Source of the DNA: Bacteroidota bacterium
GTDB lineage: Bacteria > Bacteroidota > Ignavibacteria > Kapaibacteriales > UBA2268
Assembly (NCBI GenBank): GCA_021780815.1
Contig: JAJXYC010000015.1
Coordinates: 399,796 to 463,795, forward strand
Direction of reading: 5' to 3'
Length of the DNA stretch: 64,000 nt
Below, piece by piece: positions 1 to 64,000 of the stretch. A program made the position numbers and the translations under genes. Position 1 is the first letter of the stretch. Each line of letters begins with the position of its first letter. A model generated the notes under the pieces. The model saw nothing but the letters and a program-made list of their open reading frames with translations, made no database searches and was not told where the DNA came from.

Positions 1-269
1 TTATAGGTGCATTTATTTCAGGTTTAATATCGAACAGACTTGATTTAAAATTTGAAAAAGGTCCAAGGTCAACTACCAAAATGAGAGTTGCAGGCGCAAT
101 TATTGGAGGTATCCTTTGGGGAATTGGTTCTCAATTAGGACGAGGTTGTACAAGTGGTGCAGCATTAAGTGGTATGGCTGTAATGTCCACTGGTGGTATA
201 ATTACTATGTTTGCTATTTTTGGCGGAGCATACTTTTTTGCTTATTTCTTTAGAAAATTTTGGATTTAA
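1..269 (+). CDS. YeeE/YedE-family transporter, C-terminal part (5' truncated by window)
   Basis: The reading frame is open from the first bases of the window, so the gene begins upstream; the ATG at 81 is internal. The visible part has membrane segments and the family motif GRGCTSGAALSG, the conserved Cys/Gly signature of YeeE/YedE (DUF395, Sulf_transp) proteins, inner-membrane channels implicated in thiosulfate or other sulfur-compound uptake. It ends 15 bases before a second protein of the same family (285-1484), matching the known arrangement of two half-size YeeE/YedE proteins in tandem. The family is clear; the substrate is inferred. Confidence 0.82.
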   Translation, partial: IGAFISGLISNRLDLKFEKGPRSTTKMRVAGAIIGGILWGIGSQLGRGCTSGAALSGMAVMSTGGIITMFAIFGGAYFFAYFFRKFWI

Positions 270-284
270 TAAGGAGAAATTATT

Positions 285-1484
285 ATGGGACCATTAGTGC
301 CTGATTTAGTCAGTAATAATATGAACTTTATTGTTGCTTTTATTATTGGTATTTTCTTTGGAGCAATTCTTGAACAAGCAGGATTTTCAACTTCTAAAAA
401 ATTAGTTGGTTTGTTTTATGGTTATGATTTCACGGTCTTAAGAGTATTCTTTACCGCAGGACTTGTCGCCATGATTGGGGTTATGGCTTTGGATCATTTA
501 GGATTGATTGATGTCAATTTAATTTATATTAATCCTACGTTCCTGACCTCTGCAATTGTCGGCGGCGTTATTATGGGATTGGGATTTGTGGTTGGTGGAT
601 TTTGTCCCGGAACAAGTATTTGTGCCGCATCGATTGGCAAAATTGATGCAATGATATTTGTTGGTGGTGCAATCCTCGGTGTTATTATCTTCGGAGAAGG
701 TTACCCGATGTTTGAAGGCTTGTATATGGCTAATAATATGGGTAGTCCACAAATGTTCCAAACTCTCGGCATATCGGAAGGCTTGTTTGCCTTTTTATTT
801 GTCGTTCTTGGATTAGCTTCTTTTTGGTTCACTTCAATTATTGAAAATAAAGTAAATGGAATTAAAAAACCTGCTATTCGTTTCACTCCATATTATTTAA
901 GTATGGCTTTAATTGGTGTGTTGCTTGCTTTATCTGCTTTTGTGTTCACTGATAGAAAATCTGAGCTTAATGCAAAAATTCAAGATATGAACTATGTTAA
1001 TTCTTTTCCACTTGATACTATGAATGTAGATGAATTTGCTTTATGTATAACAAAAATATTAGAATGCGACAAATATCAAGGAGTTGATTTTAGGTCAGAA
1101 AAAGAACAAGCAAAATTCCCTTTACCCAAAACAGTTAGTATGACCGAAAACAGTTTGTTCGAAAAGAATACTTTTAAAACTTTAAATATTAGAAATAAAA
1201 TTAATATCTTTATTGCTGATGATGAATTAACTGAACGCAAAATGGCAATAATTGCAACTGAACTCGGTTATCAAAATATACGTATTCTTCGTGGGGGGTT
1301 AAATAATTTTGTTTCCACAATTTTAAACTTTAAACCAATAGAAAACCCAACAACAAAAGAAGAAGAATATACTAATCGCTTTAGACTTTATGCATCACAA
1401 AAAATTCCTCAAATACTAAAAGATTATAAACCTCTTCCTAAATCAAATGACAATAAACCAAAGCGCATAGTTGGCGGATGCTAA
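285..1484 (+). CDS. YeeE/YedE transporter half fused to a rhodanese-like domain lacking the catalytic Cys
   Basis: 399 residues. Residues 1-240 hold about six hydrophobic segments and the YeeE/YedE signature GFCPGTSICAAS. Residues about 255-385 look like a rhodanese fold: VDFRSEKEQAKFPLP matches the 'D.R...E...GHIPGA' strand region, and INIFIADDELTERKMA sits where the active-site loop (Cys-x-x-G-x-R) normally is, followed by LGYQNIRILRGGLNNF, the typical C-terminal rhodanese helix. The sulfur-carrying cysteine is replaced by Ala/Asp, so sulfurtransferase chemistry there is unlikely. A good Shine-Dalgarno sequence (AAGGAG) precedes the start. The role is presumably sulfur-compound import, in an operon with the preceding gene. 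Confidence 0.85.
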   Translation: MGPLVPDLVSNNMNFIVAFIIGIFFGAILEQAGFSTSKKLVGLFYGYDFTVLRVFFTAGLVAMIGVMALDHLGLIDVNLIYINPTFLTSAIVGGVIMGLGFVVGGFCPGTSICAASIGKIDAMIFVGGAILGVIIFGEGYPMFEGLYMANNMGSPQMFQTLGISEGLFAFLFVVLGLASFWFTSIIENKVNGIKKPAIRFTPYYLSMALIGVLLALSAFVFTDRKSELNAKIQDMNYVNSFPLDTMNVDEFALCITKILECDKYQGVDFRSEKEQAKFPLPKTVSMTENSLFEKNTFKTLNIRNKINIFIADDELTERKMAIIATELGYQNIRILRGGLNNFVSTILNFKPIENPTTKEEEYTNRFRLYASQKIPQILKDYKPLPKSNDNKPKRIVGGC

Positions 1485-1500
1485 TTCTCTAAACTAAAAA

Positions 1501-1540
1501 AGAGGTTATCTTACAAATTAGGATAACCTCTTTTTTTTAT
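1501..1540. terminator. Bidirectional Rho-independent terminator
   Basis: A perfect 10-bp inverted repeat (AGAGGTTATC at 1501-1510, GATAACCTCT at 1522-1531) has an A-run on its left and an eight-T run on its right. It lies between two convergent genes, the transporter at 285-1484 and the histidine kinase at 1572-3845, and would terminate transcription from both. Confidence 0.88.
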
Positions 1541-1571
1541 CATACAATCTGTTTTTGCCTTATACAATATC

Positions 1572-3845
1572 TTATTTAGATAGTTTTAATTTGGGTAATT
1601 GAAAAATTAATTCAGTCCCTTGATTTTCTACCGAATTAACTAACAGTTTCCCTCGGTGTAATTCTATAACTTGTTGAATTATCATTGTACCTATTCCAAA
1701 TCCAGAGCCATCTTTTGAAGTAGAAAAATAAGGTGTGAGCATTTTCTGTTTGACTGCTTCATTCATTCCCCTGCCATTGTCTTTGATTTGAAAATAATTA
1801 TATCGTGAATCTGCCCAACAAGAAAGTTCTATTTCTCCTATTTGGTTTGGAAGTGCTTTAATACCATTTTCAACAGCATTACGAATTGCTCTAATGAGTT
1901 TTGGCTCATCACAAACCAAATCAAAATCATTACCTAAAATTTGTATATCAACATTTTGGAAAACATTTTTGTCAAATTCCAAAGATACTTGCTCTAACAA
2001 TTTCAATGAATTTGTGGTAACAAGTTCCAAATTGGAAGAACGACCAACAGTAACAATATCCCGAACACGTTTTTGCAAAGTAGTAACTTGAAAAAGAATT
2101 TTTGAAATTCTACTTAAATTCTCGCCTTTTTCGCATTTCATTTGTTCCGCATTCAATCTTATTGTAAGCAAATTTGTTTGCATATCGTGAGCAAGCTGCG
2201 CCCAATTCGATAATTTCTTTCGCTCAAGCTGTTCAGTTATATCATATCCACTTACAACAAAACCTTTAAATCTACCAACAACCGACCATATTGGAGATAT
2301 ATTAAATAAATATTCTGTATGAATATTATTTTTAATAATGGAAATCCTTTTAGATAAATTCCGTTTTTCTTCTTCCGATATTAAGAAAAGTCTTAACAAA
2401 TCATCGTATTTAGCCGAAACCAAGTAATCTGGAAATGCTCTTTGCAAAGGGATATAAATATCTATCTCAAGGAATTCACGACCTTTTTGATTAATATTAA
2501 TCAACTCATTCCGTTCATTCAATATTATAAAAATACCAGAACTTGGCAAATTGATTAAATCTTGTAATGTCTTCTTTTGCTCATAATAAAGCCGTGAATA
2601 TAAAATAACAAGTAATAACAAAATTACAGGAACTATATAACTTAAAAATAAATCAAGTACTGAATAAAATAGCCAAAAATAATTTTTTGTTTGTAAAAAT
2701 ACCTCTGAATAAGAATTTGACGAAAGAACAATATAATTTTTGAAAAAATTTACATTTGGTTTCCCTGAAAAATTCTTCCCAATTAGGACAAATTCATTTA
2801 ATTGTAAATTACCTTTTTTATCATATGCAATTATTCCATTTCTTAGCACAACATAATAATTACCATTATTATAATTCAAAGAAATAGGTTCAAAAACATT
2901 ATCAGGCAAAAGGCTTTTCTGACATTTCCCATTTTCGAAATTTTCAGAAACTTTACATATATTAAAATAAGTATCATCTTCATCTCTCGAAATATAACTT
3001 AAATATACTTCCCCATCTTCACCTCTATTAAAACTAATAAGTTCAGGCGAACAATCAAAATACTTCGTAATTATTTGCTTGCCTTTGTTTAAATCTATTA
3101 CTTGAACAAGAGTTGTACTTGCATTGTAAAATGAAGATTTAATAAAAATTAAATGATTAAATATTGCAAGAGAATTTTTATCTCCTGAATTTACTTTATA
3201 TTGCTGGATTAAATTTTCATTTTTATCAACTAATTTTAAAATTCCATAAGATGGATTGGCTTCTAAAAAGATATAATTTAATTTTGCAAAAGTTTTAATT
3301 TTATTATTTTCTATATGATCTTGGAAAAAGACAAAATCAGAAATATTTTCACGCATAAATTGAACAGACCAAACATTTTGATGTATATCGCATACATATA
3401 ATTTAGAATTCACTAAAGCAATTACTTTGTTTGAAGAATTACTTTGTATTTTAAAATTATCTTCAGATTGCAAGTCTTCAAATCCATCTAAATTAAATAT
3501 AGATGTCTGGTTTAAATTAGTATCTAATGTAATGAAATATAAGCTGTCTTTATAACTTGTTAAAAGTAATAAATTATGAGCAAATATTATTGAACTTTTA
3601 ATTTGGTAATTATTTAAATTTTTCCCAATTGAATTCTGTTTTTTAATTCCTTGCCAAGTTGTAATTACATCTAATTGGTTAGTCCAATTTGGTTTTAATA
3701 AAAATGTTCTTGGTTGGGTAGTATCAACCAAGATATTACCACCAAGGAAAGATTCTACTTTAGTAATATCCAACGGGAACTTGTATCCAGCTAATAAAGC
3801 TTGTCCAAGTAAAAAAAATAAAAATATAAATATTATTTTTTTCAA
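1572..3845 (-). CDS. Membrane sensor histidine kinase (periplasmic sensor, PAS, HATPase)
   Basis: 757 residues. An N-terminal signal/anchor (KKIIFIFLFFLLGQALLAG) precedes about 370 residues of strand-rich extracytoplasmic sequence, probably a propeller-like sensor. A transmembrane helix near residue 400-420 (PVILLLLVILY) follows, then a PAS-like region (about 430-535). The kinase core has an H-box LAHDMQTNLLT with phospho-acceptor His553, an N-box RNAVENGIKA, G1 DNGRGM, F-box PYFSTS and G2 GSGFGIGT, so it looks active. No response-regulator gene is adjacent, so the partner is unknown. The 26-base gap to the upstream oxidoreductase gene on the same strand suggests cotranscription. Confidence 0.9.
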   Translation of the reverse strand: MKKIIFIFLFFLLGQALLAGYKFPLDITKVESFLGGNILVDTTQPRTFLLKPNWTNQLDVITTWQGIKKQNSIGKNLNNYQIKSSIIFAHNLLLLTSYKDSLYFITLDTNLNQTSIFNLDGFEDLQSEDNFKIQSNSSNKVIALVNSKLYVCDIHQNVWSVQFMRENISDFVFFQDHIENNKIKTFAKLNYIFLEANPSYGILKLVDKNENLIQQYKVNSGDKNSLAIFNHLIFIKSSFYNASTTLVQVIDLNKGKQIITKYFDCSPELISFNRGEDGEVYLSYISRDEDDTYFNICKVSENFENGKCQKSLLPDNVFEPISLNYNNGNYYVVLRNGIIAYDKKGNLQLNEFVLIGKNFSGKPNVNFFKNYIVLSSNSYSEVFLQTKNYFWLFYSVLDLFLSYIVPVILLLLVILYSRLYYEQKKTLQDLINLPSSGIFIILNERNELININQKGREFLEIDIYIPLQRAFPDYLVSAKYDDLLRLFLISEEEKRNLSKRISIIKNNIHTEYLFNISPIWSVVGRFKGFVVSGYDITEQLERKKLSNWAQLAHDMQTNLLTIRLNAEQMKCEKGENLSRISKILFQVTTLQKRVRDIVTVGRSSNLELVTTNSLKLLEQVSLEFDKNVFQNVDIQILGNDFDLVCDEPKLIRAIRNAVENGIKALPNQIGEIELSCWADSRYNYFQIKDNGRGMNEAVKQKMLTPYFSTSKDGSGFGIGTMIIQQVIELHRGKLLVNSVENQGTELIFQLPKLKLSK

Positions 3846-3871
3846 ATTTTAAATTTCCTGCACTTTATCAA

Positions 3872-6007
3872 TTACAAATCCAAAGGTTTTCCAAATTTAA
3901 TAGAATCAATAGCTAGGATAGTTGCTTTTGAAACAGCAAAAATTTCATTATAATTTATAGGCATTGGCAATCTATTTTTTATACTTTGAATAATTTGCTT
4001 AACTTCATTTTGAATTCCTTTTTCACCATTAAAACTATTTTCTTGCAATTTACCTCCTTGGAATAATTTAACTTTTGTAAAATTATCCATTATCGCAGAT
4101 TTCGAAGAAGTATGAACCTCAAAATATTCTTTTGGTAAAGATTGCGCTCCTTCACTTGTATAAATAATATTTCCAATGGAACCATCTCGAAATTTCAAGA
4201 GAATCCCAATATTGTCATTTGCCGCAAATTCTTTTTGCGATGTAGAAGTATTATAAGCATAAACTTGTACAGGCAATGATTTTGCAAGAAAAGTCATAGT
4301 ATCAATAAAATGACAAACTTCACCAATAATTCTACCACCATTTTCAGGTTGTTGCACCCAATGATTTTTGGGAATAGCACCAGCATTAATTCTATACAAC
4401 ATATTCAAAGGTTCGCTACGATTATTGATGAAATCATTTATTTTTAAAAATGGTTCAGAAAATCTACGATTAAATCCAACTATAAATGGGGTTTGATGTA
4501 TTTTATATAATTCGTCAATTTTTTCTAGTTCATCTAAAGAAATTGCCAAAGGTTTCTCTATAAATATAGTTTTGTTATGTTTAATTGCCTCCATAACATA
4601 ATAAGCATGGCTATTATGCCTTGTTGCACAAAAAACAATATCAATTTCATTATTGCTAATAATTTCTTGCGTATTATTTGTAGCAACTTTGAAGTTAAAT
4701 CTTTTCCCAACATTTAAAGAAGTCAGGGGCGTAGAATTTGCAATTGAATGGAACTCCACATCACATTTTTGCAAAGCAGGTAAAAGATAATTTTGGGCAA
4801 AAGTACCAGTCCCAATAAATCCAATATTGATTTTGCTCTTGGGTTTGCCTTCCTTTTTTAATTCAATACTTTTAATATTTTTATTATCTCTTGCCGAATA
4901 AGACAAAACAATGCCAAGATATTTTTCTTTAACTTCACCACTTATGAGCTGATAAGCCTTATTTGCCTCTTGTAAAGGAAATTGATGAGTAGTTAATTTT
5001 TGAAAATTTAATTGATTTTTGGCAAGTAAATTTAAAATAGATTGCATATTCCTATTTTCAGTCCAACGAACAAATCCGATAGGATAATCTTCACCAAGTT
5101 CTTCATAGAATGGGTCATAACGTCCTGGTCCATAACTTGTTGCAATTTTTAATTCTAATTCTTTCCTATAAAAATTATCGCGAGGTATTATCATTGGGAC
5201 AGCACCAACAATAATAATTTTTCCTCTTTTTCTAAGGAGTTCAATAGCAAGTTCAACAGGTTGATTGCTATTTGCAGAAGCAGTTACAAGAACAGAATCA
5301 AAACCAGCAGAATTAGTATTAAAAATTGCTTCTTTAACAAAATCTTTGTTGCTTGGAAAAACATAAGAGCAACCAAATTCATTTGCTAATTGGAATGTTG
5401 ATTCATCAATATCAAAGCCAACAACATTAGCACCATTAGCTTTAAGCAATTGTACAGTAATTTGTCCAATTAAACCTAAACCAATAACAGCAATATTTTC
5501 ACCAATTTTCACTTTTGCTTGTCTGACTCCTTGCAAAGCAATGGCGGCAATTGTAGTGTAGGCGGCATCTTGCAACGATACTTGTTCAGAAATTTTTACT
5601 GCTAAATTTTTTGGTACTGAACAAATTTCACCATGATTCGCATAACCAGCACCGGCTATTGCAACATAATCACCCACCTGAAAATCACTGCAATCAGTTT
5701 CTATTACACGACCTGATGCACTATAACCTAATGTTTTATATGAATCTAATTTAGATTTGACTCTTGCCCAAGTAGAAAAGATTCCCTCTTTTTTGATAAA
5801 ATCAAGTACTATCTTTACTTGGTCTGGTTGCCGTTTTGCTCTTTCAATTAATGAAGCCTTCGCATTATCAACTGACGTTTTTTCTGTCCCTGCACTAATA
5901 ACCGAATAATTGGTTTCAACCAAAATCCCGTTTGGGAAACATTTTGGGGCAGGTATGTCATCAATTATTATCTCACCTGTCTTTTGATGTTGAAGAAGTT
6001 GAAGCAT
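3872..6007 (-). CDS. Bi-domain oxidoreductase: MDR alcohol-dehydrogenase-like + Gfo/Idh/MocA
   Basis: 711 residues. Residues 1-365 are a medium-chain dehydrogenase/reductase with a Rossmann motif GLGLIGQITVQLL followed by VVGFDID. Residues about 385-711 are a Gfo/Idh/MocA dehydrogenase with a second NAD-binding motif GFIGTGTFAQNYLLPALQ and the EKPLAI signature. This fused architecture is a known family ('bi-domain-containing oxidoreductase'), often found in surface-polysaccharide loci and presumed to act on nucleotide sugars; the substrate here is unknown. It lies upstream of the histidine kinase on the same strand. No polysaccharide cluster surrounds it in this window. Confidence 0.88.
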   Translation of the reverse strand: MLQLLQHQKTGEIIIDDIPAPKCFPNGILVETNYSVISAGTEKTSVDNAKASLIERAKRQPDQVKIVLDFIKKEGIFSTWARVKSKLDSYKTLGYSASGRVIETDCSDFQVGDYVAIAGAGYANHGEICSVPKNLAVKISEQVSLQDAAYTTIAAIALQGVRQAKVKIGENIAVIGLGLIGQITVQLLKANGANVVGFDIDESTFQLANEFGCSYVFPSNKDFVKEAIFNTNSAGFDSVLVTASANSNQPVELAIELLRKRGKIIIVGAVPMIIPRDNFYRKELELKIATSYGPGRYDPFYEELGEDYPIGFVRWTENRNMQSILNLLAKNQLNFQKLTTHQFPLQEANKAYQLISGEVKEKYLGIVLSYSARDNKNIKSIELKKEGKPKSKINIGFIGTGTFAQNYLLPALQKCDVEFHSIANSTPLTSLNVGKRFNFKVATNNTQEIISNNEIDIVFCATRHNSHAYYVMEAIKHNKTIFIEKPLAISLDELEKIDELYKIHQTPFIVGFNRRFSEPFLKINDFINNRSEPLNMLYRINAGAIPKNHWVQQPENGGRIIGEVCHFIDTMTFLAKSLPVQVYAYNTSTSQKEFAANDNIGILLKFRDGSIGNIIYTSEGAQSLPKEYFEVHTSSKSAIMDNFTKVKLFQGGKLQENSFNGEKGIQNEVKQIIQSIKNRLPMPINYNEIFAVSKATILAIDSIKFGKPLDL

Positions 6008-6137
6008 ATTTTTTTGTTTCGTAAAATTAAAAAAAACTAAATTATTGAATTTTATTTATTTTTTACAAATTTTTGATAAATGAATTACAACTATTTTGCT
6101 AATTTTAAAATTTACAAAATTGCAAAAACGAAAATTT

Positions 6138-8726
6138 ATGAAAAAATTAATTGTTTTCTTCTTTATTTTACTAACAAACAAATACTTAGAGGCAAATTAT
6201 ATAAATTTCAACAATGACCAGTTGAAAGAGATGTTCCCCTCAAAAACCCGATTTGTAACAAGTTTAAGTGGTAATTGGGATTATTCCACAAATAATTCTT
6301 CGTGGGAAAGCACGACTTTGCCTAATGTTTTTTATGAAAGTGGTAGAAAAATTTTCCAAAGACAATTCCGAATTGATAAAGATATACTTCATAAATACGA
6401 TTGGTCCTTGTATTTTTTAGGAGCAAGTTCAGAAGTAGAGATTTATATTAATGAACAATTCATCGGAAAATTTTCAAGTAATTATTTGCCCTTTTATGTG
6501 GATATTCCTAAAAAAGTATTGACTAATTCAAATAATACTTTAAAGGTAATTGTTTCCAATCCACAAAATCAAGTTACTAATGAATTAGAGAATGATATAT
6601 TTGAACCCACAATTATTAATGGTATACCAAGAGATATATTTTTAATTGGTTCTCCACAATTGTATGTTTCTAATATTTTATATCAATCCCAAATTGATAA
6701 AAAAATAACCGATGCAAATATTAATGTAACCGCAGAAATTAAGTCAAAAGATTTAGATAATCTTACTCCACTTAATGTTACAGACTCATTAGGTAATAAA
6801 ATTATTTCTTTAAAATCCTATTCAGTCCAATTTCAATTACGAGATAAATCTACTGGCGCAATTGTTAGCTCTTCGGATATATACGGCTTCACAATTGAAC
6901 CTCAAAGAACAATAGTTAAAAATTACAGATTCAGTGTTTCTGGATTTAAGACTTGGTCTACCGAATCACCTAATTTATATGAAATTGTCGTCCGAATTTA
7001 TGCTGGTTCTACTTTAATCGATGAAAATATTAAAAATTTTGCATTCAAATTGTTTGAAACTGACTTGAAATCAAGCAATAAACAGATTCTTTTCAATGGA
7101 AATCCTTTCAAATTTAAAGGCGTGTATTATGTAGAAAATTTTTATAATAATGGGAATATACTTTCTGCATATAGATTTGATGAAGATTTCCGCCAAATGA
7201 AAATTTTAGGAGTGAATGCTATTGTATTCAAATACTTTTACCCTAATCCCTATTTGTTAGATTTGTGCGATAAATATGGTATTCTTGCTTTTATTGATTT
7301 ACCTCTTTATAATACACCAAACAAATTACTTGGAAGTGAAACCATTCTAGCAAGTATTAGCAATCAAGTAAAAAATATTATCCAAATATATTCATCATCA
7401 CCATCTGTCATAGCTTATGGTCTTGGACAAGGTCTCGATGACAATACAAATGAATACAATAAATTTCTTGATAGAATTACTCAAATATTCAAACAAAACA
7501 CAGACAGGTTGCTATATAAGACAGTGTATGCACAGAATACTTTAAAATTTAACAATAATATTGACTTTTTAATTTTCAGGTCTTTTGAATCTCGTAAACC
7601 TTTTGATGTTTTAAATAACATTTATAACCAAGTAAGAACAAAAGCAGACCCTTTACCTATTGTATTTAGTTTTGGTGTTGCAATTCAAAACGATAATCAC
7701 GAAGGTTATTCAGACCCTCTAAGTGTAGAATTCCAAAGTTACTATGCACAAAACTTGTATAAAATTGCACTTGTTAATAATGGCTATGGTTCAATCTTTT
7801 GCGATTTTAATGACTATTATTCTCAATATCCATTACTTGCAACACGTGCAATCAACGACAAATACATAAGTAAAGGTGTATTAGATATTAACAAAAAGAA
7901 TAAAACATCGTTTTTAGTTTTAAAAGCTTTGTTCAATGAAGAAAATGACCCTTTAATTGATATTGGCAATTACTCAAACACAAATTATACTTTTATTATT
8001 TTAAGCCTTTTATTAATCATTTTATTTTTAATGATTATTTCTCGCTTCAGACGCTTCCAAGAGTATTTTGTAAGATCTTTTTTGAGACCATATAATTTTT
8101 ATTCGGATATTCGAGACCAAAGAATTTTATCTCCTTCGTTTACTTACATATTAGGGTTAATGCTATCTTTGACTTTTGGTATTTTTACGGAATCAATTTT
8201 GTACTTTTATAGAACAAGTGAAACCTTCCAATATCTTTTAATGGTCTTTATCCCCGATTCTACAATACTTTCAACATTATTTCATATAATTTGGATTCCG
8301 ATTTTTGGAATATTTGCCTTTGCTTTATTATATTTTGTTAAAATGTATATAATCTCATTAATCATACGACTATTCGCTTATTTCAAACATTTACGTATCC
8401 ATAATTTTGATGTAATGAATATTGTTTTTTGGGGTAGTTTGCCAATCATTTTACTTTTACCAATTGATATAGTATTATTCAAACTATTACAAATAAATTC
8501 CATTTTCTTTAATATACTTTTTGTCTTATCAATTTTAATTATCATTTATTCAATTTTTAGAATTTTAAAAGCAACTGCAGTATTGTTTGATGCAACCTTT
8601 GAAAAAGTATATTTAATTGGTTTGGGAGTAATTTTTATTTTATTTTTTGCATTATATTTATTCTATCAATCTCAATCAAATTTTAGCAATACAATTTCAT
8701 ATTATTTTTCGGTACTAATAAAATGA
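6138..8726 (+). CDS. GH2-like (beta-galactosidase fold) protein with C-terminal multi-pass membrane domain
   Basis: 862 residues from the ATG that begins a proper signal peptide (MKKLIVFFFILLTNKYLEA); an in-frame ATG at 6096 would add 14 unneeded residues. Residues about 40-170 resemble the GH2 sugar-binding jelly roll (YFLGASSEVEIYINEQFIG), then an Ig-like sandwich, then a TIM-barrel-like part (FKGVYYVENF, LDLCDKYGILAFIDLP). The position where GH2 enzymes carry the acid/base Asn-Glu (WSLGNE) reads YGLGQGLD near residue 428, so that catalytic Glu is missing. From about residue 620 there are six or more hydrophobic helices, possibly a Yip1-like domain. Its stop overlaps the fmt start (ATGA). 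It is probably a membrane-tethered carbohydrate-binding protein rather than a hydrolase. Confidence 0.72.
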   Translation: MKKLIVFFFILLTNKYLEANYINFNNDQLKEMFPSKTRFVTSLSGNWDYSTNNSSWESTTLPNVFYESGRKIFQRQFRIDKDILHKYDWSLYFLGASSEVEIYINEQFIGKFSSNYLPFYVDIPKKVLTNSNNTLKVIVSNPQNQVTNELENDIFEPTIINGIPRDIFLIGSPQLYVSNILYQSQIDKKITDANINVTAEIKSKDLDNLTPLNVTDSLGNKIISLKSYSVQFQLRDKSTGAIVSSSDIYGFTIEPQRTIVKNYRFSVSGFKTWSTESPNLYEIVVRIYAGSTLIDENIKNFAFKLFETDLKSSNKQILFNGNPFKFKGVYYVENFYNNGNILSAYRFDEDFRQMKILGVNAIVFKYFYPNPYLLDLCDKYGILAFIDLPLYNTPNKLLGSETILASISNQVKNIIQIYSSSPSVIAYGLGQGLDDNTNEYNKFLDRITQIFKQNTDRLLYKTVYAQNTLKFNNNIDFLIFRSFESRKPFDVLNNIYNQVRTKADPLPIVFSFGVAIQNDNHEGYSDPLSVEFQSYYAQNLYKIALVNNGYGSIFCDFNDYYSQYPLLATRAINDKYISKGVLDINKKNKTSFLVLKALFNEENDPLIDIGNYSNTNYTFIILSLLLIILFLMIISRFRRFQEYFVRSFLRPYNFYSDIRDQRILSPSFTYILGLMLSLTFGIFTESILYFYRTSETFQYLLMVFIPDSTILSTLFHIIWIPIFGIFAFALLYFVKMYIISLIIRLFAYFKHLRIHNFDVMNIVFWGSLPIILLLPIDIVLFKLLQINSIFFNILFVLSILIIIYSIFRILKATAVLFDATFEKVYLIGLGVIFILFFALYLFYQSQSNFSNTISYYFSVLIK

Positions 8727-9667
8727 GTTTAAATATAGTAACAAAGCCAAAAATTGTTTTTATGGGAACGCCAGAAATAGCTGTCCCAACTTTAAATGCT
8801 GTCAATCAGCGATATGGTGTTATTGCCGTTGTTACCAACCCTGACAAAGAACAAGGACGAGGCAAAAAATTGCAACCTCCTGAAATCAAAATTGCCGCTG
8901 AAAAATTAAATTTGCATATTTTACAACCTATTGATTTAAATTCATTTGAATTTGAACAAAGCTTGCGAACATTAGAACCTGATATTTTTGTTGTTTTTGC
9001 TTTTAAAATACTACCTGCAAACTTACTTCCAATACCTAAATTAGGTTCGTTCAATATTCATCCAAGTTTGTTGCCCAAATATAGAGGTGCGGCGCCAATT
9101 AACCACACAATAATAAACGGCGATACAGAAACAGGCATTACTACTTTTTTAATGGAACAAAAAGTTGATGCAGGTGGTATTTTATTGCAAGAAAAATTCT
9201 CAATTCCCGAAGATATTACTGCTGGTGATTTACACAATATTGTTATGAATAAAGCCCCTGAAATTGCACTTATTACTATTGAAAAGCTACTTCAAGCCGA
9301 CAAATCTATTATTCCACAAGACAATACTTGCGTTTCAAAAGCTCCAAAAATATTCCGTGAACAGTGTGAGATTGATTTTAGCAAACCTGCCGTTCAAGTA
9401 AAAAACTTTATCAATGGCGTTTCCCCTATTCCCGGCGCTTGGACAAAATGGAATAGTACTACTATTAAATTTTTACATGCTAAATCTGCTAATTTGCCTA
9501 TCTCTTTAAAACCATCGGATTATTTAATTCAAAACAAAAAACTTTATATCGGTTGTGGTAATGGTGCAATTGAGATTATAGAATTACAACCCGAAACAAA
9601 AAAAGTAATAAAAACTTTAGATTTTATAAATGGTTTTAAAGGTGCTTTATCAGGAATTATCCAATAA
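8723..9667 (+). CDS. fmt: Methionyl-tRNA formyltransferase
   Basis: 314 residues, the usual length. It formylates initiator Met-tRNA using 10-formyl-tetrahydrofolate. The N-terminal formyltransferase domain shows FMGTPEIAVPTL at the start and the catalytic segment FNIHPSLLPKYRGAAPI with the conserved Asn and His, then GDTETGIT with the catalytic Asp. The C-terminal tRNA-binding domain contains the NGVSPIPGAWT motif. Start and previous stop overlap as ATGA, so it is translationally coupled to the GH2-like gene, an odd pairing for a translation factor. Confidence 0.97.
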   Translation: MSLNIVTKPKIVFMGTPEIAVPTLNAVNQRYGVIAVVTNPDKEQGRGKKLQPPEIKIAAEKLNLHILQPIDLNSFEFEQSLRTLEPDIFVVFAFKILPANLLPIPKLGSFNIHPSLLPKYRGAAPINHTIINGDTETGITTFLMEQKVDAGGILLQEKFSIPEDITAGDLHNIVMNKAPEIALITIEKLLQADKSIIPQDNTCVSKAPKIFREQCEIDFSKPAVQVKNFINGVSPIPGAWTKWNSTTIKFLHAKSANLPISLKPSDYLIQNKKLYIGCGNGAIEIIELQPETKKVIKTLDFINGFKGALSGIIQ

Positions 9668-9835
9668 TTTTATATTTTTATTTTTTTTACCACTATTTAA
9701 GTTTTTTTTGTTAGTTTCGTAAATTCATCTTAATTAAATTAAAATAATAATTAAAAAATATTTATTATTTGTAACTTTTTTTACTTTGAGTTGTTATACT
9801 TATTTATGGTATAACAAATTAAATATAGAAAAAAA

Positions 9836-12800
9836 ATGGGAACAAAATATACAAATGGCAGGAAATACTTTAAATATATAATAATTACAGTTTTTGTAAT
9901 TATTATTAGTATTTTAAAATTACAGGCAACAGAACAATATTCATCGTATGAGGGAATGTTTTTTGAAGTATCATTTATGCAGAATGAATTTTATGTTGTA
10001 AATGATGCGATTGGAGTAGAATTAAAAATATTTATTTCAACACGACAAAAAACTAATATTAAAGTAACTTATCCCGGCGGCACAATAGAAAATTATTTCT
10101 TGCCGGGCGATTCTGTCCTTGTTTTAAATATCTCTAACAAATATTATTTTACAGAAAGTGAAGTTGTTCAAAATGGAGCAATACAAATTGAAACAGATAA
10201 TCCAGTTGTGGTATATGCTTTTGATAGCCAAGTACATTCAAGCGATAGCTATGTATGTATTCCAGTATCAAATTGGGGAACACAATATGCGATTATGTCC
10301 GTGCCAAACGACCAATATGACCCAACAAGTCCACCACCAACAAGATTAGATTCTTTAATTCAATACTTTCCACGCCAATCCGAATTCCTTTTAATTAGTG
10401 GATATGACGATACACACGTTACTTTTAAACCTAAATCTATGACTGAAAAGGCTAAACAAGTTGATAAATATTATACAATAACTTTAAATAAAGGCGATAC
10501 TTATTTAGTAAAATCTTACATATACCCAAAAGGAATGGGGGATTTAACAGGAACTTTAATCACATCAGACAAACCAGTAGGAGTATTATCAGGACACGTT
10601 AGAACCGCACTGCCACAAACATTACCGCCTGGTAAAGATAGTAAAGACCACCTTGCTGAAATGTTATCCCCAATAAATTCATGGGGCAGAACTTATATCT
10701 CTGTTCCTTTCGGTGTCAATCCTTTTGGTGATATGTTCAGAGTTATAAATATTGAACCAAATACTAAATTACAAGTTTTCACTTCCGCCGTTCCAACAGA
10801 ATACGATTTTACCGATTCATTAGAAGTAAAAACTTTTTATACAATGAACACTCCTGCAATTTGGCAAGCCGATAAACCAATAGAAATTGCACAATTTATG
10901 CAACGTACTGGTTCTGATCTTGAATCAAAAAATTTTGATCCATCAATGGTTATGGTACCTCCAAAAGAACAATTTATACAAAGAGTTCTTTTTACTACAC
11001 CAGGAGGTGTTTTTTATAATCCGGAACAATACTCTGCTCATTATATTGCTGTTATAGCAGAAGATTCAGCTATTGGGAATATTTACCTTGATGGGCAGCT
11101 TTTGGATACAATTTCCAATATAAAAACTCAAAAAATTATAAATACAGATCTACACTGGGATGTTATTAAATTAGTTAGAGGAACACATGAGCTAATTACC
11201 TCACAAGGCAAGTTTTCAGGTATTCTTTTCGGTGTTGGTGAATTTGATTCTTATGCGATGGTGCTTGGTGCTTCACTCCTTAAACCTGACCTTGTGGATA
11301 ATATGTCTCCACTTATTGATGTAAAAATAAATTGCTTTGATTTAAATGGTATTGCTTACGATTTCCCTTCAAGTGATGCTTCAGGAATTAATTTCGGTCA
11401 AGTAGATGACAATCAAACCACTAATTTTGCTTATTCTATTTATCCTTCACAACCAAATGATACTACAATCCATTTCTGGGCAACTGTAAAAGATATTTAT
11501 AACGCAGGAAAATTTGTTGTCACTTTTTGGGATAAGCAAGGAAATAAGAGCTCTTATTCTTACGATTATTCACCAATCAATCTTGATTGGACCAGAACCC
11601 TAGATTTTGGAACTGTTAGCTGGTTAGATTCTCTTTGTTTAGATTTTTATATGCAGAACAATGGGAATAATCCAATTAAATTAGATTCCATAGTATTACC
11701 TACCGATTCAAGATTAACTATTTATGGTTTTGATAGCAATATTGATACACTATATCCTAATCAATCAATATCAGGGAAATTATGTTTTAATCCAAAAGGA
11801 ACATTGCAACAATTAAATGACCAAATTTCATTTTATTTTGGCTGTGGAATTCGCAAAACTATCCCTATATTAGCAAATTTAATTGCTCCTGCTCTTACTG
11901 TTAAAGGCTGGGATTTTGGCAATGTCTATTTGCAAGATTCTGCCGAACATACAATTTCAATTCAAAATGTTGGCAACGTTAGTATTAGGTTGGATTCTCT
12001 TTCTTTTCTTGTCCCTAATTCTCATTTTGAGTTTAATATTGATAGCCTTTTCCCAACATGGTTAAGCCCGGATTCCACATTAGATGTATCTGTTAAATTT
12101 AAGCCTGACCAAAGACAAAATGAATATTGCACTATCCAATTTTCGAACTCATTAAATATCAATACCCAAACAATTGTTTCGGGAACAGGTGTTGCACCTC
12201 TATTTCCTGATTATACTCTTAATTTCGGTGAAAGACGGATTGGAACTTCTAATGATTCAACTATATATATTAAAAATATTGGTAATATCAAATCACTTTT
12301 AAAGTTCAAACAATTTCTTTTGCAAGATAGCAATGACCAAAATACTCAAACCATCTCCGCAATTGACAATACAGTAAATGCTGAGGATTCTTTAAAACTA
12401 TCATTTAACTATTCACCAAATGATACAGTTTCTTATCACATAGCCTCACTCTTGAATTGCGATTGGTTGCCTCATCCTGATATAATGTTTGAAATTAAAG
12501 GATTTGGCACATTACCTATAATAGAAACTAAAAATTATGATTTTGATACTGTCACTGTTTTTACTACAAATAATATTTCAACCAATTTAATTTTTAGTAA
12601 AGGAAATGAAAATTTAACTATTGATTCAGTATATGTAATTTCGGGTGATACAAATTCTTTCAAAATTAATTATGCTAACTTGAAATCCTTGGTAATTCCA
12701 TTTTATCAATCATTAACAATTCCAATTAGTTTTACTCCGCAACATCTTGGATTCAATAAATTAATTCTGGGTGTTGTTAATGATGCAATGCCGAATTATT

Positions 12801-13885
12801 TACGAAAAACCGATACAATAGAGATTACGGGATATGCAGTTGCTCCTGAAAATTTAAAAGCTTCTGTTGAATTATCCGGAGATGGCGATTATTCAACGTG
12901 TTTGAGGGATACTCTATATGCAAGTTTTGTTAATGATGAAAATTTCGAAATTTCATTGACTGATATTCAAATTATTAAAACTCCCAATAACATTGATGCG
13001 TCGTTCATTTCAGATATAGTAAATTCATTGCCAATTGCAATTAATGCAAATTCTAAAATTACAATACCAATTTCAATTTTATTACATTACGGAGAAACAG
13101 CATCGATCCAAGTTGTTGGGACTTTCAACAACAAGTTAAAACAAACTGCGACTTTAAATATTCAACCCAAAACATATAAAATCAGTATTGCTGACATTGA
13201 CAACATTACTGCTATGCCTTCTGATACCGTGCAAATGGCATTTTCGGGGAAAGTCGAAAATGCAACTGATGTCCCTATAAAATTTGATTTATCACTTGCA
13301 ATAGATGAATCTATATTTTATCTACTCGATAAATCTGCAATATTAGAAATAACAAGTAATGATCAAACGTATCAAATTCACTGTTCAATAAAACAAACTT
13401 TGGATACATTAACAATTACTTGGAATGACCCCCCGATATTGCTTAATAAAGATGATGCCTGGAAAATTTCTCTAAAATTTTTAACTTTATTATCAAATAA
13501 AAATCAAACAGATATAAATATTTCATTAATTACAAACGATTGTTATAACAATACTACAAATACATTAAAAGCAATACTACAAGAAGTATGTATGAACCCG
13601 ATGCGTCCAATAGTCATTGTAGACGACCAACCAGCATTCAAAATATACCCAAATCCTGTAAATAATTTATTAAAAATTGATGCAGATTTGAAAAAAAATA
13701 GTTATATTGTAATTTCTATTTTTGATCTTTTCGGAAAAGAATTAAAACTAGAAAATAAAATTTTGTCAAAAGGTAAATATTTGTTATTTTATGTAGTGGA
13801 AAATATGACAAGTGGAAAATACTTTTTGAGAATTGTCGTTAATCAAAAAATTGAATATAATAATGTAATAAATATAATTAGGTGA
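9836..13885 (+). CDS. T9SS-secreted protein with IgGFc-binding-like domain, HYDIN-type repeats and sorting domain
   Basis: 1349 residues. A signal peptide (hydrophobic IIITVFVIIISIL at about 15-30) precedes a region resembling the IgGFc-binding N-terminal domain (residues about 35-480: YPGGTIENYFLPGDS, PVVVYAFDSQ, EFLLISGYDD). From about 575 to 1080 there are repeated strand-rich modules of the ASPM/SPD-2/HYDIN or choice-of-anchor type ('LDFGTV', 'WDFGNVYLQDSAEHTISIQNVGN', 'LNFGERRIG'). The final about 75 residues (FKIYPNPVNNLLKID ... SGKYFLRIVV) are a T9SS type A sorting domain, so the protein should reach the cell surface. It sits 3 bases before an outer-membrane barrel gene, presumably cotranscribed. 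The biological role is unknown. Confidence 0.86.
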   Translation: MGTKYTNGRKYFKYIIITVFVIIISILKLQATEQYSSYEGMFFEVSFMQNEFYVVNDAIGVELKIFISTRQKTNIKVTYPGGTIENYFLPGDSVLVLNISNKYYFTESEVVQNGAIQIETDNPVVVYAFDSQVHSSDSYVCIPVSNWGTQYAIMSVPNDQYDPTSPPPTRLDSLIQYFPRQSEFLLISGYDDTHVTFKPKSMTEKAKQVDKYYTITLNKGDTYLVKSYIYPKGMGDLTGTLITSDKPVGVLSGHVRTALPQTLPPGKDSKDHLAEMLSPINSWGRTYISVPFGVNPFGDMFRVINIEPNTKLQVFTSAVPTEYDFTDSLEVKTFYTMNTPAIWQADKPIEIAQFMQRTGSDLESKNFDPSMVMVPPKEQFIQRVLFTTPGGVFYNPEQYSAHYIAVIAEDSAIGNIYLDGQLLDTISNIKTQKIINTDLHWDVIKLVRGTHELITSQGKFSGILFGVGEFDSYAMVLGASLLKPDLVDNMSPLIDVKINCFDLNGIAYDFPSSDASGINFGQVDDNQTTNFAYSIYPSQPNDTTIHFWATVKDIYNAGKFVVTFWDKQGNKSSYSYDYSPINLDWTRTLDFGTVSWLDSLCLDFYMQNNGNNPIKLDSIVLPTDSRLTIYGFDSNIDTLYPNQSISGKLCFNPKGTLQQLNDQISFYFGCGIRKTIPILANLIAPALTVKGWDFGNVYLQDSAEHTISIQNVGNVSIRLDSLSFLVPNSHFEFNIDSLFPTWLSPDSTLDVSVKFKPDQRQNEYCTIQFSNSLNINTQTIVSGTGVAPLFPDYTLNFGERRIGTSNDSTIYIKNIGNIKSLLKFKQFLLQDSNDQNTQTISAIDNTVNAEDSLKLSFNYSPNDTVSYHIASLLNCDWLPHPDIMFEIKGFGTLPIIETKNYDFDTVTVFTTNNISTNLIFSKGNENLTIDSVYVISGDTNSFKINYANLKSLVIPFYQSLTIPISFTPQHLGFNKLILGVVNDAMPNYLRKTDTIEITGYAVAPENLKASVELSGDGDYSTCLRDTLYASFVNDENFEISLTDIQIIKTPNNIDASFISDIVNSLPIAINANSKITIPISILLHYGETASIQVVGTFNNKLKQTATLNIQPKTYKISIADIDNITAMPSDTVQMAFSGKVENATDVPIKFDLSLAIDESIFYLLDKSAILEITSNDQTYQIHCSIKQTLDTLTITWNDPPILLNKDDAWKISLKFLTLLSNKNQTDINISLITNDCYNNTTNTLKAILQEVCMNPMRPIVIVDDQPAFKIYPNPVNNLLKIDADLKKNSYIVISIFDLFGKELKLENKILSKGKYLLFYVVENMTSGKYFLRIVVNQKIEYNNVINIIR

Positions 13886-13888
13886 AAA

Positions 13889-14749
13889 ATGCGTATTCAT
13901 TTACTCACATTTGCGATTTTGCTATCACTTTTTTCATTTGATGCAAAAGCACAAGACAACCTCGAAAACCCATTGAATCCATACCAAGAAACTCGTCCAA
14001 TCTTTCTTGGCCCAGTTTTTGGATACAATCGGTCGATGCACAGTGTTAGCTTAAAAACTTACGCCGATGCAGGGAATGCTAATATAGCTCCTTGCCCTAC
14101 ATTTGAAAATGGCCAAGATAATGGTTTCTTCATTGGCTTTACTTACGAACATATTCTTGGAGATTACAAGAATTCTAATTCTTCAATTATCGCAAGAGTT
14201 ATGTACCAAACTATGCCTTCTTATTTAGAAGTTGGTGGTGATGCTTATCCTTCCTTAGTAAGTATAGTGGATAATAATGGCAATGTAATTGGGACTGACT
14301 ATATCTTGTCATCAACTTTACATACAAACACCATAAAATACAGCTTAATTACTTTAGATGTAGTTTATAAGCTCAATCCAATCGAAGGTATGAATCTCGG
14401 ATTTACTATTGGACCTACTTTTGACTATGCTTTAACCAAAACTTGGAACCAAGAATTTAAACTTCTTACTCCTACTAATGCTCGTTTTAGTAGACCTGAT
14501 AATTGGCAACAATTAGGTATCCAATATGCAAATAACGACAGAACAATTATTATTAGAGATGGCAACATTCCTAATGCTAGTTCGCTCCGCTTTGGCTTAA
14601 AATTAGGTGTACAATATGAAATTTTAATGGGCAGATATTATGTTGTTCCCGGTGTTGCTTACAATTTAGGTATTACAAATTTAAGCAGTGACCAAAGCTG
14701 GAAGGTAAATGCTATCCAAGTTGGGTTTGATGTAAGATTTTCTTTATAA
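13889..14749 (+). CDS. Predicted outer-membrane beta-barrel protein
   Basis: 286 residues with a clear signal peptide (MRIHLLTFAILLSLFSFDAKA, cut before QDN). The mature part has alternating amphipathic strands rich in Gly/Tyr/Asn (GFFIGFTYEHIL, LRFGLKLGVQYEIL, YYVVPGVAYNLG) and ends in a strand with a terminal Phe-Ser-Leu, as in outer-membrane barrels of the PorT/OmpA-like type. It follows the large T9SS cargo gene with a 3-base gap and precedes a strong terminator, so the two form an operon; it may be the partner or anchor of that cargo (inference). No specific family was recognised. Confidence 0.75.
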   Translation: MRIHLLTFAILLSLFSFDAKAQDNLENPLNPYQETRPIFLGPVFGYNRSMHSVSLKTYADAGNANIAPCPTFENGQDNGFFIGFTYEHILGDYKNSNSSIIARVMYQTMPSYLEVGGDAYPSLVSIVDNNGNVIGTDYILSSTLHTNTIKYSLITLDVVYKLNPIEGMNLGFTIGPTFDYALTKTWNQEFKLLTPTNARFSRPDNWQQLGIQYANNDRTIIIRDGNIPNASSLRFGLKLGVQYEILMGRYYVVPGVAYNLGITNLSSDQSWKVNAIQVGFDVRFSL

Positions 14750-14785
14750 AATTTTCTTTATAAATTTATTATATAAAAATTCCAT

Positions 14786-14817
14786 AAAAAAACCTCTTTT
14801 AAAGAGGTTTTTTTATT
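14786..14817 (+). terminator. Rho-independent terminator after the barrel gene
   Basis: A near-perfect palindrome, AAAAAACCTCTTT/AAAGAGGTTTTTT, with a minimal loop and a following T-rich tract lies 37 bases after the stop at 14749. The A-run on the left arm means it could also stop transcription from the other side. Confidence 0.88.
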
Positions 14818-14864
14818 TTTGAAGAGTTTGAATAAACTATAAGTTCTATTAATTATCAAATAAA

Positions 14865-15234
14865 TTAATATCTTCTGATCTTGGATTTATTGTATTTTTC
14901 TGCTATTTGATTTGATATTCGGACAAAACCTACCAGTAAATCATTTTTATTTTCCTACTAAGAACTCATAAAATCCATTTATAATAAAATATTGCCTTTT
15001 TATAGATTGACTAACTCGCAATTTACTTTGCCAAGCATAAATTTGCTTTTCTAAATTTTGAACAAAATTAGATAAATTAAAAGGAAATTCAGTAATGTAA
15101 ATCTATTTACCGCCAACAAATATTATAACTATCATATTTAAGTCTTTTCCTTTTTTTTATCTTTCTCTAACCTTTTAGGAGCATGAACTTTAAAATTGCC
15201 CCTTTCATTCAATTTTGATGGCGAACTACTCCTT
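14865..15234 (-). pseudogene. Decayed minus-strand ORF of unknown family
   Basis: This is the only structure seen in the 709-base gap 14750-15458. Reading the minus strand gives protein-like stretches in shifting frames: NERGNFKVHAPKRLEKDKKK (about 15138-15234), then after a stop IYITEFPFNLSNFVQNLEKQ and continuing to FYEFLVGK (about 14949-15090), then in another frame NDLLVGFVRISNQIAEKYNK (about 14865-14950). Amino-acid usage is natural but there are at least one in-frame stop and two frame changes, so it is an eroded gene. I do not recognise the family. The remainder, 15235-15458, is AT-rich leader for the next gene with no feature I can define. Confidence 0.5.
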
Positions 15235-15458
15235 ATTAATAAATATTAATAAATTCTGTTGATGAATTTTTATCATTAACTACATTGTTAATAAATCTAA
15301 TAAAATTACAATCTCTGTAATTTATAAAATTAAAAATAAAGAACAAAAAAGCAAATGCTTTTATTTACTTAAAAGAAGTTACTTCATAAAATTTTCATAA
15401 TTTTGTTTTTTAAATATTTTAATATTTATTAATATTCTTTTTTATTTATAGGCTAATT

Positions 15459-16643
15459 ATGCATAATATAAGAAATTATTCATTTGACACTCAATGTGTA
15501 CACGCAGGAGTAAAAACAGATGAAACAGGTGCTGTAACAACTCCAATTTATCAAACATCAACATTTCGTTTTAAAAATGCCGAACATGGGGCAAAACTTT
15601 TCAAAGGTGAAGAAAAAGGTTTTATTTATACGAGATTAGGTAATCCGACAATAGAAGCGATGGAAAATGCAATAGCAATTTTAGAGGGTGGAGCAAAAGC
15701 ATTAGGTTGTAGTAGTGGCATGTCCGCAGTTCATACATTGGTAGCAGGTACATTGCAAGCAGGCGACCATATTATTTCGAGCGAATCCGTTTATGGCGCT
15801 ACGCAAACATTACTCGCAAACGTAATGCCTCGATTTGGAATAACAACTACTTTTGTAGATACTTCAAGTATAGAAGCAATCAAAAATGCTATTCAACCAA
15901 ATACAAAAATGCTTTATATTGAAACACCAGCAAACCCAACTATTGTTATTTCAGATTTAGGAGCAATTGGCAAAATAGCAAAAGAACACAATTTTATATA
16001 TGTATTAGATAATACTTTTATGAGTCCTGTTTTACAAAAGCCATTTGATTTTGGTGTTGATTACTCAATTCATTCAATGACAAAATATTTAAATGGTCAT
16101 GCAGATGTTGTTGCAGGCGTAATTATAGTAAAAGATGAAGCAAATTATCCAGCGATAAAGAAGATGCTTAACCATTTCGGTGGAACAATAGACCCATTTA
16201 ATGCTTTTTTAGTACACCGTGGATTAAAAACATTAAAATTACGTGTAATGAAAGCACAAGAAAATGCACAAATTATTGCAGAATATTTGGAAAAGAATCC
16301 AAAAGTTGAAAAAGTAATGTATCCTGGTTTAAAAAGCCACCCTCAATATGAAATTGCACAAAAACAACAAAAAGGACCAGGGTCAATGATTTCCTTTGAA
16401 CTTAAAGGTGGTTTTGAAGCAGGTATTAATTTAATGAATAATATTGAAATCTTTCAATTAGCAGTAAGTTTGGGTGGAGTAGAATCACTTATTCAACATC
16501 CTGCTTCAATGACTCATGCAGGAATGACAAAAGAAGCAAAGTTAAGTGCTAAAATTACTGATGGACTTGTTCGTGTATCCGTTGGTATTGAAGATATTGA
16601 TGATTTGCTTTCGTCACTGGATAATGTTTTCAAAAAAATTTGA
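15459..16643 (+). CDS. Cys/Met-metabolism PLP enzyme (methionine gamma-lyase / O-acetylhomoserine sulfhydrylase type)
   Basis: 394 residues, the normal length. The trans-sulfuration-family signatures are present: YTRLGNPT (PLP phosphate contact), CSSGMSAVHT, YIETPANPT, DNTFMSPVLQKP, and the PLP lysine in SMTKYLNGHADVVAG. The overall pattern is closest to methionine gamma-lyases and O-acetylhomoserine sulfhydrylases. The loop where well-studied methionine gamma-lyases have a reactive Cys (YGCT) reads YGAT, so I keep the broad call. It acts in cytosolic sulfur amino-acid metabolism. The gap to panB is 22 bases, probably cotranscribed. Confidence 0.88.
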   Translation: MHNIRNYSFDTQCVHAGVKTDETGAVTTPIYQTSTFRFKNAEHGAKLFKGEEKGFIYTRLGNPTIEAMENAIAILEGGAKALGCSSGMSAVHTLVAGTLQAGDHIISSESVYGATQTLLANVMPRFGITTTFVDTSSIEAIKNAIQPNTKMLYIETPANPTIVISDLGAIGKIAKEHNFIYVLDNTFMSPVLQKPFDFGVDYSIHSMTKYLNGHADVVAGVIIVKDEANYPAIKKMLNHFGGTIDPFNAFLVHRGLKTLKLRVMKAQENAQIIAEYLEKNPKVEKVMYPGLKSHPQYEIAQKQQKGPGSMISFELKGGFEAGINLMNNIEIFQLAVSLGGVESLIQHPASMTHAGMTKEAKLSAKITDGLVRVSVGIEDIDDLLSSLDNVFKKI

Positions 16644-16665
16644 AATAAAATAAATTTATAATTAG

Positions 16666-17493
16666 ATGGAAAAATTCTCGTATAATAAAACTGATAGGCG
16701 TAAAGTAACAACTTTACGCCTTCAGGAAATGAAAACGAACAAAGAAAAGATAGCGGCTTTAACTGCTTATGATGCTGTTATTGCAAAAATTTTTGATGAA
16801 GCAGGCATTGACCTAATTTTAGTTGGTGATTCGCTTGGTAATGTAGTACAAGGTTTGGATACAACAATTCCCGTAACATTAGACCAAGTGATTTATCATA
16901 CCAAAGCAGTAATGAATGGTGTAAAAAGAGCTATGGTAGTTGCAGATATGCCTTTTATGACTTACCAAATTTCATCAGAAGATGCTTTTTTCAATGCAGG
17001 TAGATTAATGAAAGAAGCGGGTGCAGCGGCTGTAAAACTTGAAGGTGGCGAAATAATTGCCGAAAAAGTTCGAGTAATGACCGAATCAGGTATTCCTGTT
17101 ATGGGGCATTTAGGTCTAACACCACAAAGTATTCATAGATTCGGCTCTTACCGTACCAGAGGCACAAATAAAGAAGAAGCAGATAAAATTAAAAAAGATG
17201 CAAAAGTTTTAGAAGAGGCTGGTGCTTTTGCTATTGTTTTAGAAAAAATTCCTTATCAGCTTGCTCAAGAAATTACTGATAGTTTGTATATTCCGACAAT
17301 CGGAATTGGAGCTGGTCCCTATTGTGATGGACAAATTTTAGTTTATACTGATATGCTTGGGCTTACAACAGAATTTACTCCTAGATTTGTTCGTCATTAC
17401 GCAAGATTAAGAGAAATTATCTCCGATGGTGTTTCACACTATTTGGAAGATGTCAAAGATAATGAATTCCCAAATTTAGATGAAAGTTATTAG
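16666..17493 (+). CDS. panB: 3-methyl-2-oxobutanoate hydroxymethyltransferase
   Basis: 275 residues. It transfers a hydroxymethyl group from methylene-tetrahydrofolate to 2-oxoisovalerate, giving ketopantoate for pantothenate and CoA synthesis. Family motifs in order: [32 protein letters not shown] (metal-binding Asp), the AVKLEGGE segment with catalytic-site residues, GHLGLTPQS, and the late [17 protein letters not shown] with the conserved metal/substrate site. The chosen start gives the usual N-terminus with the conserved [12 protein letters not shown]. No other pantothenate genes are nearby. Confidence 0.96.
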
Positions 17494-17513
17494 ATTCATT
17501 TTAAAGTAATCAA

Positions 17514-18338
17514 ATGGCTCAAATTCAACCTAAAAAATCTCTTGGTCAACATTTTCTTCATGATAAAAATATTGCTAATAAAATCGTTGATTTACTTGCA
17601 CCTCTCGACGATTCTATTGTTGTTGAAATTGGTCCTGGTACTGGTGTTTTAACTGATTTACTTTTACAAAGAAAACTTACTTTAATTGCTGTTGAATTAG
17701 ACACTCGTTCTGTTGATTTTTTGCAAATTAAATATTATGATAAATTAGACAAAAATTTCTTCTTAATAAAACAAGATTTTTTAGAGTTCGATTTCAAAAG
17801 CATTTTCCAAAAATACAATAAAAAAGTTCTGGTAATTGGCAATATCCCATATTATATAACAAGTCCAATTTTATTCCATTTATTTAATTCTTCGCATTAT
17901 ATAGAAAGAGCAGTAATGATGACCCAAAAGGAAATTGCCGAAAGATTAAAAGCCAAAATAAGAACAAAAGATTATGGTATTTTAACTCTTGCTTGCCAGC
18001 TTTTTGGAGAAATTAGTAAAATTTATTCTGTGCCACCCTCTTGTTTTTCTCCACCTCCAAATGTTACAAGTGCTTTTTTCTCAATTAACTTTCATCTTAA
18101 TATTGATGATAATTTAATAAAAGAAAAAATGTCTGTCTTAAAATTAATTAGAACTTTATTCCAACAAAGGAGAAAAACAATTTCCAATAGTTTAAAACTA
18201 TTTATTCAAAATAAAGAACTTTATAATAATATTATAAATTCTGATAATTTAATAATTAACAAATATTTGAAATTAAGACCCGAAGAATTAACATTAGACG
18301 ATTTTTTAATTTTACATAAATTATTATTAACATTTTAA
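17514..18338 (+). CDS. rsmA: 16S rRNA (adenine1518/1519-N6) dimethyltransferase
   Basis: 274 residues. It dimethylates two adjacent adenines in the 3' hairpin of 16S rRNA during small-subunit maturation. N-terminal PKKSLGQHFLHD is the family hallmark; the SAM-binding motif I is EIGPGTGVLTDLL, and motif IV NIPYYITSPILFH carries the catalytic Asn-x-Pro-Tyr. The C-terminal helical domain (RTLFQQRRKTISNSL ... RPEELTLDDF) is complete. It lies 20 bases after panB in the same direction. Confidence 0.96.
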   Translation: MAQIQPKKSLGQHFLHDKNIANKIVDLLAPLDDSIVVEIGPGTGVLTDLLLQRKLTLIAVELDTRSVDFLQIKYYDKLDKNFFLIKQDFLEFDFKSIFQKYNKKVLVIGNIPYYITSPILFHLFNSSHYIERAVMMTQKEIAERLKAKIRTKDYGILTLACQLFGEISKIYSVPPSCFSPPPNVTSAFFSINFHLNIDDNLIKEKMSVLKLIRTLFQQRRKTISNSLKLFIQNKELYNNIINSDNLIINKYLKLRPEELTLDDFLILHKLLLTF

Positions 18339-18353
18339 TTCTTAAATTTTCCA

Positions 18354-19319
18354 ATGCAAATTAAATTACAAGTAAAGAATTTTTTTGATATTATAAGAAA
18401 CAGTAGATTTACAGATATTTATATAACTTTAATTTTGTCTTTCTTGCTTTTAACTAACCTTATCGGTTTTGCTTATATTAAATCATCATTATTTAATATA
18501 GTTGCGAATTTAATTATTTTATATTTTGTGTTGCTTATAAACTCAGAAGAACAACAAGGCAATAATAAAATGTGGTTCATTGTTATAAGAAACATTTATT
18601 ATCTATTAATAATTTTATTTGTATATAGCCAATTTCAGATATTAATAAAAGCATTTAGAACAACTGATTATGATAATTTATTAATTAAATTGGATTTATA
18701 TCTTCTTGGCAAAAATGCAGGAGATTATTTTGTAAAATACTCATCGCCTCTTTTAACAGAATACTTGCAAATTGCATATAGTTTATTTTACTTTTTGCCA
18801 GTTATTGTTGGTTGGGAAATATGGAAACAACAAGAAGAAAATTTAGACTTATTCGCAAGAAATATATTATTCGCTTATTTTTTCTCGTATTTTTTATATT
18901 TAATCTTACCAGCCATTGGACCACGTTTTACAATATACGACTTTACTAAATTAAACGAAGATTTACCTGGGCTATATCTTACCAAATTTCTTCGTTGGGC
19001 AATTAACGTAGGCGGTGGGATTACAAATGACCATTTAAACCCAACTCACCTTGTTAATCGGGATTGTATGCCAAGCGGACATACAATGATTACTATGGTA
19101 ACTATGTATTATTCTTTCAAATTAAAAACCAAAGTTAAAAGCATTATTTTAATTTTAGGATTAAGTGTAATTTTTGCTACAATTTATATGCGATACCATT
19201 ATTTTGTAGATATAATCGCAGGTTTTGTCTTTGGATCTATAAGTATATGGTTAGAACCTTATTTTAACAAAATTATTAGAAGAATAAAAATAGAATCGTC
19301 TTCATTAAAACAAATTTAA
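18354..19319 (+). CDS. PAP2-family membrane phosphatase (inositolphosphotransferase-like)
   Basis: 321 residues with about six transmembrane helices. The PAP2 motifs CMPSGHTMITM (catalytic Ser-Gly-His) and MRYHYFVDIIAG (catalytic His, structural Asp) are present, with a long tail after them. The upstream segment LPAIGPRFTIYDF resembles the Aur1/Ipt1-type PAP2_3 subfamily that handles lipid-linked phosphates. The likely role is dephosphorylation or head-group exchange of a lipid phosphate at the inner membrane; the substrate is not deducible. Next to a polyprenyl-type glycosyltransferase fusion, a role in lipid-linked glycan metabolism is plausible. Confidence 0.8.
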   Translation: MQIKLQVKNFFDIIRNSRFTDIYITLILSFLLLTNLIGFAYIKSSLFNIVANLIILYFVLLINSEEQQGNNKMWFIVIRNIYYLLIILFVYSQFQILIKAFRTTDYDNLLIKLDLYLLGKNAGDYFVKYSSPLLTEYLQIAYSLFYFLPVIVGWEIWKQQEENLDLFARNILFAYFFSYFLYLILPAIGPRFTIYDFTKLNEDLPGLYLTKFLRWAINVGGGITNDHLNPTHLVNRDCMPSGHTMITMVTMYYSFKLKTKVKSIILILGLSVIFATIYMRYHYFVDIIAGFVFGSISIWLEPYFNKIIRRIKIESSSLKQI

Positions 19320-19363
19320 TTAGTAATTTTAACTTTATTCAAAAGGCAAAATAATAAAATAGT

Positions 19364-21385
19364 TTGGCACAAGAAATTCAAAATAACAAGAACAATTTAA
19401 ATTCAACAGAAATCAGCGATTCAAATAAAAATGTTGATATTTCTATCGTTATTGTAAATTATAACGTTCGTGATTATTTGAATGATTGTTTAAAATCAAT
19501 TTATCAATCAAAAACGAATTTGAATTTTGAAGTAATCATTGTTGATAACAATTCAAACGATAATTCTTGCACATATTTAAAACCACATTTCCCACAAGCA
19601 AAATTTATTGAATTAACTGAGAATTTAGGTTTCGCAAAAGCAAATAATCTTGGTTTCAAACAAGCAAACGGGAAATATGTTCTAATATTAAATCCTGATA
19701 CAATTGTAAGTGCTGACACTTTACAAAAGATGTATGATTTTATGGAAGAACATACCGAAGTTACATTAGCAGGTTGCAAAGTTTTAAACCCAGATGGAAC
19801 TTTTCAATTGCCTTGCAGACGAGGTTTTCCAACACCTTGGACTGCTTTTTCAAAATTATTTGGATTACAAAGACTTTTTCCAAAATCTAAAATTTTTGCA
19901 AAGTATAATCAAACTTTTCGCTCAATTGATGAAACTTATTACGTTGATGCGGTTATGGGTGCTTTTATGTTTACCCGATTAAACAAAATTTTGGAAATTG
20001 GTGGCTTTGAAGAAAAATTCTTTATGTATGGAGAAGATTTAGATTTGTGCTATAGGATTTATCAAAATAACGGGAAAGTTGCTTATTTTCATCAAACAAG
20101 TATTATCCATATTAAAGGAGAAAGCACTCGTAGAAGTTCAATTGACGAAACTAAACATTTTTACCAAGCAATGGAAATATTTGTAAAAAAATACTATTCA
20201 AATTCTAAAATCTTTCTGTTGATTTTGCACTTTGGTATTTTTATTCGCTCTCTTATTGCACATTTATCTAACTATAAAAAAGATATCCCTATAATTTTTG
20301 TAGATTTGCTCATTGCAAATATTTCGTTATTATTTTCTACAGCATTTAAATTTGAAAGATTATTTGGTTTTCCCAATTATGCTTATCCAACAGTTTTCAT
20401 TGTTATTTCATTAGTTGTATTTAGTTCTCAATTTGCAGTTGGAGAATATTTTGAAGGTGAACATTCATATCGAAAATTGCTTTTTGGATATTTAATAAGT
20501 TTCTTTTTCTTATCTGCTTTAACTTATTTCTTTAAAAATTACGCATTCAGTAGAGGTGTACTTTTATTAACAATTACTTTCAGTCTTATCTTTTCCTCTT
20601 TAATTAGATTTTTTATTCTTACTTATAAAAAATCTTATAATAAGAATAAAATTAAAATTAAAAAATTTGCCTTTGTTGTCTCTAAAAATAAAATAAATCA
20701 AGTAGTCAAAGATATTGAAAAATATAATCTTAATAAATTATTTCAAATTCAAGGAGTATTTTGCTATGATTCTATGTTGGAAGACAATTATTATCAACAT
20801 TTAAAAATTTTAGGAAATTTAGATTATTTATTAAGAAATATAAAAAATTTTAAAATTGACGAACTGATTGTTTATAGAGAAAATGCTATGGAAGATGAAT
20901 TGAATTTATTAATTACTATCGCATTTAATAAATCAATAAAATTACACATTATAAATCAATTCGAGGAATTTTTTGCTTCTAAAATTATTAATGATATAGT
21001 TCAAGACCAACCTTATATAAAGAATTTTCGCTTATTGCTTCCCAGGTACAAATTTGCCAAAAGATTAATTGATTTATTATTTGCCACATTTATGCTTACG
21101 ATTGCAAGTCCTATAACAGTTTACAAAAATTATAAATATAAAAAATACTTTAAATCAATTTTAAACGTTTTTAAAGGTAAATTTTCTTTAATTGGAATTT
21201 ATGAATTAGAGAACATACAAAGTTATAATGCAAAACCAGGATTATATAATTTAGCAATGTTTTCGAAAGATAAAAATTTGAGTCAAGATTCAATTAAAAA
21301 ATTAAATGATTACTACGAGTTGAATTATTCACTTGCTTTGGATTTTGATATTTTAACCAAAAGTATTTTTAAAGGAGAAAAGTAA
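19364..21385 (+). CDS. Fusion of family-2 glycosyltransferase and degenerate polyprenyl-phosphate sugar transferase
   Basis: 673 residues, starting at TTG because a stop codon is immediately upstream in frame and no ATG precedes the conserved part. Residues about 25-260 are a GT2 domain ([40 protein letters not shown]). Residues about 285-425 contain five hydrophobic segments, then a Rossmann-like region, and the last about 110 residues mirror the C-terminus of WbaP/WcaJ-type transferases: [62 protein letters not shown]. The catalytic block of that family (phosphate-binding FRTM region and Asp-Glu pair) is absent. It ends overlapping accA (TAATG). Confidence 0.78.
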
Positions 21386-22329
21386 TGCAAATATTTGATT
21401 TTGAGAAGCCTATAATTGAATTAGAACAAAAATTAGAAGAAATTCGCTCATTAACAGGAACGATTGATATGTCAAAAGAAGTTAAGGAATTTGAAGGAAA
21501 AATTCTTGACTTAAAGCATAATATTTATAATAATTTAACCAGATGGCAGAAAGTACAAATAGCAAGACATCCTGATAGACCCTATTCATTAGATTATTTT
21601 ACAAATATCTTTGAGGATTTTACAGAATTACATGGTGATAGGAAATTCGCCGATGACAAGGCAATCATTGGTGGTTTCGCAAAATTAGAAAATCACAGTG
21701 TGATGGTAGTTGGTCAACAAAAAGGTAGAAGTACAAAAGACAATCTTTACCGAAATTTTGGAATGTCAAACCCTGATGGATATCGTAAAGCAGCTCGCCT
21801 TTTCAAATTAGCTGAAAAATTCAATAAACCGATTATTACATTTATAGACACTCCCGGCGCTTTCCCCGGGATTGAAGCAGAAGAGCGTGGACAAGCCGAA
21901 GCTATTGCGACAAACATGATGCTTATGAGCGACTTAAAAGTACCTATTATTGTTGTGATTATTGGAGAAGGTGCTTCTGGTGGAGCTATCGGAATTGGTG
22001 TTGGTGATAGAATCTTAATGTTCCAATTTGCTTGGTACTCAGTTATTTCTCCCGAATCTTGTTCAAGCATACTTTGGCGCAGTTGGGATTTTAAAGAACA
22101 AGCAGCAGAAGCTTTAAAACTTTCTGCGGACGACCTTATTCAATTTAATATTATAGATAGAATTATACCCGAACCTGTGGGTGGCGCACATAAAAACCAA
22201 GATGAAATGTTTAAAATACTTAAGCCTATTTTAATACAAGAACTTAATGAACTTTTAAAAATTAAACCAGATAAACTTGTAAAACAAAGAAAAGAAAAAT
22301 TTTACAAAATGGGGGTTTGGGAAGAATAA
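21385..22329 (+). CDS. accA: Acetyl-CoA carboxylase carboxyltransferase subunit alpha
   Basis: 314 residues, the usual length. Together with AccD it transfers the carboxyl group from carboxybiotin to acetyl-CoA in fatty acid synthesis. The N-terminal helical part ([16 protein letters not shown]) and crotonase-fold motifs [26 protein letters not shown] and the oxyanion glycines [16 protein letters not shown] are intact. The start has a Shine-Dalgarno sequence (AAAGGAG) and overlaps the preceding stop by one base. Its 3' end forms the left border of the foreign segment; 75 bases of it are read on the opposite strand by the run-on tail of a truncated phage gene. Confidence 0.97.
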
Positions 22330-22605
22330 AACCTTTACAGATTTATTTTTTTTATAATACTCTGCGCCTGCCCAGGTAAGCCTGCGAGGACAAACAGCCC
22401 TATAACCGTCGGCTCTTGCGATAAGCTTCGCTTCAATAAATCCCGCATCAAAAAGCCATAAATAATGCTCATTGACAGCTCCTTCGTAATCTTCGTATTT
22501 GTCAGCAAAGCGGGCATCTGCTGCGGATTCTTTTGTATCCTTATACGATTGTTCTCCTTCGAGCTTAAGCAGCAGATGCCTTATCAAATCTAAATCTCTT
22601 CTCAT
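22255..22605 (-). CDS. DUF2513 phage protein, 3' end lost and replaced by run-on sequence
   Basis: 116 residues. [32 protein letters not shown] and [11 protein letters not shown] match DUF2513, small proteins of unknown function common in prophages. The match stops around residue 84 (near 22350); the remaining about 32 residues are hydrophobic and Phe-rich because the frame runs into the opposite strand of the accA 3' end. The family normally continues with a charged helix after the LTW-G-H motif, so the gene was probably cut at the insertion boundary. No Shine-Dalgarno sequence is visible. Confidence 0.65.
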
Positions 22606-22625
22606 TTTGTTTACATTGATTTAGT

Positions 22626-22814
22626 TTAATAGTAAATCAAGGCAAGGTCTTCTTTTGAAATAGGAACTCTTTTGTAAAGTTCTTCGTATTCTTTTTCGGT
22701 TAAATTTCCATTGTGGTATTCAAATTCAAGGGCACCCAAAACATAGCAAGCTGTTTGAAGATTCCACTCTATTGTACCACTATCAAAATCATCCTTCCAA
22801 CTAACGAAATCCAT
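22626..22814 (-). CDS. Small acidic phage-type hypothetical protein
   Basis: 62 residues, acidic (WKDDFDSGTIEWN ... LTEKEYEELYKRVP), soluble, no recognised domain. A strong Shine-Dalgarno sequence (AAGGAGAT) lies 7 bases before the ATG, and the gap to the head-protein gene upstream is one base, so it belongs to the phage operon on the minus strand. Function unknown. Confidence 0.6.
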   Translation of the reverse strand: MDFVSWKDDFDSGTIEWNLQTACYVLGALEFEYHNGNLTEKEYEELYKRVPISKEDLALIYY

Positions 22815-22815
22815 A

Positions 22816-23808
22816 TCAAATCTCCTTAAATTTTTGTGTTTTTTTGTTATAAAAATACAGTTTTTTTTCGGGATGCTTCCTGAGCCATTCTTTGGCTAAA
22901 TATACCGATCTGTCTTCATCGGGCAAACCGTTAAAAATTATTATTACGTTATCAGCTTGATGACGAGCATCCCGAAGTTTTTGTCTTAAAATATTTTCAT
23001 TTTGCGAATTTGTTTGTTTCAATTGAGCAGGTTTGCCATCGAAAAATAAATCTGTATCGGCTTTTTCTTGTTCCTGACGGTAGGGATTGATTTCTACTTT
23101 ACCGTGAGCGGCAAGCAATTCGGCTCCTTTGATTTCTTCGGCAACTACTTTCGGCACATTGTTACCATATTTTGCTTTGAAACTTTCATGTAAAAATACT
23201 CCGTTCTGCTCCTCGCCTTCAACAGCTACCCACCGATGACGGCAGTTATAACCGCCGCCAAAATACATAACGGGCAAACCTTGACCATTGCTCATGTTTT
23301 TGATTTCTTCAATAGTGTAGATTTTACCAATATGCTCGGAGCAAAAGAGACGAAGACTTGTTTTAGGACCGACGTACCGCATTTGCTTAACGCCGGAGTT
23401 CTTGGCGTCTTCGATTACCTGAGCTTGGTTGATGCCGTCTTTTGCTGTTTGGACAACTGTGCGTAAATTCCTTTCTGCTACAACTCCCAGCCTTTTTACT
23501 GCTTTTACAGCAATATCAGGGTCAGATGAACGCATAGAACGCTTTACAGACTCAACTACATTCTTTTGAAAGTTTTCAGAAATTCTGTCGAATTCGCTTA
23601 CAGTAAATTCTTTCGTGAATTTTTTGATAAATTCATCTTCCAAATTGCTTTGATAAGCATTCTGTATTTTCTTAGCTTCTCTCAAACCTTGCTCACCGAT
23701 TTTGTATTGTTTTGCCAAGGCTTTGATTTCTTTGCTAATGTCGCCCGGGCGCCCTTCCTTGTAAAGTCTTTCAACCAACTCTTTCACTGCTTTTAAAAAT
23801 TCTTTCAT
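22816..23808 (-). CDS. Mu-F-like phage head protein with nuclease-like C-terminal domain
   Basis: 330 residues. The N-terminal about 130 residues are helical, and RTVVQTAKDGINQAQVIEDA ... KTSLRLFCSEHIGKIYTIEEI ... GGGYNCRHRWVAV matches the phage Mu F / SPP1 gp7 minor head protein fold, with Cys and His positions of the usual 'C...H...CRH' pattern. Residues about 230-330 differ: GAELLAAHGKVEINPY, KADTDLFFDGKPAQLKQT, and ARHQADNVIIIF resemble the restriction-endonuclease-like toxin tips of CdiA-type proteins. Phage head proteins carrying such nuclease tails are a known theme. Its start overlaps the zinc-ribbon gene's stop (ATGA). Confidence 0.72.
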   Translation of the reverse strand: MKEFLKAVKELVERLYKEGRPGDISKEIKALAKQYKIGEQGLREAKKIQNAYQSNLEDEFIKKFTKEFTVSEFDRISENFQKNVVESVKRSMRSSDPDIAVKAVKRLGVVAERNLRTVVQTAKDGINQAQVIEDAKNSGVKQMRYVGPKTSLRLFCSEHIGKIYTIEEIKNMSNGQGLPVMYFGGGYNCRHRWVAVEGEEQNGVFLHESFKAKYGNNVPKVVAEEIKGAELLAAHGKVEINPYRQEQEKADTDLFFDGKPAQLKQTNSQNENILRQKLRDARHQADNVIIIFNGLPDEDRSVYLAKEWLRKHPEKKLYFYNKKTQKFKEI

Positions 23809-24056
23809 TTCGCATCATCCTTATCGAATAGTGATTTGTGAATTACGGCAATTCTCTTTTTACGTTTTAGCTCATCATATTCCTCTCCAAATATGATTTT
23901 GGATTCGACCAAAAAGACACTCATGCAGTTATTGCAGAGCAATCTGCGTGTGTCGCATTCATCGGAGTAAACCCAGCCTTTCCCTTCAACAAAACGACGA
24001 AAAGAATACTTTTTGATTACAGACCAATTATCACTTGAGCATTTCGGACAAAACAT
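23805..24056 (-). CDS. Zinc-ribbon protein
   Basis: 83 residues with two paired-cysteine knuckles, MFCPKCSSDNW and LLCNNCMSVF, plus CDTRRL between them: a likely zinc-ribbon fold. The start follows a purine-rich SD-like tract (GAGGGGG), and the stop overlaps the head-protein start by 4 bases, indicating a coupled operon. It is typical of uncharacterised small phage genes; function unknown. Confidence 0.65.
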   Translation of the reverse strand: MFCPKCSSDNWSVIKKYSFRRFVEGKGWVYSDECDTRRLLCNNCMSVFLVESKIIFGEEYDELKRKKRIAVIHKSLFDKDDAK

Positions 24057-24068
24057 AAACCCCCTCGA

Positions 24069-24404
24069 TTAAGTTAAATAAACAATCTTATAGTCCATCG
24101 CTTTTGCAATCGCATGTTCAACTGATGCTCCTTTCGAATTCTCCCAGCCTTTGAGCATCACAATCGCATCGCATGCTTCTGACAGCAGTTGCGGTATCGC
24201 TTCCTCTGCCATGTATTTAATCCAGTCAACATGCTCGTCTCCCGTTTTATCGATTGAAAAATTAACAGGATTGATAACCTTATAATTTGGAGGAAACAAA
24301 TTTTTTACTGCCTTCTCTGCTTTCGCAAAGTCATCGACGTATTTATTGTTTCGACGACTGTGCTGCATATTTTCCTGTATATGGTGATAGTATGTTCCCT
24401 GCAT
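24069..24404 (-). CDS. DUF4406 (nucleoside 2-deoxyribosyltransferase-like) protein with truncated N-terminus
   Basis: 111 residues. DDFAKAEKAVKNLFPPNYKVINPVNF, HVDWIKYMAEEAI, CDAIVMLKGWENSKGASVEH and YKIVYLT match DUF4406, a phage-borne fold related to nucleoside deoxyribosyltransferases. The family begins with a strand such as 'IYISGKITG', which is missing. Instead the first about 20 residues (MQGTYYHHIQENMQH) are the complementary strand of the S24 repressor gene. The gene is therefore a 5' deletion product whose reading frame happens to reach an ATG. Confidence 0.68.
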   Translation of the reverse strand: MQGTYYHHIQENMQHSRRNNKYVDDFAKAEKAVKNLFPPNYKVINPVNFSIDKTGDEHVDWIKYMAEEAIPQLLSEACDAIVMLKGWENSKGASVEHAIAKAMDYKIVYLT

Positions 24405-24661
24405 ATAGGTCGGGTGATATTGTTGCAGTTAAAAAGATTACGAATTATGAAGTGCTACTTTGGGGTGAGAGTTATCTAATAATAACAAACGCCGATGCAA
24501 ACAATATGCGAACAATTAAGCTATTGCATCAGCACAGTGATAATTCAAAGGTGATATTAAGGTCGATTAATCCCAATTTTTCAGGAGATACGATAATAGA
24601 TAAAAAAGATGTAATTGGTTTATATATCGTGAAGGGTAAGATTACAAAAAATATGTTGTAA
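24350..24661 (+). pseudogene. S24/LexA-type phage repressor, C-terminal fragment
   Basis: The recognisable part begins near DDCAAYFPVYGDSMFPAY with the catalytic serine in GDSM, continues with RSGDIVAVKKI, LLWGESYLIITNADANNMRTIKLL (candidate catalytic Lys in TIKLL), VILRSINPNFSGDTI and VKGKITKNML. That is the peptidase S24 domain of CI-like repressors of Bacteroidota phages. The N-terminal HTH is absent: upstream of about 24350 the frame (open from 24287) is the antisense of the DUF4406 gene. Without DNA binding it cannot act as a repressor, so I call it a fragment. Confidence 0.72.
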
Positions 24662-24840
24662 AAAAAAGTTTCGTTCCCAAGTTATTGGTTAATAAAGTTA
24701 AAAAACTCCAATAAAAAAAATGGCTTCGTTCCCAAGTTATTGGTTCCAAAAGTTCCTAAACTCTGATAAAAAAAATGGCTTCGTTCCCAAGTTACTGGTT
24801 CCAAAAGTTCCTAAAGTTCAGTTCCTAAAGTTCCAAAACT
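24661..24840. repeat. 55-bp tandem repeat, about three copies
   Basis: The 20-mer TCGTTCCCAAGTTATTGGTT starts at 24671 and 24726, and with one change (TTACTGG) at 24781, a spacing of exactly 55 bases. Copies 2 and 3 share more (GGCTTCGTTCC ... GGTTCCAAAAGTTCCTAAA), while the first is more diverged downstream. After the third copy the short motif AGTTCCTAAAGTT is repeated again. The array starts right after the repressor fragment's stop codon. No function is evident. Confidence 0.88.
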
Positions 24841-24843
24841 ATT

Positions 24844-25056
24844 GTGAAATTTGAAGCAGAAAGAAAGGAGGGAAAACACTGCAAAGCGTCGCTAAGTGCC
24901 ACAGAAAGAAGACGGTTAAGGATGTTTAAGACAACAGAGCACTACTTGCTTATTAAAGCTAAAACGGTGCTGGCATTAGTGATATTTAAGAATAACTTGG
25001 TAACGGCATTCCCGTACAGCCTCTCCCACAAACGACCCCATTTTTTAACAATTTAG
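24844..25056 (+). pseudogene. Possible phage-gene fragment after the repeat array
   Basis: An open frame of 70 codons starts at GTG. Its later part (EHYLLIKAKTVLALVIFKNN then LVTAFPY) looks protein-like and is reminiscent of C-termini of barnase-like phage head-associated nucleases ending in 'VTAFP/VTAYP'. The earlier part (about 24875-24910) resembles a degenerate noncoding 'CACTGCAAAG..GCTAAGTGCCACAGA' interspersed motif rather than a gene. I take the whole as debris at the right end of the foreign segment. The rest of this gap, to 25166, is AT-rich with nothing visible. Confidence 0.3.
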
Positions 25057-25166
25057 TAACCAATAATATTTTATTCAATATAATTTTCAAATTCTATTAA
25101 ATAAAATTATTTAGATTAAGCTTTATTATTTTTATTTTTTCTAAAATTAAAACAAATAATTACAAA

Positions 25167-26195
25167 TTAATTATGTGTTTGTGTGTTGTTTAAAAATTTA
25201 TTTAAAAGAGCCATTTCTTCAGGACTACCCATAAACAGAGGAGTCCTTTGATGAATTTGTTGTGGCAAAATATCTAAAATTCTATTTTTCCCATCAGTAG
25301 CAATACCACCAGATTGTTCAAGAATATAAACAAGTGGATTAACTTCATAGATTAACCTAAGTTTACCATGAGGATGCTTTTGATTAGCAGGATAAAGATA
25401 AATTCCACCATAATTAAGCAATCTGTGCATATCTGCAATTAGAGTACCAATATATCGCAAGTCGTAAGGAAATCTTTTATCTTGATTTGGAGTTTTTAAA
25501 TAATCAACGAAGTTTTTAACTTTTTCATCCCAAAAAAAAGCATTCCCTTCATTAGTACTATATTGTCTTCCAAATTGCGGGATTTTCATATTTGATTTAC
25601 TTAACAAGAACTCACCAATAGTTGGGTCATATGTAAAAGCATTAACTCCATTACCAGTAGAATATACCAGAAGCGTGCTACTTCCATAAAGAGCATATCC
25701 GGCGGCAACTAAATTACGACCTCGTTGTAGAACATCACTTGATTCACAAACTTTTTTATCAATATCCAGTTTTTTATAAATACCAAAAATTGTCCCTATA
25801 GTAATATTGACGTTGATATTTGAAGAACCATCAAGCGGGTCAAATAAAATAATATATTTGCTTTTTTTATCAGAGCTGACAATAGTAACTTCATCGTCTT
25901 CTTCTGTAGCAAAAGCACAAACATGCCCACCTTGCGACATTGCTTTTTTTAAAATTTCATTTGCATAAGTATCAAGTTTTTGCCGTATCTCACCGTGAAT
26001 ATTTGTGGTATTTGTCCAGCCAAGAATATCATTCAGACCAGCTCGCCTTACTTCACGGGAAATAATCCTAACCGCCAAAGTTAAATCGTTCAAAAGTGAT
26101 GTGAATTCACCAGTTGCTTCTGGGTGTAAATTCTCTTCTTTTGTGATATGGTGGTCAATTGTTATTAATCTTTTAAAACCTTTACCAGATAACAT
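25167..26195 (-). CDS. fbp: Fructose-1,6-bisphosphatase, class I
   Basis: 342 residues, the normal length. It hydrolyses fructose-1,6-bisphosphate to fructose-6-phosphate in gluconeogenesis. Metal- and substrate-site motifs are intact: ATEEDDE, FDPLDGSSNINVN (catalytic Asp/Glu metal ligands) and RYIGTLIADMHRLLNYGGIYLYP with the phosphate-binding and sugar-binding residues, then KLRLIYEVNPLVYILEQSGG. It is monocistronic as far as can be seen, next to the right edge of the phage remnant and downstream of the WG-repeat gene on the same strand (64-base gap). Confidence 0.97.
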   Translation of the reverse strand: MLSGKGFKRLITIDHHITKEENLHPEATGEFTSLLNDLTLAVRIISREVRRAGLNDILGWTNTTNIHGEIRQKLDTYANEILKKAMSQGGHVCAFATEEDDEVTIVSSDKKSKYIILFDPLDGSSNINVNITIGTIFGIYKKLDIDKKVCESSDVLQRGRNLVAAGYALYGSSTLLVYSTGNGVNAFTYDPTIGEFLLSKSNMKIPQFGRQYSTNEGNAFFWDEKVKNFVDYLKTPNQDKRFPYDLRYIGTLIADMHRLLNYGGIYLYPANQKHPHGKLRLIYEVNPLVYILEQSGGIATDGKNRILDILPQQIHQRTPLFMGSPEEMALLNKFLNNTQTHN

Positions 26196-26259
26196 TATAA
26201 TGATTATTTATTGTAATTATATAAATATATTTTTTTGCATCTTCCCAAAATTATCGGAA

Positions 26260-27348
26260 TTATTCTACTAATCGGTTTAATCTTAAATCAAATATTACTG
26301 TTGCTTTTTGTGGTATTATGACTTGGAACTTGCCTGCAATATTAATATACCCTCTTCTTTTTTTCCCTTTCTGTTCTTTAACATAAGCAATACCATCAAC
26401 AAAAGAATCCGCATAAGCATAATTTTGTTTATTAAACCGTTCACCCATTAAATTAATAAAATACCAGTTATCATTTTCACGAACAGCGGCAATACCTTGT
26501 GAGAAGTCTCGTACATCTCCAAAAATAAAATCCGTGAGCAATTTTCCACCTGAACTTATAACAGCATATCTTATACTATCTAATTTCGCTGCACGTGCAA
26601 CAAAAGCACGACTTTCTTTAAAGTCAGTTGCCATAACAAAAACAGCAGGTATTGGCAATAGTCCTGTTGTGTCTATATAGCCAAAATATCCATCTTTATT
26701 AACACGAGCAAGACCTTGTGAAAAATTATGTGCCTCATCAAAAGTTAGAGGAATACGTGGTTGAAAATTTTTATCTATATAACCGAAATGTCCTGCACTA
26801 TCTTGTACAACAGAAAAACCTTCATAAAATGGTTCACCAAAACCAAACTTAAATTCCTTTATCATTTTTCCAGTCGTGTCAATGTAACCTCGTTTCGCAT
26901 AGTTCATCACAAAAGCATACCCTTCATTAAAAACAGTTGCATCAAGGTAACTTGGTAGAGTAAGCACAATACCATCATTACGAATGTACCCGAAATATTT
27001 AATATCTTCAAGACCAGGTTGCCAAGTAGAATAAATAGCAAAACCATTATGAAAAAGACTTAAATACTTTGCACCAGGTGGAACTGCCATCTTCCCCGAT
27101 AAATTCATAAATCCCCACACAGTATCTTGTCCAATTTTTTCCCGTATTGTAAAAAAACCTTCACTATACCCACCTATATAAGCAATATCCATAGGTTTAA
27201 ACATTTCTTTCCCATTCTCATCAAGAATATGCCATAACCCGTCTTGTAAATATGCAACTAACGGCGTTCTTGTGCTTTGCTGTGAAAATATTGGGAAAGC
27301 AAAAAACAATAATATTAATAAAATATTTAAAAACTTTTTATATTTCAT
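26260..27348 (-). CDS. Secreted WG-repeat protein
   Basis: 362 residues with a signal peptide (KKFLNILLILLFFAFPIFS, cut before QQS). The mature protein is about seven repeats of about 40-45 residues with the WG-type core 'G..(W/F/Y)GYID..G' (for example DTVWGFMNLSGK, KYFGYIRNDG, KRGYIDTTGK, HFGYIDKNF, YFGYIDTTG). WG repeats form beta-structured scaffolds in many bacterial surface or periplasmic proteins. No enzymatic motif. Specific function unknown. Confidence 0.85.
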   Translation of the reverse strand: MKYKKFLNILLILLFFAFPIFSQQSTRTPLVAYLQDGLWHILDENGKEMFKPMDIAYIGGYSEGFFTIREKIGQDTVWGFMNLSGKMAVPPGAKYLSLFHNGFAIYSTWQPGLEDIKYFGYIRNDGIVLTLPSYLDATVFNEGYAFVMNYAKRGYIDTTGKMIKEFKFGFGEPFYEGFSVVQDSAGHFGYIDKNFQPRIPLTFDEAHNFSQGLARVNKDGYFGYIDTTGLLPIPAVFVMATDFKESRAFVARAAKLDSIRYAVISSGGKLLTDFIFGDVRDFSQGIAAVRENDNWYFINLMGERFNKQNYAYADSFVDGIAYVKEQKGKKRRGYINIAGKFQVIIPQKATVIFDLRLNRLVE

Positions 27349-27510
27349 ATTTTGTCCAAACTTGAAAACATTTTAAACATAGAAGACATTTTTTTATAAT
27401 TTTGATATTCTTATTTTTTAGTTTTACAAATTTACAAAATTTAAGAGCATTTAAATATTATTTTGAAAAATCAAGGTCGTAAGAAATTCTTAAAGTTTAA
27501 ACAACAAACT

Positions 27511-27532
27511 TTTTGGTACTATTTTGGTACTA
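27511..27532. repeat. Tandem 11-bp repeat upstream of the M1 peptidase
   Basis: TTTTGGTACTA occurs twice head to tail (27511-27521 and 27522-27532), about 85 bases before the start of the peptidase gene. Each copy contains GGTAC. One helical-turn spacing would suit a dimeric regulator, but no factor can be named. Confidence 0.5.
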
Positions 27533-27616
27533 TTAATGTATGATTCAATAGTTTTTATTTTTTATTTTGTTTAGTTTAGTTATTTTTGTATGATAATAAA
27601 TTAAGAATTAAACAAA

Positions 27617-29608
27617 ATGAAAAATTTTTATAAAACATCTGTTACCCTACTTTGTATAGTTTTTTTGATTAATCATATCAACACATTTGCTAAAAATGAT
27701 TATCAAAACAAGTTACAATCAGCCATTTCAACTCCTACCAAATTTATTCAGCAAGATTTTGATGTTTTATCATATTATCCTAAAATACACTTTGTAGATA
27801 TTCCAAACAAAAAGGTTAATGCAGAAAATACAATTACTTTTGTTTGGTTAATGCGAACTGATACAAGTAAATTTTATTTTCATTTGCGTGGATTATCAAT
27901 AGATTCAGTATTTTATAACAACAAACTTGTTTCTTACGATAAAGTTGGAGACACAACATCTGCAACATATCATTTTGAAATTACACCACCGAAATTAGAC
28001 TTAGCCGATACAGTTCAAGTTAGGATTGTATATCATGGCAGTATGACCAATGAAGGAGGTGTGCAAGCATGGGGTGGAGTACATTATCAAGACACCACTT
28101 TATTTGCTTTGGGCGTTGGCTTTTTAAATAATTACGTATGCACAACGGAACATTGGATGCCCTGTTATGACCATCCATCAGACAAGGCATTATTTAAAGC
28201 AGACTTTTATACACCAGACGGTTATACAGTAGTTTCTAATGGGATAGGTTCTTTGGTATCCAAAAATAATGGCATTTCTTTATGGCGATATAACTTAAAT
28301 GAGCCAGTTGCAACTTATTTGCTAACTTTTGTAATTGGAAAATTTGAAAAATTAACTTTTTCAGGGGCAAATATTCCAATCATAGTTTATGCAAATTCAC
28401 AAGACACAATAGCCTCAAATTATGCATTCAAAAAAACTCCTGAAATGCTCAATTATTTTACTGAAATTTATGGCAACTATCCATTTGAAAGTTTAGGGTA
28501 TGTCCTTACTAAACTGGGTTCTATGGAAAGTCAAACAATGATAAACTTTTTTAAACCTCTTGTGTTTGCAACTTATTCACAAAAAGATAGTATGAATCTA
28601 ACTGCGGCACATGAAATGTCGCATCAATGGCTCGGTAATTCCGTTACTCCTTTGGATTTTCGAGATGCTTGGTTAAATGAATCGTTTGCAACTTATTCTG
28701 AATCTTTATGGAAAGAGCATATTTTAGGCTTCCAGTCATATTTGCTTGAACAAGAAAACAAGATGACAAAATATTTTAAAAATATAGTCCCACTTGAAGG
28801 AATAATTCCGCTTTACGATTATCCTCGTACTTCGGCAACATCAAATTATCCTACAACTATATATTATAAAGGTGCTTTAGTTCTTGGTATGCTAAGATTT
28901 AAATTAGGCGATTCGGTTTTCTTTGCTACTTTGAAAAGTTATTTAAATACATATCAATATCAAAATTCCAGCACAGAATTATTGAAGTCTTTTTTTGAAG
29001 AACATTCGTCCCAAAATTTAACACAATTTTTTAACCAATGGGTTTACAAAGTAGGGTGGCCTAAAATTGACATAACATTAAATGTTGATGAACTACCTAA
29101 TAATAAAACTATCCTTCATTCTGTGCTTATTGAACAAAATAATCCTTCGGATTGGGAGTTGTTCTTAGATTTACCTATGAGTATTACTATTAAGAAATCT
29201 GATGGAAATATAATTGATACCGTTGTTACAATGAATGGCAATGCCTTGACAATTCCATTTAATGATATTCCAATAGATACCGTTTTAATTAACAAAGGTA
29301 ACAAAGTTAAAACTTTAATGCAGTTACAATCTTATAAAATCAACAATTTACTCTCTGTTCAAAGTAATGTTCCAAACTCAATCCATTTTAATCTTTACGA
29401 GAGAAATTTGAGTATTTCTTTACCAGAGATGAAAGATGAGATTCAAATGAAAATTTATGATTATTTGGGACGAGAATCTTTTTCAGAAAATTTTTATGAT
29501 AAACAAGAAATATTTATTAATTTGCAAAAATTAAATCAAGGTTTTTATACAATTACCTTAATAAACAAAGGGAATTTGATATATTCAAACAAAATCATAC
29601 TGCAATGA
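27617..29608 (+). CDS. M1-family metallopeptidase with T9SS sorting domain
   Basis: 663 residues. A signal peptide (LLCIVFLINHINTFA) is followed by an M1 aminopeptidase domain: substrate-binding GSMESQTM (variant of GAMEN), the zinc motif HEMSHQWLGNS (His333, His337) with the distal Glu ligand in WLNESFATYSE, and the helical domain after it. The last about 85 residues (NVPNSIHFNLYERNLSISLP ... KLNQGFYTITLINKGNLIYS) are a T9SS C-terminal sorting domain, so the enzyme should be exported to the cell surface and degrade peptides there. Its stop overlaps the next start (ATGA). Confidence 0.93.
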   Translation: MKNFYKTSVTLLCIVFLINHINTFAKNDYQNKLQSAISTPTKFIQQDFDVLSYYPKIHFVDIPNKKVNAENTITFVWLMRTDTSKFYFHLRGLSIDSVFYNNKLVSYDKVGDTTSATYHFEITPPKLDLADTVQVRIVYHGSMTNEGGVQAWGGVHYQDTTLFALGVGFLNNYVCTTEHWMPCYDHPSDKALFKADFYTPDGYTVVSNGIGSLVSKNNGISLWRYNLNEPVATYLLTFVIGKFEKLTFSGANIPIIVYANSQDTIASNYAFKKTPEMLNYFTEIYGNYPFESLGYVLTKLGSMESQTMINFFKPLVFATYSQKDSMNLTAAHEMSHQWLGNSVTPLDFRDAWLNESFATYSESLWKEHILGFQSYLLEQENKMTKYFKNIVPLEGIIPLYDYPRTSATSNYPTTIYYKGALVLGMLRFKLGDSVFFATLKSYLNTYQYQNSSTELLKSFFEEHSSQNLTQFFNQWVYKVGWPKIDITLNVDELPNNKTILHSVLIEQNNPSDWELFLDLPMSITIKKSDGNIIDTVVTMNGNALTIPFNDIPIDTVLINKGNKVKTLMQLQSYKINNLLSVQSNVPNSIHFNLYERNLSISLPEMKDEIQMKIYDYLGRESFSENFYDKQEIFINLQKLNQGFYTITLINKGNLIYSNKIILQ

Positions 29609-30333
29609 CAAGTAAAGAAGAAATAATTTCGAATATAAAGTTTAATTATACAAAAGTAAGAAACGAAATCATAGAAAAAGCACAAAGAGAATACAGGAAT
29701 CCGGGCGAGATTACTCTTATTGCTGTATCAAAAACATTCTCAACAGAAATTTTAGAATATGCTTTGGAATCTGGTATTCGTATTTTCGGAGAAAATTATG
29801 CTCAAGAAGTTCGAGATAAAATTGCTTTTTTCGAGGACAAACCAGTTAAGCCTCATTGGCATTTTATTGGTCATTTACAAACAAATAAAGTGAAATATTT
29901 AATTCCATATATTAAATTAATTCACACTGTAGATTCTTTTGAACTAGCTTCTGAAATTAACAAACGTGCTGAACAATATAATTTAATTCAAAATATATTA
30001 ATACAAGTAAATACTTCTTCCGAAGAAACAAAATACGGAATTTTACCCGAAGATGCTATTAATCTTTCTCAAAGTGTTTTGTCATTACATAACTTAAATT
30101 TAATTGGTTTAATGACCATCGGAACATTTTCTACCGATGAGTCTGTAATTAGAGAAGAATTTAGCATGCTTCGTAATTTAAGATACGAGGTAAATAATAA
30201 ATTAGGAATAGAAAAATTAACCGAGTTGTCAATGGGAATGTCCAACGATTATTTAATTGCTATTGAAGAAGGTAGCACAATATTAAGAGTTGGTACAGCA
30301 ATTTTCGGAGAAAGAAATTATTCTAAAACATAA
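29605..30333 (+). CDS. YggS/PROSC-family pyridoxal-phosphate homeostasis protein
   Basis: 242 residues, an alanine-racemase-like single-domain PLP-binding protein that buffers PLP and influences amino-acid/keto-acid balance. The PLP lysine lies in LIAVSKTFSTE; GENYAQEV, HFIGHLQTNKVKYL, LIQVNTSSEETKYG, LMTIG and LSMGMSNDYLIAIEEGSTILRVGTAIFG are the family motifs in order. It is coupled to the preceding peptidase by a 4-base overlap and followed by the nucleoside phosphorylase after 17 bases. Confidence 0.95.
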   Translation: MTSKEEIISNIKFNYTKVRNEIIEKAQREYRNPGEITLIAVSKTFSTEILEYALESGIRIFGENYAQEVRDKIAFFEDKPVKPHWHFIGHLQTNKVKYLIPYIKLIHTVDSFELASEINKRAEQYNLIQNILIQVNTSSEETKYGILPEDAINLSQSVLSLHNLNLIGLMTIGTFSTDESVIREEFSMLRNLRYEVNNKLGIEKLTELSMGMSNDYLIAIEEGSTILRVGTAIFGERNYSKT

Positions 30334-30350
30334 AAAATAATAATAGAATT

Positions 30351-31187
30351 ATGGAAAATCAAAATCAATTATCTCTTAAAGAAAAAATAAACCAAGCAGT
30401 ATCCAAGATACACGAATTTACTCAGAAACAGCCTGAAATAGGAATAATTCTTGGGACAGGTCTTGGGGGAGTTATAAAAGATATAAGTCAAGAAGTTACA
30501 ATTAAATATAGCAATTTACCACATTTTCCTATTTCCACGGTTGAAAGCCATCAAGGGAATTTGATTTTTGGGAAAATCAACAATCAAGATGTTGTAATAA
30601 TGCAAGGACGTATGCATTATTATGAAGGCTACTCTATGAAAGAAATCACTTTCCCAATTTACGTTATGAAAGCATTAGGAATCAAGACTTTATTAATATC
30701 AAATGCTTGTGGCTCTGTCAATCCAAGACTTCCTAAGGCAAGCATAATGATAATTGACGACCATATAAATTTATTGGGCGACAATCCTTTAATTGGTCCA
30801 AATGATGCTTCATTAGGAGTACGTTTCCCAGATATGAGTGAACCTTATAGCCAAGAACTAATAAAATTAGCCGAAGATATCGCCTTAGAAGAAAAAATCA
30901 AAATTTATAAAGGTGTGTATGCCGCTATGACAGGTCCAAATCTCGAAACAAAAGCTGAATACAGAATGCTACAATATATTGGTGCTGATGTTGTTGGTAT
31001 GAGTACTGTCCCTGAATGTATCGTTGCAAATTATTTGGGATTGAAAGTTTTTGGTGTTTCCATAGTTACTGACGAATGTTATCCCGATGCTTTAAAACCA
31101 GCAAAATTGGAAGAAATTCTCGAAATTGCAAGCAATACTGAACCAAAATTAACAAAATTAATTGAAAAAATGTTAGAAAAGTTGTAA
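30351..31187 (+). CDS. punA: Purine-nucleoside phosphorylase (trimeric type)
   Basis: 278 residues, typical for the trimeric PNP/MTAP family. It phosphorolyses purine nucleosides to base plus ribose-1-phosphate. Motifs: GIILGTGLGG (phosphate binding), STVESHQGNL, MQGRMHYYEGYSMKEI, TLLISNACGSVNP, GVYAAMTGPNLETKAEYRML with the catalytic-site Glu, and GADVVGMSTVPECIVANYLG with the purine-contacting Met; the later VTDECYP has the base-specificity region where guanosine/inosine enzymes typically have Asn (here Asp). Part of a tight plus-strand run 27617-32750. Confidence 0.93.
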   Translation: MENQNQLSLKEKINQAVSKIHEFTQKQPEIGIILGTGLGGVIKDISQEVTIKYSNLPHFPISTVESHQGNLIFGKINNQDVVIMQGRMHYYEGYSMKEITFPIYVMKALGIKTLLISNACGSVNPRLPKASIMIIDDHINLLGDNPLIGPNDASLGVRFPDMSEPYSQELIKLAEDIALEEKIKIYKGVYAAMTGPNLETKAEYRMLQYIGADVVGMSTVPECIVANYLGLKVFGVSIVTDECYPDALKPAKLEEILEIASNTEPKLTKLIEKMLEKL

Positions 31188-31190
31188 CCT

Positions 31191-31793
31191 ATGAATATTG
31201 CTTCTGAACCAATTTCCACATTGATATTTTTTATAACTGTATTATCCAGTTTTTATGCTTTATATATAAAACCAACAATAATTAATAAGTTTGCATTAGA
31301 CCCTTATTCAATTGCAAAGGGTAAAAAAATATCAACAATTTTATTTAGCGGATTTTTGCATTCTAACCTGGCGCACTTGATATTTAATATGTTTTCTTTT
31401 TATTTCTTTGCTTTTCCATTAGAAAAAATTATTGGTAGCAGAAATTTTTTCATATTGTATTTTTCAACATTAATAATTTCTAATATTCCAACAATTATAA
31501 AAGAAAAAAACAATTATTATTATAGAGCCATTGGTGCTTCAGGAGCAATTTCAGGTGTTATTTTTTCATTTATTATATTTGAACCTACAATGGGAATATT
31601 AATCTTTCCTATTCCATTTCCTTTACCTGCATTTATCTTTGGAATTTTATATTTAACTTGGAGTTATTTTGCTTCAAAACAAAATCAAGATATGATAAAT
31701 CACGATGCACATTTTTGGGGAGCAATTTCAGGAATATTAATCACTATAATTTTAGAACCATCATCAATTAATTATTTTTTAAGGAACCTTTAA
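31191..31793 (+). CDS. Rhomboid-family intramembrane serine protease
   Basis: 200 residues with about six transmembrane helices. HSNLAHLIFNMFSFYFFA is the conserved rhomboid HxxxxHxxxN segment, GASGAISG holds the catalytic Ser (about residue 117), and HFWGAISG in the last helix holds the catalytic His (about 174). It cleaves membrane-embedded substrates; the substrate is unknown. Three bases separate it from the phosphorylase gene and its stop abuts the next start. Confidence 0.92.
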   Translation: MNIASEPISTLIFFITVLSSFYALYIKPTIINKFALDPYSIAKGKKISTILFSGFLHSNLAHLIFNMFSFYFFAFPLEKIIGSRNFFILYFSTLIISNIPTIIKEKNNYYYRAIGASGAISGVIFSFIIFEPTMGILIFPIPFPLPAFIFGILYLTWSYFASKQNQDMINHDAHFWGAISGILITIILEPSSINYFLRNL

Positions 31794-32750
31794 ATGAATA
31801 ATTTACCAACATACTCAGATATAGAATCCGCACATAAAAGAATATATAATATTATTCAACGGACACCTGTAATGTTTTCTCGTGGAATAAATAAAATAAC
31901 AGGCGCAAGCGTATTTTTTAAGTGTGAAAATTTTCAAAGAGTTGGAGCTTTCAAATACCGTGGCGCGACAAATGCCGTACAATTATTATCAGATGAAGAA
32001 ATACAAAAAGGAGTTGTAACACATTCATCAGGCAACCATGCGCAAGCATTAGCTCTTGCGGCAAAAATCCGAAAAGCAAAAGCTTATATTGTTATGCCAA
32101 ATACCGCTCCTAAAATAAAAGTAGAAGCAGTTAAAAGCTATGGTGGAGATGTAATTTTTTGCGAGCCAACTTTAAAAGCTCGTGAAAAAACAGCAAAAGA
32201 TATTATTGAACAAACAGGAGCAATTTTAATCCATCCTTACGATAACTCAAATGTGATTGCCGGACAAGGTACTGCCGCAAAAGAATTGTTTGAAGAACTG
32301 GGTGCTATAGATATTATTATTGCCCCAATCGGAGGTGGTGGTTTAATGAGCGGTACTGCTATTGCTACCAAATTTATTTCTTCTCAAACTATGATTATAG
32401 GATCTGAACCTAAAAATGCTGATGATGCTTTTCGTTCTTTCTATTCGGGTTATTTAATACCTTCTGATAATCCTAAAACTATTGCCGATGGACTTTTAAC
32501 ATCTTTAAGTCAAAAAACTTTTTCCATAATAAAGCAAAATGTAACAAGAATTTTAACTGCAAGCGAAGAAAGTATAATTGCGGCAATGAAACTGATATTA
32601 ACAAGAATGAAAATAATCGTTGAGCCTTCTGCCGCTGTACCTCTTGCCACAATGTTAGAAAATCCTGATATTTTTCTTGGAAAAACAGTAGGTATAATAC
32701 TTTCGGGTGGAAATCTGGATTTAGATAACTTGCATTTTTATAATTTATAA
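31794..32750 (+). CDS. Threonine/serine dehydratase (PLP fold type II)
   Basis: 318 residues. FKCENFQRVGAFKYRGATNAV carries the PLP lysine, SSGNHAQALALAAK the phosphate-loop Asn-His, GGGGLMSG the glycine-rich PLP phosphate loop, and ILSGGNLDLDNL the C-terminal site with Ser-Gly-Gly-Asn. It lacks the C-terminal ACT regulatory domain of biosynthetic IlvA, so it resembles catabolic threonine dehydratase or serine racemase/dehydratase. A Shine-Dalgarno-like AAGGAA precedes it. Product: 2-oxobutanoate plus ammonia from threonine. Confidence 0.92.
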   Translation: MNNLPTYSDIESAHKRIYNIIQRTPVMFSRGINKITGASVFFKCENFQRVGAFKYRGATNAVQLLSDEEIQKGVVTHSSGNHAQALALAAKIRKAKAYIVMPNTAPKIKVEAVKSYGGDVIFCEPTLKAREKTAKDIIEQTGAILIHPYDNSNVIAGQGTAAKELFEELGAIDIIIAPIGGGGLMSGTAIATKFISSQTMIIGSEPKNADDAFRSFYSGYLIPSDNPKTIADGLLTSLSQKTFSIIKQNVTRILTASEESIIAAMKLILTRMKIIVEPSAAVPLATMLENPDIFLGKTVGIILSGGNLDLDNLHFYNL

Positions 32751-32762
32751 GTTGCTTAATAT

Positions 32763-33211
32763 TTACCATATTTTTGGTCGGGAATCTTTTTTATTGATTA
32801 TTCTAACACTTTCGCCAGTTGCTTTGATTACAAACAATCAATTCTTTATTGCAAATTTATCGGATTCTAACTTTACCGAAATATAAGCAACTGCTCCAAT
32901 TAAATCATTATTCGCATATTCTTTAAATACTTCCTTTTGATAATGCTCCTTTGCTCACATTGAAGTATTTGATATTTAGATGCCTTTAGATTGTAATAAT
33001 TTAACTAATGCCCAATCTACAAGCGATTCTACAAATTTTCCTCATCTTGTTTCTATCTCACTTAAAATTTTAAAGCAACTTTTTAAATTGTGCATCGGTT
33101 TCTTTGAACTTCCTATCTGTTTCTAATGATTATTCTGATAGCAACTTCTTTTTTTCTTGAAACATTAACCATACTTTGTTTTTCAGTTTTTCTTTTAATC
33201 TCTTTTGTCAT
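32763..33211 (-). pseudogene. Decayed DUF3782-family (PD-(D/E)XK-like) gene
   Basis: This fills most of the 644-base gap 32751-33394. On the minus strand an ATG at 33211 starts MTKEIKRKTEKQ, then in changing frames come FKETDAQFKKLL, GKFVESLVDWALVKLLQSKG, EHYQKEVFKEYANNDLIGAV followed by AYISVKLESDKFAIKN, stop, LFVIKATGESVRIINKKDSR. This order matches DUF3782 proteins ('KLVESLVE..LVKLL..RGI ... FPEY.DK.IYGAVAYL..ESD.YA...GLFVI+ATG.SA.IIN'), common in Bacteroidota and cyanobacteria. Multiple stops and frameshifts, plus loss of the central catalytic stretch, mark it as dead. Confidence 0.72.
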
Positions 33212-33309
33212 TTTTGCAATTCTTTTAAAGTCAATTACATTAAATTAAAACTCTAATTTAATAAATTCTATTTATTTTTCTGAATTTAAGAGCAGTAAAA
33301 ATATAAATA

Positions 33310-33351
33310 GAAACTGCCCTATTAGCATAACAAATACTAATAAGGCAGTTT
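33310..33351 (-). terminator. Terminator of the rpsU operon
   Basis: Inverted arms AAACTGCC-C-TATTAG (33311-33325) and CTAATA-A-GGCAGTTT (33337-33351) with one internal mismatch and an 11-base loop. On the minus strand a T-rich tract follows the hairpin. It lies 43 bases beyond the rpsU stop. Confidence 0.65.
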
Positions 33352-33394
33352 AGCAATAAAAATAAGTATTAGAATCGTTTTATAGAATTCAATA

Positions 33395-33583
33395 TTAATT
33401 TGTGCTGAAAATTCTATGACGACGAGCGGCTTTCGCACGAGCAAGTCGTTTTTCTATACTGGGCTTAGTATAAGCAGTTCTTTTCTTAAATTCACGTAGA
33501 ATACCACTGCGTTCATATTTTTTCTTAAAACGTCTTAAAGCTCTATCAATGTTTTCATTAGATTGCAACGTAACGCCTATCAC
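33395..33583 (-). CDS. rpsU: Small ribosomal subunit protein bS21
   Basis: 62 residues: SNENIDRALRRFKKKYERSGILREFKKRTAYTKPSIEKR ... ARAKAARRHRIF is typical basic bS21, which sits near the 3' end of 16S rRNA. It starts with GTG preceded by TAAAGGAGGTGA (33589-33600 on the minus strand), an almost full complement of the 16S anti-Shine-Dalgarno sequence, while most genes in this window have none. In Bacteroidota, bS21 helps occlude the anti-SD and rpsU is an SD-bearing exception thought to allow autoregulation; this sequence fits that model. It follows a 135-residue partner gene after 14 bases. Confidence 0.95.
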   Translation of the reverse strand: MIGVTLQSNENIDRALRRFKKKYERSGILREFKKRTAYTKPSIEKRLARAKAARRHRIFSTN

Positions 33584-33588
33584 TTAAT

Positions 33589-33600
33589 TCACCTCCTTTA
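33589..33600 (-). promoter_or_regulatory. Perfect Shine-Dalgarno sequence of rpsU
   Basis: Minus-strand TAAAGGAGGTGA ends 5 bases before the GTG start. It pairs with essentially the whole anti-SD core (CCUCC and flanks). It fixes the GTG as the start and overlaps the stop codon region of the upstream gene, so the two are probably translated in sequence. Confidence 0.85.
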
Positions 33601-34005
33601 TGCTTTTAGATTTTCTATTAAACGTTTTTCATTATTTTTTTCAAAATGCACAACGATAGCTTTCCCACCGTCGCTTAAAATTTCTTTAGACCGCACAATA
33701 CCAACATCGTCCCATACAGCGTGGAAGATAATATCTCCAATTTGATATTCATTAAGAGGTGAATACTTAATTGCATCTTCTCTTGAATAATGCACAATAG
33801 CTTTGGCATTATCTTCATGGGATTCAATTGTATCAAGATTTATTAATTGAGTATGGCGACTCTTAGTACATCTAGCCCATTGTTGTCGTCCAAGTGGAGT
33901 TTCAATTGGGTCTCCGATTAATTCGTGCTTAGTAACCTTCATTAAAAATGGTGAATACAAATTGATATATTTCGCACGACGAACTTTTCTTTTTCTGCCA
34001 GCCAT
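33598..34005 (-). CDS. Conserved-looking basic protein with C-terminal tudor/CarD-like module, rpsU partner
   Basis: 135 residues, no signal peptide. The basic N-terminus (MAGRKRKVRRAKY) suggests nucleic-acid binding; the middle has QQWARCTKSRHTQLINLD; residues about 85-135 (YQIGDIIFHAVWDDVGIV ... AIVVHFEKNNEKRLIENL) resemble the small beta-barrel of DUF3553/CarD/UvrD-tail type ('GD.V.H..WG.G.V......V.F...G.K.L'). Its stop overlaps the rpsU Shine-Dalgarno sequence, so a role in translation or transcription is likely by association. I do not recognise a named family for the whole protein. Confidence 0.7.
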   Translation of the reverse strand: MAGRKRKVRRAKYINLYSPFLMKVTKHELIGDPIETPLGRQQWARCTKSRHTQLINLDTIESHEDNAKAIVHYSREDAIKYSPLNEYQIGDIIFHAVWDDVGIVRSKEILSDGGKAIVVHFEKNNEKRLIENLKA

Positions 34006-34062
34006 ATTTTCTCTCTCTTTAAAAATAAGAACGTTTCAAAAATACAAAATTACGAATTTTTG

Positions 34063-34092
34063 TTGACATTACAATATTTTTATTTATATTTG
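34063..34092 (+). promoter_or_regulatory. Bacteroidota-type promoter of the GldL/GldM-like operon
   Basis: TTG at 34063-34065 (in TTGACA), 19 bases, then TATATTTG at 34085-34092. This is the -33/-7 arrangement (TTG ... TAnnTTTG) used by the Bacteroidota primary sigma factor. The first gene starts 63 bases downstream. Seen by eye only, not tested. Confidence 0.6.
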
Positions 34093-34154
34093 ATATTTTT
34101 TAATTTTATTTTCTTTAAAGTTTTAATTTTGTAGCAATTATTTTTGCAGATTTT

Positions 34155-34961
34155 ATGGATATACAGCTAAATTCATTAGATTCTATTAATGGACGTAAAT
34201 TAATCAGAAATATTTATTTCGATTTGAAGTATAACAAGTTAATCACTGGTTTGAACTTGATTTTTATTCTATGGAAAATTTGTATTAACAAAAATAATAT
34301 AGTAAAATACTCTTCAGATAATATTGAAATTGCCCATTCATTAGGGTTTATTCGTGGGACATCGCTATGGATGGAAGAAATTTTTAATCGTTATTACTTT
34401 TCCACATTAAATGCTTTTGTATATTTCGGTGCCGCTATTTTGCTATTGTTAGTTGGGCTACGTAAGTTTTCAACTTTAATTAACGATACAATAGTTATCG
34501 CCGGATTTGTTTTAGAAGCTTCTTTGCTGGTTTTAATGTTTATCTTTTTACTTTTTAATCCAAAAGATGAACTGTTCGAAGAAAATGATAATTCTAAGCA
34601 AACAGAGAAAGATGAATTAATTGATGAAATCGGTGAAATTGCACGAGATTTTGCAAATGCTTCTTTTCAATTGGAAAAGATGAATAATTTCTTCTCGTTC
34701 TTTGAACAATCACAAAAAGATATGATTTTTCAACTTTCTGAACTTACTAAAAATATTGAAAAAAGTTTAAAGCCAAACAATGAAATGCTTGAAACAATGA
34801 AAGAAACGAACATTTTATTTAACGATTTAAAAAACAATATTCAGGCTTTAAATGAAGAAATTCAGCAATCCAGATTAACTAATATTGAAGCTGTGATTAA
34901 AAATCAATTAGAAAAACTTTTACTTGTAAAAATCCACGATGACAAAGCAACCAGTAAATAA
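34155..34961 (+). CDS. Divergent GldL/PorL-like T9SS motor protein (inference)
   Basis: 268 residues. Two adjacent transmembrane helices, about 86-103 (NAFVYFGAAILLLLVGLRKF) and 112-134 (TIVIAGFVLEASLLVLMFIF), are followed by NPKDE and a long coiled coil (about 150-260). This is the layout of GldL, the proton-driven motor protein of type IX secretion, and the glutamate inside helix 2 (Glu121, 'GFVLEA') matches the functional Glu of GldL helix 2 ('G..TEA'). The N-terminal about 80 residues are unlike GldL. The stop overlaps the start of a GldM-like gene, the same gene order as gldL-gldM. Identity is inferred from architecture, not overall similarity. Confidence 0.6.
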   Translation: MDIQLNSLDSINGRKLIRNIYFDLKYNKLITGLNLIFILWKICINKNNIVKYSSDNIEIAHSLGFIRGTSLWMEEIFNRYYFSTLNAFVYFGAAILLLLVGLRKFSTLINDTIVIAGFVLEASLLVLMFIFLLFNPKDELFEENDNSKQTEKDELIDEIGEIARDFANASFQLEKMNNFFSFFEQSQKDMIFQLSELTKNIEKSLKPNNEMLETMKETNILFNDLKNNIQALNEEIQQSRLTNIEAVIKNQLEKLLLVKIHDDKATSK

Positions 34962-36417
34962 ACGACGACCAGTAGAGATATATTTTATTCTTTATTTGGC
35001 AGCTCTTATGTTGCTTATTCCTGATTTAAAAGAGAAAAAACAAAATCTTGTAACAAGTTCAGTTCAATCCGATTTATTCAATATTTTTCCCGACAAATCT
35101 ATTCTTTTTACTCGTATAGCAATTGATTCTTCTGGCTACCATTTAATTGCATCAGATTCTTTAAACTTTATCTATTACAGCGGAAATGTTGCATCTATTG
35201 ATTTTAATTTCCAAATTGAAAATAAATCACTTAATCAAATTTTAAATATTAACAGTTCGAATAATCTTTTTGATTTTTTTAAATATACTGAATATCCCGA
35301 TTTAAAGGAAGTGCTATTTCACTGGAAACCACCTATACTTGATGGTCGCAACTACATTTATAATGTAAAAGTCAATGCCAATGCGGTTGTTAATAATTTT
35401 GATAAAGAAACAGGCAAAATATCTAAAATGAACGTTGAGGCTTCATCTCAATTTACTCTGGTTGTTTCGTATTTTGATAGAAGAACAGGTCTTCCTTTGA
35501 TGGCTTCTATTAAAGATAACAATAATACCCAAAATGATTCTACTATGTTCTTTAACTTAAAGCAAAGTTCGGGGGACATCTTTTTTGATTTCGCAAATAA
35601 AACTGTTAACTCTTTAACAACAGATGAATGGGAAAATAGAGTTAGTTTTTTTGGAATTAATTTATCCAGTGAATTACTCAATAAACCCGAAATCTCCGTA
35701 TCTAATTTCCCTGAAAATAATGGTGGAACTGCTTATGTTAAGCAAATTATTAATAATTCACTTATTTTAGCAGGACATACTCCCCTTTTCGGTAAAACAA
35801 AAGTAAAAATTAAATTAACCCGCAAATCTGATAAATATTCGGCAGAAGAAGAATTTCTTGTTGTGCCTATTCCTATTCAAGAACCCAACTATCAACAAAC
35901 TATTTTCCCTTTTCAATCATATACATTTGAACCAAAATTGCCTACTCTTTCTGGGAAAAATTACTTAATTAAAATTTATTATGATAGCAGAACATTGTTT
36001 CAATCAACAAATCCCGATAATTTCACTTTTTCGGTTGATGAAAATTATATAGGAAAAACTTTGTATTTCGAAAGATATATTAATGGAAAACTTTATGGAA
36101 AATCATATCCTATACAAGTTAAACAATATCCTGCTCCACAAATTGCACGTATCCAAGTCGTTAGTTCCGAAAAAGTAAAAGTTGTTGTTAATTGCTATGG
36201 TCTTGTGAACAATCGTGAAAATTTTGTAAAAAATGTGAACATCTTAGGAAATGGAACTTTTACAGAATTAGTTGGTCAATCAACTTCAAATCGCCAAAAC
36301 TATATTTTTACACAAATTTTTGAAATTACACCAAAAGATAATTCTAAACCTTTTGAATTTAAAATAAAAATCCAGGATCAACGTAGTTTTTGGAGTAATA
36401 GTGAAAGTTATCCTTAA
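34939..36417 (+). CDS. Divergent GldM/PorM-like T9SS motor protein (inference)
   Basis: 492 residues, close to the usual GldM length (about 510). A short cytoplasmic N-terminus (MTKQPVNKRRPVE) leads into one transmembrane helix (about 13-28, IYFILYLAALMLLIP); the rest is periplasmic and beta-rich, in what look like several Ig-like domains (for example ISVSNFPENNGGTAYVKQII, AGHTPLFGKTKVKIKL, KQYPAPQIARIQVVSSEKVK). That is the shape of GldM, which couples the GldL motor to the outer-membrane T9SS ring. It overlaps the GldL-like gene by 23 bases. Sequence similarity to classical GldM is weak to my eye. Confidence 0.55.
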   Translation: MTKQPVNKRRPVEIYFILYLAALMLLIPDLKEKKQNLVTSSVQSDLFNIFPDKSILFTRIAIDSSGYHLIASDSLNFIYYSGNVASIDFNFQIENKSLNQILNINSSNNLFDFFKYTEYPDLKEVLFHWKPPILDGRNYIYNVKVNANAVVNNFDKETGKISKMNVEASSQFTLVVSYFDRRTGLPLMASIKDNNNTQNDSTMFFNLKQSSGDIFFDFANKTVNSLTTDEWENRVSFFGINLSSELLNKPEISVSNFPENNGGTAYVKQIINNSLILAGHTPLFGKTKVKIKLTRKSDKYSAEEEFLVVPIPIQEPNYQQTIFPFQSYTFEPKLPTLSGKNYLIKIYYDSRTLFQSTNPDNFTFSVDENYIGKTLYFERYINGKLYGKSYPIQVKQYPAPQIARIQVVSSEKVKVVVNCYGLVNNRENFVKNVNILGNGTFTELVGQSTSNRQNYIFTQIFEITPKDNSKPFEFKIKIQDQRSFWSNSESYP

Positions 36418-36471
36418 TGAAAAAAATTGGTTAAGTCTTTATTATTATATTTTAAACTTATAGCATGAAAG

Positions 36472-37104
36472 TTGAAACACAAAATTTTAAATAATTTATT
36501 TCTTAGAACAAGGATTTTTATTTCTTTTATTTTTATATTAATGAGTGTATCGTTAATTTCTTGCGATTTGTTTAAAACACGAACACCGGAAAATCCAGTA
36601 GATAATTCGGTGAATTACCCGCCTGCAACTTCACCTGATATTTTATTATCTAATTTTAAACAATCATTTATGGGATTAAATATAGATAATTACTATGATT
36701 GTTTTGTGAAAGTTGATAATTATTTTACTTATAGTTTCAATTTTATACCTGATCCAAACGCATTAGCTAGATATGGTTCAGTATTTACAAATTGGGATGC
36801 CCAAAGTGAACGTAATTTTTTAATTGGATTAAAAGCATCAACTGAACAATCAGTAAAGCCAAATTTAACATTTCAAAATGGCAATTACGATGTTATGACA
36901 CCTGATTCAGCCATATATATTAGCGGATATGAAATTTCTGTCATTCTGCAAAAATCTTTGCAAACTTTTTCAGGAATATCAAGATTTACTTTAATAAGAG
37001 CAAATACAGGACTCTGGTACATTAAGACTTGGCAAGATGTTGTAAATAATAGCATAGATACGACAAAATCGTGGAGTATTTTAAAAGCACAACTTTCTTT
37101 ATGA
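36472..37104 (+). CDS. NTF2-like lipoprotein
   Basis: 210 residues from a TTG start. The resulting signal peptide (KHKILNNLFLRTRIFISFIFILMSVSLISC) has a good lipobox LISC, so the mature protein is a lipoprotein. An ATG 7 bases earlier (36465) is in another frame and stops after 9 codons. The mature part (DILLSNFKQSFMGLNIDNYYDCF ... WYIKTWQD) has the helix-then-strand pattern of small NTF2/SnoaL-fold domains and resembles the next protein. It follows the GldM-like gene by 54 bases and may belong to that machinery (inference). Confidence 0.7.
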   Translation: MKHKILNNLFLRTRIFISFIFILMSVSLISCDLFKTRTPENPVDNSVNYPPATSPDILLSNFKQSFMGLNIDNYYDCFVKVDNYFTYSFNFIPDPNALARYGSVFTNWDAQSERNFLIGLKASTEQSVKPNLTFQNGNYDVMTPDSAIYISGYEISVILQKSLQTFSGISRFTLIRANTGLWYIKTWQDVVNNSIDTTKSWSILKAQLSL

Positions 37105-37619
37105 AAATGCTGAAAATAAAATATATATTGCTTTTTTCTATTACTATTGTTATTGTTGCGGCATGCGAAAATCCGTTTGCTCCAAAACTAAATACAACTG
37201 GCAGTAACGGAGGTATGTTAAATTCACAAGAAACAATTGATGGTGTTTTTGAAAATTTTAGTTACGCTTATATTTTCAAAGATACATTGGTGTATGGTAA
37301 TTTATTTACCCCTGATTTTGTGTTTATCTACCGTAACTATGATAAAGGCACTGACGAAACTTGGGGACGAGACCAAGAAATGCTAACAACATACAGATTG
37401 TTCCAGGCAAGCCAAAGTTTAGATCTTGTTTGGAATGAAATTTTAATTAATGTTGGAGATTCGTTAGTCCGTGATGTTTCACGTAGTTTCAATCTAACTA
37501 TTACTTTCAATCCATCTGATATAATTAGAATTAGCGGTATTGCAAATTTACGTTTAAAGCGTAGTACCGATGACGGTAAATGGCGAATTCAAATTTGGCG
37601 TGATGAATCTAATTATTAA
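37101..37619 (+). CDS. NTF2-like lipoprotein, paralogue of the preceding one
   Basis: 172 residues from the ATG at 37101, which overlaps the preceding stop as ATGA; an in-frame upstream ATG (37071) would spoil the signal peptide. Signal KMLKIKYILLFSITIVIVAAC has a lipobox. The mature part (QETIDGVFENFSYAYIFKDTLVYGNLFTPDFVF ... KWRIQIWRDE) parallels the preceding protein in layout: helix pair, 'Y...F..DF.F', and a final W-I-x-x-W strand. It is likely a periplasmic-side lipoprotein of unknown function. Confidence 0.72.
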   Translation: MKMLKIKYILLFSITIVIVAACENPFAPKLNTTGSNGGMLNSQETIDGVFENFSYAYIFKDTLVYGNLFTPDFVFIYRNYDKGTDETWGRDQEMLTTYRLFQASQSLDLVWNEILINVGDSLVRDVSRSFNLTITFNPSDIIRISGIANLRLKRSTDDGKWRIQIWRDESNY

Positions 37620-37648
37620 TTATATTTCCCCATACTAATCTAAAAATT

Positions 37649-38548
37649 TTATTCCTTGTATTTCAATAAAAACGTTGTATCTCTTATCATTGCCGCAGAA
37701 CCAAAATACCCAAAAGCTCCATTGATAGTTGAAAGTTGTGGATTTAAATCTCTTGATACTAACATCTGTAAAGCCCATTTTAAGAAATTATTGTCTGGTG
37801 CATAAACATTGACTTCTTGGTAGCCATACCATTTAAATATAGTCATCACCACAGGAGTTTCTGTTGTCGGTAAAAATGTCCAATTTGATAATTCCCGAAA
37901 AAAATACTTTTGGTTTTTATTGAATGAGGTTATTATTCTTTCATTTTTTTCATCGGTCGGCGGCGTTAAATACATTCCGTAATTTAATGTATCTATTGGA
38001 ATTACACTTAATAAATAAATCTGTGTAGTATCTGATTTTTGCCAACTGATTTTTTGCTTATTGGTATCAGCACCTAATGACTTAGGATATTGCAAAAATT
38101 TACCTGCTTTATTTATCCAATTAAATGGAGTTGGTGTATATGTCTGTCCTGTAATAACTTTCCCATCACTTAAAGTTATTTGTATTTTGTATTGAGTGTT
38201 TGGTTTTACTTTATAAGTTGTATCACTATAAAAATACGAATTATTTGTTTTAGGATCTAACGATAAAGTCATTACTCTGTTATCTCCTGTAATTTGAATA
38301 TTTGCGTCACGCACATATTGATTTTCTACAATAAAAGAATCTCTTAACGATTGAGTTAAAAGCACATTTATATTTTGTATTGGATAATTAACAATTAACA
38401 GCGCTTGAATCACATAATTTGGAACATATTCTGTTGGAGCTTGGTCTTGACACGAAACAAGAATAAAAAAAGAAAACAACAACAGAAAAGAAAATTTCTT
38501 AATATTTTTATTTTGCAAAGTTTCTATTTTATTATAAATAAATTTCAT
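37649..38548 (-). CDS. DUF4249 lipoprotein, TonB-receptor partner
   Basis: 299 residues. The signal ends in a lipobox (FFILVSC, then QDQAPTEY). YVIQALLIVNYPIQNINVLLTQS, VRDANIQITGDNRVMTL and KVKPNTQYKIQITLSDGKVITGQTYTP match DUF4249, strand-rich lipoproteins encoded beside SusC-like receptors in Bacteroidota. It follows the receptor gene by 7 bases on the same strand, so the two probably form an outer-membrane uptake complex. Substrate unknown. Confidence 0.88.
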   Translation of the reverse strand: MKFIYNKIETLQNKNIKKFSFLLLFSFFILVSCQDQAPTEYVPNYVIQALLIVNYPIQNINVLLTQSLRDSFIVENQYVRDANIQITGDNRVMTLSLDPKTNNSYFYSDTTYKVKPNTQYKIQITLSDGKVITGQTYTPTPFNWINKAGKFLQYPKSLGADTNKQKISWQKSDTTQIYLLSVIPIDTLNYGMYLTPPTDEKNERIITSFNKNQKYFFRELSNWTFLPTTETPVVMTIFKWYGYQEVNVYAPDNNFLKWALQMLVSRDLNPQLSTINGAFGYFGSAAMIRDTTFLLKYKE

Positions 38549-38555
38549 AATTCAT

Positions 38556-40823
38556 CTAAAATTTAATTTCATAAGAAATTGATGGAATAATTGGTAAAAG
38601 TTTAACGTCTTGTACAGTTGTAATGTCGTCCGTTGTTTTGTAATATCTAAACCAAATATCTCTATGATTATAAACATTATAAATATCAAGAGATAGGACA
38701 GAAGGCAAATTAAAAGATTTAAAATTATAATTAATCGTCAGATTTAATTGATTGCTTGGAGGCAATCTTAATCCGTATAAATCCGAATTGATAGTTTTAT
38801 TGCTCCCATAATTTTCTCCATCTAAGCCAATGCGAACACGAGAAGTAGCACCTGTATAAGGTTGCCCAGATTGGAATAAGAAACTTGATGTAATGCTCCA
38901 AGTTTGGTTTATTTCATAATTCAACACAACTTTAAAATCGTGCCGTCTATCATATTTTGGATGAAATTCTTTCCCATAATTTAATTCAGGAAATTGACTA
39001 ATTATATAACCATAAGCATACCCTACCCAACCTGTGAGTTGTCCAACTTTCTTTTGAATAAATATTTCTGCACCATAACTATAGCCATTCCCAATATAAA
39101 ATATATCGCTTACTGTCTTGCCGTTCAATGCAGTAGTATTTAATTCTGAAATTCCATTTAAAGTTTTATAATATAAATCCACGTTCAAATTATATCCGGG
39201 CTCAGGTTCTGACTCAAAACTTAAAATATAATGGTTTGATTTACTAATCGGAACTGTCGAATCAGAAGGTAACCAAGTATCAAAAAATGAGAAGTTTTGA
39301 TTTGTCATTAATCGTAAGTTTTGATGATAAATACCCCAAGCAAATTTTACAGCAACATTGTCAAACAATTGATAGCGAATAGCAAGTCGTGGATCTAATG
39401 TTGTTTGCTTCTTTAAGTTCCAATAATCGGCTCTAATACCCGCTTGCAATGATGTTAAATCATCAATTTGATAATTCATCTGCGAATAAAGAGCATGGTT
39501 CCAGTCATCAACATTAATTTTGGTATATGCCGCATCTGTTGCCGCAGAAGTAGTATCTGTTGTTCCAGAAAAATTTTGCTCAATTGTGAAATTACGCTTT
39601 GTTGATTGAAACCCAAATTTAGCCGTTAATTTATCTGTTGCAAACCACTCAACATCACCTTTTAGGGTTATGTCTTGTATAGAATTGCCGTAACTAACTA
39701 TATAATCTTGTTCATCTCCTGAAAACCCACTTGCATAACGAGTAAAACTTGCATTTAAATATCCAAAAAGTTGTGGATTAAAAATATGTGTCAATTTTAA
39801 AGCGGCAAGTTGGTTACCAACATTTAAGCCAAAGACAATACCTTGCGAACCATAATCAAAAGCATCATGTGTCAAAAATCCAGATAATGTGAGTATATCA
39901 TCTTCTGTAATATTTTGAGTAAGTTTAGCATTCACGTCATAAAAACTAAAACTTGGTAAAGGAGATTGAGGGTCTTGTGGTATTATCTTTTCTATTAAAT
40001 CTAAATAACTTCTTCTTGCACTAATAAACCAACTTCCTTTCCCGATAGGACCTTCTAATGAAAACCTCGAAGATATTAATCCTATTGCGGCATTACCATC
40101 GACATTATTGCGATTGCCATCTTTTTGTGTAATTTCAAGAACTGACGAAAGACGTCCCCCGAATTCAGCATTAAATCCACCTTTAATTAATTCAACATCC
40201 TTTACTGCATCTGTATTAAATGTAGAAAAAAAGCCAAATAAATGCGTTGGATTATAAACAGGTGAACCATCAAGCAATATTAAATTTTGGTCTGGCGAAC
40301 CTCCACGAATATATAATCCACTTGAAATTTGCGAACTCGTTAATACCCCAGGCAAGTATTGCAACGTACGAAATACATCTGCTTCACCACCAATTTTGAT
40401 GCTCTTTAGCTCTTGCACTGGTATATCTACCTTTGAAATTGAAATTTGTCGCTTTTCAACTTCTTTTTCTGCTGATACAATGATTTCATTACCTCTGACT
40501 GAAGATGAATTAAGCTCAAAATTTATTCTAATATTTTCACCTAAATGAACTTTTATTTTTTTCTCTAATTTATCATATCCTAAATAACTTATTTCAAATG
40601 TATATTCGTTAGGTGGCACATTTGTTAATGAAAAGAAACCACTTTTATTTGTGATTGTTCCAAATTTAGTCCCTTTAATATGAATCGATGCCCCTATTAA
40701 TGTTTCTCCTGTTGCCTTATCTTTCACATACCCGCTTAACGTCCCTAAGGCTGGGTCAGCATAAATTGGAAACTGTAACAAAAATATGCTAACTAAGCAA
40801 AATAATATTATTTTTATCTTCAT
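38556..40823 (-). CDS. TonB-dependent outer-membrane receptor
   Basis: 755 residues. After the signal peptide (KIILFCLVSIFLLQFPIYA) comes a carboxypeptidase-regulatory-like domain (GTLSGYVKDKATGETLIGAS ... YTFEISYLGYDK), then a plug domain (DVFRTLQYLPGVLTSSQIS, GLYIRGGSPDQNLILLDGSPVYNP, AEFGGRLSSVLEI) and a 22-strand-type barrel ending in ISYEIKF with a terminal Phe. It imports a ligand using TonB energy; the ligand is not deducible. It sits between a VWA membrane-protein gene and DUF4249, all minus strand. Confidence 0.93.
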   Translation of the reverse strand: MKIKIILFCLVSIFLLQFPIYADPALGTLSGYVKDKATGETLIGASIHIKGTKFGTITNKSGFFSLTNVPPNEYTFEISYLGYDKLEKKIKVHLGENIRINFELNSSSVRGNEIIVSAEKEVEKRQISISKVDIPVQELKSIKIGGEADVFRTLQYLPGVLTSSQISSGLYIRGGSPDQNLILLDGSPVYNPTHLFGFFSTFNTDAVKDVELIKGGFNAEFGGRLSSVLEITQKDGNRNNVDGNAAIGLISSRFSLEGPIGKGSWFISARRSYLDLIEKIIPQDPQSPLPSFSFYDVNAKLTQNITEDDILTLSGFLTHDAFDYGSQGIVFGLNVGNQLAALKLTHIFNPQLFGYLNASFTRYASGFSGDEQDYIVSYGNSIQDITLKGDVEWFATDKLTAKFGFQSTKRNFTIEQNFSGTTDTTSAATDAAYTKINVDDWNHALYSQMNYQIDDLTSLQAGIRADYWNLKKQTTLDPRLAIRYQLFDNVAVKFAWGIYHQNLRLMTNQNFSFFDTWLPSDSTVPISKSNHYILSFESEPEPGYNLNVDLYYKTLNGISELNTTALNGKTVSDIFYIGNGYSYGAEIFIQKKVGQLTGWVGYAYGYIISQFPELNYGKEFHPKYDRRHDFKVVLNYEINQTWSITSSFLFQSGQPYTGATSRVRIGLDGENYGSNKTINSDLYGLRLPPSNQLNLTINYNFKSFNLPSVLSLDIYNVYNHRDIWFRYYKTTDDITTVQDVKLLPIIPSISYEIKF

Positions 40824-40860
40824 AAAATTTTAGTCTTCTTATAGTATATAGTCTTGTTGA

Positions 40861-43029
40861 TTATAACATTGATAATCGTTTACGAATTGACCATTCTGCC
40901 GCAAATAATATGACTGCCAAAGCTAACAGCCAAAGCTTATTCCATATTTGAAATTCACTTTTCTGTAATTTCATTCTATCTTTAAAATTTGATAAATTTT
41001 TAATATCTTGGACTACTGATTTTGAATTTTTTGGCATGTAAAATTTTCCCCCTGAATTTTCAGACAAAGCACTGAGCAAGCTTTTATTCATTGTTAAATC
41101 AAGATATTCAAAATTAATTAAACCAACAGAAAATCTTCCTTCATCTTTCGCAAATTGAGTCCCATCAACAATAGCATTAGCAAAATAAGAATAATCTCCT
41201 TTGGGTAATGGTGGAATTTTCAAAGAATAGTTGCCGTTGCCAAGCGATGGAATTTGCAAATTTTTAACAAAATTTTGACCTTTAATAGTTACTTCAATTT
41301 GAGCATTATCAATTGGATTAAAAGAATTATCAAACGCATTTGCTATGAATTCAATTTCTTCACTTGTTGTATAATTTTTCTTGCTTGTTTTAACAAAAAA
41401 TTGCTTTTCAATGCTTGATATTGAAAGCCATCGCATTGCATTGTTCATAAACACATTAAAAAGGTCAATTTGGTCGGTATTACCTTTTGAAACTTCACCA
41501 CCATAACCTGCTAATTTCCATTTATATATGCCCGAAGCTAGCAATGCTAAACTTTTATTACCTTGCAGTTCACGCATTATTAATATTGGTTCTGAAAGTT
41601 TCACATTTTCTATTTTCATATTCGCCAATACTTTACTTTCTATTTTTGCATTTATAAAAGTTTCTGTTTTATATATAGAAGGTAAATTTTCCCACAATTT
41701 TTCTGAATTACTAACGCCATCAACTCTTAAAATTGGATTATCGCTTATATTTATTGGCTGAATATAGGTGTTGAATTCTCTATCTGAACTGGAAACTACA
41801 TCAAAAGGTAAAAATGAAGATATTTTATTTAATTTTTTATAATCTAAATCTGCACCGGCTAAAAATAATAATGGCTTGCCTTTGGATAATTCCTGAAAAA
41901 GTAAACTCAATACATTATCAGGAGTCTGTTTATTTGGGAAATCAACTAAAATAAAAAGTTGAGCATCGGATAAATCTTTTGCTGTTGGTTGTGTATAAAA
42001 TTCACTCCCTTTCTTCTGTATAAATAAATTAATCTTCGCTTCTTTGTCTTGCGATAAATACTGGTTTATAAATGATACATCGGGAGTTGGAGCACTGGAA
42101 AATATCGCAATATTTTTCTTATTCTTAATTATTTTAATATAAACTGATGAAAAATTATTCTCATAAGAAAATTCATCTGGCAAGTTATCTATTTTAAATG
42201 ATAACTTATGAATTCCTTCTGTTATTGGTGTATAAATAAATGATTGCGAATAATCAGTTTGTTCCTTAGTCAAATTTATTGTTTTGGTATCAATTTGTTT
42301 ATCGTCTTCAAAAAAGGTGATTTTTTCAGAATTTGAATATCCAGTCGATTTTATATTTACAAATATTTCTAATGGAGTATTGACAAAACCTACTTCAGCA
42401 GAAATTATTGATTTCACAGATACATCTTTCGGGGCAAGTGTATCACCAATACCTATTGTAAAAATTGGTTTCTCAAAATTTTCAGGCGAATATAATGGGT
42501 TTCGCCCTGAATTTATTGCTCCATCTGATATTACTAAAATTGCTTGTATATTGTCATCTTTATTAGAATTTCGTATTCTTTCTAATGCTTGCGATATATC
42601 TGTTATTTGACCTGAAAAATTTATACTATCAGCGGCAAAATTATCTATTTGATAAGTTTTATTGGCAAATTTATAAAATTCGACATCCTGTTTAAATTGT
42701 TTAAAATCAATCCCATTCAACAAGCTATCAACAATTTCTTTTCTATTTTGGCTTCTGTCTTTCATCCCATTAGAAATTGAATTATCAATCAATACTGCTA
42801 ATTTTGGACTTAAAATTTTTGCTTTGGTTCTAATAAATGCTGGTTCAAACAAAATAAAAAGCAAGATTATCATTGCTAATGAACGCAAAGATATTAACAA
42901 TGCCTTGGAATTCCTTGATATTGGTGGAAGCGTATGAAAATAACTATATATTGTAAAGGAAATAAGTAAAATTGAAAATCCTATAAATATCCAAATACTA
43001 CCAGTTAAAGAAAATGAAGTTGTTTCCAT
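40861..43029 (-). CDS. VWA-domain inner-membrane protein
   Basis: 722 residues. Two N-terminal transmembrane helices (about 10-30 and 43-62) precede a von Willebrand A-like domain (LAVLIDNSISNGMKDRSQNR with the MIDAS DxSxS-type start; AILVISDGAINSGRNPLY). Beyond it are Ig/CARDB-like strands and a gatase-like stretch (IFSSAPTPDVSFINQYLSQ ... PLLFLAGADLDY), and a final helix LWLLALAVILFAAEW near the C-terminus. This architecture is common in Bacteroidota next to MoxR/BatA-type loci, but no such genes are here. The gap to the receptor gene is 37 bases. Confidence 0.82.
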   Translation of the reverse strand: METTSFSLTGSIWIFIGFSILLISFTIYSYFHTLPPISRNSKALLISLRSLAMIILLFILFEPAFIRTKAKILSPKLAVLIDNSISNGMKDRSQNRKEIVDSLLNGIDFKQFKQDVEFYKFANKTYQIDNFAADSINFSGQITDISQALERIRNSNKDDNIQAILVISDGAINSGRNPLYSPENFEKPIFTIGIGDTLAPKDVSVKSIISAEVGFVNTPLEIFVNIKSTGYSNSEKITFFEDDKQIDTKTINLTKEQTDYSQSFIYTPITEGIHKLSFKIDNLPDEFSYENNFSSVYIKIIKNKKNIAIFSSAPTPDVSFINQYLSQDKEAKINLFIQKKGSEFYTQPTAKDLSDAQLFILVDFPNKQTPDNVLSLLFQELSKGKPLLFLAGADLDYKKLNKISSFLPFDVVSSSDREFNTYIQPINISDNPILRVDGVSNSEKLWENLPSIYKTETFINAKIESKVLANMKIENVKLSEPILIMRELQGNKSLALLASGIYKWKLAGYGGEVSKGNTDQIDLFNVFMNNAMRWLSISSIEKQFFVKTSKKNYTTSEEIEFIANAFDNSFNPIDNAQIEVTIKGQNFVKNLQIPSLGNGNYSLKIPPLPKGDYSYFANAIVDGTQFAKDEGRFSVGLINFEYLDLTMNKSLLSALSENSGGKFYMPKNSKSVVQDIKNLSNFKDRMKLQKSEFQIWNKLWLLALAVILFAAEWSIRKRLSML

Positions 43030-43254
43030 ATATTTTTTCTTGGATTGACGAAAAAGTTAGAATTATGGTTTAACTTGATTCAACTGTTGAAATTTTCTGA
43101 TTAATTTAATGAAAGTTTGGAATAAGTATATTCATCTAAAACATACTTGCAAAATTTCTTTTTTTCTAAATTTAATTCAACAGAGCATATTTATTATCCC
43201 GCCTTAATAAAAAATAATATGTATAAGATTCTCCACACTATTCTATAAAGTGTG

Positions 43255-43314
43255 TAATTAAATTGAATTAAATTGAATTAAATTGAATTAAATTGAATTA
43301 AATTGAATTAAATT
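43255..43314. repeat. 10-bp tandem repeat (AATTGAATTA), about six copies
   Basis: AATTGAATTA repeats head to tail from 43261 to 43310, with partial units on both sides. The period equals one helical turn, so it should be intrinsically phased, and slippage could change copy number. It lies in the 491-base gap 43030-43520 between divergent genes, about 210 bases before the six-cysteine secreted protein. Just before it, CACACT/AGTGTG (43234-43254) forms a small hairpin. Nothing coding was seen in this gap. Confidence 0.85.
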
Positions 43315-43421
43315 ATTGCTAATTTTGTAACAGTTGTTTTGAATAAAAGGTTTTTTTATATAAAATTGAATTGAACTAAATATATATTGACAATTTATTT
43401 GTGTAATATTAATACTTATAA

Positions 43422-43465
43422 CTTCTCAATAGGTAATAACTTTATATAGTAAATTGTGTGAGAAG
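43422..43465. promoter_or_regulatory. Inverted repeat in the 5' region of the six-cysteine protein gene
   Basis: CTTCTCA (43422-43428) and TGAGAAG (43459-43465) form a 7-bp stem with a 30-base AT-rich loop, 56 bases before the ATG at 43521. It could be an operator or a 5' leader hairpin; no further evidence. Confidence 0.3.
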
Positions 43466-43520
43466 CAATACTATATTTACTTTTTTTAACAAAATATATT
43501 AAACTTAAAGGAGTAATTTA

Positions 43521-43970
43521 ATGAAAAACAAAATATTAGTTATAATAAGTTTTTCTGTTCTATTATTTATGTATAGTAACATCTATGCAGGAACTGGAAC
43601 AGCAAAACCTATCACACATTGTTGGCATACTGCCATTCACTATGTATACGCTCAGCCGTGTTTTGGGGAAGGAACTGGATGTACTGTCTGCGAAACAGTA
43701 CTAATTATTTATCCGTTTTCAATGTCGGCTTATGGCAATGGGACTATGTTACAAATACCTATTTCAGGAGCTAGTCATCAATGCACGCCGGACACAACAA
43801 CAATATCTCCTTATGAACAAATATTCTCAAGCGAAAATTATACTTTTGGTCCGGAATCTCAATTGGTCATTGAAACATGCGATAATCCAGATTTAATTGG
43901 CTTGACTCTTGACGTAGGTGGTATGACAACCGACAATAATGGAATTCTAAATTATTATTTACCTTTTTAA
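43521..43970 (+). CDS. Small secreted six-cysteine protein, unknown family
   Basis: 149 residues. A classical signal peptide (KNKILVIISFSVLLFMYSNIYA) gives a mature protein of about 126 residues with exactly six cysteines (THCWH, AQPCFG, TGCTVC, HQCTPD, ETCDN), compatible with three disulfides. No domain recognised. A strong Shine-Dalgarno sequence (AAAGGAG) precedes the ATG, unlike most genes here. It is followed by a hairpin terminator and then by a thioredoxin-fold protein with a CxxC motif, suggesting an oxidative-folding or redox link (inference). Confidence 0.72.
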   Translation: MKNKILVIISFSVLLFMYSNIYAGTGTAKPITHCWHTAIHYVYAQPCFGEGTGCTVCETVLIIYPFSMSAYGNGTMLQIPISGASHQCTPDTTTISPYEQIFSSENYTFGPESQLVIETCDNPDLIGLTLDVGGMTTDNNGILNYYLPF

Positions 43971-43988
43971 TTTTCAATTAAAATGTTT

Positions 43989-44044
43989 AGGTATTTCTTT
44001 TATTATAAGCAACTATTTGTTATTTAAGTATAAAAGAAATACCT
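43989..44044 (+). terminator. Long intergenic hairpin between the six-cysteine gene and the thioredoxin-fold gene
   Basis: A perfect 15-bp inverted repeat, AGGTATTTCTTTTAT (43989-44003) and ATAAAAGAAATACCT (44030-44044), followed by TTTTGTATTTATTTT. It looks like a Rho-independent terminator or attenuator that would lower expression of the downstream genes relative to the first gene. Confidence 0.7.
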
Positions 44045-44071
44045 TTTGTATTTATTTTAAGGATACTATTT

Positions 44072-45643
44072 ATGAAAATAACTTTAAAATCTTCTATTCT
44101 TTTATTGTTCATTATTACAAGCAATAATATTTTATATTGCAGTACCAATAAAGTTACTGAATACTCAACTAACAGTATATTACCGAAGTTTGATACAACA
44201 AATTATTACGATGCAAGACTCTATTTCTTTTTGACATATCCATCTTGTTCTGTATGTATTAATGATATGGATTTATTATATCAAATTGTAAAATCTACAT
44301 ATAACAATAGATCAATAGAAATAGTCGGAATTATTAACGGTCCTACTCCTTCATCTGTAATTGATATAGCAAAGGCAAACAAATGGGAATTCACAACACT
44401 TTCTGATGCTCTTAATGTTTATTCAAAAGAATTTAAAATAAAAAGTCATAATTCATTTCTTTTACTTAACAATAATGGTAATTTAATACAATCTGGTGAA
44501 TTTGCAACACCAACATTTAATTTGGATAATATTTTATCAGATATTAATAAGTTAATTAAAGAAAGAAAGGAACATAATAACACAAATAGCAATAATTCAA
44601 TTCAAGAAATTAAAAATATAGAAATAAAACTTAAAGGGGAAAGTATAATAAGTCCTAATGGTCAAAGTTGCCTATATTCAGAAAAATATAATAAATTTAT
44701 TATATATGAGAATTCCCAAGTAAGACTACTTATTGCCGATACAAATGGTAATGTAGAAAAAGAATATAATATTAAAAATATCTTTCATTTCAGCAATCCG
44801 TCTTTAATCAATATGAACTTTGAAAAAAATGGGGACAAAATAATTAACCATTTTGTAATTGTCCCCCAAAATGATGATTCGCCACTTAATTCTAATTGGC
44901 ATAAAATCATTGAGTATGATATACTAAAAGATATCTTAAAATTAGTAAGTTTACCATATATTGATTCTTTGCCATCTGATGAATTAAACGGTCAGATATA
45001 TGCTAACACCTTTGATAATGGATTTATCCTAACTGGAATTACAAATAATAATTCAACCAATACAACAACACTATCTTTACTTAATAACAAAGGTTATTTG
45101 ATTAAAAAAGCAGGTAAACTTGCATCTCCATACATCAAACTGCATCTAAATAGCTTATATCGAGAATTTTTAATATCAGACAACAACAATTATTATTCTT
45201 GGCAAAACGGAGATTCTATTATTAATAAGTTCGATAAAAATTTCAACATTATTAATAGTGTTGAGTTATCATTTGCAAATTCAAGAAGATTGACTAAGAT
45301 GCCTGAGCCTACAATAATAAGTAAAAATGATGCATCTATGACAACTTTTTTAAATAACACCAGCCTTAGCTGGAGTTTTGCAATTGATAAAGTTAAAAAT
45401 CATTTTTTAACTTTAATTAGAAATTATACATTTCCAAAAGGTGTTACAGAATTGTTTTCTCCTTATGCAAAAAATGAGTATTTTTTAAACATTTTTAATG
45501 AGAATGGAAAATTAATTTCTGATGATATTCTTTTAAAAGATAAATCCCCTACTATTATATATTTTAATAATAACAAAATATTTGTATCCTGTAATGATTA
45601 TGATAAAATACAAATTAAATTATATAAATTTCAAAACAAATAA
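44072..45643 (+). CDS. Secreted thioredoxin-fold protein with propeller-like C-terminus
   Basis: 523 residues. A signal peptide (KITLKSSILLLFIITSNNILYC) is followed by a thioredoxin/AhpC-like domain at about 45-165: ARLYFFLTYPSCSVCINDMDLL carries a CSVC active-site-like motif after the first strand, and SFLLLNNNGNLIQSGEF is the typical later strand pair. Residues about 185-520 are strand-rich with repeating short blades, resembling the 6-bladed propellers (BF3164-like) of Bacteroidota. SD-like AAGGA lies before the start. The next ORF begins 6 bases after its stop, so they form an operon. Confidence 0.72.
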   Translation: MKITLKSSILLLFIITSNNILYCSTNKVTEYSTNSILPKFDTTNYYDARLYFFLTYPSCSVCINDMDLLYQIVKSTYNNRSIEIVGIINGPTPSSVIDIAKANKWEFTTLSDALNVYSKEFKIKSHNSFLLLNNNGNLIQSGEFATPTFNLDNILSDINKLIKERKEHNNTNSNNSIQEIKNIEIKLKGESIISPNGQSCLYSEKYNKFIIYENSQVRLLIADTNGNVEKEYNIKNIFHFSNPSLINMNFEKNGDKIINHFVIVPQNDDSPLNSNWHKIIEYDILKDILKLVSLPYIDSLPSDELNGQIYANTFDNGFILTGITNNNSTNTTTLSLLNNKGYLIKKAGKLASPYIKLHLNSLYREFLISDNNNYYSWQNGDSIINKFDKNFNIINSVELSFANSRRLTKMPEPTIISKNDASMTTFLNNTSLSWSFAIDKVKNHFLTLIRNYTFPKGVTELFSPYAKNEYFLNIFNENGKLISDDILLKDKSPTIIYFNNNKIFVSCNDYDKIQIKLYKFQNK

Positions 45644-45649
45644 TAACAA

Positions 45650-45805
45650 ATGCAATTCTTTTATATAAATACCAAAAATAATCTATATCTAATATCATTT
45701 TTCATTATATTAAATTTAATATTAAATTTAAATAAATTACCGTTATTTTCGCAAGAATACTCTAATTTAATTAATGGAATATCCTTATATTCCTTGGCAG
45801 CCTGA
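45650..45805 (+). other. Detached signal-peptide ORF of the second six-cysteine protein
   Basis: An ATG 6 bases after the previous stop opens 51 codons: a hydrophobic stretch (LISFFIILNLILNLNKLPLFS) with a plausible cleavage before QEYSNLIN, then a stop at 45803. It lies in a different frame from the cysteine-rich ORF at 45774-46298, overlapping it by 32 bases. One extra base around 45771-45802 would explain the split; joining the two gives a normal secreted protein of about 214 residues. Confidence 0.6.
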
Positions 45806-46298
45806 TTTAAAATTGCCGCCAGATTCAGATAGCGTTAAGTTAAACAATAATATATTTATTTTAAAATATAGATATTTCGTTTCTGATTCAACCAATAGGA
45901 TAATCTACATCGAAAAAATAATTGGATTATCATCAAACTCTTCAATAGATGATTGTATAAATATCTCTCATAGTGTTAGTGAATTTATATCAGATTTATG
46001 CCTTGCTTTCCTTGCAAAATTTAGTCTATTCTTACCTCCCAAAAATAATAATGAAAGTTTGGAACTATCATTTATTACGGAATCTTGCTGGAAAATACCA
46101 AGAATAAATATTATCCACAATTCCCAGATAATGGAAAGTTGCCCATCTGCTAAACTTTACAAAACATCTGTAAAAATTTTAAATGAAAATATGGCAATAA
46201 AACTATCTTTAAGAAGAAACCAACTTGATTTAAATGATCCTTGCAACAATAGAACTTATAAAATAAATTCATCAGATTGTTTCCCTATTTGGCAATAA
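45774..46298 (+). CDS. Second six-cysteine protein, mature part in shifted frame
   Basis: 174 residues without a signal peptide in frame. A stop codon (TAA at 45768) lies just upstream in this frame, so translation alone would start at MEYPYIPWQPDL. It contains six cysteines (DDCIN, DLCLA, ESCWK, ESCPS, DPCNN, SDCFP), like the secreted protein at 43521, though the two do not align obviously. The missing signal peptide is found in the overlapping ORF 45650-45805. It is either a frameshifted gene (mutation or assembly error) or an unusual overlapping pair. No known family. Confidence 0.6.
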   Translation: MEYPYIPWQPDLKLPPDSDSVKLNNNIFILKYRYFVSDSTNRIIYIEKIIGLSSNSSIDDCINISHSVSEFISDLCLAFLAKFSLFLPPKNNNESLELSFITESCWKIPRINIIHNSQIMESCPSAKLYKTSVKILNENMAIKLSLRRNQLDLNDPCNNRTYKINSSDCFPIWQ

Positions 46299-46426
46299 AA
46301 TTTAACAAAAAATATAATTTTAATTGTAGTAATTTTACATTTAACATATAGATTATAACAAATTTAGTATTGATTTAACTATTTTGAAAATTTTCTTTTT
46401 AATTTTGAAAAAAACAATTTGAAAAT

Positions 46427-48580
46427 ATGAAAAACTTAACAACCTTTACACTTTTGGTATTTGTAATTAGTATATTGTCTATGAATAACTTGTTATCTCT
46501 CGGAGATAAGCAAACACAGCAACGTACATTTTATTTGGATTATATAATCAACCTCCAAATAATGCCACAAAGTTCATCTTTATCAGGACAATCCGAAGTA
46601 ACCTTCCACCATTACGACGGGAAGGAAGTGCAATTTAAACTGCTTAAAAGTTTACAAATAGTAACAATAAAATCAGAAGATTTAGATTACACAATTGACG
46701 AAAGCAACCCCGATTACAATACAATTAAATTTAACAAAAAAGCTCAATCTCAAAATTTAGAACCTATAATTTATTTTTCTTATGCAGGTAAAGTAATGAA
46801 TTTGCCCCAAGAAACAAATTTGAACCAAAAGCATTCGAATTCATTAGGAATAATATCACCCAAAAATGACGAGGGAGTATATTTACCTGCTGGTTCATTT
46901 TACCCATCAATAGAAAATTCATTGAGCGTTTTTGATGTTACTATAGGATCACCAAAAGATTACATAATGATTACCAGTGGCAACGTAATAAAAATATCCT
47001 TTATAAATAATGATAAAAGCAATACTCCTGATAAACAAATAGAATATAAGACCAAATTCCCCGATGATGAATTGACAATTGTCGGAGGCAAATATGTTGA
47101 ATATATAAAACAAAAAAATGATGTAACTTTTGCACTTTATACTTATGATAGCACTAAATATGCAGATACATATTTAAATGCAGTTTTAGAATATTATAAT
47201 ATATATACTAATTTATTTGGAGATTATCCATTTAATAGATTTAGCATAGTTGATAATTTTTTTGCAACAGGTTTTGGTATGCCAGCATATACATTGCTTT
47301 CAGGAAAATTGTTAGCAATGCCTTGGGTAACATTATCACCCGGCTCGCTTGCACACGAATTTGTTCATAATTGGTGGGGCAATAGTGTTTATGTAGATTA
47401 TAATGGTGGAAATTGGTGCGAAGCCCTTACCACATTTTCAGCAAATTATTATTATAATGTAGTAACAAACAAATTAAACGATGCTCTTGACTGGCGAAAA
47501 AAAGCATTGATGTCTATCGATGCATTAGCACCAAACAAAAATTATCCTGTGATTGATTTTAAATATCAAGAAAATATGGACGATGCCGTTATTGGTTACC
47601 AAAAAGGCGGCTTTATTTTTTATGAAATTATGAAACTTATAGGGAAAGATGCATTTTTCACTGCATTAAAAGATTTTGCACAAAAATATCGTGGCAAACG
47701 TGCATATTGGAAAGATATTATCAACGAATTTATTGAATTTACTCCAAAAGATTTTACTAAAAAATACAACTTAGAAAAAATTATTCATCCATATTTATAT
47801 TCAAAAGATGATGAAAGTATTAAATTAAAAGAAGTGAAAAAAAATAATAATAACCTCGAGATTACTATTGAAAAGAGCCAAGATTACACAACATCATTGC
47901 CAATTAAATTTATTGGAAACAATCAAAGTAAAATTGAATATTTTATAGTTTCAGGTAATACTGCAAAAATAAATTATAAGTCAAGTTTCAATATAAATGA
48001 AATTTCAATTGACCCAAATTACGAAGTACTACGTAAATTATATCCTTGGGAAAAGCCTTTTAGTTTCAATCAAACTTTATCATCGAATCCAATAATAGTA
48101 ATTCCTGACGAAACGTCTCCAAATTATAAATTAGCACAAGAATTTTACAAAGAAATGGTTGCAAGCAATTTTAAATGTACCGTTAAAAAAGCAAAAGATT
48201 TAACTGAAAATGATATTAAAAATAATTCTTTGTTATTATTAGGGACTTCACAAGATAATTCATTAATTAAATCTGTTGTAAAAAACTTTCCAAAAGATAT
48301 AAAAATCCAAGATGAAAATATTTCATATTCAGATAAAAGCAACTCAATCAAAGAAAGTATTTTATTAATCAGCACAGACCATCCCACAAATCCAAATCAT
48401 TACTGCACAGTAATTTATTTTGATAATTTACCAAGTTTTGAACCATTAAAGAGATTATTCCATTATCAAAGTTATTCGTTAGTATTACTTTCTTTGAACA
48501 AACCAGGACGTCCTTTGTTCAGCGAAGAAATATTCCCAAATGTAAAATCTAAAGAAGAATTAATAAAAGAGGTTAATTAA
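46427..48580 (+). CDS. M1-family metallopeptidase, non-T9SS
   Basis: 717 residues. A signal peptide (TFTLLVFVISILSMNNLLS) precedes an M1 domain: TGFGMPAYTLLSG in place of the GAMEN-type loop, zinc motif HEFVHNWWGNS (His309, His313) and the distal Glu in GGNWCEALTTF. The C-terminal about 180 residues (NPIIVIPDETSPNYKLAQEF ... TSQDNSLIKSVVKNFP) form an additional alpha/beta domain rather than a T9SS sorting domain, so it is probably periplasmic. The variant binding loop suggests altered specificity compared with the M1 enzyme at 27617-29608. Confidence 0.88.
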   Translation: MKNLTTFTLLVFVISILSMNNLLSLGDKQTQQRTFYLDYIINLQIMPQSSSLSGQSEVTFHHYDGKEVQFKLLKSLQIVTIKSEDLDYTIDESNPDYNTIKFNKKAQSQNLEPIIYFSYAGKVMNLPQETNLNQKHSNSLGIISPKNDEGVYLPAGSFYPSIENSLSVFDVTIGSPKDYIMITSGNVIKISFINNDKSNTPDKQIEYKTKFPDDELTIVGGKYVEYIKQKNDVTFALYTYDSTKYADTYLNAVLEYYNIYTNLFGDYPFNRFSIVDNFFATGFGMPAYTLLSGKLLAMPWVTLSPGSLAHEFVHNWWGNSVYVDYNGGNWCEALTTFSANYYYNVVTNKLNDALDWRKKALMSIDALAPNKNYPVIDFKYQENMDDAVIGYQKGGFIFYEIMKLIGKDAFFTALKDFAQKYRGKRAYWKDIINEFIEFTPKDFTKKYNLEKIIHPYLYSKDDESIKLKEVKKNNNNLEITIEKSQDYTTSLPIKFIGNNQSKIEYFIVSGNTAKINYKSSFNINEISIDPNYEVLRKLYPWEKPFSFNQTLSSNPIIVIPDETSPNYKLAQEFYKEMVASNFKCTVKKAKDLTENDIKNNSLLLLGTSQDNSLIKSVVKNFPKDIKIQDENISYSDKSNSIKESILLISTDHPTNPNHYCTVIYFDNLPSFEPLKRLFHYQSYSLVLLSLNKPGRPLFSEEIFPNVKSKEELIKEVN

Positions 48581-48585
48581 ACACA

Positions 48586-49065
48586 ATGCAAAAAATTGAT
48601 ATTCCATTAACTCCAGCAATTAGACATATTAATTCAGCAAAAATTAAATTTGAGCCTTTTCAGTATGAATATAAAGAAAAAGGAGGCACCAAACAAACTG
48701 CCGAAGAACTCAAAGTTGATGAACATTGCATAATAAAAACTTTAATATTTGATGCCGAAGGGAGTTTAATCATAGTTTTAATGCACGGAGACAAAGAAGT
48801 ATCTACAAAAGAACTCGCAAGAATAATTGGAGTAAAAAAAATTGAACCTGCAGAACAAAAGAAAGCTATGAACGCAACTGGTTATCAATTCGGTGGAACA
48901 AGCCCTTTTGGAACAAGGAAAAATATGCCTATTTATATTGAAAAATCAATATTGGATTTAGATGAAATTTATATCAATGGTGGTAAAAGAGGTTTAATTA
49001 TAAAAATTACAACAAAAGATTTATCCACCCTTTTAAATTATGAACTTGTTAATGTAGGTATATAA
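48586..49065 (+). CDS. ybaK: YbaK/EbsC-type aminoacyl-tRNA deacylase
   Basis: 159 residues, normal for Cys-tRNA(Pro)/tRNA(Cys) deacylase YbaK, which clears mischarged tRNA in trans. Motifs: DEHCIIKTLIFDAEGSLIIVLMHGDKEVS (the catalytic-site Lys), GYQFGGTSPFGTRKNMPIYIE (the GG-SP-G loop that binds the aminoacyl end) and IYINGGKRGLIIKI. Five bases after the peptidase stop on the same strand. It is convergent with hydF, with only 9 bases between stops and no terminator hairpin. Confidence 0.94.
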   Translation: MQKIDIPLTPAIRHINSAKIKFEPFQYEYKEKGGTKQTAEELKVDEHCIIKTLIFDAEGSLIIVLMHGDKEVSTKELARIIGVKKIEPAEQKKAMNATGYQFGGTSPFGTRKNMPIYIEKSILDLDEIYINGGKRGLIIKITTKDLSTLLNYELVNVGI

Positions 49066-49074
49066 TATTTTATT

Positions 49075-50370
49075 TTATATGCCTACATTAAATGGCTCTA
49101 ATGCTCGTAAAAGCAATTCTTTGTTTTGACAATAAGATAAAACCATACCATAATTTGTAAATGGAATATTTTGCGATATTGCCATCTCCAATCTGCGGTA
49201 ATATTTTTGACGGTCAGTCATACAAGAACCACAATGTATAATCATTTGATATTTTCCCAAATCATCAGGGAAAGTTCTACCAAATGAAAACTCAAAACGG
49301 AACTTTTTATTTGTTAAATTTTGAATTAATCTTGGTAGTTGCACTGTGCCAATATCATCACATTGTCTATTATGGTTACACGCTTCTGCAATTAAAATTA
49401 AGTCCTCTTCTTTTAATAATTCATCTATTTTATACGTACTATCCCTCAAATAATCAATATTCCCATAAGTCATAAAGTTAGTCATTGCAATTGAAAAAGA
49501 GGTTAGTGTTATATCCTTTGGTAACCATTTCCCAACAACATCAAATGCTTGCGAATCAGTAATTACAAATTGTAATCCTTCCTTAGAATTTTTCAAATTA
49601 TTAATTAAATTAATAAATCGCTCTTTTTCAATATTTTGAGATACCTCATCTTTGCTACGAGCAGATTTTAAATCCATACGGTAAAGAACAGGAATTGTAA
49701 AATTTCGTAAAAGCCTTTCAACAACAATTTCTTGTGGTCTAAGCAATCGTAACTCCGGTGTTTCTTCATCCATCGGTATGTTCAAAAATACCATACCTTT
49801 TGATGATAATTTCGGGAAAATATCAAAGTTTTTATTTGGAAACTTAAAATTACTTAAAATGAATTGTATTAATTTATTTTGTTCTGTAAAATCAGTAATA
49901 TCAAGGCAAAGTGAAGGCACATCAAATTCACTTTCAAATCTTTTGCGATAATGCTCTATTTGTGATTCATCAATATTTGCTTTGTCTTTAATTAAATTAA
50001 AAATAAGCAGAACTTGCTTGTTCTTATTTAAAGTATAATCAAGTAGCTCCTTTTCAATTTCAAAATTATTCGTCTTAATAAGTTCATAAAAATCAAAAGT
50101 AAGCAAACATAAATCTGATTCTTCTAAAGCAATAAATGCTTTTTTACGTTTTTTTTCTCCTAAATCACTTTCTTCGTTGATGCCAGCAGTATCAATAATT
50201 TTAACAGGACCAAGAGAGTGTATCTCCATCAAAGTAACAACATTATCAGAAGTAGTTCCGGGAGTTGGGTCAACTATTGCAAAATCTTTTTGACCACTCA
50301 ACAAATTAATCAAACTTGATTTACCTGCATTAGTTCTCCCGATTATTGCTATATTAGTTCTTTCAATCAT
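49075..50370 (-). CDS. hydF: [FeFe]-hydrogenase H-cluster maturation GTPase HydF
   Basis: 431 residues. The N-terminal GTPase domain has GRTNAGKSSLINLL (G1), PGTTSD (G2), IDTAG (G3) and NLIKDK at the G4 position. A dimerisation domain follows, then the C-terminal [4Fe-4S]-binding part: EACNHNRQCDDIGTVQLPR and IIHCGSCMTDR give the pattern CxHx46CxxC, within the HydF range. HydF is the scaffold that delivers the diiron subcluster to the apo-hydrogenase. hydE, hydG and hydrogenase genes are not in this window. It lies upstream of nothing on its strand except the PTS IIA gene (34-base gap). Confidence 0.95.
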   Translation of the reverse strand: MIERTNIAIIGRTNAGKSSLINLLSGQKDFAIVDPTPGTTSDNVVTLMEIHSLGPVKIIDTAGINEESDLGEKKRKKAFIALEESDLCLLTFDFYELIKTNNFEIEKELLDYTLNKNKQVLLIFNLIKDKANIDESQIEHYRKRFESEFDVPSLCLDITDFTEQNKLIQFILSNFKFPNKNFDIFPKLSSKGMVFLNIPMDEETPELRLLRPQEIVVERLLRNFTIPVLYRMDLKSARSKDEVSQNIEKERFINLINNLKNSKEGLQFVITDSQAFDVVGKWLPKDITLTSFSIAMTNFMTYGNIDYLRDSTYKIDELLKEEDLILIAEACNHNRQCDDIGTVQLPRLIQNLTNKKFRFEFSFGRTFPDDLGKYQMIIHCGSCMTDRQKYYRRLEMAISQNIPFTNYGMVLSYCQNKELLLRALEPFNVGI

Positions 50371-50404
50371 ATTTTACGAGCTTTTCTAATATTCTTGGAA
50401 TAAA

Positions 50405-50869
50405 TTAACCAGCATCTTCTTCTAATTGCGCAAGTAAATTCCAAATCTCTTCATTTGTTTGCATAGAAAGAAGTTGCTTCTGATTATCATCATTATTAAC
50501 AATTTTTGATATTTTACTTAAAAACTTTAAATTCATTGCAATTTGATTTTCAGGACCAATTAAAAAGAAAATAAGTCTAACAGGTTCCATATCTAATGCC
50601 TCGTAATCAATTGGTTTAGAAAGTGTTACAAGAGAAGCAGTAAATCCTTTGGCATAATGAGACTTCGCATGCGGCAAAGCAAACCCTTTTCCTATACCTG
50701 TAGATAAAACTTTTTCTCTTTCCATTACATCTTGGTATGCTTTTTCTTTATCTAATATTTTGCCTGTAATTGACGCAAGTTCAATCATATATTTAATTAT
50801 TTCTTCTTTCGGCATCGGATTTAGCAATGCCACAATTGCTTCTTTGTCTAGAATATCAATTATTTTCAT
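50405..50869 (-). CDS. PTS EIIA-type (PtsN-like) protein
   Basis: 154 residues. A single EIIA fructose/Ntr-type domain: MPKEEIIKYMIELASITGKI, VMEREKVLSTGIGKGFALPHAKS with the phosphorylatable His in ALPHAKS, and MEPVRLIFFLIGPENQ. Such stand-alone IIA proteins regulate carbon/nitrogen or potassium balance rather than transport sugars. 34 bases upstream of hydF on the same strand. Confidence 0.92.
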   Translation of the reverse strand: MKIIDILDKEAIVALLNPMPKEEIIKYMIELASITGKILDKEKAYQDVMEREKVLSTGIGKGFALPHAKSHYAKGFTASLVTLSKPIDYEALDMEPVRLIFFLIGPENQIAMNLKFLSKISKIVNNDDNQKQLLSMQTNEEIWNLLAQLEEDAG

Positions 50870-51031
50870 TTTTTAATTTTATTATATAAAAATCATAAAT
50901 ATAGTTTACAAAATTATAAAAGAAATAAATATTAATTGAAAATTACAAATAATTTACTTATCGCAATTTTTCAATTTTGAAATTCAGCAATGAATTATTT
51001 AAAAACTTAATAAATACTTGAAAATAAAAAA

Positions 51032-52285
51032 CTACATTCTAAAACCAGAAAAGCGAAATTCGAAAGGATAAAGAATGTAAAATTTAGTAGGTCGTCCAAA
51101 TCCAAATTCAAGAGCAGGAGCTGGTAATTTAAATAAATTTAGTCCTTGTTTTAACCAATTCCAAAAAGGTGGTCCATCGGGTAAAAGTTTAACTAAATCA
51201 TAATCTATCGCCAGAATAGCTCGGCGATTTCCCCAAACATCATGAGAAACAGGGTCAACTTTATGCGGGTCGCTTGGATATTTAATAGGGTCAACCATTG
51301 AGTATGCCGCATATCCTATTGTAAGTTGCATCCAAGAAGGCATATATTCTTTGACAAAGCCACCAAATAAATTTTGTAAATTTACAGTCCACCAAAAACT
51401 TTGAGAGCTGTAATCGTCGATAAACGTATCGTGTGGCTTACGGTCTTCTTCACCTAACCAATGAGGGTTAACATATTCAAATTTTGGTGAAAAATTCTGC
51501 AAAACAGGAAAATAGTGTTGCAATAAAAAGTAACTTGAACCTAATACATCAGCATAAAAATCAGAAGGCGAAAAGCCAAAATCTTTGCTGAACCCATCAA
51601 GAATCTCTATATAAGTCATATAACCTAACCCTAATGCAGAACCAATAATTGTTGCAGTCTCCCAACTAAAACCTGATGTCTGCAAAGCCTCTGACATTAC
51701 ATAACTTGTGCTATAACCACCAAAAAAATGTCCGAATTTATCTACCCAAAGGCAATATTTTATATCTTCTTGAATGTTAAAAGGTCCAACACGTTTCCAA
51801 ATTGTATTTTGTTGCATTTCGTGTTGAATATAAAATACTCCTGCATAAAAACTTCCAATTAATGCAGCATTTAAAGGTCTTATATCTGTTTTCAACAATG
51901 GTCTATCCCCTGTCATAGTATAGCGAGGATTATCGGCATACATAAATAATGAACTTGGGACATATTTATCTGAATCGTTATCGCTCTGTTTTATATTAGA
52001 AAATTTATCATTTTCAACTCCATCGTATTTGCTTGTCATATAATCACTTGCGAAGTTTTGATTTAATATTAAGCTGTTTTTACTTTGTTCTACAAAGTTA
52101 TCTTCATTAAAATCACTTTTGAAATAAAAATTTTTATCAAATATTGTTAATTTTTTGGTATTATTTTTGATAAAATTTGAATTAAATATATTAATTTTGT
52201 TATAGTTAAAAAAAGTAATTTGTGAAAATAAATTTGTTGAGATTAACAAAAGCATAGAAATTGTTAGAGTGTGTTTTGTTTTCAT
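51032..52285 (-). CDS. DUF2279 (YfiM-like) membrane-associated protein
   Basis: 417 residues. A signal peptide (HTLTISMLLLISTNLFS) is followed by about 110 low-complexity, Asn/Lys-rich residues. Then come DUF2279-type sequences: ALIGSFYAGVFYIQHEMQQ, LWVDKFGHFFGGYSTSYVMSEA, GSALGLGYMTYIEILDGFSKDFGFSPSDFYADVLGSS. These proteins are predicted outer-membrane-associated with unknown function; the conserved His/Asp/Glu may be functional. Monocistronic, divergent from the RodZ-like gene. Confidence 0.82.
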   Translation of the reverse strand: MKTKHTLTISMLLLISTNLFSQITFFNYNKINIFNSNFIKNNTKKLTIFDKNFYFKSDFNEDNFVEQSKNSLILNQNFASDYMTSKYDGVENDKFSNIKQSDNDSDKYVPSSLFMYADNPRYTMTGDRPLLKTDIRPLNAALIGSFYAGVFYIQHEMQQNTIWKRVGPFNIQEDIKYCLWVDKFGHFFGGYSTSYVMSEALQTSGFSWETATIIGSALGLGYMTYIEILDGFSKDFGFSPSDFYADVLGSSYFLLQHYFPVLQNFSPKFEYVNPHWLGEEDRKPHDTFIDDYSSQSFWWTVNLQNLFGGFVKEYMPSWMQLTIGYAAYSMVDPIKYPSDPHKVDPVSHDVWGNRRAILAIDYDLVKLLPDGPPFWNWLKQGLNLFKLPAPALEFGFGRPTKFYILYPFEFRFSGFRM

Positions 52286-52344
52286 TATTTTTTTTTACAA
52301 AATTAATTAAAGTGTTTTAAATATCGATAAAATTTTAATTGAAA

Positions 52345-53409
52345 ATGGCGGATATTTCTGAAATATTAAAAGAGGCAAGAGTAAAACGAGGTTTTTCTGT
52401 CGATGAATTAAGTGATAGAACAAAAATTCGTAAATCAATAATAGAAAATATTGAAAATTCCAATTTTGATGATTTTCAAGAAGTGTATTTAAAAGCTTTT
52501 ATTAGAAGTTTAGCAAAAGAATTAAAAATAATTGAATCACCTGAATTTATTGATGCTTACAAAGATATTGCCAAAATTTTATCCGTAAAGAAATCTGTTC
52601 ATCTTGAACCCACAAATGATGACAAAAATACTGATAGCATTAAAAACACTAAAAATGTTAAAATAAATAAAGAAAAAAAGGAAACTGAAAATAAACAACC
52701 CAAGCGAAATGTTTCTCTAATAGTCGATGATGTGAGTTCGGCAGAAACAAAACCTGAAGTTATAGTACCACAATTAAATTCAACTGTTTATTCTCCAAAA
52801 CCAGAGACAGCAAAACTTTTTAGAAAAAAACCTAAATTCTCAACTAACTTTTGGATTTATACAGCAATTATCGCATTTGTTGCTATTGTTTTATTTATTA
52901 CTTTTTATCCAATGACAAAAGATACAACAATAGAGCCTGTAAAATTAGATACTTCCAAACCTACCAGTACCGTTGATATTAAATCTCCAACAGGTACAAA
53001 GGAAAACATTATGCAATACTTCAAAACTAATGATAGTTTAATTTTAAAAGCAGAACCTTCCGATACTGTATGGGTAAGCATAATTATAGATAAGACCACA
53101 AAATCGCCTATTTCAATTTTAATGCCTAACCAGACCTATCAATGGTCAGCTGCCGAGGAATTTAAAATTTCACACGGCAATGCAGGCAAATTAAAACTTT
53201 ATTTGAATGATAAACTCCTTAATCCTTTTGCTCCACCGGGTTATATTGCAAAAGACGTTATTATTACAAAAGAAGGAGTGAAAAATCCAAATCAACAACG
53301 AATTGATTCTATACGCACGCAAAGAAAGATAAAAGCAAAAGAAAAAAATAAGCAACATGAGCTTCGTTCAATTGAACCCAGCAGTATTGAGGATTTAAAT
53401 AAACACTAA
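52345..53409 (+). CDS. RodZ-like HTH membrane protein
   Basis: 354 residues from the ATG at 52345; an in-frame TTG two codons earlier is possible. Residues about 3-70 are an HTH_25 domain (ISEILKEARVKRGFSVDELS, IRKSIIENIENSNFDDF, YLKAFIRSLAKEL). A charged linker follows, then one transmembrane helix (FWIYTAIIAFVAIVLFITF), then a periplasmic DUF4115-type sandwich (DSLILKAEPSDTVWVSIIID ... KISHGNAGKLKLYLND). RodZ links the MreB cytoskeleton to the wall-elongation complex. Its stop overlaps the convergent kpsF stop by 4 bases. Confidence 0.85.
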   Translation: MADISEILKEARVKRGFSVDELSDRTKIRKSIIENIENSNFDDFQEVYLKAFIRSLAKELKIIESPEFIDAYKDIAKILSVKKSVHLEPTNDDKNTDSIKNTKNVKINKEKKETENKQPKRNVSLIVDDVSSAETKPEVIVPQLNSTVYSPKPETAKLFRKKPKFSTNFWIYTAIIAFVAIVLFITFYPMTKDTTIEPVKLDTSKPTSTVDIKSPTGTKENIMQYFKTNDSLILKAEPSDTVWVSIIIDKTTKSPISILMPNQTYQWSAAEEFKISHGNAGKLKLYLNDKLLNPFAPPGYIAKDVIITKEGVKNPNQQRIDSIRTQRKIKAKEKNKQHELRSIEPSSIEDLNKH

Positions 53410-54404
53410 ATTCCACTTCTAACAATATCGTGAAGCCTAATGACACCAACTACTTTTTTGTCAGAATTTAGTACGGCAATAGAATTTATTTGGCTTTCTC
53501 TGTTTTCCATGATTGCTAATGCAACATCAAGATAAGCAGTGTCTTCAATTGTAATTGGATTTTTAGTCATAACATCAGAGACCAATAAATCTTTTATTTC
53601 GTTATGTTTAGTTAATGCACGTCTAACATCACCATCGGTAATAAATCCTTTCAAATTAAGTCCATCATCTACAACAACAGCACAGCCAAGTTTCTTTTGA
53701 GATATTATAATAATAGCATCACGAAAACTTGAATATTCACTTAAAATAGGCAAATTGTCGCCTGAATGCATTACATCTTTGACTTGCAAATTAACTTGCT
53801 TCCCTATTGTTCCAAGTGGGTGAGTCTTTGAAAAATCTTCTAATCTAAAATTTTTAATTTTTGCTGCTATAATTGAAATAGCATCGCCAATAACTATTGA
53901 ACTGGTAGTACTGGAAGTTGGCGCAATATTGAACGGACAAGCCTCTTGCGTAATAGATGCTTCCAAAATTACATCAGAATTATAAGCCAAAAACGATTGT
54001 ATATTTGTAACAATAGAAATAATTTTGGCACCCCTTGATTTAATAAATGGAATTAATCTTATTATTTCTTCGGTACTTCCACTTTTTGAGAGCAACACCA
54101 CAATATCATTATTTTGGATAATTCCTATATCACCATGTAAAGCTTCAACTGGATGTAAAAAGACAGCAGATATATTATAACTTGAAAGAGTTGCCGCAAT
54201 TTTTTTTGCAATTAATCCTGATTTACCTATACCAGACAAAATCACTTTGTTTGCTTTGGATATTAATTTTGCCGCCTTAAAATAATTATCGCTAATTTTA
54301 GCTTTTGCTAAAATTAGCGACTCAATTTCAATATTAAAAATTTCCTGAAATTGTTCAAGAAAATTTACATTACTTTTTCTTAATTCATTTTGCATAATTA
54401 TCAT
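53406..54404 (-). CDS. kpsF: D-arabinose-5-phosphate isomerase (KpsF/GutQ family)
   Basis: 332 residues. SIS domain (KVILSGIGKSGLIAKKIAATLSSYN, ALHGDIGIIQNNDIVVLLSKSGSTEEII, LGTIGKQVNLQVKDVMH) followed by two CBS domains (about 215-330; VGVIRLHDIVRSG at the end). It converts ribulose-5-phosphate to arabinose-5-phosphate for Kdo and LPS. Four bases of convergent overlap with the RodZ-like gene. A HIT gene lies upstream on the same strand after 48 bases. Confidence 0.94.
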   Translation of the reverse strand: MIIMQNELRKSNVNFLEQFQEIFNIEIESLILAKAKISDNYFKAAKLISKANKVILSGIGKSGLIAKKIAATLSSYNISAVFLHPVEALHGDIGIIQNNDIVVLLSKSGSTEEIIRLIPFIKSRGAKIISIVTNIQSFLAYNSDVILEASITQEACPFNIAPTSSTTSSIVIGDAISIIAAKIKNFRLEDFSKTHPLGTIGKQVNLQVKDVMHSGDNLPILSEYSSFRDAIIIISQKKLGCAVVVDDGLNLKGFITDGDVRRALTKHNEIKDLLVSDVMTKNPITIEDTAYLDVALAIMENRESQINSIAVLNSDKKVVGVIRLHDIVRSGI

Positions 54405-54452
54405 TTTTGATATTTACAAAAATACAAATTAAGGAAAAAGTGAAGATAATTT

Positions 54453-54797
54453 TCAACCTGGGGGCCAATTCATTTTTCTACCACCTATTAAATGCAGATG
54501 AAGATGAAAAATAGTTTGACCCGCACCTTCATTTACATTATACACTAAACGATATCCATCAGAACTAATACCTTTTTCATAAGCCAATTTCTTTGCAAGA
54601 AAGACCATTTTGCCTATTAATGGCATATCTGCTTCTGTTAAATCATTAATTGTAGGAATCACTTTTTTGGGAATGATTAAAATATGTACAGGAGCCTGTG
54701 GATTTATATCGTTTATTGCAATTAAATCATTATCTTCAAAAACAATATCGGCAGGAATTTGTCGATTGATAATTTTTGTAAATAGAGTTTCAGCCAT
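54453..54797 (-). CDS. HIT-family nucleotide hydrolase (HinT-like)
   Basis: 114 residues. The histidine triad is TIFHLHLHLIGGRKM, with KIINRQIPADIVFEDNDLIAINDINPQAPVHILIIPK upstream as in HinT purine nucleoside phosphoramidases. Full length, no extra domains. The start at 54797 follows a terminator hairpin of the upstream T9SS gene, so it has its own promoter or escapes termination. Confidence 0.94.
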   Translation of the reverse strand: MAETLFTKIINRQIPADIVFEDNDLIAINDINPQAPVHILIIPKKVIPTINDLTEADMPLIGKMVFLAKKLAYEKGISSDGYRLVYNVNEGAGQTIFHLHLHLIGGRKMNWPPG

Positions 54798-54824
54798 AGT
54801 TATATAATTTAAGTTTATAAAAAA

Positions 54825-54862
54825 GAAACTCCTTGATTACAAAGGAGCAACCAAGGAGTTTC
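54825..54862 (-). terminator. Terminator of the large T9SS cargo gene
   Basis: A perfect 11-bp inverted repeat: GAAACTCCTTG (54825-54835) and CAAGGAGTTTC (54852-54862). On the minus strand the hairpin is followed by a run of T (TCTTTTTTATAA). It lies 18 bases after the stop of the gene at 54880. Confidence 0.9.
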
Positions 54863-54879
54863 AATTTATTGACACCTTA

Positions 54880-57800
54880 CTATTTAACGAGTGTCATCTT
54901 TCCAGTCAAAACTTTAGAACCAGATGTTAAACGATAAATATAAGTACCGTTTGCAACTGGAGTACCGTCTTGATTTGTACCATCCCAAGTGTAAGAATAA
55001 GTGTTTCCATCTAATTCGTCAGAAACTAATGTCTTAATAACATTACCGTAGATATCTACAACATCTAATGTAGTAAATTCGTGTTGTGGCAATGTAAATT
55101 TAATCATAGTTCCAGCACTGAATGGGTTAGGACTGTTTGGTTCAAGTGACATTTCGTTAACTGCACCGAAAGTAATAGTAACAGGGTCGCTTGCGGAACA
55201 AGATTGAGTTCCATCATTATCAACTTGACGTAAACGATATTGATAAGTTTGGTTAGCAACAACATTTTGGTCAAAGAATGAATAATGAGTAACAGAAGAA
55301 GAATTACCTTTACTTTCTTGGAAACCAATTTGGTTCCATGGAGTAGCGGCATCAGTTCCTTCTCGTTTTTCAATCCAGAAGCCGTGATTGTTGTTTTCAG
55401 AAGCAGTTGCCCAAAGCAAATCAATTCCAGATGTACGAATTTCAGCATGGAAACCAGTTAACTCAACAGGTAAATCATCTGAACACCATTGATAAGTATC
55501 AGCTTCTTGACCATAAGAACGAGGTCCAAAATATGGACGGTGCATTGGTAACCAAGTACCTTGTTGCAAGGTCTGAGTACAAGAATTAACTAAATTCATC
55601 CCATAATGGAAACCATGTGGATACATAGGGTTACCTACAACAGGAGAGAATTGTCCCCAATTGCCTGACAACATACCATTTTCAGCCGCAAAGAAGTTAT
55701 CGTTAACTAGCTGTTCATTAATGTTTTTAACACGGAAGTTTGGATCTAAGTTAAATGAGTTACCATTTGTTCCGTATTGTCCCGTTGGAGCAACAAACGT
55801 GTTCATAGTTCTCATACCACTACGAGAAGCAGAAGCACCTAAATTTAATCCGTATTCACCTAATTGAGCAATAGAAATCCAATAAGTACCAGGTTGAAGT
55901 TCAACACCGCCATTAGGTAATTCTTGTATAACGTATTTTTCAAAACCTAATAAATCATTGTAACCACGAGTAGTTTCAATCCATGTGTTTGGTATAATTG
56001 ATTGATTTGGATCCCCAGGGACTCCTCCTCTGTCTTTATAAGTTAATACTTGAATTGGTTCTGGCGAACGACTCAATCCAGTAAAGAATGTTTCATAACC
56101 ACGTAATGTATCTGTATTCAAAACAGTAAACTTAACAGCTATTTCACCTGATCTATCTCCACCAGTTACACCAGCAGCATCTTGAATTGGGTCAATAGCA
56201 CGCCATCCACTACCACCTGTATAGTTACTTGCTGAGAAGTTCAAACCTCTCCCTGGAACTCCAACATCACCACCAACATTACTTATTGGCTGATCTACAA
56301 TTGGGTCATAGGCAAATGAATTACCAAAACGTAATGTTAAGTTAGTAAAGTTTGTATCATTAACTGAATTTAAGTCTTTCTCAGACATAATAACCATTGC
56401 TTGAAGTTTATAGCTTGCAACCGAATCTCTTTGACTCTTACGAGCATTCCACGCAGGCATACTAATTTCAATTTGACGACCACCATTCAAATTAGAGATA
56501 TTTTCAGTACGGCAATAGATAGGATCTTTTTCTGCGTCTCCACTACTATTTGTGCGGAAAATCTTTAATTTAATAGACATTGCAGGAGCATTTTTAGCGG
56601 AATTGTTACTTAAAGTAACAGTAATTGGAATACTTGTCGCTTGTGATGCTGGTGCTTCTGTATAAGGCCATTTTACATTTACTGAACTTACTTCTATATC
56701 TGGAATTTCTTGTGGAACATTGATACTGATATTATCAATAATGAAATCATCATTATCATCGCCCAACGGAGCTAAAGGATTACATGCACCACAACCATTT
56801 GTTGCATTGGAAGCAAATACTTTAACTCTAAATCTGAAATTGAATGCACCTTCATTTTTCCAACTAATGAATGTATCAGGAATAGTTACAAAGTATTTTT
56901 TAAATTGATGGTCAATACCGTCATCAAACATATTTGGACGCAAGCCATTTGGTTTAATATTACCATTGTCTTCTTTAGTCAAAGAAGAGTCTTTATCAGT
57001 TTCAAGGAAACCAATACGGTATCCACCGCCACCAAGTACAGTAATAGCAGGATTTTTAGCAATAGACCCAGCACCAACTGGCGGAAGATTGAAACGCCTT
57101 GGATGAACACTCCAATTTGCATCTGGAATATTTGTAAGTCCATTCAATCCATCGTCGCTTGGTAAAGCAAATTCAACTGCTAATTCATCAGGAGCTGAAG
57201 ATTCCGCAAGAGCATTTGTATAAGGAGCGAACCAATTACCTTGACTTATTACTCTTGGTTCTGGTCCTACCATAAGACGATCTGCCCAACCACGTGGCCA
57301 ATCTTTTTGTTTCACAGTTCTTTGAACAGATATTGACAAAACAGAGTTATATTGACCTCTTAAATCAATTGGGAATGAACGAATTTCATCGCCATTACCT
57401 GCACGACCTGGTAAACTTGCTGGATTAGGATCTGTTCCATCTAAAGTTACACGGTTCATTTTAATTGCAGGCGAATTTACCGCAATATTTGTATATGTTC
57501 TGTTTGTAATGTAACCATTTTGGTCAAAAGTTGCTTCGTAAGAAGATTGGAAGCGTCCTCTTGGTGGAAGTGGATTTTCTGACGCAACTTCACCATCAAC
57601 TACTTCTGCATCAATATTAACCCATTTCCATACAGATGGCATATTAACTCCATAAACATTATGGAATTCTGTTACATCATCATTGAATGCTGGTAATCTA
57701 CGCATTACAAATAAATTCAAACTTTTTTGGTCGTCAAATGGCCAAGTATCACCTAGCGATTCTTGAGTAGGAGTTGTTGGTTCTGCAATTACATAAGAAC

Positions 57801-59877
57801 GCATACGACCTATATTCGACGGCATAAATTCATTTGGCTCATACGGTGGAAAATATACTTGAACAAATTTATAAGGAGGAATTCCTTTATAACCTGTTCC
57901 ATCAAAGTTTGTTTGTGGAGTAACTACATAGACAGAACCATTTTTAGTAACATTTGCAGCCAACCATGCTTGAGCTTGTGGATCTTTACAATATTGGAAA
58001 ATTAAACCTGGGTCACCACTTGCTGTTGCTGATAAGCAATTTTGGTCAATTGGAACTAATCTGTTATAAATTACTTTTTGTGTTACTTGGTTTTCAATTT
58101 TATATCTAACTTGGAAGTTCAATTCTTGTGGAGTAAAGTTAATTCCATTAGGTCCTTGAATATCATTAGTTAAATTTTGAATTAAAGCAACTGGTTGAAT
58201 AGCACCAATTCTTGGTACGCCAGCAAATAATTCATAATTGTTTGCATTATCAACTTTTACAGGGAATTTATTAATTGGTACCGATAAATCCTTAGTTTCA
58301 CGAACATAATATTGGATATCTGGTGCACGGAGAACGTTCTTCCATTGCTTAAACATTACTTTTGTTCCACTTTGAGGAGTTTGATAATTATCATCAGAAT
58401 AGCCACTCAAACGATAATGGTCAAAGTAAACAGTATATTGTTGATATTCTCCATTCAATGCTGGTGTAGCATAAGGATAGAAATATTCAGGAGAAGTTGA
58501 CTTTGGTGGATAATTTGTTGGGTCATTAGGATTTGGAGCAGGAACTCCAACTGGATAGTTCACGTGACGTGCCCAACCTGAAACTCCACAAATTGTATTT
58601 CTTCTAATTGCAGAGTAAGGATAATCATTAAAAAATGACCACCCTGTAATAATATCTACAACTTTCTTGTAAATTATGGTAATACTACTATCTTTGCCAT
58701 TCAAAACAACTTGTGCATCAAGGGTAACGATATTACCATCATCTGGGTTGATTGAAGAAGGTCTTAAATCTGGATTAAATGTACGTGTACCTGCATAATT
58801 CAAACTAACAGTACCTTTTAACTGCATATTAAATACAGAAATAATTAACTTATCAGCAGAAATTGAACGCTTGAAATAAGCTTTACCAAAATCATCTACA
58901 TTTTTCTTAACAGGATTGAATTGGCTAAGTTCCATATCACCCCAAGCAAAGGCAATCAAAGCTTGTTTTAAATTTGGTTTCAAAGAAGTAAAGCTAACGC
59001 CTCTTGCTCTAATACCATCAAGATGTTTAGAAGGACCAGTTGTTGGAGGAGTTGTTGTAACATTAGCAGGATCTTGACCTAATACAGAATAAGTATATCC
59101 AAAATCATCACGCACACCATCACCTGTACCAAGTCCACCACCATTATCGGAAAAATTACGACATCTTGTACATCCGAGTAAAGGATCTGTTACAGTTAAG
59201 AACCAATCCATACTCATTGGGTCATAAGCACTCATTGAACCAGCAGGAACAATTCTATTCCCGAGGTTATCATAGAAATATCTTCTGTTTGTAAGAGCAA
59301 TAACACCATTAGTTGATACATAGAAACTATCGTAACGAATACCATTAAAGAAAAAGCCACCTGCAATACTAATTGGCATTGGTCCAGCAATTGCATCATC
59401 AGTTGAGTCAATAGCACCATCACCAACAACCGAGTTATCAAAGAAATTAACTAACTGGTCCATAGAATTTGCGGTATTCCTAAAAAATGGTAAACCGTCA
59501 TCTTTGTGTTGGTCCCAAAAAGTCTTTGGCAAAATTCTTGGACCTGCTAATATACGTGTCCAAGTTCCTGGTTGATACAAAGTATCTGTGTAATTTTGCA
59601 AAATATCCCAAGCTGATGTTCCATCAGCATTTTTGTAATCAACAGGGATAATTTCATCAGAATCTACCCAATAATATCCTGTAGATATTGAAGGGATTGT
59701 ACGTGGCTGCGTAAGCTCACTAAATGGAGCTGGAAAGCTTGTCTGCGAAGGATTAAATGATGGAGGCTCCGACAGATTACTTTTACGCAACAACTCGTTG
59801 TCCTCTTTCTTATCGCCCGAATAAGCGTATGTAAAAGAGATTGCAACTAATACGAGAAGGAGAAAAAACTTCTTCAT
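54880..59877 (-). CDS. Giant T9SS-secreted protein with FlgD-like/type A sorting domain
   Basis: 1665 residues from the ATG that gives a clean signal peptide (KKFFLLLVLVAISFTYAYS); an in-frame ATG at 59937 would add 20 polar residues. The bulk is beta-rich and Asn/Pro/Gly-rich, with a CARDB-like Ig module (IPDIEVSSVNVKWPYTEAPA) at about 1080-1200 and a fibronectin-like region (LPVELTGFHAEIRTSGIDLL) near 1510. The C-terminus (EPNSPNPFSAGTMIKFTLPQ ... DIYGNVIKTL ... WDGTNQDGTPVANGTYIYRL) is a FlgD-Ig-like T9SS sorting domain. GC content and codon use look richer than its neighbours, as in highly expressed genes. Probable abundant surface protein; function unknown. Confidence 0.85.
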   Translation of the reverse strand: MKKFFLLLVLVAISFTYAYSGDKKEDNELLRKSNLSEPPSFNPSQTSFPAPFSELTQPRTIPSISTGYYWVDSDEIIPVDYKNADGTSAWDILQNYTDTLYQPGTWTRILAGPRILPKTFWDQHKDDGLPFFRNTANSMDQLVNFFDNSVVGDGAIDSTDDAIAGPMPISIAGGFFFNGIRYDSFYVSTNGVIALTNRRYFYDNLGNRIVPAGSMSAYDPMSMDWFLTVTDPLLGCTRCRNFSDNGGGLGTGDGVRDDFGYTYSVLGQDPANVTTTPPTTGPSKHLDGIRARGVSFTSLKPNLKQALIAFAWGDMELSQFNPVKKNVDDFGKAYFKRSISADKLIISVFNMQLKGTVSLNYAGTRTFNPDLRPSSINPDDGNIVTLDAQVVLNGKDSSITIIYKKVVDIITGWSFFNDYPYSAIRRNTICGVSGWARHVNYPVGVPAPNPNDPTNYPPKSTSPEYFYPYATPALNGEYQQYTVYFDHYRLSGYSDDNYQTPQSGTKVMFKQWKNVLRAPDIQYYVRETKDLSVPINKFPVKVDNANNYELFAGVPRIGAIQPVALIQNLTNDIQGPNGINFTPQELNFQVRYKIENQVTQKVIYNRLVPIDQNCLSATASGDPGLIFQYCKDPQAQAWLAANVTKNGSVYVVTPQTNFDGTGYKGIPPYKFVQVYFPPYEPNEFMPSNIGRMRSYVIAEPTTPTQESLGDTWPFDDQKSLNLFVMRRLPAFNDDVTEFHNVYGVNMPSVWKWVNIDAEVVDGEVASENPLPPRGRFQSSYEATFDQNGYITNRTYTNIAVNSPAIKMNRVTLDGTDPNPASLPGRAGNGDEIRSFPIDLRGQYNSVLSISVQRTVKQKDWPRGWADRLMVGPEPRVISQGNWFAPYTNALAESSAPDELAVEFALPSDDGLNGLTNIPDANWSVHPRRFNLPPVGAGSIAKNPAITVLGGGGYRIGFLETDKDSSLTKEDNGNIKPNGLRPNMFDDGIDHQFKKYFVTIPDTFISWKNEGAFNFRFRVKVFASNATNGCGACNPLAPLGDDNDDFIIDNISINVPQEIPDIEVSSVNVKWPYTEAPASQATSIPITVTLSNNSAKNAPAMSIKLKIFRTNSSGDAEKDPIYCRTENISNLNGGRQIEISMPAWNARKSQRDSVASYKLQAMVIMSEKDLNSVNDTNFTNLTLRFGNSFAYDPIVDQPISNVGGDVGVPGRGLNFSASNYTGGSGWRAIDPIQDAAGVTGGDRSGEIAVKFTVLNTDTLRGYETFFTGLSRSPEPIQVLTYKDRGGVPGDPNQSIIPNTWIETTRGYNDLLGFEKYVIQELPNGGVELQPGTYWISIAQLGEYGLNLGASASRSGMRTMNTFVAPTGQYGTNGNSFNLDPNFRVKNINEQLVNDNFFAAENGMLSGNWGQFSPVVGNPMYPHGFHYGMNLVNSCTQTLQQGTWLPMHRPYFGPRSYGQEADTYQWCSDDLPVELTGFHAEIRTSGIDLLWATASENNNHGFWIEKREGTDAATPWNQIGFQESKGNSSSVTHYSFFDQNVVANQTYQYRLRQVDNDGTQSCSASDPVTITFGAVNEMSLEPNSPNPFSAGTMIKFTLPQHEFTTLDVVDIYGNVIKTLVSDELDGNTYSYTWDGTNQDGTPVANGTYIYRLTSGSKVLTGKMTLVK

Positions 59878-59948
59878 TGTATTACCCATAAATTTAGTTA
59901 AACAATTGTTATTAATATTTTTATTATTTGTTTCCATTTTTATAATTT

Positions 59949-61637
59949 TTATCTTTTAAATCGCCAGCCTTTATCTTCATTTTCAAAAATCCAAGCCACA
60001 ATTTTCCCTTCATTGAAGGTCTCAAAATTATCCCAATAATCCAAAGTATATGTATATCTTGAACTTGTATCATCGGCAGGCAAAGATTTTGATTGTTCCA
60101 TTATTATCTTTATAATTCTCTTCCAATCATCAAAGTTAGATGCTCTTAAATCAATCCAACCTTCATAGCACCATTTATTAATATTTTCCAAAGTCAAAGG
60201 CAATAGTTCTTCTGCTTTATGAACAGGAATTTTTACTTCTTTACCACGCAAATATTTCTTCCCATCACTTAATAAAACGACTAAACCAACAGAAAGCATT
60301 TGTGAGCGAAGAATATCATTATCTTTAATAACCTCCTCAGCTTTTTTAGAAATTTCTGCGGAATCTGTTGCTAAAAACTTATGCATCGAACCTGAAATTT
60401 TCTTTATTATATTTGCTTCAAATAATAATTTTGATAAACGAGGAGGTCCAAGCAATTCAAAAGCAATACTTTCTGTGTTAGTTTTATTTTCAAGTTTCAC
60501 TAATTTTTCTAAAGCAGAACTTCTCAACAATCCACCTCGGTAAGTTGGTCCTAATGTTGCCGCATCTAAGGCGTTAATAACGTCGTGTCCTGTATTTCCA
60601 GCACGTATCTCATGAATCAGGTATGTTGCAATTTCTTCTGGCGTAACAATTTCCATTTGCCCTAATGAACTTATAGTTTCAAATTCAGCTCTTGAAAAAG
60701 TTCCATTTTCACCTGTATCAATAAATACAGATTTAAAGTGTTCATTTTTTTCTTCTATATTTTCAAAGTCATTGAAAACAATATCTCCTTGAATATTTAG
60801 AGCATTTTCTAATTTCATATCGACTAATTCAATTGGCTTGCCTCTACGTTTCACTTCTTCAAACGCAATTTTTTTCCAAGCAATTGCCGCTGTAGGTTTG
60901 ATTTCTTTAATCAAAGGACCATTTGGAGTTCTTGCGAGAATAAACAAAAGCAAAGTTTGTGCACCTGCAACAGCAGTTTTAGACATTAAAACACGTGAAG
61001 GTCTTTCTTCGCTATGGGTATAAGGGATATTAAAGCCCATTCCACCTGTTCCTGCTGTTCCTACTTTAAAATACATTTGCACTTTTGCATCTAACATCGC
61101 CTTTTGCATAACTTGAACGTGTCTAATTAATTGAGGAATGTAAGTACTCGCAATAATTTTTTCCATAATATCTACATCAGCATTGCCTTCTTTCATTTGG
61201 GCAAGTGCTTTCGCCGTAGTGCTATAAATATCTAAATACGCTATTCCAGTGGCTGTGTTTATACAATCAATTATAATATCTGGGTTGAACTCGGTAATTA
61301 AATTGTAAAGGAACATCCGCTTTAAAATACTTTCATCTAAATCGTTAAAAATATCACCGATGAACTCTTTTCTATTATGTGGATTATCGATTACATTTGA
61401 CCAATCAATATCTTTCCATTCTTCTCTTGCAAAGATATTACCCCATCTCGCAGTAAATTTTGTTGGTGAACTACTATATTCTTTTTGTAATTCAGATACT
61501 GCTTCCTCAGCTTCATGTTTTCTTAATGAAGAAATAATTAATGCGGAAGGTGCGAATTTCATAAGCTCATGGCTAATTGCCGAGCCTACTAGACCCCATC
61601 CACCAAGTATTAAAATTTTTTTACCAGCAATTTGCAT
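59949..61637 (-). CDS. Large NAD(P)-binding Rossmann-fold (SDR/epimerase-like) protein
   Basis: 562 residues, soluble. It starts with the dinucleotide-binding motif KKILILGGWGLVGSAISHEL. The middle has a longer insertion (PDIIIDCINTATGIAYLDIY, FKVGTAGTGGMGFNIPYTHSEERP, LMSKTAVAGAQTLLLFILAR) with a possible Lys active site in MSKTA. The C-terminal 250 residues are not recognisable. It looks like an extended SDR/epimerase-like protein seen as 'hypothetical' in several phyla. The 3' end lies 11-71 bases before the giant T9SS gene, depending on its start, so they may be cotranscribed. Confidence 0.72.
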   Translation of the reverse strand: MQIAGKKILILGGWGLVGSAISHELMKFAPSALIISSLRKHEAEEAVSELQKEYSSSPTKFTARWGNIFAREEWKDIDWSNVIDNPHNRKEFIGDIFNDLDESILKRMFLYNLITEFNPDIIIDCINTATGIAYLDIYSTTAKALAQMKEGNADVDIMEKIIASTYIPQLIRHVQVMQKAMLDAKVQMYFKVGTAGTGGMGFNIPYTHSEERPSRVLMSKTAVAGAQTLLLFILARTPNGPLIKEIKPTAAIAWKKIAFEEVKRRGKPIELVDMKLENALNIQGDIVFNDFENIEEKNEHFKSVFIDTGENGTFSRAEFETISSLGQMEIVTPEEIATYLIHEIRAGNTGHDVINALDAATLGPTYRGGLLRSSALEKLVKLENKTNTESIAFELLGPPRLSKLLFEANIIKKISGSMHKFLATDSAEISKKAEEVIKDNDILRSQMLSVGLVVLLSDGKKYLRGKEVKIPVHKAEELLPLTLENINKWCYEGWIDLRASNFDDWKRIIKIIMEQSKSLPADDTSSRYTYTLDYWDNFETFNEGKIVAWIFENEDKGWRFKR

Positions 61638-61897
61638 TTCTTAACTCAATTATTTATTTTTGGATTTATTACAAAATCCTAATTTACTAAATATTAATTT
61701 ATTAACAAAAAATTCTTAACAAAAATATTATATATTGCACTTCAATTCCATTCTTTTTATTTCTACAATTTTTTGTTTTTACAATTTATCCTAATTTAAT
61801 TAACAATTCAAATTTGATTTTGTAACACAACTTTTTATTTTTTTTTATCTTTTTTTGCAAAAATTTTATAAGCCATTTATTTTAATAGACTTAAAAA

Positions 61898-63289
61898 TCA
61901 AACAATTTCGCCTTTAATTTTTCCCATTATTAAAGAAATTAATTTAATATTCATTCTGGCGTTAATTATATCATTTCTACTTTTTGTAATTACAGGTATA
62001 TAATTATCACTATGACCGAAATAGATATCATCTTCTAATTTTTTCTCAAAAATTACTTCCCTAATTTTTCCTAATTGATTTTTATAAAAAATTTCTGTTT
62101 TTCTTTTGGATAATTCTCGCAAAATATTTGTTCGTTCTTTTTTAATTTTTTCAGGTATTTTATTCTGCATCGTTGTTGCCAATGTATTATCTCGTTCAGA
62201 GTAAGAAAAAACGTGCAAGTAACTAATCGCTAAATTATCTAATAAAGTATATGTTTCTTGAAAATATTCTTCTATCTCATCAGGAAAACCTGTGATAACG
62301 TCAACCCCAATACCTGCATCAGGAATATATTGGCTAATTAAATCAATCTTTGTTTTAAATTGTTCTGCTGTATATCTTCTTCGCATTAATTTTAAAATAT
62401 TGTTTGAACCACTTTGAAGTGGAATATGGAAATGGTGGCAGATCTTTTGTGATTCAGCAATAAATTTTATAATTTCAGCATTTAATATATTAGGTTCAAT
62501 AGAAGAAATTCTAATTCTTATATCAATATCGCTCTCTTCTAATAACTTCAGAACATCTAAGAATCTTTTATTTTGAAATTGATATTCCGATAAATTAATT
62601 CCTACTAATACAATTTCATTAAATCCATTACTTTTGACTTTTTCAACAGTGGAAATTATCTCGTTAAAAGGCATAGAGCGGAAATGTCCACGAGCCAAAG
62701 GAATTGTACAATATGAGCAGTTGTATTCACAACCATCTTGAATTTTTAAAACTGCTCTTGACCGTGAATCTTCTTCATTACTATAAGCAAACTGAAATTG
62801 CACATTTTCGATTTTTGAATCTATTATTTTACTTTCATCTAACTTTTTAAAGTCATCGGAATATTTCAATATATTAAATTTTTCGTTATTTGGAATTATT
62901 AAATCAGCACCTTCTATTGAACTAAATTGAAAGGGGTTAATATCAACAGCACATCCTGTAATTATCACGTACAAATTCGGATTAATTTTTAAAGAATGCC
63001 GAATTGCTTTTCTTGCATCAGCATCTGCTTTTTTTGTTACTGAACAAGTATTAATTACTAAAATATCAGCGTCGTTAATATTATCAGCAAGAAAAATCCC
63101 TTGTTCAACAAATTCTTCGGCAATTCTTTGAGTTTCAGCATAGTTCACTTTACAACCAAATGTGGCAAGATATACTTTGTGTTGAGTTGTATTTGCTGAT
63201 ACATTTAAATTAAGACTGCCGAAATTGCTAACATTATTGCTAACATTATTATCATTGTTATAATTATTATATATATCGTTATTGCCCAT
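61898..63289 (-). CDS. mtaB: tRNA (N6-L-threonylcarbamoyladenosine(37)-C2)-methylthiotransferase
   Basis: 463 residues. It adds a methylthio group to t6A37 of tRNA. UPF0004 domain: KVYLATFGCKVNYAETQRI, VINTCSVTKKADADARKAIR, VIITGCAV (three Fe-S cysteines). Radical-SAM core: DGCEYNCSYCTIPLARG (CxxxCxxC), with later HIPLQSGSNNILKLMRRRYT and GVDVITGFPDE. A TRAM-like end follows. Unusual: the first about 35 residues are Asn-rich low complexity (NNDIYNNYNNDNNVSNNVSN) before the normal N-terminus. It overlaps the upstream glycosyltransferase gene by 11 bases. Confidence 0.94.
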   Translation of the reverse strand: MGNNDIYNNYNNDNNVSNNVSNFGSLNLNVSANTTQHKVYLATFGCKVNYAETQRIAEEFVEQGIFLADNINDADILVINTCSVTKKADADARKAIRHSLKINPNLYVIITGCAVDINPFQFSSIEGADLIIPNNEKFNILKYSDDFKKLDESKIIDSKIENVQFQFAYSNEEDSRSRAVLKIQDGCEYNCSYCTIPLARGHFRSMPFNEIISTVEKVKSNGFNEIVLVGINLSEYQFQNKRFLDVLKLLEESDIDIRIRISSIEPNILNAEIIKFIAESQKICHHFHIPLQSGSNNILKLMRRRYTAEQFKTKIDLISQYIPDAGIGVDVITGFPDEIEEYFQETYTLLDNLAISYLHVFSYSERDNTLATTMQNKIPEKIKKERTNILRELSKRKTEIFYKNQLGKIREVIFEKKLEDDIYFGHSDNYIPVITKSRNDIINARMNIKLISLIMGKIKGEIV

Positions 63290-64000
63290 TTTTGATTATT
63301 TCATTAATAATCTCAATACCATCATAAGATTTATAGAACCAACCATCAACAAAAGCTTTGATTGTGTATTTAATATCCGAAAACGAATTACTCCGAAAAA
63401 TCCATTTTACAGAATATATTAAAGGTCGCAAATTTTTGACTACAAAATTACCATGCATACGGTCAACTGCTATTTGGTTACGAATAAAATAATATCTACG
63501 TGGAGTATGCATTAATTTAAATGGCTCTGCCAACAAAAGTCTATCCAATTTTGCAGATGTTAAAATTCCAGGAGTAAACCCTGCTCTTTTAGCTCTTATA
63601 AAGAAATCACTATCATCTGCAAAAATAAAAAAATTCTTCTGAGGTAATCCAATTTTTTCAATTACACTTCTATGAAAGAATGCCCCTTCAAATGTTAATC
63701 CTTCTGCTGGAATAAAATCTTTATCTAAATCTTCCTGACTAATTATCTGCAACCAAAATGATTTAAATGGATTGGTTAAATTAAATTTAATCGTTTCGTT
63801 ATAAAACACCGTACCATCAACAGAATAACGTAAAGGTGAATAAATCATTTCTTTCTTACGAGCTTTGAACAATTCTTCTAAACAATTTAATCTCACCACC
63901 ACATCATCGTCCATTTGCCAAATCCACTCATAACCCATTTCAAAAGCAACTTTAAACCCTGTAAATTGTCCGCCCGAACCACCTAAATTACCTTGTGTAA
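63279..64000 (-). CDS. Family-2 glycosyltransferase (rhamnosyl/galactofuranosyl-type), 5' end outside window
   Basis: The frame is open to the window edge, and the residues before the ATG at 63938 (NLGGSGGQFTGFKVAFEMGY) are the typical 'N.GGSGG...G...A...G' core of GT2 enzymes, so the gene starts beyond 64000. WIWQMDDDVVVRLNCLEEL carries the metal-binding DDD, and AEGLTFEGAFFHRSVIEKIG ... FFIFADDSDFFIRAKRAGF the acceptor/base site, as in rhamnosyl- and galactofuranosyltransferases. The C-terminus (FYKSYDGIEIINEIIKNG) is complete and overlaps mtaB by 11 bases. Confidence 0.88.
   Translation of the reverse strand, partial: TQGNLGGSGGQFTGFKVAFEMGYEWIWQMDDDVVVRLNCLEELFKARKKEMIYSPLRYSVDGTVFYNETIKFNLTNPFKSFWLQIISQEDLDKDFIPAEGLTFEGAFFHRSVIEKIGLPQKNFFIFADDSDFFIRAKRAGFTPGILTSAKLDRLLLAEPFKLMHTPRRYYFIRNQIAVDRMHGNFVVKNLRPLIYSVKWIFRSNSFSDIKYTIKAFVDGWFYKSYDGIEIINEIIKNGQ

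What the first reader, a model, noticed from the sequence alone, without database searches (positions are those of the whole stretch)
43521..46298. Cassette of two six-cysteine secreted proteins around a CxxC thioredoxin/propeller protein
Both small proteins have exactly six cysteines and neither matches a family I know. The middle protein carries CSVC on a thioredoxin fold with a propeller-like tail. The genes follow each other with tight spacing and unusually strong SD sequences. This looks like a dedicated disulfide-folding or redox-exchange system for exported cysteine-rich proteins; it partly recalls Bacteroidota loci pairing small secreted peptides with BF3164-type propellers.
Basis: inference. 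Interest (0 to 1): 0.7.

Follow-up and report, generated by a model that had tools for sequence, protein, structure and literature searches.

The report
Secreted protein with dedicated thioredoxin-propeller partner

Summary
The two-gene core of the finding is real; the three-gene cassette is not. P1 (43521-43970, 149 aa) is a signal-peptide protein matching no Pfam or NCBIfam family. P2 (44072-45643, 523 aa) is predicted to be a TlpA/ResA-like thioredoxin fold (CSVC) joined to a six-bladed-propeller-like domain. I found the P1-P2 order, same strand, in 23 loci of one class of Bacteroidota-type bacteria, often with two or three P1 genes. P1 occurs without P2 only as one 51-aa remnant; P2 does occur alone. 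The family trait of P1 is not six cysteines but one loop, C-x3-G-x2-C; several members have only those two. A strong hairpin often lies between P1 and P2, suggesting P1 is made in excess. P3 (45774-46298) has no signal peptide in its frame; its probable signal peptide sits in another frame. It is absent from every other P1-P2 locus seen, and its one convincing relative is a damaged, unlinked copy. Most likely P2 is a dedicated periplasmic redox/folding partner that grips P1 with its propeller. Human NHLRC2 and plant SOQ1 are the closest architectures. The partnership is strongly supported; the redox activity is inferred. In the window's own P2 the usual cis-proline is Asn.

The parts
43507..43513 (+). 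Shine-Dalgarno AAAGGAG of P1
   Evidence: sequence; 6 of 36 window starts have a 6-nt or longer SD match
43521..43970 (+). P1: small exported protein, 149 aa, signal peptide about residues 1-23; conserved loop C47-x3-G51-x2-C54; C-terminal motif L-x-G-h-x-h-D-x-x-G-h-T-T-D-x-N-G...h-P
   Evidence: 23 P1-P2 loci
43659..43682 (+). C-x3-G-x2-C loop of P1 (CFGEGTGC, residues 47-54), the family's only near-invariant cysteines
   Evidence: aligned columns hold Cys in 26/27 and 27/27; some members have only these two Cys after the signal peptide
43989..44044 (+). Hairpin with 15-bp stem between P1 and P2, followed by a T-rich stretch: likely partial terminator or mRNA-end stabiliser
   Evidence: z -3.37, 0 of 200 shuffles fold as well; hairpins of unrelated sequence at the same place in relatives
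44072..45643 (+). P2: signal peptide + TlpA/ResA-like thioredoxin fold + six-bladed-propeller-like domain, 523 aa
44204..44566 (+). P2 thioredoxin-fold domain (about residues 45-165); active-site CSVC at 44246-44257; cis-Pro position is Asn127
44582..45640 (+). P2 propeller domain (residues 171-523)
   Evidence: VIA Z 19.5 to 3s9j (DUF4221), 322 residues, rmsd 4.0
45650..46298 (+). P3 region: ORF 45650-45805 (signal-peptide-like) and ORF 45774-46298 (174 aa, six Cys) in two different frames; probably one frameshifted gene; NOT part of the conserved unit

Best explanation
P1-P2 is a conserved two-gene unit made of an exported protein and its dedicated partner. Shown: P1 genes lie directly upstream of P2 on the same strand in 23 loci. 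P1 keeps one C-x3-G-x2-C loop and a C-terminal beta-rich motif. P2 keeps a secreted thioredoxin fold with the first Cys of CxxC invariant, joined to a propeller-like domain. Inferred: both proteins go to the periplasm; the P2 propeller docks P1; the thioredoxin CxxC makes, rearranges or keeps reduced the P1 loop cysteines (or P2 holds P1 as a folding chaperone where the active site is degenerate); and the hairpin after P1 lowers P2 expression, so P1 is the bulk product and P2 the sub-stoichiometric helper. P3 is not part of it.
For: 23 loci with P1 directly upstream of P2; P1 alone only as a 51-aa remnant. P2 also occurs alone, so the dependence runs from P1 to P2. P1 loop Cys in 26/27 and 27/27; P2 CxxC in 28/28 and 24/28, D112 in 28/28, cis-Pro in 23/28. 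The P2 profile matches ResA-type oxidoreductases weakly; the model gives Trx + propeller, with human NHLRC2 and plant SOQ1 among the top three matches. A hairpin in the P1-P2 gap reached p<=0.02 in 8 of 13 loci, against 3 of 16 control gaps; four P1-P1 gaps under 50 bp showed none, and one 300-bp gap was borderline at p 0.065. In 9 of 10 DUF6520 loci in other Bacteroidota, a small exported Cys protein sits next to a second protein: in 8 it carries MauE or its CGG-containing region with a long C-terminal extension. That is the same layout with a different redox module.
Against: No redox, disulfide or binding data. The window's P2 has Asn at the cis-Pro position, and four relatives lack the second active-site Cys, so catalysis is doubtful in some copies. 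The P1 model is unusable (pLDDT 43); the P2 model is moderate and its domain packing is not reliable. NHLRC2, the closest solved architecture, showed no insulin reductase activity (PMC6107167). No VKOR in this genome or 39 relatives, so the electron acceptor is unknown. The hairpin has a long loop and lacks a clear T-run in several loci.
Confidence: 0.48

Rival explanations
1. P1 is a secreted effector, adhesin or signal, and P2 is its cognate binding partner (immunity, receptor or anchoring protein). The propeller gives specificity and the thioredoxin fold is mostly structural.
For: In the closest paralogue pair (L081/L082, one genome) P1 differs in the Cys-loop region (11 of 20 residues) but not in the rest of the mature C-terminal part (0 of 94), and P2 differs in the propeller (64/348) far more than in the Trx domain (4/165). 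L086/L088 shows a similar layout. P1 duplicates in tandem. Some P2 copies lack the second Cys or the cis-Pro.
Against: L086/L118 is a mosaic with other breakpoints, and L078/L083 shows no clustering, so gene conversion explains the pattern as well. The first Cys of P2 is invariant. P1 matches no toxin, phage or defence family.
Confidence: 0.25
2. P2 is a reductive redox switch like plant SOQ1: it keeps the P1 loop cysteines reduced under normal conditions, and oxidation activates P1.
For: Same Trx + propeller architecture as SOQ1/NHLRC2. SOQ1 is proposed to provide reducing power to a lumenal target, possibly LCNP (PMC10173003). ResA/TlpA-type domains are usually reductive. No VKOR in the lineage.
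Against: No NHL family match and no CC(I/V)NC motif in P2; P1 has no lipocalin match. DsbD/CcdA supply was not tested.
Confidence: 0.15
3. One reading: a three-gene cassette in which P3 is a second client of P2.
For: P3 starts 6 bp after P2 (frame of 45650) on the same strand and has six Cys.
Against: P3 is split over two frames; absent downstream of P2 at the other P1-P2 loci examined; its one convincing relative, a copy with an in-frame stop, follows an unrelated 1671-aa gene.
Confidence: 0.04

Closest known systems
NHLRC2 (human) / SOQ1 (plant) Trx-NHL proteins
   Same: [quoted passage not shown] among the top three Foldseek matches to P2 (6gc1, 7djk); SOQ1 acts on a small lumenal protein
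   Different: 11-13% identity; no NHL family match; CSVC/CFxC instead of CC(I/V)NC; bacterial NHLRC2 homologues were reported to have no conserved neighbours (PMC6107167), whereas P2 has P1
TlpA/ResA/StoA thiol-disulfide oxidoreductases
   Same: CxxC, conserved Asp and usually cis-Pro; weak profile matches
   Different: all below curated cut-offs in the window protein; fused to a propeller; window copy lacks the cis-Pro
Bacteroides DUF4221 propellers (and BF3164-type propellers)
   Same: propeller domain aligns best with 3s9j (Z 19.5, 322 residues, rmsd 4.0)
   Different: no Pfam propeller match in 24 members; DUF4221 and BF3164 proteins, as I recall them, lack a thioredoxin domain
DUF6520 + MauE-fusion loci
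   Same: small exported Cys protein next to a redox-type protein with a long C-terminal extension
   Different: no sequence relationship by profile-profile comparison; redox module is MauE; the extension is unassigned and its fold untested
Sublancin SunA-BdbB type operons
   Same: secreted Cys-containing product encoded with its own thiol-disulfide oxidoreductase (PMC6391423)
   Different: no transporter, protease or glycosyltransferase recognised here; P2 is Trx-propeller; P1 uses a Sec signal peptide

Membership tests
NHLRC2/SOQ1 | Trx-like domain followed by six-bladed propeller | tested here: met
   AF2 model of moderate confidence; Foldseek E 5e-10 to 6gc1
NHLRC2/SOQ1 | NHL repeats at sequence level | tested here: not met
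   no NHL family in 24 members at E<=0.01
NHLRC2/SOQ1 | CC(I/V)NC active site | tested here: not met
   CSVC in the window; C-x-x-C of other composition in relatives
TlpA/ResA thiol-disulfide oxidoreductase | CxxC in a thioredoxin fold | tested here: met
   28/28 first Cys, 24/28 second Cys; model
TlpA/ResA thiol-disulfide oxidoreductase | cis-Pro opposite the active site | tested here: not met
   Asn127 in the window protein; Pro in 23 of 28
TlpA/ResA thiol-disulfide oxidoreductase | score above curated cut-off | tested here: not met
   AhpC-TSA 20.9 vs 26, Thioredoxin_8 19.1 vs 27; ResA 13.4 vs 170
TlpA/ResA thiol-disulfide oxidoreductase | oxidoreductase activity | not testable with these tools
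   needs purified protein
NVEALA / BF3164 pair | small protein matches NVEALA (PF14055) | tested here: not met
   no match in 26 P1 members; none in the window's genome
NVEALA / BF3164 pair | partner matches a Pfam propeller family | tested here: not met
   no Pfam propeller match in 24 P2 members
NVEALA / BF3164 pair | partner has a six-bladed propeller fold | tested here: met
   best VIA match is the DUF4221 propeller 3s9j, Z 19.5
DUF6520-MauE pair | small protein homologous to DUF6520 | tested here: not met
   hhalign probability below 1%; the weak hmmsearch hit spans mainly the signal peptide plus C..C
SunA-BdbB-type dedicated disulfide system | oxidoreductase needed for disulfides of the co-encoded product | not testable with these tools
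   experiment needed

The most novel reading that the evidence does not exclude
P1 and P2 form matched, locus-specific pairs: the C-x3-G-x2-C loop of P1 is a variable recognition loop read by the P2 propeller blades, and both segments diversify together by gene conversion while the Trx domain and the P1 C-terminal part stay fixed. The unit would be a cognate secreted-protein/redox-chaperone or effector/immunity system with exchangeable specificity.
Probability: 0.18. Interest if true: 0.75.

Novelty: new variant of a known kind. Interest (0 to 1): 0.55.

Why it matters
Trx-propeller proteins such as NHLRC2 (essential in mammals) and SOQ1 (photoprotection) are reported as having unresolved redox function or targets, and a survey of their bacterial homologues found no operon partner. 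Here a bacterial protein of the same architecture comes with a conserved neighbour in 23 loci, which offers a simple system for asking what the propeller binds and what the thioredoxin domain does. P1 is also a protein family that none of the searched libraries holds.

Tried and rejected
(1) P3 as a third component: rejected. (2) Six cysteines as a signature: rejected. (3) P1 as NVEALA or DUF6520: no match. (5) Phage or defence origin: no PHROG match at E<=0.03 and no PADLOC match for the window proteins. (6) VKOR as electron acceptor: none in 40 genomes. (7) Naming relatives by genome contigs: the first alignment had no usable stretch; the second gave three named loci. (8) PDB sequence search with P1: nothing convincing. 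(9) Literature: no held paper on NVEALA, DUF4221 or DUF6520, and one incidental paper for BF3164.

Full report
What is there. The window holds P1 (43521-43970, 149 aa) and P2 (44072-45643, 523 aa) on the + strand. P1 has a Sec-type signal peptide and six cysteines, and matches nothing in Pfam or NCBIfam beyond chance. The N-terminal part of P2 gives sub-threshold AhpC-TSA/Thioredoxin_8 and ResA matches; its other two thirds match no Pfam family. P1 and P2 have better Shine-Dalgarno sequences than most starts in the window: 6 of 36 have a 6-nt or longer match, and these are two of the six.

The third protein. The ORF at 45774-46298 has six cysteines but begins without a signal peptide or SD. 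A 51-aa ORF at 45650-45805, starting 6 bp after P2, carries a signal-peptide-like start in a different frame and overlaps it. This looks like one gene with a frameshift, or an assembly indel. There is no paralogue in the genome. In 123 genomes of the order the only convincing relative is in the same genus (40% identity); that copy has an in-frame stop, no recognisable signal-peptide start, and follows an unrelated 1671-aa gene; two further matches at E about 0.008 are not convincing. No related protein was recognised downstream of P2 at the other P1-P2 loci. P3 is therefore a local neighbour, not a member.

The pair elsewhere. A P1 profile found 16 of 123 genomes of the order; wider samples gave hits only within the class. 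Reading the neighbourhoods gave 23 P1-P2 loci: the window, L010-L015, L075-L086, L088, L089, L115 and L148. P1 lies directly upstream of P2 on the same strand in each; the L012 copy is cut by a contig end and the L084 copy contains stops. P1 is doubled in L013, L014, L075, L079 and L080 and tripled in L076; P2 is doubled in L078 and L089. P1 without P2 was seen once, as a 51-aa remnant in L087. P2-like genes without a recognised intact P1 exist (L090-L094, and more distant ones). The window's own genome has a second pair (L010). Three related loci carry names: an uncultured Ignavibacteria MAG, ChocPot_Mid and Chlorobiota J074, so the lineage is in the Ignavibacteria/Kapabacteria neighbourhood (inference).

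What is conserved. In P1 only two cysteine columns are near-invariant (26/27 and 27/27), in the motif C-x3-G-x2-C; a third (own C120) is present in 15 of 27. Mature P1 proteins have 2 to 7 cysteines, and several have only the loop pair. The C-terminal part, L-x-G-h-x-h-D-x-x-G-h-T-T-D-x-N-G...h-P, is the best-conserved stretch. In P2 the first Cys of CxxC is in 28/28, the second in 24/28, Asp112 in 28/28 and the cis-Pro in 23/28; the window's own copy has Asn127 instead of the cis-Pro.

Structure. The P2 model (pLDDT 64, pTM 0.56) has a thioredoxin fold and then about 23 strands. Foldseek's first and third matches are human NHLRC2 Trx+NHL (6gc1) and 7djk, titled 'quenching protein', which I take to be SOQ1. 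VIA aligns residues 171-523 best with the Bacteroides DUF4221 propeller 3s9j, Z 19.5, 322 residues, rmsd 4.0. The P1 model is too poor to use.

Gene expression layout. Between P1 and P2 lies a hairpin with a 15-bp stem at 43989-44044 (z -3.4). At the same place in relatives, hairpins of unrelated sequence recur: p<=0.02 in 8 of 13 gaps, against 3 of 16 control gaps; of five P1-P1 gaps four showed none and one long gap was borderline. I read this as a partial terminator or 3'-end stabiliser that makes P1 more abundant than P2; this is inference.

Specificity lead. Two P1-P2 paralogue pairs in one genome (L081, L082) are almost identical except in the P1 signal peptide and loop region (11 of 20 residues changed against 0 of 94 after it) and in parts of the P2 propeller (64 of 348 against 4 of 165 in the Trx domain). 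L086/L088 is similar. L086/L118 has other breakpoints and L078/L083 has no clustering. Synonymous changes cluster in the same blocks, so these are gene-conversion mosaics; whether the exchanged blocks are matched recognition surfaces is open.

How it probably works. P2 is exported, binds P1 through its propeller and acts on the P1 loop cysteines with CxxC, or in copies with a degenerate site acts as a holding chaperone. The conserved pair is shown; export is read from signal peptides; binding and redox action are inferred. SOQ1 is the nearest mechanistic parallel: a lumenal Trx-NHL protein proposed to provide reducing power to a target, possibly LCNP (PMC10173003). NHLRC2 showed no insulin reductase activity, and its bacterial homologues had no conserved neighbours in the genomes examined (PMC6107167). 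Sublancin shows that an exported Cys product can be encoded with its own oxidoreductase (PMC6391423). Other Bacteroidota have an analogous layout: DUF6520 small Cys proteins beside MauE fusions, without detectable sequence relationship.

Verdict. A real, undescribed two-gene unit; a new variant of a known kind (product plus dedicated thiol-disulfide or chaperone partner), with an unnamed substrate family.

Noticed in passing
window 45650-46298: P3 appears as two overlapping ORFs in different frames (signal-peptide part and six-Cys part): a frameshift mutation or assembly indel.
   Followed up: partly
window 43256-43315: Tandem repeat of a 10-bp unit AATTAAATTG, 5.9 perfect copies, about 200 bp upstream of P1.
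   Followed up: no
L010:1719-2008, 3762-4127, 6587-6947: A dispersed repeat of roughly 250-350 bp occurs three times in the window's own genome (contig C17), with copies on both sides of the second P1-P2 pair.
   Followed up: no
L015:6662-6901 and 6876-8177: P2 of a same-genus genome is split over two frames near a homopolymer run.
   Followed up: partly
L127-L134, L137, L138: DUF6520 small Cys proteins sit next to a longer protein in 9 of 10 loci; in 8 it carries MauE or its CGG-containing region with an unassigned C-terminal extension, and in one (L134) a 360-aa protein without that motif follows.
   Followed up: partly
L087:5325-5480: A 51-aa C-terminal remnant of P1, nearly identical to the P1 of a same-genus genome (L077), with no P2 nearby: apparent loss of the unit.
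   Followed up: partly
L114:70-5595: A damaged relative of P3 follows a 1671-aa cysteine-rich secreted protein in a same-genus genome.
   Followed up: partly
L011:5321-5998 and L012:1140-1886: Two P1-P2 loci lie next to response-regulator genes that look OmpR-type.
   Followed up: no
L086:2892-3197: A 101-aa cysteine-rich ORF (9 Cys) downstream of P2 starts with almost the same signal peptide as the P1 of that locus but has an unrelated remainder.
   Followed up: no
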